Shown piece after piece: positions 1-14,462 of a stretch of DNA of 14,462 bases. Positions within the stretch are counted from its first letter, which is position 1; every line of letters starts with the position of its first letter. Source of the DNA: Methanospirillum sp. (GTDB lineage Archaea > Halobacteriota > Methanomicrobia > Methanomicrobiales > Methanospirillaceae); NCBI GenBank assembly GCA_028679485.1, contig JAJRBL010000319.1:1-14462 (forward strand), read 5' to 3'. Position numbers and translations under genes: made by a program. The notes under the pieces are model-generated. The model made no database searches and was not told the origin of the DNA. It worked only from the letters and a program-made list of their open reading frames with translations.

Positions 1-299
1 AAGAGCGTGGATGCGGCCGGCCATAACGAAACCCAGAAGCATTCAACCCCGATCAGGGCCAGGATACAGGAGATAAGAAACCGGCGACGGTTACCCCGCA
101 TACCATAGATTCCGGTAATGAAGAGCAGGGTCAGGAACAGTACGCTGACAACCCTGAAGACCGGATCCGGCGGAAGGACAGGTACGATTATCACGAGCGG
201 GATTAAGGCCGTGAAGAGCAGGGAGAGATCTCTCCCGCTCTGCCGCTGTTTTTGAGCAGTCCTCCTTTCGTCCCCGCCATTCAGGTTGTGGGAATCCAT
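1..299 (-). CDS. Membrane protein N-terminus, possibly ion-channel family (partial)
   Basis: This frame stays open from an ATG at 299 down to base 1, so the gene runs off the left edge with about 99 codons visible. The product begins MDSHNLNGGDERRTAQKQRQ, a polar, basic cytoplasmic-looking tail. Three hydrophobic stretches follow (about residues 28-45, 50-66 and 71-92), separated by short turns containing PPDPVFR and the basic GMRGNRRRF. This pattern resembles the N-terminal membrane part of small prokaryotic potassium-channel-like proteins, but the pore helix and any selectivity filter lie outside the window, so that name is tentative. No clear ribosome binding site precedes the ATG; the frame stays open upstream without another ATG, so the start is uncertain or the message leaderless. 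It diverges from the TPR gene. An overlapping open frame at 91-336 on the same strand looks less protein-like. Confidence 0.72.
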   Translation of the reverse strand, partial: MDSHNLNGGDERRTAQKQRQSGRDLSLLFTALIPLVIIVPVLPPDPVFRVVSVLFLTLLFITGIYGMRGNRRRFLISCILALIGVECFWVSLWPAASTL

Positions 300-354
300 A
301 TGTATGATAGTATTGTAAGCACAGAGGTATCCCCATTTGCTCTTGATGGATATC

Positions 355-367
355 TTTAATTCATTAA
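355..367 (+). promoter_or_regulatory. Candidate promoter / AT-rich palindrome before the TPR gene
   Basis: TTTAAT at 355-360 is a plausible archaeal TATA-like box. It would put transcription start near 383, about 20 bases before the ATG at 403. It overlaps a small palindrome, TTAAT-TC-ATTAA (356-367). The 103-base divergent gap 300-402 shows nothing else clear. The assignment rests only on spacing and composition. Confidence 0.3.
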
Positions 368-402
368 GCAGGAAATGATGTATTATCTGATTAAGGATTT
401 TT

Positions 403-1143
403 ATGGCCGATAATATGAGTACTGGGGAAGCAGAACGATGGAAAACCGAGGGAATCCGTTATGTAAACGGGCAGCGGTTTGAGGATGCCATACGATGCTT
501 CGAAAAGGCTTCTTCACTCGATCCTGTTGATGAAGAAGTTTATTTCCAGAAAGGCCTTGCGTTCATGAACCTTATTCGATACCAGGAAGCAGTCGAGGCG
601 TTTGAGGAAGCGCTCAAGCTGAACGACAAAGATGACCGGTATTGGTTGTATATGGGTATCAATTACTTTTTCATGGGAAGATACAGCAAGGCTATCCCCT
701 GTTTCAATATGGTACTTGAGATAGACCCGACCAATATCCACGCGTTGAGCAACAAGGGATCAGCGCTTGCAGAACTGGATAAGCATCCGGAGTCAGTCCT
801 CTGTTTTGATCGTATCCTCGAGATTGTGCCGGGAGATGTGAATGCCCTGTTCAACAAGGGAATCAGCCTTCAGAAACTCAAGGACTTTAAATCTGCCGTC
901 GTATGCTTTAAAGAGATCTTAAAACAGGATCCTCAGGACTCTGACGCGTGGTTCGAACTCGGTAACTGCCTCTCAAAAACAAGCAACTGTAAAGAGGCGA
1001 TCAAATGTTATGACCGGGTTATCAGGATAGAACCCAATCATGCAGAGGTGTACGAAGCGAAAATTGAGTGCCTCAGAAGCCTCGGACTGAACGAGGAGGC
1101 CGATGAACTCATTGCAAAACGTGAAATGGATGACTGGATCTAG
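403..1143 (+). CDS. Tetratricopeptide repeat (TPR) protein
   Basis: The 246-residue protein is almost wholly TPR. About six 34-residue units run from residue 9 to 212, each with the W/Y-G-Y/F-A-P spacing; examples are AIRCFEKASSLDP, AVEAFEEALKLND and AIKCYDRVIRIEP. A capping helix ends at the acidic C-terminus. There is no signal peptide or membrane segment, so it is probably a cytoplasmic protein-protein interaction scaffold. Its partner cannot be told from the sequence. A short AAGGA (393-397) lies 5 bases before the ATG; an in-frame ATG at 415 is an alternative start. The gene stands alone, divergent from the membrane protein gene, and purA, 58 bases downstream, appears to have its own promoter. 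Stand-alone TPR proteins like this are abundant in Methanomicrobiales. Confidence 0.9.
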   Translation: MADNMSTGEAERWKTEGIRYVNGQRFEDAIRCFEKASSLDPVDEEVYFQKGLAFMNLIRYQEAVEAFEEALKLNDKDDRYWLYMGINYFFMGRYSKAIPCFNMVLEIDPTNIHALSNKGSALAELDKHPESVLCFDRILEIVPGDVNALFNKGISLQKLKDFKSAVVCFKEILKQDPQDSDAWFELGNCLSKTSNCKEAIKCYDRVIRIEPNHAEVYEAKIECLRSLGLNEEADELIAKREMDDWI

Positions 1144-1164
1144 GGCCGTCACCAGCTAATCTAA

Positions 1165-1174
1165 ATCTTTATTT
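1165..1174 (+). promoter_or_regulatory. Candidate TATA-type promoter of the purA unit
   Basis: The AT-rich run ATCTTTATTT sits in the 58-base gap between the TPR gene and purA. Spacing of about 25 bases predicts a start of transcription near 1195, only a few bases before the ATG at 1202. This fits the weak ribosome binding site there and suggests a nearly leaderless message. Confidence 0.42.
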
Positions 1175-1201
1175 CCCACGCTCTCCTATGCAGTAGGTTG
1201 G

Positions 1202-2215
1202 ATGAGTTGTACAATAATCGTGGGCGGAAATTTTGGTGATGAGGGAAAAGGAAAGATTGTTTCCCATGTTGCCCATCAGGATCGCCCGACAATAATTTCC
1301 CGGGGTGGTGTAGGTCCGAATGCCGGTCATACTGTTATGGTCGGAGAGAAGAAGTTCGGTGTCCGGATGTGCCCTTCAGGATTTGTTTTCCCTGATGCAA
1401 GACTGATGATCGGCACCGGTGTTCTCGTGGATCCCCGTGTTTTTCTCCATGAGATCGATGTTCTGGGGGTTGAAGGGCGTATTTTTGTCGATAAACGCTG
1501 TGCAATTATCGAAGAAGCACATATCCTGGAGGATAAGACAAACACGCACCTCTCCAAGAAAGTCGGATCAACCGGGACCGGCTGTGGTCCTGCCAACCGG
1601 GACAGGGCCATGAGGATCGGACGACTTGCGCGCGACATTCCTGAACTGGGCAGGTATCTGACTGATGTACCGGCAGAGGTGAACGCCGCCCTTGACCAGG
1701 ATGAGAACGTGGTGATCGAGGGTACCCAGGGGTTCGGTATCTCCCTCTATTTCGGGTCATACCCCTATGTCACGAGCAAGGATACCTGCGCATCACAGAT
1801 GGCGGCCGACAACGGGGTCGGACCGACCAGGATTGACGATGTGATCGTCGTGTACAAGGCATTTCCCACGAGAGTCGGCGAAGGACCGTTCTCTACCGAG
1901 ATGTCCAGTGAGAAAGCCCATGAAAAAGGGATCCAGGAGTTCGGAACCGTTACCGGAAGAGAACGCCGTATAGGTTCCTGGGATAGCGAGATGGCACGCT
2001 ATGCTGCAATGGTGAACGGATGCACCCAGGCCGCGATTACCGGGATTGACCACATCGATCCTGCATGTTTCGGCGCAACCGAGTACTCCCAGCTCTCGAA
2101 AGTCGCAAAAGACTTCCTTAAACAGGCTGAAGAAGACATCGGCGCACCGGTAACCCTTATCTCGACCGGGCCGGAACTCTCACAGATCATTGATATCAGG
2201 TCGGAATACCCATGA
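1202..2215 (+). CDS. purA: Adenylosuccinate synthetase
   Basis: The enzyme joins IMP and aspartate with GTP to make adenylosuccinate, the first committed step from IMP to AMP, in the cytoplasm. The N-terminus carries the phosphate-binding signature [10 protein letters not shown] (residues 9-18), with the catalytic Asp13, and GPNAGHTV with the catalytic His43. Further conserved pieces are [19 protein letters not shown] and [19 protein letters not shown], the region that binds IMP and aspartate, and [10 protein letters not shown], which corresponds to the guanine-recognition loop. At 337 residues it is about 90 shorter than bacterial PurA (about 430), as in other archaeal members, so this is a lineage trait rather than a truncation. 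The gene has a near-leaderless start and overlaps the next gene by four bases (ATGA), making it the first gene of a five-gene unit. Confidence 0.96.
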
Positions 2216-2394
2216 AACGTGAATTATACGATATTCTCTGCTGCCCAGTCTGCAAGGGCGATCTCGAGTTACAGGTGAAAGAAGAGAACGAGGTAGAGAT
2301 CATGAGCGGATCTCTTGTATGTCATACCTGTTCGGTGACATATCCGATTGAGGAAGGAATTCCCAACCTGCTTCCCCAGAACATCCAGAACTGA
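2212..2394 (+). CDS. Trm112-like zinc-ribbon protein
   Basis: A 60-residue protein of the Trm112 family (formerly DUF343/YcaR-like). It opens with the hallmark [17 protein letters not shown] and has a second knuckle, [20 protein letters not shown]. Cys11/Cys14 and Cys37/Cys40 are the likely zinc ligands, although some family members fold without metal. In eukaryotes and some archaea Trm112 binds and activates several methyltransferases that modify tRNA, rRNA and release factor, so the same role is inferred here. The partner is not in the window. The ATG overlaps the purA stop by four bases, and its TGA overlaps the cbiB ATG by one base (TGATG), so it is translationally coupled on both sides. 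The family assignment is firm, the precise role less so. Confidence 0.9.
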
Positions 2395-3314
2395 TGATTT
2401 TAAGCATACCGGTTCTTATTTTTTCGTTGATCACCGACCGGGCTTTAGGGGATCCCAGGACATCGCTTCACCCGGTCGCTTGGATAGGCAGGTATATCGG
2501 CTGGTGGGGAAGGTACGAATTATACCCAAAAGCGCAGCACCGGGTTATCGGAATTCTCGGATGGTTCAGCACCGTGATCCTGTTTTCAGTTCCATTCATT
2601 ATCGTCCAGGTTTTTTTCCCCTGGTACCTGTACCTGCTCGCCGCCCCGTTTATGCTCAAGATCTGCTTTGCCTGGAGAACCCTCGAGGAACATGCAGCCT
2701 CGGTATCCGCTGCCGTAACCAGGGAAGAGCGACAGGAGAAGGCATCACTCCTCGTATCGCGTGATACCTCTGTCTTAAGCGAGGAACAGGCACTCTCTGC
2801 CGGGTACGAGTCGGTCGCCGAGAACCTGAATGACAGCATCATCGCCCCCCTGTTCTGGTTTGTCATACTCGGTCTTCCCGGTGCAGCCCTGTACAGGGCA
2901 GTAAATACCATGGATGCGATGCTGGGATACCGGGACGAACGGGAAGATATCGGCAGGTGGGCTGCACGGATGGACGATCTCTTCTCCTATATCCCTGCCA
3001 GGATAACCGGGGCAATCCTGGTTATCAGGTATGCATTCGGGGGGAGATTAAGGCCGGCACTTGCAGTCTTTTCCCGTGACCGGAAAAAAAGACCAGGATA
3101 TAACGGCGGTATCCCGATGTCGCTTATTGCAGGGGGAGAGGGTGTTTTATTTGAGAAACCGGGGATTTACCGGATTGGAACTCCGGAGAGGACGTTACGT
3201 GAAGCAGGAGTCTCAATAATCAGGACTGTCAGGATTTCGACGCTTATTTTTTCTTTTTTTGCCGGGATCACACTATTATTATTGGACTGGATGAACAATG
3301 TATACGGAATATGA
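2394..3314 (+). CDS. cbiB: Adenosylcobinamide-phosphate synthase (CbiB/CobD)
   Basis: This membrane enzyme attaches aminopropanol (or its phosphate) to adenosylcobyric acid to make adenosylcobinamide (phosphate), a late step in corrinoid synthesis. Family marks are [19 protein letters not shown] near the N-terminus, [19 protein letters not shown], then [37 protein letters not shown] and the C-terminal [17 protein letters not shown]. Hydrophobic segments lie at about residues 1-18, 52-92, 148-166, 197-212 and 285-300. At 306 residues it has the usual length. It overlaps the Trm112-like gene by one base and pdxS by four. In known pathways the aminopropanol phosphate it uses comes from a PLP-dependent decarboxylase, a possible reason for sitting next to pdxST. 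Methanogens need corrinoids for methyl transfer, including the corrinoid protein encoded at 10535-12795. The name cobD is also used for it. Confidence 0.95.
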
Positions 3315-4207
3315 TACTTGAAGATCTCCGGTTCGGCACAGAACTCATAAAAAGGGGATTCGCCTCGATGCAGAAAGGGGGCGTGATCATGGACGTGGTA
3401 TCTGCCGAACAGGCAGGTATCGCTGAGGATGCAGGAGCTGTTGCGGTTATGGCTCTCGAACGGGTACCTGCAGATATCAGGGCTGCCGGAGGTGTGGCCC
3501 GGATGGCAGATCCAAAGAAGATCACCGAGATCATGGATACTGTCTCAATACCGGTCATGGCAAAGGCAAGAATCGGCCATTTTGTCGAGGCACAGGTGCT
3601 TGAATCGCTGGGTGTCGACATGATCGACGAGTCCGAGGTTCTTACCCCGGCAGACGAGGAATACCATATCGATAAAAGCAGGTTCACAGTTCCGTTCGTA
3701 TGTGGTGCACGGGATCTCGGGGAGGCTCTCCGGAGGGTAAGCGAAGGTGCTGCCATGATCCGGACGAAGGGTGAGGCAGGAACCGGCAACGTGGTCGAGG
3801 CAGTCAGACATAACCGGGCGATCCTCGGGGAGATCCGCAGACTGAAAGGCCTCGAAGAGATCGAACTCGTCAGAAGGGCACGGCAGCTTGAAGCCCCGGC
3901 AGAACTCGTTATCGAGACTGCCAGTCGTCAGCGTCTTCCGGTGGTGAACTTCTCGGCAGGCGGTATCGCCACCCCGTCAGATGCAGCCCTCATGATGCAG
4001 CTCGGCAGTGACGGTGTCTTCGTCGGTTCAGGCATCTTCAAATCACAGCAGCCCGAACTGATGGCAAAAGCAATTGTTGAGGCAGTCAACCACTGGAACG
4101 AACCTGCGGTGATTGCAGAGGTGTCCAAGGGGCTTGGCGAGGCGATGAGGGGCCTGGATGTCCATGCCCTGCCACCTGAAGAGGTGCTCCAGACCCGTGG
4201 CTGGTAA
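3311..4207 (+). CDS. pdxS: Pyridoxal 5'-phosphate synthase, PdxS subunit
   Basis: PdxS is the synthase half of the deoxyxylulose-independent vitamin B6 pathway. It makes PLP from ribose 5-phosphate, glyceraldehyde 3-phosphate and ammonia delivered by PdxT, and works as a dodecamer. The 298-residue (beta/alpha)8 barrel is full length. It shows [20 protein letters not shown] with Asp28, [11 protein letters not shown] with the Schiff-base Lys85, and [14 protein letters not shown] with the second catalytic Lys153. These correspond to Asp24, Lys81 and Lys149 of the Bacillus enzyme. The C-terminus ends in the typical [12 protein letters not shown]. The ATG overlaps the cbiB stop by four bases, and its end overlaps the pdxT start by 11 bases, consistent with co-translation of the two subunits. 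Confidence 0.97.
4181..4186 (+). promoter_or_regulatory. pdxT: Ribosome binding site that fixes the pdxT start
   Basis: GAGGTG is a perfect match to the anti-Shine-Dalgarno complement. It lies inside the pdxS coding end, ten bases before the GTG at 4197. No comparable site precedes the upstream ATG codons at 4158 and 4164, so the GTG is favoured. Confidence 0.7.
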
Positions 4208-4790
4208 GGCACCCGTCGGTGTCCTGGCACTCCAGGGAGATGTTAGCGAACATATATCCGCATTTGAGACTGTAATACGGGAACTCGGCCAGGATATCCG
4301 GGTAATACCGGTGAGAAAGCCAGAAGAGATCCCCTCTCTTTCAGCACTGGCCATTCCCGGCGGTGAATCGACCACCATCATGCGGCTTATCGACAAAAAC
4401 CACATGCGGGAGTGTATCCGGTCATTTGAGGGGGGTATCTTTGCCACCTGTGCAGGAATGGTGGCCTCGGCACGGGAAGTAACGGAAGAAACCCGCTTTA
4501 CTCCCCTGGACCTGGCTGACATTACCGTGAGCAGGAATGCCTTCGGAAGACAACGCGAGTCCTTCGAGGCAGACCTCTCTATAAACGGGTTTGAACCGCC
4601 TTTTCACGCGGTATTCATCAGGGCTCCGATCATTACCCGGGCAGGAAGTGATGTCAGGGTCCTCGCAGAGATACCCCGGGGTATTGTTGCTGTACAAAAA
4701 GACAAGCGGCTCATTCTCTCGTTTCATCCTGAGATCAGCCACGATCTCCGGCTTCACCATTACTTCCTTTCAGAGGTACTCAGCAGGTAA
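4197..4790 (+). CDS. pdxT: Pyridoxal 5'-phosphate synthase, glutaminase subunit PdxT
   Basis: PdxT hydrolyses glutamine and channels the ammonia to PdxS. Starting from GTG at 4197 the protein has 197 residues, the usual size, and opens [19 protein letters not shown], the family's N-terminal signature. The class I glutaminase triad is visible: Cys85 in ATCAGM, and His177 and Glu179 in LSFHPEIS. The oxyanion-strand motif [12 protein letters not shown] is also present. A longer reading from ATG 4158 would add 13 residues unlike the family, buried within pdxS, and was set aside. The 11-base overlap with pdxS indicates translational coupling. It is the last gene of the purA unit; a hairpin with flanking A/T runs follows directly. 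Confidence 0.95.
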
Positions 4791-4791
4791 A

Positions 4792-4818
4792 AAAGACAGA
4801 CCGGGTTACCGGGTCTTT
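4792..4818. terminator. Shared hairpin between convergent pdxT and gpmA
   Basis: AAAGAC (4792-4797) pairs with GTCTTT (4813-4818), and CCGG (4801-4804) pairs with CCGG (4809-4812). The loop is GTTA, with a three-base bulge on one side. Because the ends are A-rich on one side and T-rich on the other, the element could work in both directions. The gpmA stop codon (4806-4808 on the minus strand) falls in the loop. Confidence 0.5.
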
Positions 4819-5552
4819 CCCTGGTTTTTAACCGCTTCCATGGCTGCCCGGACCTTCTCCTCGTCTCCCAGATAATAATGCCTGATCGGAACCAGTCCGT
4901 TGTCCAACTCGTAAACCAGGGGCATTCCGGTAGGGATATTCAGTTCAGGTATATCGGCATCCGGGATCTGATCCAGGTGTTTGACCAGGGCACGGAGACT
5001 GTTGCCATGCGCAGTAATCAGGATCCGTCTGCCGCTCCGGATTGCGGGAACTATCTCCTCGTTCCAGAACGGTAAAAACCGGTTTACCGTATCTTTCAGG
5101 CATTCGGTTACCGGGATCCTTTCTCCCGGGATCTCTTTGTACCGCCGGTGCCATGCAGGGTTGTCCTGGTCGCCCGGAGAGAACGCCGGAGGAGGAATGT
5201 CATAACTTCTGCGCCAGATATGAACCTGTTCTTCCCCGTACTTCGCCGCGGTCTCGGTCTTATTAAGACCGGTCAGTGCCCCGTAATGCCGTTCATTCAG
5301 GCGCCATGAACGGATGGTCGGGATCCACATGAGATCCATCTCCTCCTGTATCAGCCAGAGGGTGCGGATTGCCCTCTTGAGCACCGACGTGTACGCCTGA
5401 TCAAAATCAAACCCCTGTTCCCGCAACGTCACTCCGGCTGCCCGTGCCTCGGTGATCCCCTGGGGAGAGAGATCAATATCCCGCCAGCCGGTAAACCGGT
5501 TCTCACGGTTCCAGAGACTTTCTCCATGACGAATCAGAACCAGTGTATACAT
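4806..5552 (-). CDS. gpmA: 2,3-bisphosphoglycerate-dependent phosphoglycerate mutase
   Basis: The enzyme interconverts 3- and 2-phosphoglycerate in glycolysis and gluconeogenesis through a phosphohistidine. From the ATG at 5552 it has 248 residues, the standard length. [12 protein letters not shown] holds the phosphorylated His9. Arg60, Glu87 ([13 protein letters not shown]) and His182 ([10 protein letters not shown]) complete the active site, each two residues lower than in the E. coli enzyme. [19 protein letters not shown] and [14 protein letters not shown] are further signatures. The frame can be read back to 5621, but those 23 extra residues match nothing in the family. Most archaea rely on the unrelated cofactor-independent mutase, so this bacterial-looking type is a candidate for transfer. 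The gene diverges from the CARDB gene and converges on pdxT. Confidence 0.95.
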
Positions 5553-5565
5553 CTTCTCTTCAGAG

Positions 5566-5590
5566 GGTTGGTTTACCAACCGGTTAAAAC
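5566..5590. promoter_or_regulatory. Divergent promoter palindrome with gpmA TATA-like box
   Basis: GGTTGG-TTTA-CCAACC (5566-5581) is a perfect inverted repeat, followed at once by the overlapping palindrome AACCGGTT (5578-5585). On the minus strand GTTTTAA (5584-5590) could be the gpmA TATA box, giving a start of transcription near 5560 and a very short leader. The palindrome lies between box and start, where an archaeal repressor could bind. Confidence 0.42.
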
Positions 5591-5600
5591 TCTGGAAAGG

Positions 5601-5606
5601 TTTTAT
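5601..5606 (+). promoter_or_regulatory. Candidate TATA box of the CARDB gene
   Basis: TTTTAT lies about 25-30 bases before the ATG at 5631, the spacing for a leaderless archaeal message. No ribosome binding site is visible before that ATG, which agrees with leaderless translation and supports the choice of start. Confidence 0.5.
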
Positions 5607-5630
5607 GGGAACGGTCTCCAATCATCAATT

Positions 5631-6503
5631 ATGACCTTACGTGCCGGATGGGTACTGATGATAATTCTCCTTGCCGTTGTCCTGCCGGCATATGGTGCGG
5701 TGAATATTACATCAGAAGGACTTATTGTCAGCGATACCGGATATGCGGGGGGATCGCTGACCGTCATAGAGGTAGTAAAAAATGCCGGGGAAGATGATAC
5801 CGGACCGGTCACCGTCTCCTATTACCTGGTGAATGAATCGGAGGGGAGTGCAACCCGTGTGCCGATCGGAACGACCGATTTTGAGTCAATCTCGTCAGGA
5901 AGCGATTATTCGAGCGTAAAAACGTTTTTGCTCCCTCTTGATCTTGCAGACGGTGCCTACAGGTTTGTCAGGGAGGTCATGGGTAAAGAGACTCCGCAGG
6001 TTCAGCCCAGGACGGTCCATATCGCTGACCCGTTCCCGAACGGCAGTGATGCAGATCTCGTCGGATCAGGACTCATCACCTCGGAGGAGGCAGGGCCCGG
6101 TGACCAGATCCGCGTTATCAGTGCAGTAGAGAACCGGGGTGGCTCTGATGCAGGTTCGTTTGATGTTGACTTCTATCTCACCAACCGGAGCATGGTAGCA
6201 AGCGAACCCCTGCTCCTCGGGACCTGGGTGGTCGGATCTGTCCCGGCATCAGGACAGGCGAGCACGACCAGGACGTTCACGATCCCTGTACAGACAACCG
6301 CAGGAAATTACGGCATCCTGATGGATGTGGATCCTGACGACAAAGTCAAGGAGAGGGACGAGGGTAACAACGACTGGTACCGTGACGGTATCATGCGGAT
6401 CATCGCCGGGGGATCCCAGACCATTCTTCCGCCGGTCCTGATCAACACCACAACCTCAATCGTTGTGGTACCCATGGATCAAAACCAGACCAACCAGTCC
6501 TGA
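5631..6503 (+). CDS. Secreted protein with two CARDB domains
   Basis: The 290-residue product begins with a typical signal peptide, MTLRAGWVLMIILLAVVLPA, ending near residue 23 (YGA). Two CARDB-like beta-sandwich domains follow, at about residues 25-130 and 140-255. Each carries the hallmark pattern: a strand such as LTVIEVVKNAG or IRVISAVENRGGSDAG, then VSYYLVN or VDFYLTN, and in the second the closing DPDDKVKERDEGNND. CARDB (cell-adhesion-related) domains are common in archaeal surface proteins, so an extracellular binding or envelope role is inferred; ligand and partner are unknown. The tail is rich in Asn and Thr with several N-glycosylation sequons (NTT, NQT, NQS). No C-terminal membrane anchor is seen. 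The frame can be extended upstream to 5526, but that would bury the signal peptide and overlap gpmA. Confidence 0.85.
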   Translation: MTLRAGWVLMIILLAVVLPAYGAVNITSEGLIVSDTGYAGGSLTVIEVVKNAGEDDTGPVTVSYYLVNESEGSATRVPIGTTDFESISSGSDYSSVKTFLLPLDLADGAYRFVREVMGKETPQVQPRTVHIADPFPNGSDADLVGSGLITSEEAGPGDQIRVISAVENRGGSDAGSFDVDFYLTNRSMVASEPLLLGTWVVGSVPASGQASTTRTFTIPVQTTAGNYGILMDVDPDDKVKERDEGNNDWYRDGIMRIIAGGSQTILPPVLINTTTSIVVVPMDQNQTNQS

Positions 6504-6512
6504 TTCAATACC

Positions 6513-6517
6513 TTTTT
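6513..6517 (+). terminator. T-run downstream of the CARDB gene
   Basis: TTTTT lies nine bases after the stop codon of the CARDB gene. Short T-tracts without hairpins act as archaeal transcription terminators. Only position and composition support this. Confidence 0.4.
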
Positions 6518-6543
6518 ACCATCCTGGCTGCACCATGGTGACA

Positions 6544-6609
6544 TTTATACTGAACCAGGGTACACTATGTACCAGGTAAATTGATGCAGCAGTGGATGAT
6601 CCGTATAAA
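6544..6609 (+). promoter_or_regulatory. Candidate promoter region and palindromic operator
   Basis: Two TATA-like boxes are present: TTTATAC (6544-6550) and TATAAAC (6604-6610). Between them lies the 15-base palindrome GGTACA-CTA-TGTACC (6559-6573). If the first box is used, the palindrome covers the predicted start near 6572, a usual place for an archaeal repressor site. Either box leaves a leader of about 85-145 bases containing the hairpin at 6648-6674. Confidence 0.4.
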
Positions 6610-6647
6610 CCAATCCTTCACATCTGCTCTTTTCTTCGTGTTTAGAT

Positions 6648-6674
6648 AGGGGACCGGTCTTTTTCCGGTCCCCT
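6648..6674 (+). other. Strong hairpin in the leader of the symporter genes
   Basis: AGGGGACCGG (6648-6657) and CCGGTCCCCT (6665-6674) form a perfect ten-pair stem around a seven-base, T-rich loop. It ends 28 bases before the ribosome binding site of the microprotein gene. No T-run follows it, so it is not a classical intrinsic terminator; RNA processing, stability or regulation are possible roles. Confidence 0.55.
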
Positions 6675-6701
6675 GGTATTGGTAATCGCTGACAGTTTAC
6701 C

Positions 6702-6707
6702 GGAGGT
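6702..6707 (+). promoter_or_regulatory. Ribosome binding site of the symporter microprotein
   Basis: GGAGGT stands nine bases before the ATG at 6717. It is a near-perfect Shine-Dalgarno match and the best evidence that this very short gene is translated. Confidence 0.7.
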
Positions 6708-6716
6708 TCGATAAAC

Positions 6717-6851
6717 ATGTTATCAGTATTTGGTATCACAGATCCCGCCATCTGGCTTGGATACGGGCTGGCGATAGGCCTGGCCATTCTCTGCATGGTG
6801 TATGGTGCACTGAACTGGAACAGGGAAGGAGAAGAAGACCATGGCAGTTGA
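6717..6851 (+). CDS. Symporter small accessory protein (44 aa)
   Basis: This small gene encodes 44 residues: MLSVFGITDPAIWLGYGLAI, then GLAILCMVYGALNW and a polar NREGEEDHGS tail. One membrane helix spans about residues 11-34, probably with the charged tail in the cytoplasm. It has a strong GGAGGT ribosome binding site, and its end overlaps the symporter start by 11 bases, so the two are translationally coupled. Tiny one-helix proteins encoded just before sodium:solute symporters recur in methanogens and are named symporter small accessory proteins; a role in assembly or activity of the transporter is inferred, not shown. The match in size, the DPAIWLGY opening and the position make the family assignment fairly strong. 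Confidence 0.85.
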   Translation: MLSVFGITDPAIWLGYGLAIGLAILCMVYGALNWNREGEEDHGS

Positions 6852-8394
6852 CCCGATCATTACCGCGGTTTTCGTCCTGGTGTATGTCGCCATAACCCTC
6901 GTGCTGGGATATATCGGGTATAAAAAGACCGTTCATCCGGAGGATTACCTCCTTGCCGGGAGATCCAGCCATCCGGTCATCATCGCACTCTCCTACGGTG
7001 CCACCTTCATCTCGACCTCTGCCATCGTAGGATTCGGAGGAACAGCCGCAAACCTCGGGATGGGTCTCATATGGCTCACGGTATTTAACATCGGAGTAGG
7101 TATCCTCCTTGCATTCGTGCTGTTCGGGAAAAAAACCCGGGAAAAAGGGGCAGAGACAGATGCCCTGACATTTCCGGACCTGATGGGCAAGATCTTCCAT
7201 ACCCCGGTTCTGCAGTTTATCAGCGGGATTATCATTATCCTCGGTATGCCGCTCTATACATCTGCAGTCCTGATCGGTGGTGCCCGGTTTCTTGAACCGA
7301 CACTGAATATCCCGTATACAACGGCACTTCTCGCATTTGCGGTAATTGTAGCGGTTTACGTGATCTACGGCGGTCTCATCGCGGTGATGTACACGGATGC
7401 ATTCCAGGGTGCCATCATGCTCATCGGGATGACCATTCTCCTCGTCCTGACCTACGTGTATGTAGGGGGGGTGAATGTCGGCAACTCTGCCCTGGCCGCG
7501 ATGTCAGACCTCGTTCCTGCCAGCCTCACCGCCCAGGGGATGACGGGGTGGGCATCCATGCCTGAACTTGGTTCGCCGATATGGTTTACCCTGATAACAA
7601 CCCTCGTTCTCGGGGTAGGTATCGGCGTCCTGGCACAGCCCCAGCTGGTTGTCAGGTTCATGACCGCAAAAGATAACCGTTCCCTGAACCGGGCGGTCCT
7701 GGTCGGCGGGCCGTTTATCCTCATGATGACCGGGGTTGCATTTACCGTGGGAGCACTGACAAACGTCTACTTCTTCCAGCACGAAGGAAAGATAGCCATT
7801 GATGCTGCAGGAGGGAACGTCGACGCGGTGATCCCCCTCTTTATCAATACCGCCATGCCTGATATCTTCATCATCATCTTCATGCTCACCCTGCTCTCTG
7901 CAGCAATGTCCACCCTTTCGTCCCTGTACCATACCATGGGAACTGCACTCGTCTGCGATATCTGGGGAAGGGGAAAAACCTGTGTCGTCTCTGTCCGTGC
8001 CAACCAGGTAGGATGCATCATCATGATGGTAGTCAGTGTTCTCCTCGCCCTCGTGATGCCCGCAAGTATCATCGCCCGGGCCACCGCGATGTTCATGGGG
8101 TTATGTGCGGCCGCATTCCTGCCTGCCTTCGCGGTAGGGGTGTATGCCAAAAACCCTTCACGGAATGGTGCATTATGCAGCATGATCGCCGGTGCGGTCA
8201 TCTGGTTCTTCTGGACAGTCTTCGTGCATGCAGCAGAGGCCAAGACACTCGGGATATCCCAGTTCCTGACCGGGGCAGTAACCATCCTCGGGGCACCATG
8301 GACGGTGATCGATCCCATCGTGATTGCTCTCCCCCTCTCCCTTATCGTGATGGTTATCTTTCAGATGAGGGAACGGACAACCAAAGCAACCTGA
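6841..8394 (+). CDS. Sodium:solute symporter (SSS family)
   Basis: The 517-residue protein has about 13 hydrophobic spans and belongs to the sodium:solute symporter family, which uses the sodium gradient to import small solutes. Visible marks are the early DYLLAGRSSHPVIIALSYGA and ATFISTSAIVGFGG, the YGGLIAVMYTDAFQG stretch, and LSAAMSTLSSLYHTMGT, where Ser357-Thr358 match the Na2-site Ser-Thr of PutP. The substrate cannot be read from the sequence; an organic acid such as acetate would fit a methanogen that assimilates it, and pantothenate or proline types are alternatives. AAGGAG (6826-6831) lies nine bases before the ATG, inside the accessory gene. A T-run follows the stop, then a separate promoter for acsB, so it is probably not co-transcribed with the acetyl-CoA genes. 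Confidence 0.92.
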   Translation: MAVDPIITAVFVLVYVAITLVLGYIGYKKTVHPEDYLLAGRSSHPVIIALSYGATFISTSAIVGFGGTAANLGMGLIWLTVFNIGVGILLAFVLFGKKTREKGAETDALTFPDLMGKIFHTPVLQFISGIIIILGMPLYTSAVLIGGARFLEPTLNIPYTTALLAFAVIVAVYVIYGGLIAVMYTDAFQGAIMLIGMTILLVLTYVYVGGVNVGNSALAAMSDLVPASLTAQGMTGWASMPELGSPIWFTLITTLVLGVGIGVLAQPQLVVRFMTAKDNRSLNRAVLVGGPFILMMTGVAFTVGALTNVYFFQHEGKIAIDAAGGNVDAVIPLFINTAMPDIFIIIFMLTLLSAAMSTLSSLYHTMGTALVCDIWGRGKTCVVSVRANQVGCIIMMVVSVLLALVMPASIIARATAMFMGLCAAAFLPAFAVGVYAKNPSRNGALCSMIAGAVIWFFWTVFVHAAEAKTLGISQFLTGAVTILGAPWTVIDPIVIALPLSLIVMVIFQMRERTTKAT

Positions 8395-8414
8395 TCTCTT
8401 CAGGTATCAGTCTC

Positions 8415-8419
8415 TTTTT
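8415..8419 (+). terminator. T-run after the symporter gene
   Basis: TTTTT about 20 bases after the symporter stop is a candidate archaeal terminator. It separates the symporter from the acetyl-CoA synthase unit. No stem precedes it. Confidence 0.4.
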
Positions 8420-8463
8420 CGCAAAATCCTAACCTATTTCACGATTGCGCATCAGAAACAGTG

Positions 8464-8472
8464 AATATTTAA
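8464..8472 (+). promoter_or_regulatory. acsB: Candidate promoter of the acsB unit
   Basis: AATATTTAA is the best TATA-like match in the 110-base gap between the symporter and acsB. It predicts a start near 8494 and a leader of about ten bases. No good ribosome binding site precedes the ATG at 8505, which agrees with a near-leaderless message. Confidence 0.5.
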
Positions 8473-8504
8473 CGCTGACCCGGCCTATTTACTAACTGAG
8501 TACT

Positions 8505-10526
8505 ATGGTCAGTGTTGATGAAGCTGTATCAGCCGGAATAAAAAAGATAGCAACAGAAATTGAAGCAATTACAAGCCTGTCAGGATACCCGGAGACCGCG
8601 TACCACCTTCCCATCACGTATGCAATATCAGGAAAGGCAGTAAGCGATGCCGCGTCGGCAAAAAAGGTATACCTGGATACGAACCGGAGCCCGCTTATCG
8701 GAAACGAGATCCTGGTCGCAGCCGGGGATCGAACTGAAGATCCTCCGTATACCGGTTTTATCGAGGATTCTATCATCAGGAAACTTGGCTATTCGCTGGT
8801 TGACGGGAGTATCCTGGGACTTGCCCTGATCGTGGGGAACCCGGAGAAGGCCGATCACGCCGCCGCGATATGCCGTGAACTCCAGGAAAAACTGATGCTC
8901 ACCTTCCTTGCCGGGGGAGTCATCAGATCACTGACCGGAGCGGGGGTGAAAGTCGGCCTTGAACTCAGGCTTGTCCCGCTTGGAAAAACATCCCTTAAGG
9001 CGGTTCATTTCACCGATATCCTGGCCCGGGTGGCGATGATGTTCGGGGGGGTGGCACCCGGGGATGCACACCGTCTCGTCTCTTATGCCGCAGACCGGGC
9101 AAAGGCATTTGTCATCGTATTTCCCGGTATGACCGAGGAGGAGATCGCCTGCATCGATGCCCTGCGGGTTCTCGGTATCCCCGTCCTCCACATGGGAGGA
9201 TACGAAGGAGGGAACTTCATCCGGGTTGCACTGCCTGATGCGGTCAGGACCGGGATGGAGATGAGGGGCATCAGGGTACAGGTGACGGCAATCCCCATTC
9301 CCATGGCCTGCTCCCCTGCCTTCGAAGGAAAGGCGATACGAAAGGAAGAGATGTACGCCGAGTTCGGGGGGACACGTTCACCTGCTTTCGAACTTCTCAG
9401 GACTGCCGATCAGAAAGAGGTTACCGACGGAAAGGTGACCGTCATCGGCCCGGAGATTGACCAGATCCCCGAGAAATCTGCTGCCCCCCTCGGGATCATC
9501 GTCGAGGTGACCGGGAAGGCGATGAAAAAGGAGTACGAACCGGTTCTTGAGAGAAGAATCCATAACTTCATCAATTACGGGGAGGGGACATGGCATTCCG
9601 CCCAGCGTGATCTCATCTGGGTCAGGATATCCAGGGAAGCAGTATCCCAGGGGATAAAGATCGAACACCTGGGAAAACTCCTTGCAGCCAAGTTCAGGAT
9701 GGATTTTCCCACCCTCGTGGATGCCGTCCAGGTAACCCTGATCACCGACCCGGAAAGGATCATCGGCGAACGGAAAAAAGCAGAGGCGGTGTACCAGGAG
9801 CGCGATGAGCGTATCGCCGGAATGAAGGACAGCGATGTCGATCTCTATTACTCATGCACCCTCTGCCAGACCTTTGCGCCCAACCATGTCTGCGTGATTA
9901 CGCCGGAACGGCCTGCTCTCTGTGGTGCCCTCACCTGGCTCGACGGCAGGACTGCGTACGAGATGTCACCTGCAGGTGCAAACCAGCCGATCGGGAGAGG
10001 AACGGTGATCAATGCCGATACCGGGGAGTTCGAGGGGGTCAACCGGTTTGTGCGGCAGGCATCCCACGGAGAGATCGAACGGTGCGTCCTGTACAGCATC
10101 ATGGATGCACCCATGACCTGCTGCGGTTGTTTCGAGGCAGTAGCCATGATCCTGCCGGAGACCAACGGGATCATGATCGTAACCAGGGAATACAAGGGAG
10201 TTACCCCTTCCGGGATGACCTTCTCCACGCTGGCCGGCACTATCGGGGGAGGAGCACAGACACCGGGTTTTATCGGCATCTCGAAAGGGTACATCCTTTC
10301 CGACCGGTTTATCCAGGCAGAAGGCGGATTATCCAGGATCGTCTGGATGCCTTCGGTCCTCAAGGAGGAACTGGGGAACCGCCTCTCTGAAAAGATACAG
10401 GCAGCCGGGCTTCTAGGATTCTACGAGAAGATAGCCGATGAGACCATCACAACAGATATCGAGGGATTACTCACATTCCTGACGTCTGTTGATCACCCGG
10501 CACTGAACATGCCCCCGTTATTCTAG
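8505..10526 (+). CDS. acsB: Acetyl-CoA synthase, bacterial-type full-length AcsB (CdhC)
   Basis: AcsB condenses a corrinoid-bound methyl group, CO and CoA into acetyl-CoA at the nickel A-cluster, or runs the reverse. Cys451, Cys454, Cys463 and Cys473 (YSCTLCQTFAPNHVC onward) keep the 3-9-10 spacing of the [4Fe-4S] ligands, and Cys540-Gly-Cys542 holds the distal nickel. All lie exactly 55 residues before the Moorella AcsB ligands as I recall them. YGEGTWHSAQRDLIWVRIS and PSGMTFSTLAGTIGGGAQT are further signatures. At 673 residues it includes an N-terminal domain (about 1-250: GYPETAYHLP, AMMFGGVAPGDAH). That domain docks CO dehydrogenase in bacteria and is absent from archaeal CdhC (about 470). 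An in-frame TAA at 8493 fixes the N-terminus. It heads a unit with acsD, acsC and an activator. Confidence 0.96.
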   Translation: MVSVDEAVSAGIKKIATEIEAITSLSGYPETAYHLPITYAISGKAVSDAASAKKVYLDTNRSPLIGNEILVAAGDRTEDPPYTGFIEDSIIRKLGYSLVDGSILGLALIVGNPEKADHAAAICRELQEKLMLTFLAGGVIRSLTGAGVKVGLELRLVPLGKTSLKAVHFTDILARVAMMFGGVAPGDAHRLVSYAADRAKAFVIVFPGMTEEEIACIDALRVLGIPVLHMGGYEGGNFIRVALPDAVRTGMEMRGIRVQVTAIPIPMACSPAFEGKAIRKEEMYAEFGGTRSPAFELLRTADQKEVTDGKVTVIGPEIDQIPEKSAAPLGIIVEVTGKAMKKEYEPVLERRIHNFINYGEGTWHSAQRDLIWVRISREAVSQGIKIEHLGKLLAAKFRMDFPTLVDAVQVTLITDPERIIGERKKAEAVYQERDERIAGMKDSDVDLYYSCTLCQTFAPNHVCVITPERPALCGALTWLDGRTAYEMSPAGANQPIGRGTVINADTGEFEGVNRFVRQASHGEIERCVLYSIMDAPMTCCGCFEAVAMILPETNGIMIVTREYKGVTPSGMTFSTLAGTIGGGAQTPGFIGISKGYILSDRFIQAEGGLSRIVWMPSVLKEELGNRLSEKIQAAGLLGFYEKIADETITTDIEGLLTFLTSVDHPALNMPPLF

Positions 10527-10534
10527 GAGCAACC

Positions 10535-11470
10535 ATGAACTATACCTATTCACCCGGGTGGACAACAGCGGTGCGGGAAGTGATCATCGGGGCCACACCT
10601 GATGAGGGCGGAACCCGCCGGATATCATACCGTATCGGGGGAGAGCAGGATCTCCCGTTCATCGGATCCAGCGGCCATAAACCACTCATCGCCTTTGAGA
10701 TCTGTGATGATCCCGCCATATGGCCTGAAGTTGTCAGGTGTGCCTGTACCAAGCTTATCGATCGTCCGGCAGATTGGGCTGCATATGCTGATACCGTTCT
10801 CAGGGCAGATCTTATCAGGATAAACCTCACGTCAACGAAACGGAGGAACTTCTCAGACTTCGACGGGGTTATTAAAACCGTAAAAAGCATCCTGGCAGCT
10901 ACCAGCCTGCCTCTTCTCATCGAGGGGAGTGCCGACCTCGAGATTGATTCCGAGGTCTACCAGCGATGCGGGGAGGCAGGACAGGGCGAACGGCTCGTTT
11001 TGGGGACTGCTGAAGCAGCACGGTACCGGAGCGTGGCGGCAGCAGCTATCGCCTACGGTCATTGTGTGATTGCACAGTCGCCCATCGATGTAAACCTCGC
11101 AAAACAACTGAATATCCTCCTGAGGGAAGCGGGTGTTGCAGATGACCGCATCATCATTGACCCCTATACCGGGGCACTCGGGTACGGGTTCGAGTATACC
11201 TACTCCACCATGGAGCGGATCAGGTTTGCAGCCCTGAAAGGTGACATGGATCTTGCCATGCCTCTGATATCCGCACCGTCCGATTCGCTTACGGTAAAGG
11301 AAGTCAGGGAATCGGTGTACAGCCACGAGGCTGCAATCGCCTGGGAGGTGGCGACATCAGTCGCTGCAGCCCTTGCCGGTGCGGTCATCCTCGTAGTCCG
11401 CCATCCGGGTTCTGTACCGCCCCTGAAAGAGGCAATAGATACACTCTGGACCGAAAAGGAGGGAGTCTGA
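10535..11470 (+). CDS. acsD: Corrinoid iron-sulfur protein small subunit (AcsD/CdhD)
   Basis: This is the small (delta) subunit of the corrinoid iron-sulfur protein, which carries the methyl group from tetrahydropterin to AcsB. It opens with AVREVIIGATPDEGGTRRISY, then GGEQDLPFIGSSGHKPLIAFEICD, followed by a TIM barrel containing ADLIRINLTSTKRRN, PLLIEGSADLEIDSEVYQRC and IIIDPYTGALGYGFEYTYST. The subunit has no iron-sulfur ligands of its own and partners with AcsC. At 311 residues it matches bacterial AcsD (about 320) rather than the longer archaeal CdhD (about 430). AGGAG (10525-10529), overlapping the acsB stop, sits five bases before the ATG. Its TGA shares one base with the acsC ATG (TGATG), indicating coupled, balanced synthesis of the two subunits. 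Confidence 0.93.
   Translation: MNYTYSPGWTTAVREVIIGATPDEGGTRRISYRIGGEQDLPFIGSSGHKPLIAFEICDDPAIWPEVVRCACTKLIDRPADWAAYADTVLRADLIRINLTSTKRRNFSDFDGVIKTVKSILAATSLPLLIEGSADLEIDSEVYQRCGEAGQGERLVLGTAEAARYRSVAAAAIAYGHCVIAQSPIDVNLAKQLNILLREAGVADDRIIIDPYTGALGYGFEYTYSTMERIRFAALKGDMDLAMPLISAPSDSLTVKEVRESVYSHEAAIAWEVATSVAAALAGAVILVVRHPGSVPPLKEAIDTLWTEKEGV
11457..11463 (+). promoter_or_regulatory. acsC: Very strong ribosome binding site for acsC
   Basis: AGGAGGG lies six bases before the acsC ATG and within the last codons of acsD. It allows initiation independent of the TGATG coupling with acsD. Confidence 0.6.
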
Positions 11471-12795
11471 TGGCACTGAAGGCACTCGATATCTACAAAC
11501 TGCTTCCGAAGAAGAACTGCAAGGAATGCGGAGACCAGACCTGCCTTACCTTCGCGATGAAACTCGCCCAGGGAAAAGGAGAACCTGACGCCTGTCCGTA
11601 CCTGGATGATAATGCGAAGGCGGTCCTCGGCGCCTCCACCAGGCCTCCGATCCAGAAGATAACCATCGGGATGGGATCGAGGGCTTTTACCGTCGGCGAA
11701 GAGTTCGTTTTTTACCGGCATGAAAAGACCTACTATCACCAGCCAGGGATCGTCTACCTCATCTCCGACATGGATACAGAGGAGAGTATCCGGGAGGTTG
11801 CAAGGCAGGTGAGGGAAAACTGTCTCACGAGGATCGGCATAGATCTCCTTCTAAACGGGGTGGCAGTCAGGGCTGATTCAGGATCCGGGGAACAGTTCTC
11901 CCGTGCGGTCAGGATCGTTTCAGAAGGAGGAGACCTCCCCCTCGTCCTCATCGCTCCCGATCCGGCGGTTATGGAAAAGGCACTTGAAATATGCGGGAAT
12001 TATGCACCGGTTATCGGGCCGGTCACCCCGGATAACGTCACTGAATTCTGCGAATTTGCCAGGAAATACGGTGTCACCCTCGTCCTTAAGGGAGACGATC
12101 TCCCCGGACTTGCCACCCTCTCTGAAAAGTGCCTTTCCCAGAAGGTCCAGAACCTCATGCTGGATCTCTCCGGATCTTCCGGCCGGTATGTCAGGGAGGC
12201 AACGCTTACCCGCCAGCTTGCTCTCTCCCGGGAGGTTACTGCGTTCGGTTACCCGGTTTTCATGGACGCCTCCGAGTCAGGGCTTAGTGGCGTGGTTACC
12301 GGAATTGCCAAGTTTGCCTCGGTGATCGTCACGCCCCCGCTCCAGAAACCGGAGATGGATGCTGCACTTGTCATGAGGCAGAACATCTATACCGATCCGC
12401 AAAAACCGATCCAGATCACCCCGGGCCTGTACAGGATCGGAACACCAGGAAAGGATGATCTCGTCTTCCTCACGGTGAACTTCTCTCTCACCTACTTTAC
12501 CCTCCAGGGATACCTCGAGGCAACACGAAGATCCTGCTGGCTGCTCATCGTGGACACGGAGGGCATGTCAGTTCTCACGGCCGTGGCTGCCGGAAAACTG
12601 AACGAGTTCGTGATAAAAGATGCAATTACCCTCTTCAAACTTGCCGATGAGGTGAACCACAAAACGCTCATCATACCAGGGTATGCAAGCCCTCTCTCCG
12701 GGAGAATCGAGGAGGTCAGCGGCTGGAACGTGATCGTCGGCCCGCGTGACGCAGCAGAGATCGCCTCCTTCATCGAGGAGGAACTGAAGGTATAA
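11470..12795 (+). CDS. acsC: Corrinoid iron-sulfur protein large subunit (AcsC/CdhE)
   Basis: The large (gamma) subunit binds both the [4Fe-4S] cluster and the cobamide that carries the methyl group. The N-terminal cluster domain starts ALDIYKLLPKKNCKECGDQT, with Cys17, Cys20, Cys25 and Cys42 as ligands, the same positions as in the Moorella protein as I recall it. A TIM barrel follows (about residues 90-320). A C-terminal corrinoid-binding domain (about 325-441) begins near PGLYRIGTPGKDDLVFLTVN and includes RRSCWLLIVDTEGMSVLTAV. At 441 residues it is of standard length. It overlaps acsD by one base and is followed one base later by the activator gene, so the corrinoid protein and its repair factor are made together. 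The name cdhE applies if the archaeal nomenclature is used. Confidence 0.95.
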   Translation: MALKALDIYKLLPKKNCKECGDQTCLTFAMKLAQGKGEPDACPYLDDNAKAVLGASTRPPIQKITIGMGSRAFTVGEEFVFYRHEKTYYHQPGIVYLISDMDTEESIREVARQVRENCLTRIGIDLLLNGVAVRADSGSGEQFSRAVRIVSEGGDLPLVLIAPDPAVMEKALEICGNYAPVIGPVTPDNVTEFCEFARKYGVTLVLKGDDLPGLATLSEKCLSQKVQNLMLDLSGSSGRYVREATLTRQLALSREVTAFGYPVFMDASESGLSGVVTGIAKFASVIVTPPLQKPEMDAALVMRQNIYTDPQKPIQITPGLYRIGTPGKDDLVFLTVNFSLTYFTLQGYLEATRRSCWLLIVDTEGMSVLTAVAAGKLNEFVIKDAITLFKLADEVNHKTLIIPGYASPLSGRIEEVSGWNVIVGPRDAAEIASFIEEELKV

Positions 12796-12796
12796 C

Positions 12797-14462
12797 ATGC
12801 CAATAGTCACATTCCTGCCAGGATTCCGTAAAGTCGAGGCATCACAGGACGAATCATTCCTTGTTGCCGCACAGAAAGCCGGCCTGGCCGTAAACGCGGT
12901 CTGTGGCGGTGTAGGGAAATGCGGTAAATGTGTCATGTTCCTTAAATCAGGGAGGATCCGGTTCGATGCCGAACGGTTCAGGGAGTTTTTCTCCCCCGAT
13001 GAGCGTGAAGCCGGAGCAGTCCTCGCCTGCGAGACATACCCGGAGGATGACTGCCAGGTACTGGTCCCCGAACGGACACTCATCCAGGCACAGCAGATCC
13101 TGATGAACGTCATCGGCAAGGAGGTGGAACTGAACCCTGCAACCCGCAAGTACCATGTTCAGGTCATCTCTCCCACCCTTGAAAATCCGACCTCGGATCT
13201 CTACCGTCTGCTTGAGTCGATCAAGTCTGCCGGAGGGCCGGATTCCAGGCAGATCTATGTTCCGCTCGAGATCCTGAGACGAATTCCATCGGTTCTGAGA
13301 AACAGCGGATGGGATGTTACGACTACCGTGGCACGGCTTCCTGCCGGATTTCGCATGATAGAGATAGAAAAAGGGGATACATCAAGGGAGATCTACGGGG
13401 CTGCGGTCGACCTTGGAACCACCACCATAGTGGCATTTTTGCGGAGTTTCGAGACCGGCCAGGTGATCGGAACCGGTTCAAACTACAACCGGCAGATAAG
13501 CTGCGGTGAGGATATCCTTTCACGGGTAAACTATGGAAAACGAAAGGGTTTCGGCCATCTCCAGGAACTGGCCGTGGAATCCATCAATGCCGCTATTACC
13601 AGTGCGGCGAATGAAGCAGGGATAGACCGGGAGGACATCTGCGAGATGGTGATCGCCGGAAACACCATCATGACCCATATGCTCCTCAACATCGATCCGT
13701 CCTACATGATAGAGGAACCGTATGTTCCGGTTGTGAGGAGATCCCTGACCACGTCTGCAGGCAGAATTAACCTCTCCATCAAACCGCAGGGGGGAATTTT
13801 TGTCTTCCCTGCCGTAAGCGACTTTATCGGGGGTGATATCGTTGCAGATATCCTCGCTTCAGGGATGCATGAATCCCCGGATATATCACTGCTTGTGGAT
13901 ATAGGGACGAATTTCGAGGTAGTTCTGGGAAATAACGACTGGATGTTCGCCTGTGCAGGTGCAGCCGGGCCTGCACTAGAAGGGGGGGAAGTGCTCTTCG
14001 GGATGCGTGCAAACCCCGGGGCAATAGAGCAGGTCACCATCGATCCGGTCAGCCTGGCCACGAAATACCGGACGATTAACCAGAAAAAACCGGTAGGTAT
14101 CTGTGGTTCCGGACTCATCGACATCCTGGCAGAACTCCTCCGTGCCTGTGTTATCGACAGGACCGGCAGAATAAACACGACCATCAGTCATCCCCGGATA
14201 CGCCAGGGCGAATACTTCCCCGAGTTCGTGATCGCCTGGAAAAACGAGACCGGAACCGGGAAGGATATCGTGATAACAGAGAACGATATCAAGAACCTGA
14301 TCATGAGCAAGGCATCCACCCTTGCCGCCTGCATCGTGCTCATGAACCAGGCAGGCATTTCTCCGGGTGAGATTAAAACCCTCTACTTTGCGGGAGGGTT
14401 CGGGAATTACCTGAACAAGGAGAATGCAATCACCATCGGCCTGGTCCCGGAGATTCCGGTCG
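12797..14462 (+). CDS. RACo-like ferredoxin/ASKHA corrinoid-protein activator (partial)
   Basis: The frame is open from ATG 12797 to the right edge, giving 555 codons without a stop; family members have about 600-650 residues, so little is missing. The N-terminus is a [2Fe-2S] ferredoxin with Cys36, Cys42, Cys45 and Cys78 (VCGGVGKCGKCVMF, then LACET). A linker and middle domain follow to about residue 200. Next comes an ASKHA ATPase-like domain with VDLGTTTIVAF (Asp205), VDIGTNFEVVLG (Asp368), AAGPALEGGEVLFGMRANPG and FAGGFGNYL. In acetogens such proteins (RACo/AcsV) use ATP to drive one-electron reduction of Co(II) in the corrinoid iron-sulfur protein. The methanogen RamA does the same for methylamine systems, but with [4Fe-4S] clusters at the C-terminus. 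Position one base after acsC makes AcsC/AcsD the likely target. Confidence 0.9.
   Translation, partial: MPIVTFLPGFRKVEASQDESFLVAAQKAGLAVNAVCGGVGKCGKCVMFLKSGRIRFDAERFREFFSPDEREAGAVLACETYPEDDCQVLVPERTLIQAQQILMNVIGKEVELNPATRKYHVQVISPTLENPTSDLYRLLESIKSAGGPDSRQIYVPLEILRRIPSVLRNSGWDVTTTVARLPAGFRMIEIEKGDTSREIYGAAVDLGTTTIVAFLRSFETGQVIGTGSNYNRQISCGEDILSRVNYGKRKGFGHLQELAVESINAAITSAANEAGIDREDICEMVIAGNTIMTHMLLNIDPSYMIEEPYVPVVRRSLTTSAGRINLSIKPQGGIFVFPAVSDFIGGDIVADILASGMHESPDISLLVDIGTNFEVVLGNNDWMFACAGAAGPALEGGEVLFGMRANPGAIEQVTIDPVSLATKYRTINQKKPVGICGSGLIDILAELLRACVIDRTGRINTTISHPRIRQGEYFPEFVIAWKNETGTGKDIVITENDIKNLIMSKASTLAACIVLMNQAGISPGEIKTLYFAGGFGNYLNKENAITIGLVPEIPV

Follow-up and report, generated by a model that had tools for sequence, protein, structure and literature searches.

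The window, a 14,462-nucleotide stretch of Methanospirillum DNA, ends within an operon, of which it holds four genes (Table 1). The initial annotation had placed acsB, acsD, acsC and a RACo-like gene at 8505–14462, and the open reading frames are found there.

Table 1. Genes of the acs operon within the window
Gene	Position	Strand	Product	Basis
acsB	8505–10526	+	bacterial-type acetyl-CoA synthase, 673 aa	ORF, family and fold
acsD	10535–11470	+	corrinoid iron-sulfur protein small subunit, 311 aa, bacterial size	
acsC	11470–12795	+	corrinoid iron-sulfur protein large subunit, 441 aa, N-terminal Fe-S motif	
acsV	12797–14461	+	RACo-like corrinoid activator, 555 aa, open at the contig end	

A further contig of this genome, C262, shares a 25-base overlap with the window end, extends the acsV frame and then carries mesB. 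The operon therefore ends outside the window, where the initial annotation could not see it. No CODH gene is present among the open reading frames seen in the window or in C262.

AcsB scores above the cut-off of the NCBIfam model NF040764 (884 versus 800 bits, residues 8–672). AcsD and AcsC likewise exceed the cut-offs of NF003376 (AcsD/CdhD; 334.6 versus 280 bits) and NF003195 (AcsC/CdhE; 483 versus 306 bits). AcsD stays below the separate WLP_AcsD model NF040759 (186 versus 430), and AcsV, of which the window holds 555 of about 635 residues, reaches 475 bits against the cut-off of 800 for NF040756. AcsD shares 33–41% sequence identity with four sampled bacterial AcsD proteins and 31% with the CdhD of the host genome. 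The corresponding values for AcsC are 32–38% with four bacterial AcsC proteins and 33% with the host CdhE. The initial annotation had also pointed to the unusual lengths of AcsB and AcsD relative to archaeal CdhC and CdhD. This contrast is real within one genome, since the host's own CdhC and CdhD, encoded on another contig, have 468 and 436 residues.

AcsB matches bacterial ACS in alignment and fold over nearly its whole length, with 40–43% identity over about 660 residues (PDB 1ru3, 6ytt and 1oao). The CODH-like A1 domain spans approximately residues 1–260 and, compared with bacteria, lacks about 25 internal residues. Residues 2–258 of the AcsB model match the N-terminal domain of Clostridium autoethanogenum ACS (6yua) with an rmsd of 2.2 over 257 residues, and the Pfam model of this domain, PF18537, matches weakly (24.4 versus 32.2 bits). 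The A1 domain of bacterial AcsB docks CODH. In alignment counts, a segment of A1 is shortened in all 61 unsplit archaeal long AcsB sequences. The segment, T31–G84, measures 52–57 residues in 60 whole archaeal rows and 73–83 residues in 58 of 59 bacterial rows; the 61st archaeal row is cut by a contig edge yet lacks the same stretch, and the 59th bacterial row is a fragment. All six A-cluster cysteines are present in the window AcsB (C451, C454, C463, C473, C540 and C542). They are also intact in the unsplit AcsB of the relatives (61/61, alignment counts), indicating that the ACS is not decaying.

The operon shares with the CODH/ACS systems of Carboxydothermus hydrogenoformans, C. autoethanogenum and Moorella a full-length AcsB with a CODH-like A1 domain, but no acsA is seen in it and the A1 segment is shortened. 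With the archaeal ACDS/Cdh complex (CdhABCDE; PDB 9c0s) it shares the A2–A3 core of AcsB and the corrinoid protein subunits. Archaeal CdhC has no A1 domain and is about 40–45% identical to AcsB over the core only; the host genome carries both proteins.

In both AcsB trees, all 15 sampled archaeal CdhC rows lie beyond a branch of 100/100 support that excludes the window AcsB. Alignment, fold and trees thus agree that AcsB is of bacterial type, as the initial annotation had claimed. The archaeal long AcsB proteins form one clade. A branch placing this clade and CdhC on one side against the bacteria has a support of 77/44, and topology tests gave p-AU 0.255 for the long AcsB with fused ACS and p-AU 0.402 for it with Carboxydothermus hydrogenoformans ACS. 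The trees proposed earlier as a check separate the operon AcsB from archaeal CdhC and do not settle between transfer from bacteria and ancient retention.

The mesB product is a predicted corrinoid-dependent methionine synthase. The protein was named by its fold and ligands, because searches of Pfam, NCBIfam and PDB sequences returned no match. A model of MesB, built for the gene of a relative (P0008, from L007), has a pLDDT of 87. Of its top 18 PDB matches, 17 carry the name methionine synthase or MetE and one that of a methyltransferase, with moderate TM-scores of 0.43–0.58 by query. Uroporphyrinogen decarboxylases give similar TM-scores and weaker E-values. The zinc ligands H-x-C, D and C are invariant in 58 of 58 sequences, a ligand set that is described in PMC7857596. 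The same study recognizes MesB by a score of 173 bits or more against the Dehalococcoides protein. MesB as the sole methionine synthase is ruled out, as 38 of the 39 genomes examined, the host's among them, encode a PF01717 methionine synthase. From its size and group, the PF01717 protein is taken as MesA-type. Methionine synthesis would therefore not need the acs-mesB genes.

The gene order was compared across 61 fetched loci. The order acsB-acsD-acsC-acsV-mesB is kept wherever the contig reaches, and mesB is present at 59 of the 61 loci, the two exceptions being contig ends. At 55 loci mesB is followed by an ATPase gene that we take to be cooC-like; it passes no CooC model. Genes of the cooC type mature CODH in bacteria.

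The host genome carries mcrA (three matches) and archaeal cdh genes, namely the start of cdhA, the end of cdhB, and cdhC, cdhD and cdhE. Replacement of Cdh by the bacterial-type operon is thus ruled out in the host. A chimeric or contaminant contig is also ruled out. A second Methanospirillum MAG has the same upstream gene run as the window, purA-cbiB-pdxS-pdxT-gpm-CARDB (named by eye), with two other genes between the run and acsB, and relatives assembled as single contigs carry the operon.

The operon is not peculiar to one methanogen. Among 135 members of the order, each at least 90% complete, 63 genomes encode the long AcsB. The gene mesB is present in all 63 and in none of the other 72, including the ten that have only archaeal CdhC. 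The operon had been suggested to act beside, or instead of, the native Cdh complex. The first holds in the host and in 31 of the 63 genomes, which have both CdhA and CdhC (one CdhA is fragmented); the other 32 lack archaeal CdhA and CdhC. The two archaeal proteins are kept or lost together (41/41, one CdhA being fragmented). CooS was found in 22 of the 32 genomes, once merely as a fragment at a contig edge, and was not found in the remaining ten, one of which is a single 1.98-Mb contig. A search of these ten for the Prismane fold (PF03063) gave nothing in seven and hybrid cluster proteins in three, and so no hidden Ni-CODH.

We propose that the operon is a stand-alone methyl-transfer module based on a bacterial-type ACS, leading from acetyl-CoA through the corrinoid protein to homocysteine, rather than a CO2-fixing complex. 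We put the probability of this reading at roughly 55%. The activities of the enzymes, their direction and the fate of CO are inferred as follows. AcsB would exchange the acetyl group of acetyl-CoA, as CO and methyl, with the corrinoid protein AcsCD. AcsV would reactivate the corrinoid reductively, and MesB would place the methyl group onto homocysteine to give methionine. In members without CODH, the reaction would run from acetyl-CoA to methyl-AcsCD and CO, an acetyl-CoA decarbonylase feeding methionine. The organism of the window would operate the module beside a normal archaeal Cdh complex. Its second acetyl-CoA enzyme may pass acetate-derived methyl groups on to methionine instead of fixing carbon.

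Carbon fixation, the role first considered for the operon, is possible but appears doubtful. Acetyl-CoA would be formed from methyl-AcsCD and CO, the latter supplied by CooS, by native CdhA or externally. MesB would tap the methyl-AcsCD pool as a side branch, and the window's organism would possess a second acetyl-CoA synthase. Where CdhA is absent, CooS could supply the CO in 22 of the 32 genomes, which counts against the methyl-transfer module, and all 31 long-AcsB genomes with CdhC have CdhA. Only two of the 61 loci (G157 and G219) have a CooS farther downstream on the operon strand within the sequence retrieved, beginning about 10 kb past the acsB start. The cooC-like neighbor of mesB also speaks for carbon fixation and against the module. 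However, the operon occurs in ten genomes without a CODH found, and its own genes end in mesB and include no CODH in the window. CooS and the operon show no association across the 135 genomes (CooS in 39/63 with the operon and 47/72 without it, three fragments counted; p 0.72). The linkage to mesB is perfect, whereas that to CODH is not, and the segment of A1 is shortened throughout.

Methyl-tetrahydromethanopterin of methanogens could also methylate AcsCD, a further point against the module. The methyl group would then pass to MesB, and AcsB would merely balance acetyl-CoA with methyl-corrinoid or serve special conditions. Archaeal CdhDE take methyl groups directly from the pterin. In addition, the methionine methyl group of methanogens derives from methyl-tetrahydromethanopterin (PMC7005905). 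This route is nevertheless unlikely. The operon begins with acsB, whose product keeps every A-cluster cysteine wherever examined, and the genomes already have an enzyme of the MesA type, which is predicted to use MtrA (PMC7857596). The genes are adjacent, leaving no room between them for a pterin-dependent methyltransferase. Very improbable is a remnant of partial Codh/Acs gene loss in lineages adapted to acetate-rich habitats, as partial deletion of these genes in digester Methanoculleus has been read (PMC8621161). Methanoculleus likewise has an incomplete set of Codh/Acs genes. That case is interpreted there as ongoing loss, whereas the present genes are read as an intact separate module. 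They are of bacterial type rather than leftovers of the archaeal complex, belong to one clade, and keep their order and A-cluster cysteines, and archaeal CdhC and CdhA are either both retained or both lost.

Genomes that carry acsB, acsC and acsD are commonly credited with the Wood–Ljungdahl pathway. In this methanogen order the acs genes are linked to a putative methionine synthase gene, and some of the genomes that carry them yielded no CODH, so that inferring the pathway from these genes may be mistaken for a large part of the order. Carriers of a mesB-acsC-acsD operon in methanogens have been described as having the pathway (Price et al. 2021, PMC7857596); the available sections of that paper do not describe the bacterial-type AcsB, the missing CODH or the exact co-occurrence. 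The methyl-transfer module predicts that C2 label of acetate appears in the methionine methyl group and that CO is released. A literature search found no labelling studies in Methanospirillum. Enzymology would also benefit from a possibly CODH-free archaeal ACS.

The module resembles the AcsB-AcsCD-core-MetE (MesB) system of Dehalococcoides mccartyi. As described in PMC7005905, AcsB cleaves acetyl-CoA in that organism, which has no CODH, and AcsCD is proposed to feed core-MetE. Both systems combine an ACS and a corrinoid protein without CODH, and in both the core methionine synthase has zinc ligands of the HCDC type. Unlike D. mccartyi as portrayed there, the carriers here are archaea with an additional MesA-type enzyme, the genes form one tight operon with acsV, and archaeal CdhA and CdhC accompany it in about half of the carrier genomes.

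The window carries ORFs for AcsB, AcsD, AcsC, and an AcsV/RACo-like activator, the last truncated by the contig end. Pfam and NCBIfam agree on all four assignments. AcsB matches bacterial ACS (6ytt) over residues 8-672, nearly its full length, and archaeal CdhC (9c0s) from residue 265 onward only, which bears out the initial annotation that it keeps a bacterial-type N-terminal part. About 660 residues of bacterial ACS align with the predicted AcsB model at 40-43% identity.

Locations of the operon genes and of related features
Feature	Location	Genome	Remark
acsB, acsD, acsC, acsV/RACo-like ORFs	window:8505-14461	window's own	AcsB 673 aa, AcsD 311 aa, AcsC 441 aa
Putative CODH-ACS fusion	L098:2591-6775	G310	one frame; 1354-1395 aa in the three genomes
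Putative CODH-ACS fusion	L099:6167-10297 (-)	G292	one frame
Putative CODH-ACS fusion	L100:2301-6362	G301	one frame
CooS	L066:16860-18971	G157	starts ~10 kb past acsB start, after mesB and cooC-like gene
CooS	L068:3804-5756	G219	as for G157
NifH-like gene (by eye)	L117:6620-7483	window's own	directly after archaeal cdh operon
NifH-like gene (by eye)	L119:12366-13187	G202, same genus	directly after archaeal cdh operon
CODH-free carriers of long AcsB		G056, G070, G072, G082, G098, G134, G138, G141, G189, G221	

In related loci, acsV is followed by a gene of about 345 aa. The copy in the window's genome sits on contig C262, which, when reversed, shares an exact 25-base overlap with the window's end; the acsV frame continues across the junction and the ~345-aa gene then starts. 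In the searches tried for each, the proteins of three relatives (P0006-P0008) matched nothing by sequence in Pfam, NCBIfam, or PDB. For the predicted fold of P0008, 17 of the first 18 PDB rows are named methionine synthase or MetE, with moderate TM-scores of 0.43-0.58, and the other is named methyltransferase. Uroporphyrinogen decarboxylases come next, with similar TM-scores and weaker E-values. The ligands H227, C229, D248, and C323 are invariant in all 58 sequences. The gene is named mesB because of its fold, ligands, and context (cf. Price et al. 2021, PMC7857596, in the excerpts consulted). One in-frame stop, inside the gene or at its edge, was counted in each of G135, G140, G158, G188, and G227.

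Among 135 Methanomicrobiales genomes that are 90% complete or more (without the assembly that holds the window), long AcsB (bacterial-type, with the A1 domain) occurs in 63, as a single frame in 61 (that of G172 cut by a contig edge) and split across contigs in G095 and G188. Short CdhC (archaeal, without A1) occurs in 41, always accompanied by CdhA, one of which is fragmented. Both forms are present in 31 genomes, long AcsB only in 32, short CdhC only in 10, and neither in 62. mesB is found in 63 genomes, identical to the 63 with long AcsB. CooS is not associated with long AcsB, being present in 39/63 genomes with it versus 47/72 without it (three fragments counted). Fisher values overstate independence because the genomes are related; the identity of the mesB and long-AcsB sets is unaffected.

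Apart from the two split cases, the operon was compared at every locus (61), in stretches mostly reaching ~9-14 kb beyond acsB; upstream genes were seen only as far as fetched. Downstream of acsB lie acsD and acsC in every locus, acsV in 60, and mesB in 59, the contigs of G165 and G160 stopping earlier. A cooC-like gene is present in 55; four of the remainder are contig ends, and it is absent from the fetched stretches of G207 and G201 (L074, L121), the two carriers of the window's genus. A same-strand CooS follows in only two loci, within the fetched stretches.

Ten of the 32 long-only genomes contain neither CdhA nor CooS. They are 90 to 99% complete, four of them 98-99%, and G056 is one contig of 1.98 Mb. 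A Prismane-fold search of these ten returned nothing in seven and only hybrid cluster proteins in three. The other 22 contain CooS, one merely as a fragment.

All 61 long AcsB proteins retain the full set of six A-cluster cysteines. The T31-G84 segment spans 52-57 residues in 60 archaeal rows, versus 73-83 in 58 of 59 bacterial rows; the contig-cut G172 row lacks this stretch, and the 59th bacterial row is a fragment. Going by its title, the solved structure 6yua shows the A1 domain of ACS coupled to CODH. The A1 deletion may therefore accompany independence from CODH; it is common to carriers with and without CooS.

In Dehalococcoides, according to the sections consulted of PMC7005905, AcsB splits acetyl-CoA without CODH and the methyl group passes to AcsCD, its onward transfer to core-MetE being a hypothesis there. 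The same parts are present in the carriers of the order, where they lie in one operon. The likeliest function of the module is methyl supply from acetyl-CoA to methionine, at least in CODH-free species. A PF01717 methionine synthase in 38 of 39 genomes checked counts against this function; the module is therefore an addition. The PF01717 proteins score 115-126 bits in the window's genus (G000:C141, G207, G201, G198, G202, G208) and 141-159 in the others checked.

In group f4/g27 of the survey, presumably Methanoculleus, some genomes carry the bacterial-type module but no CdhA. For Methanoculleus from digesters, the portion consulted of PMC8621161 reports that Codh/Acs genes are partially deleted and interprets this as ongoing loss. 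If the group is indeed that genus, at least some partial sets represent another enzyme and not one in decay. No account connecting bacterial-type AcsB with mesB and an absent CODH in Methanomicrobiales was found in the consulted parts of the open-licence literature.

The window's assembly comprises 1.63 Mb in 319 contigs (completeness 64.6%) and gives three mcrA matches. Genes upstream of the operon, named by eye, are shared with a Methanospirillum MAG. The initial annotation had asked whether the operon stands beside or replaces the host's own Cdh complex, and a search for cdhABCDE locates archaeal cdh genes in the same assembly. At its end, contig C108 contains two ATPase genes together with the beginning of cdhA; C12 contains the end of cdhB, cdhC (468 aa), cdhD (436 aa), cdhE (479 aa), and a RACo-like gene. 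This arrangement runs without a break in G202; C108 and C12, as separate contigs, may be adjacent. In the window's assembly, 64.6% complete, the CooS search gave no hit above the cut-off.

The AcsB tree contained 28 long AcsB, 15 CdhC, 3 fused archaeal, one short Omnitrophota, and 24, then 26, bacterial rows, chosen from those at hand (8 of 120 from one listing; Chloroflexota and Desulfobacterota not knowingly included). The 28 long rows, all from the order (27 different), form a single group with support of 100/99, or 100/100 after two more Firmicutes were added. All 15 CdhC rows, that of the window's genome among them, lie beyond a 100/100 branch. The tree separates the long form from CdhC and gives it no firm place relative to bacteria. 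The best tree even has a side joining the long clade with CdhC (77/44), so long AcsB may be a retained ancient form. Of 392 genomes drawn from the phylum, G292, G301, and G310 alone gave matches beyond 1e-150 from outside the order, and their ACS is apparently fused to a CODH; this count does not include matches that are weaker or split, for example those of G318 in the same genus. That long AcsB is confined to this order and a single further genus favours its acquisition, which the tree does not prove. In G310, G292, and G301 (family f7), acsD and acsC follow the fused frame, the CODH half being recognized by eye only. In the bacterium Acetoanaerobium noterae (L097, NZ_CP154629.1), acsB lies on a 2.63-Mb record labelled plasmid, whose size looks chromosomal.
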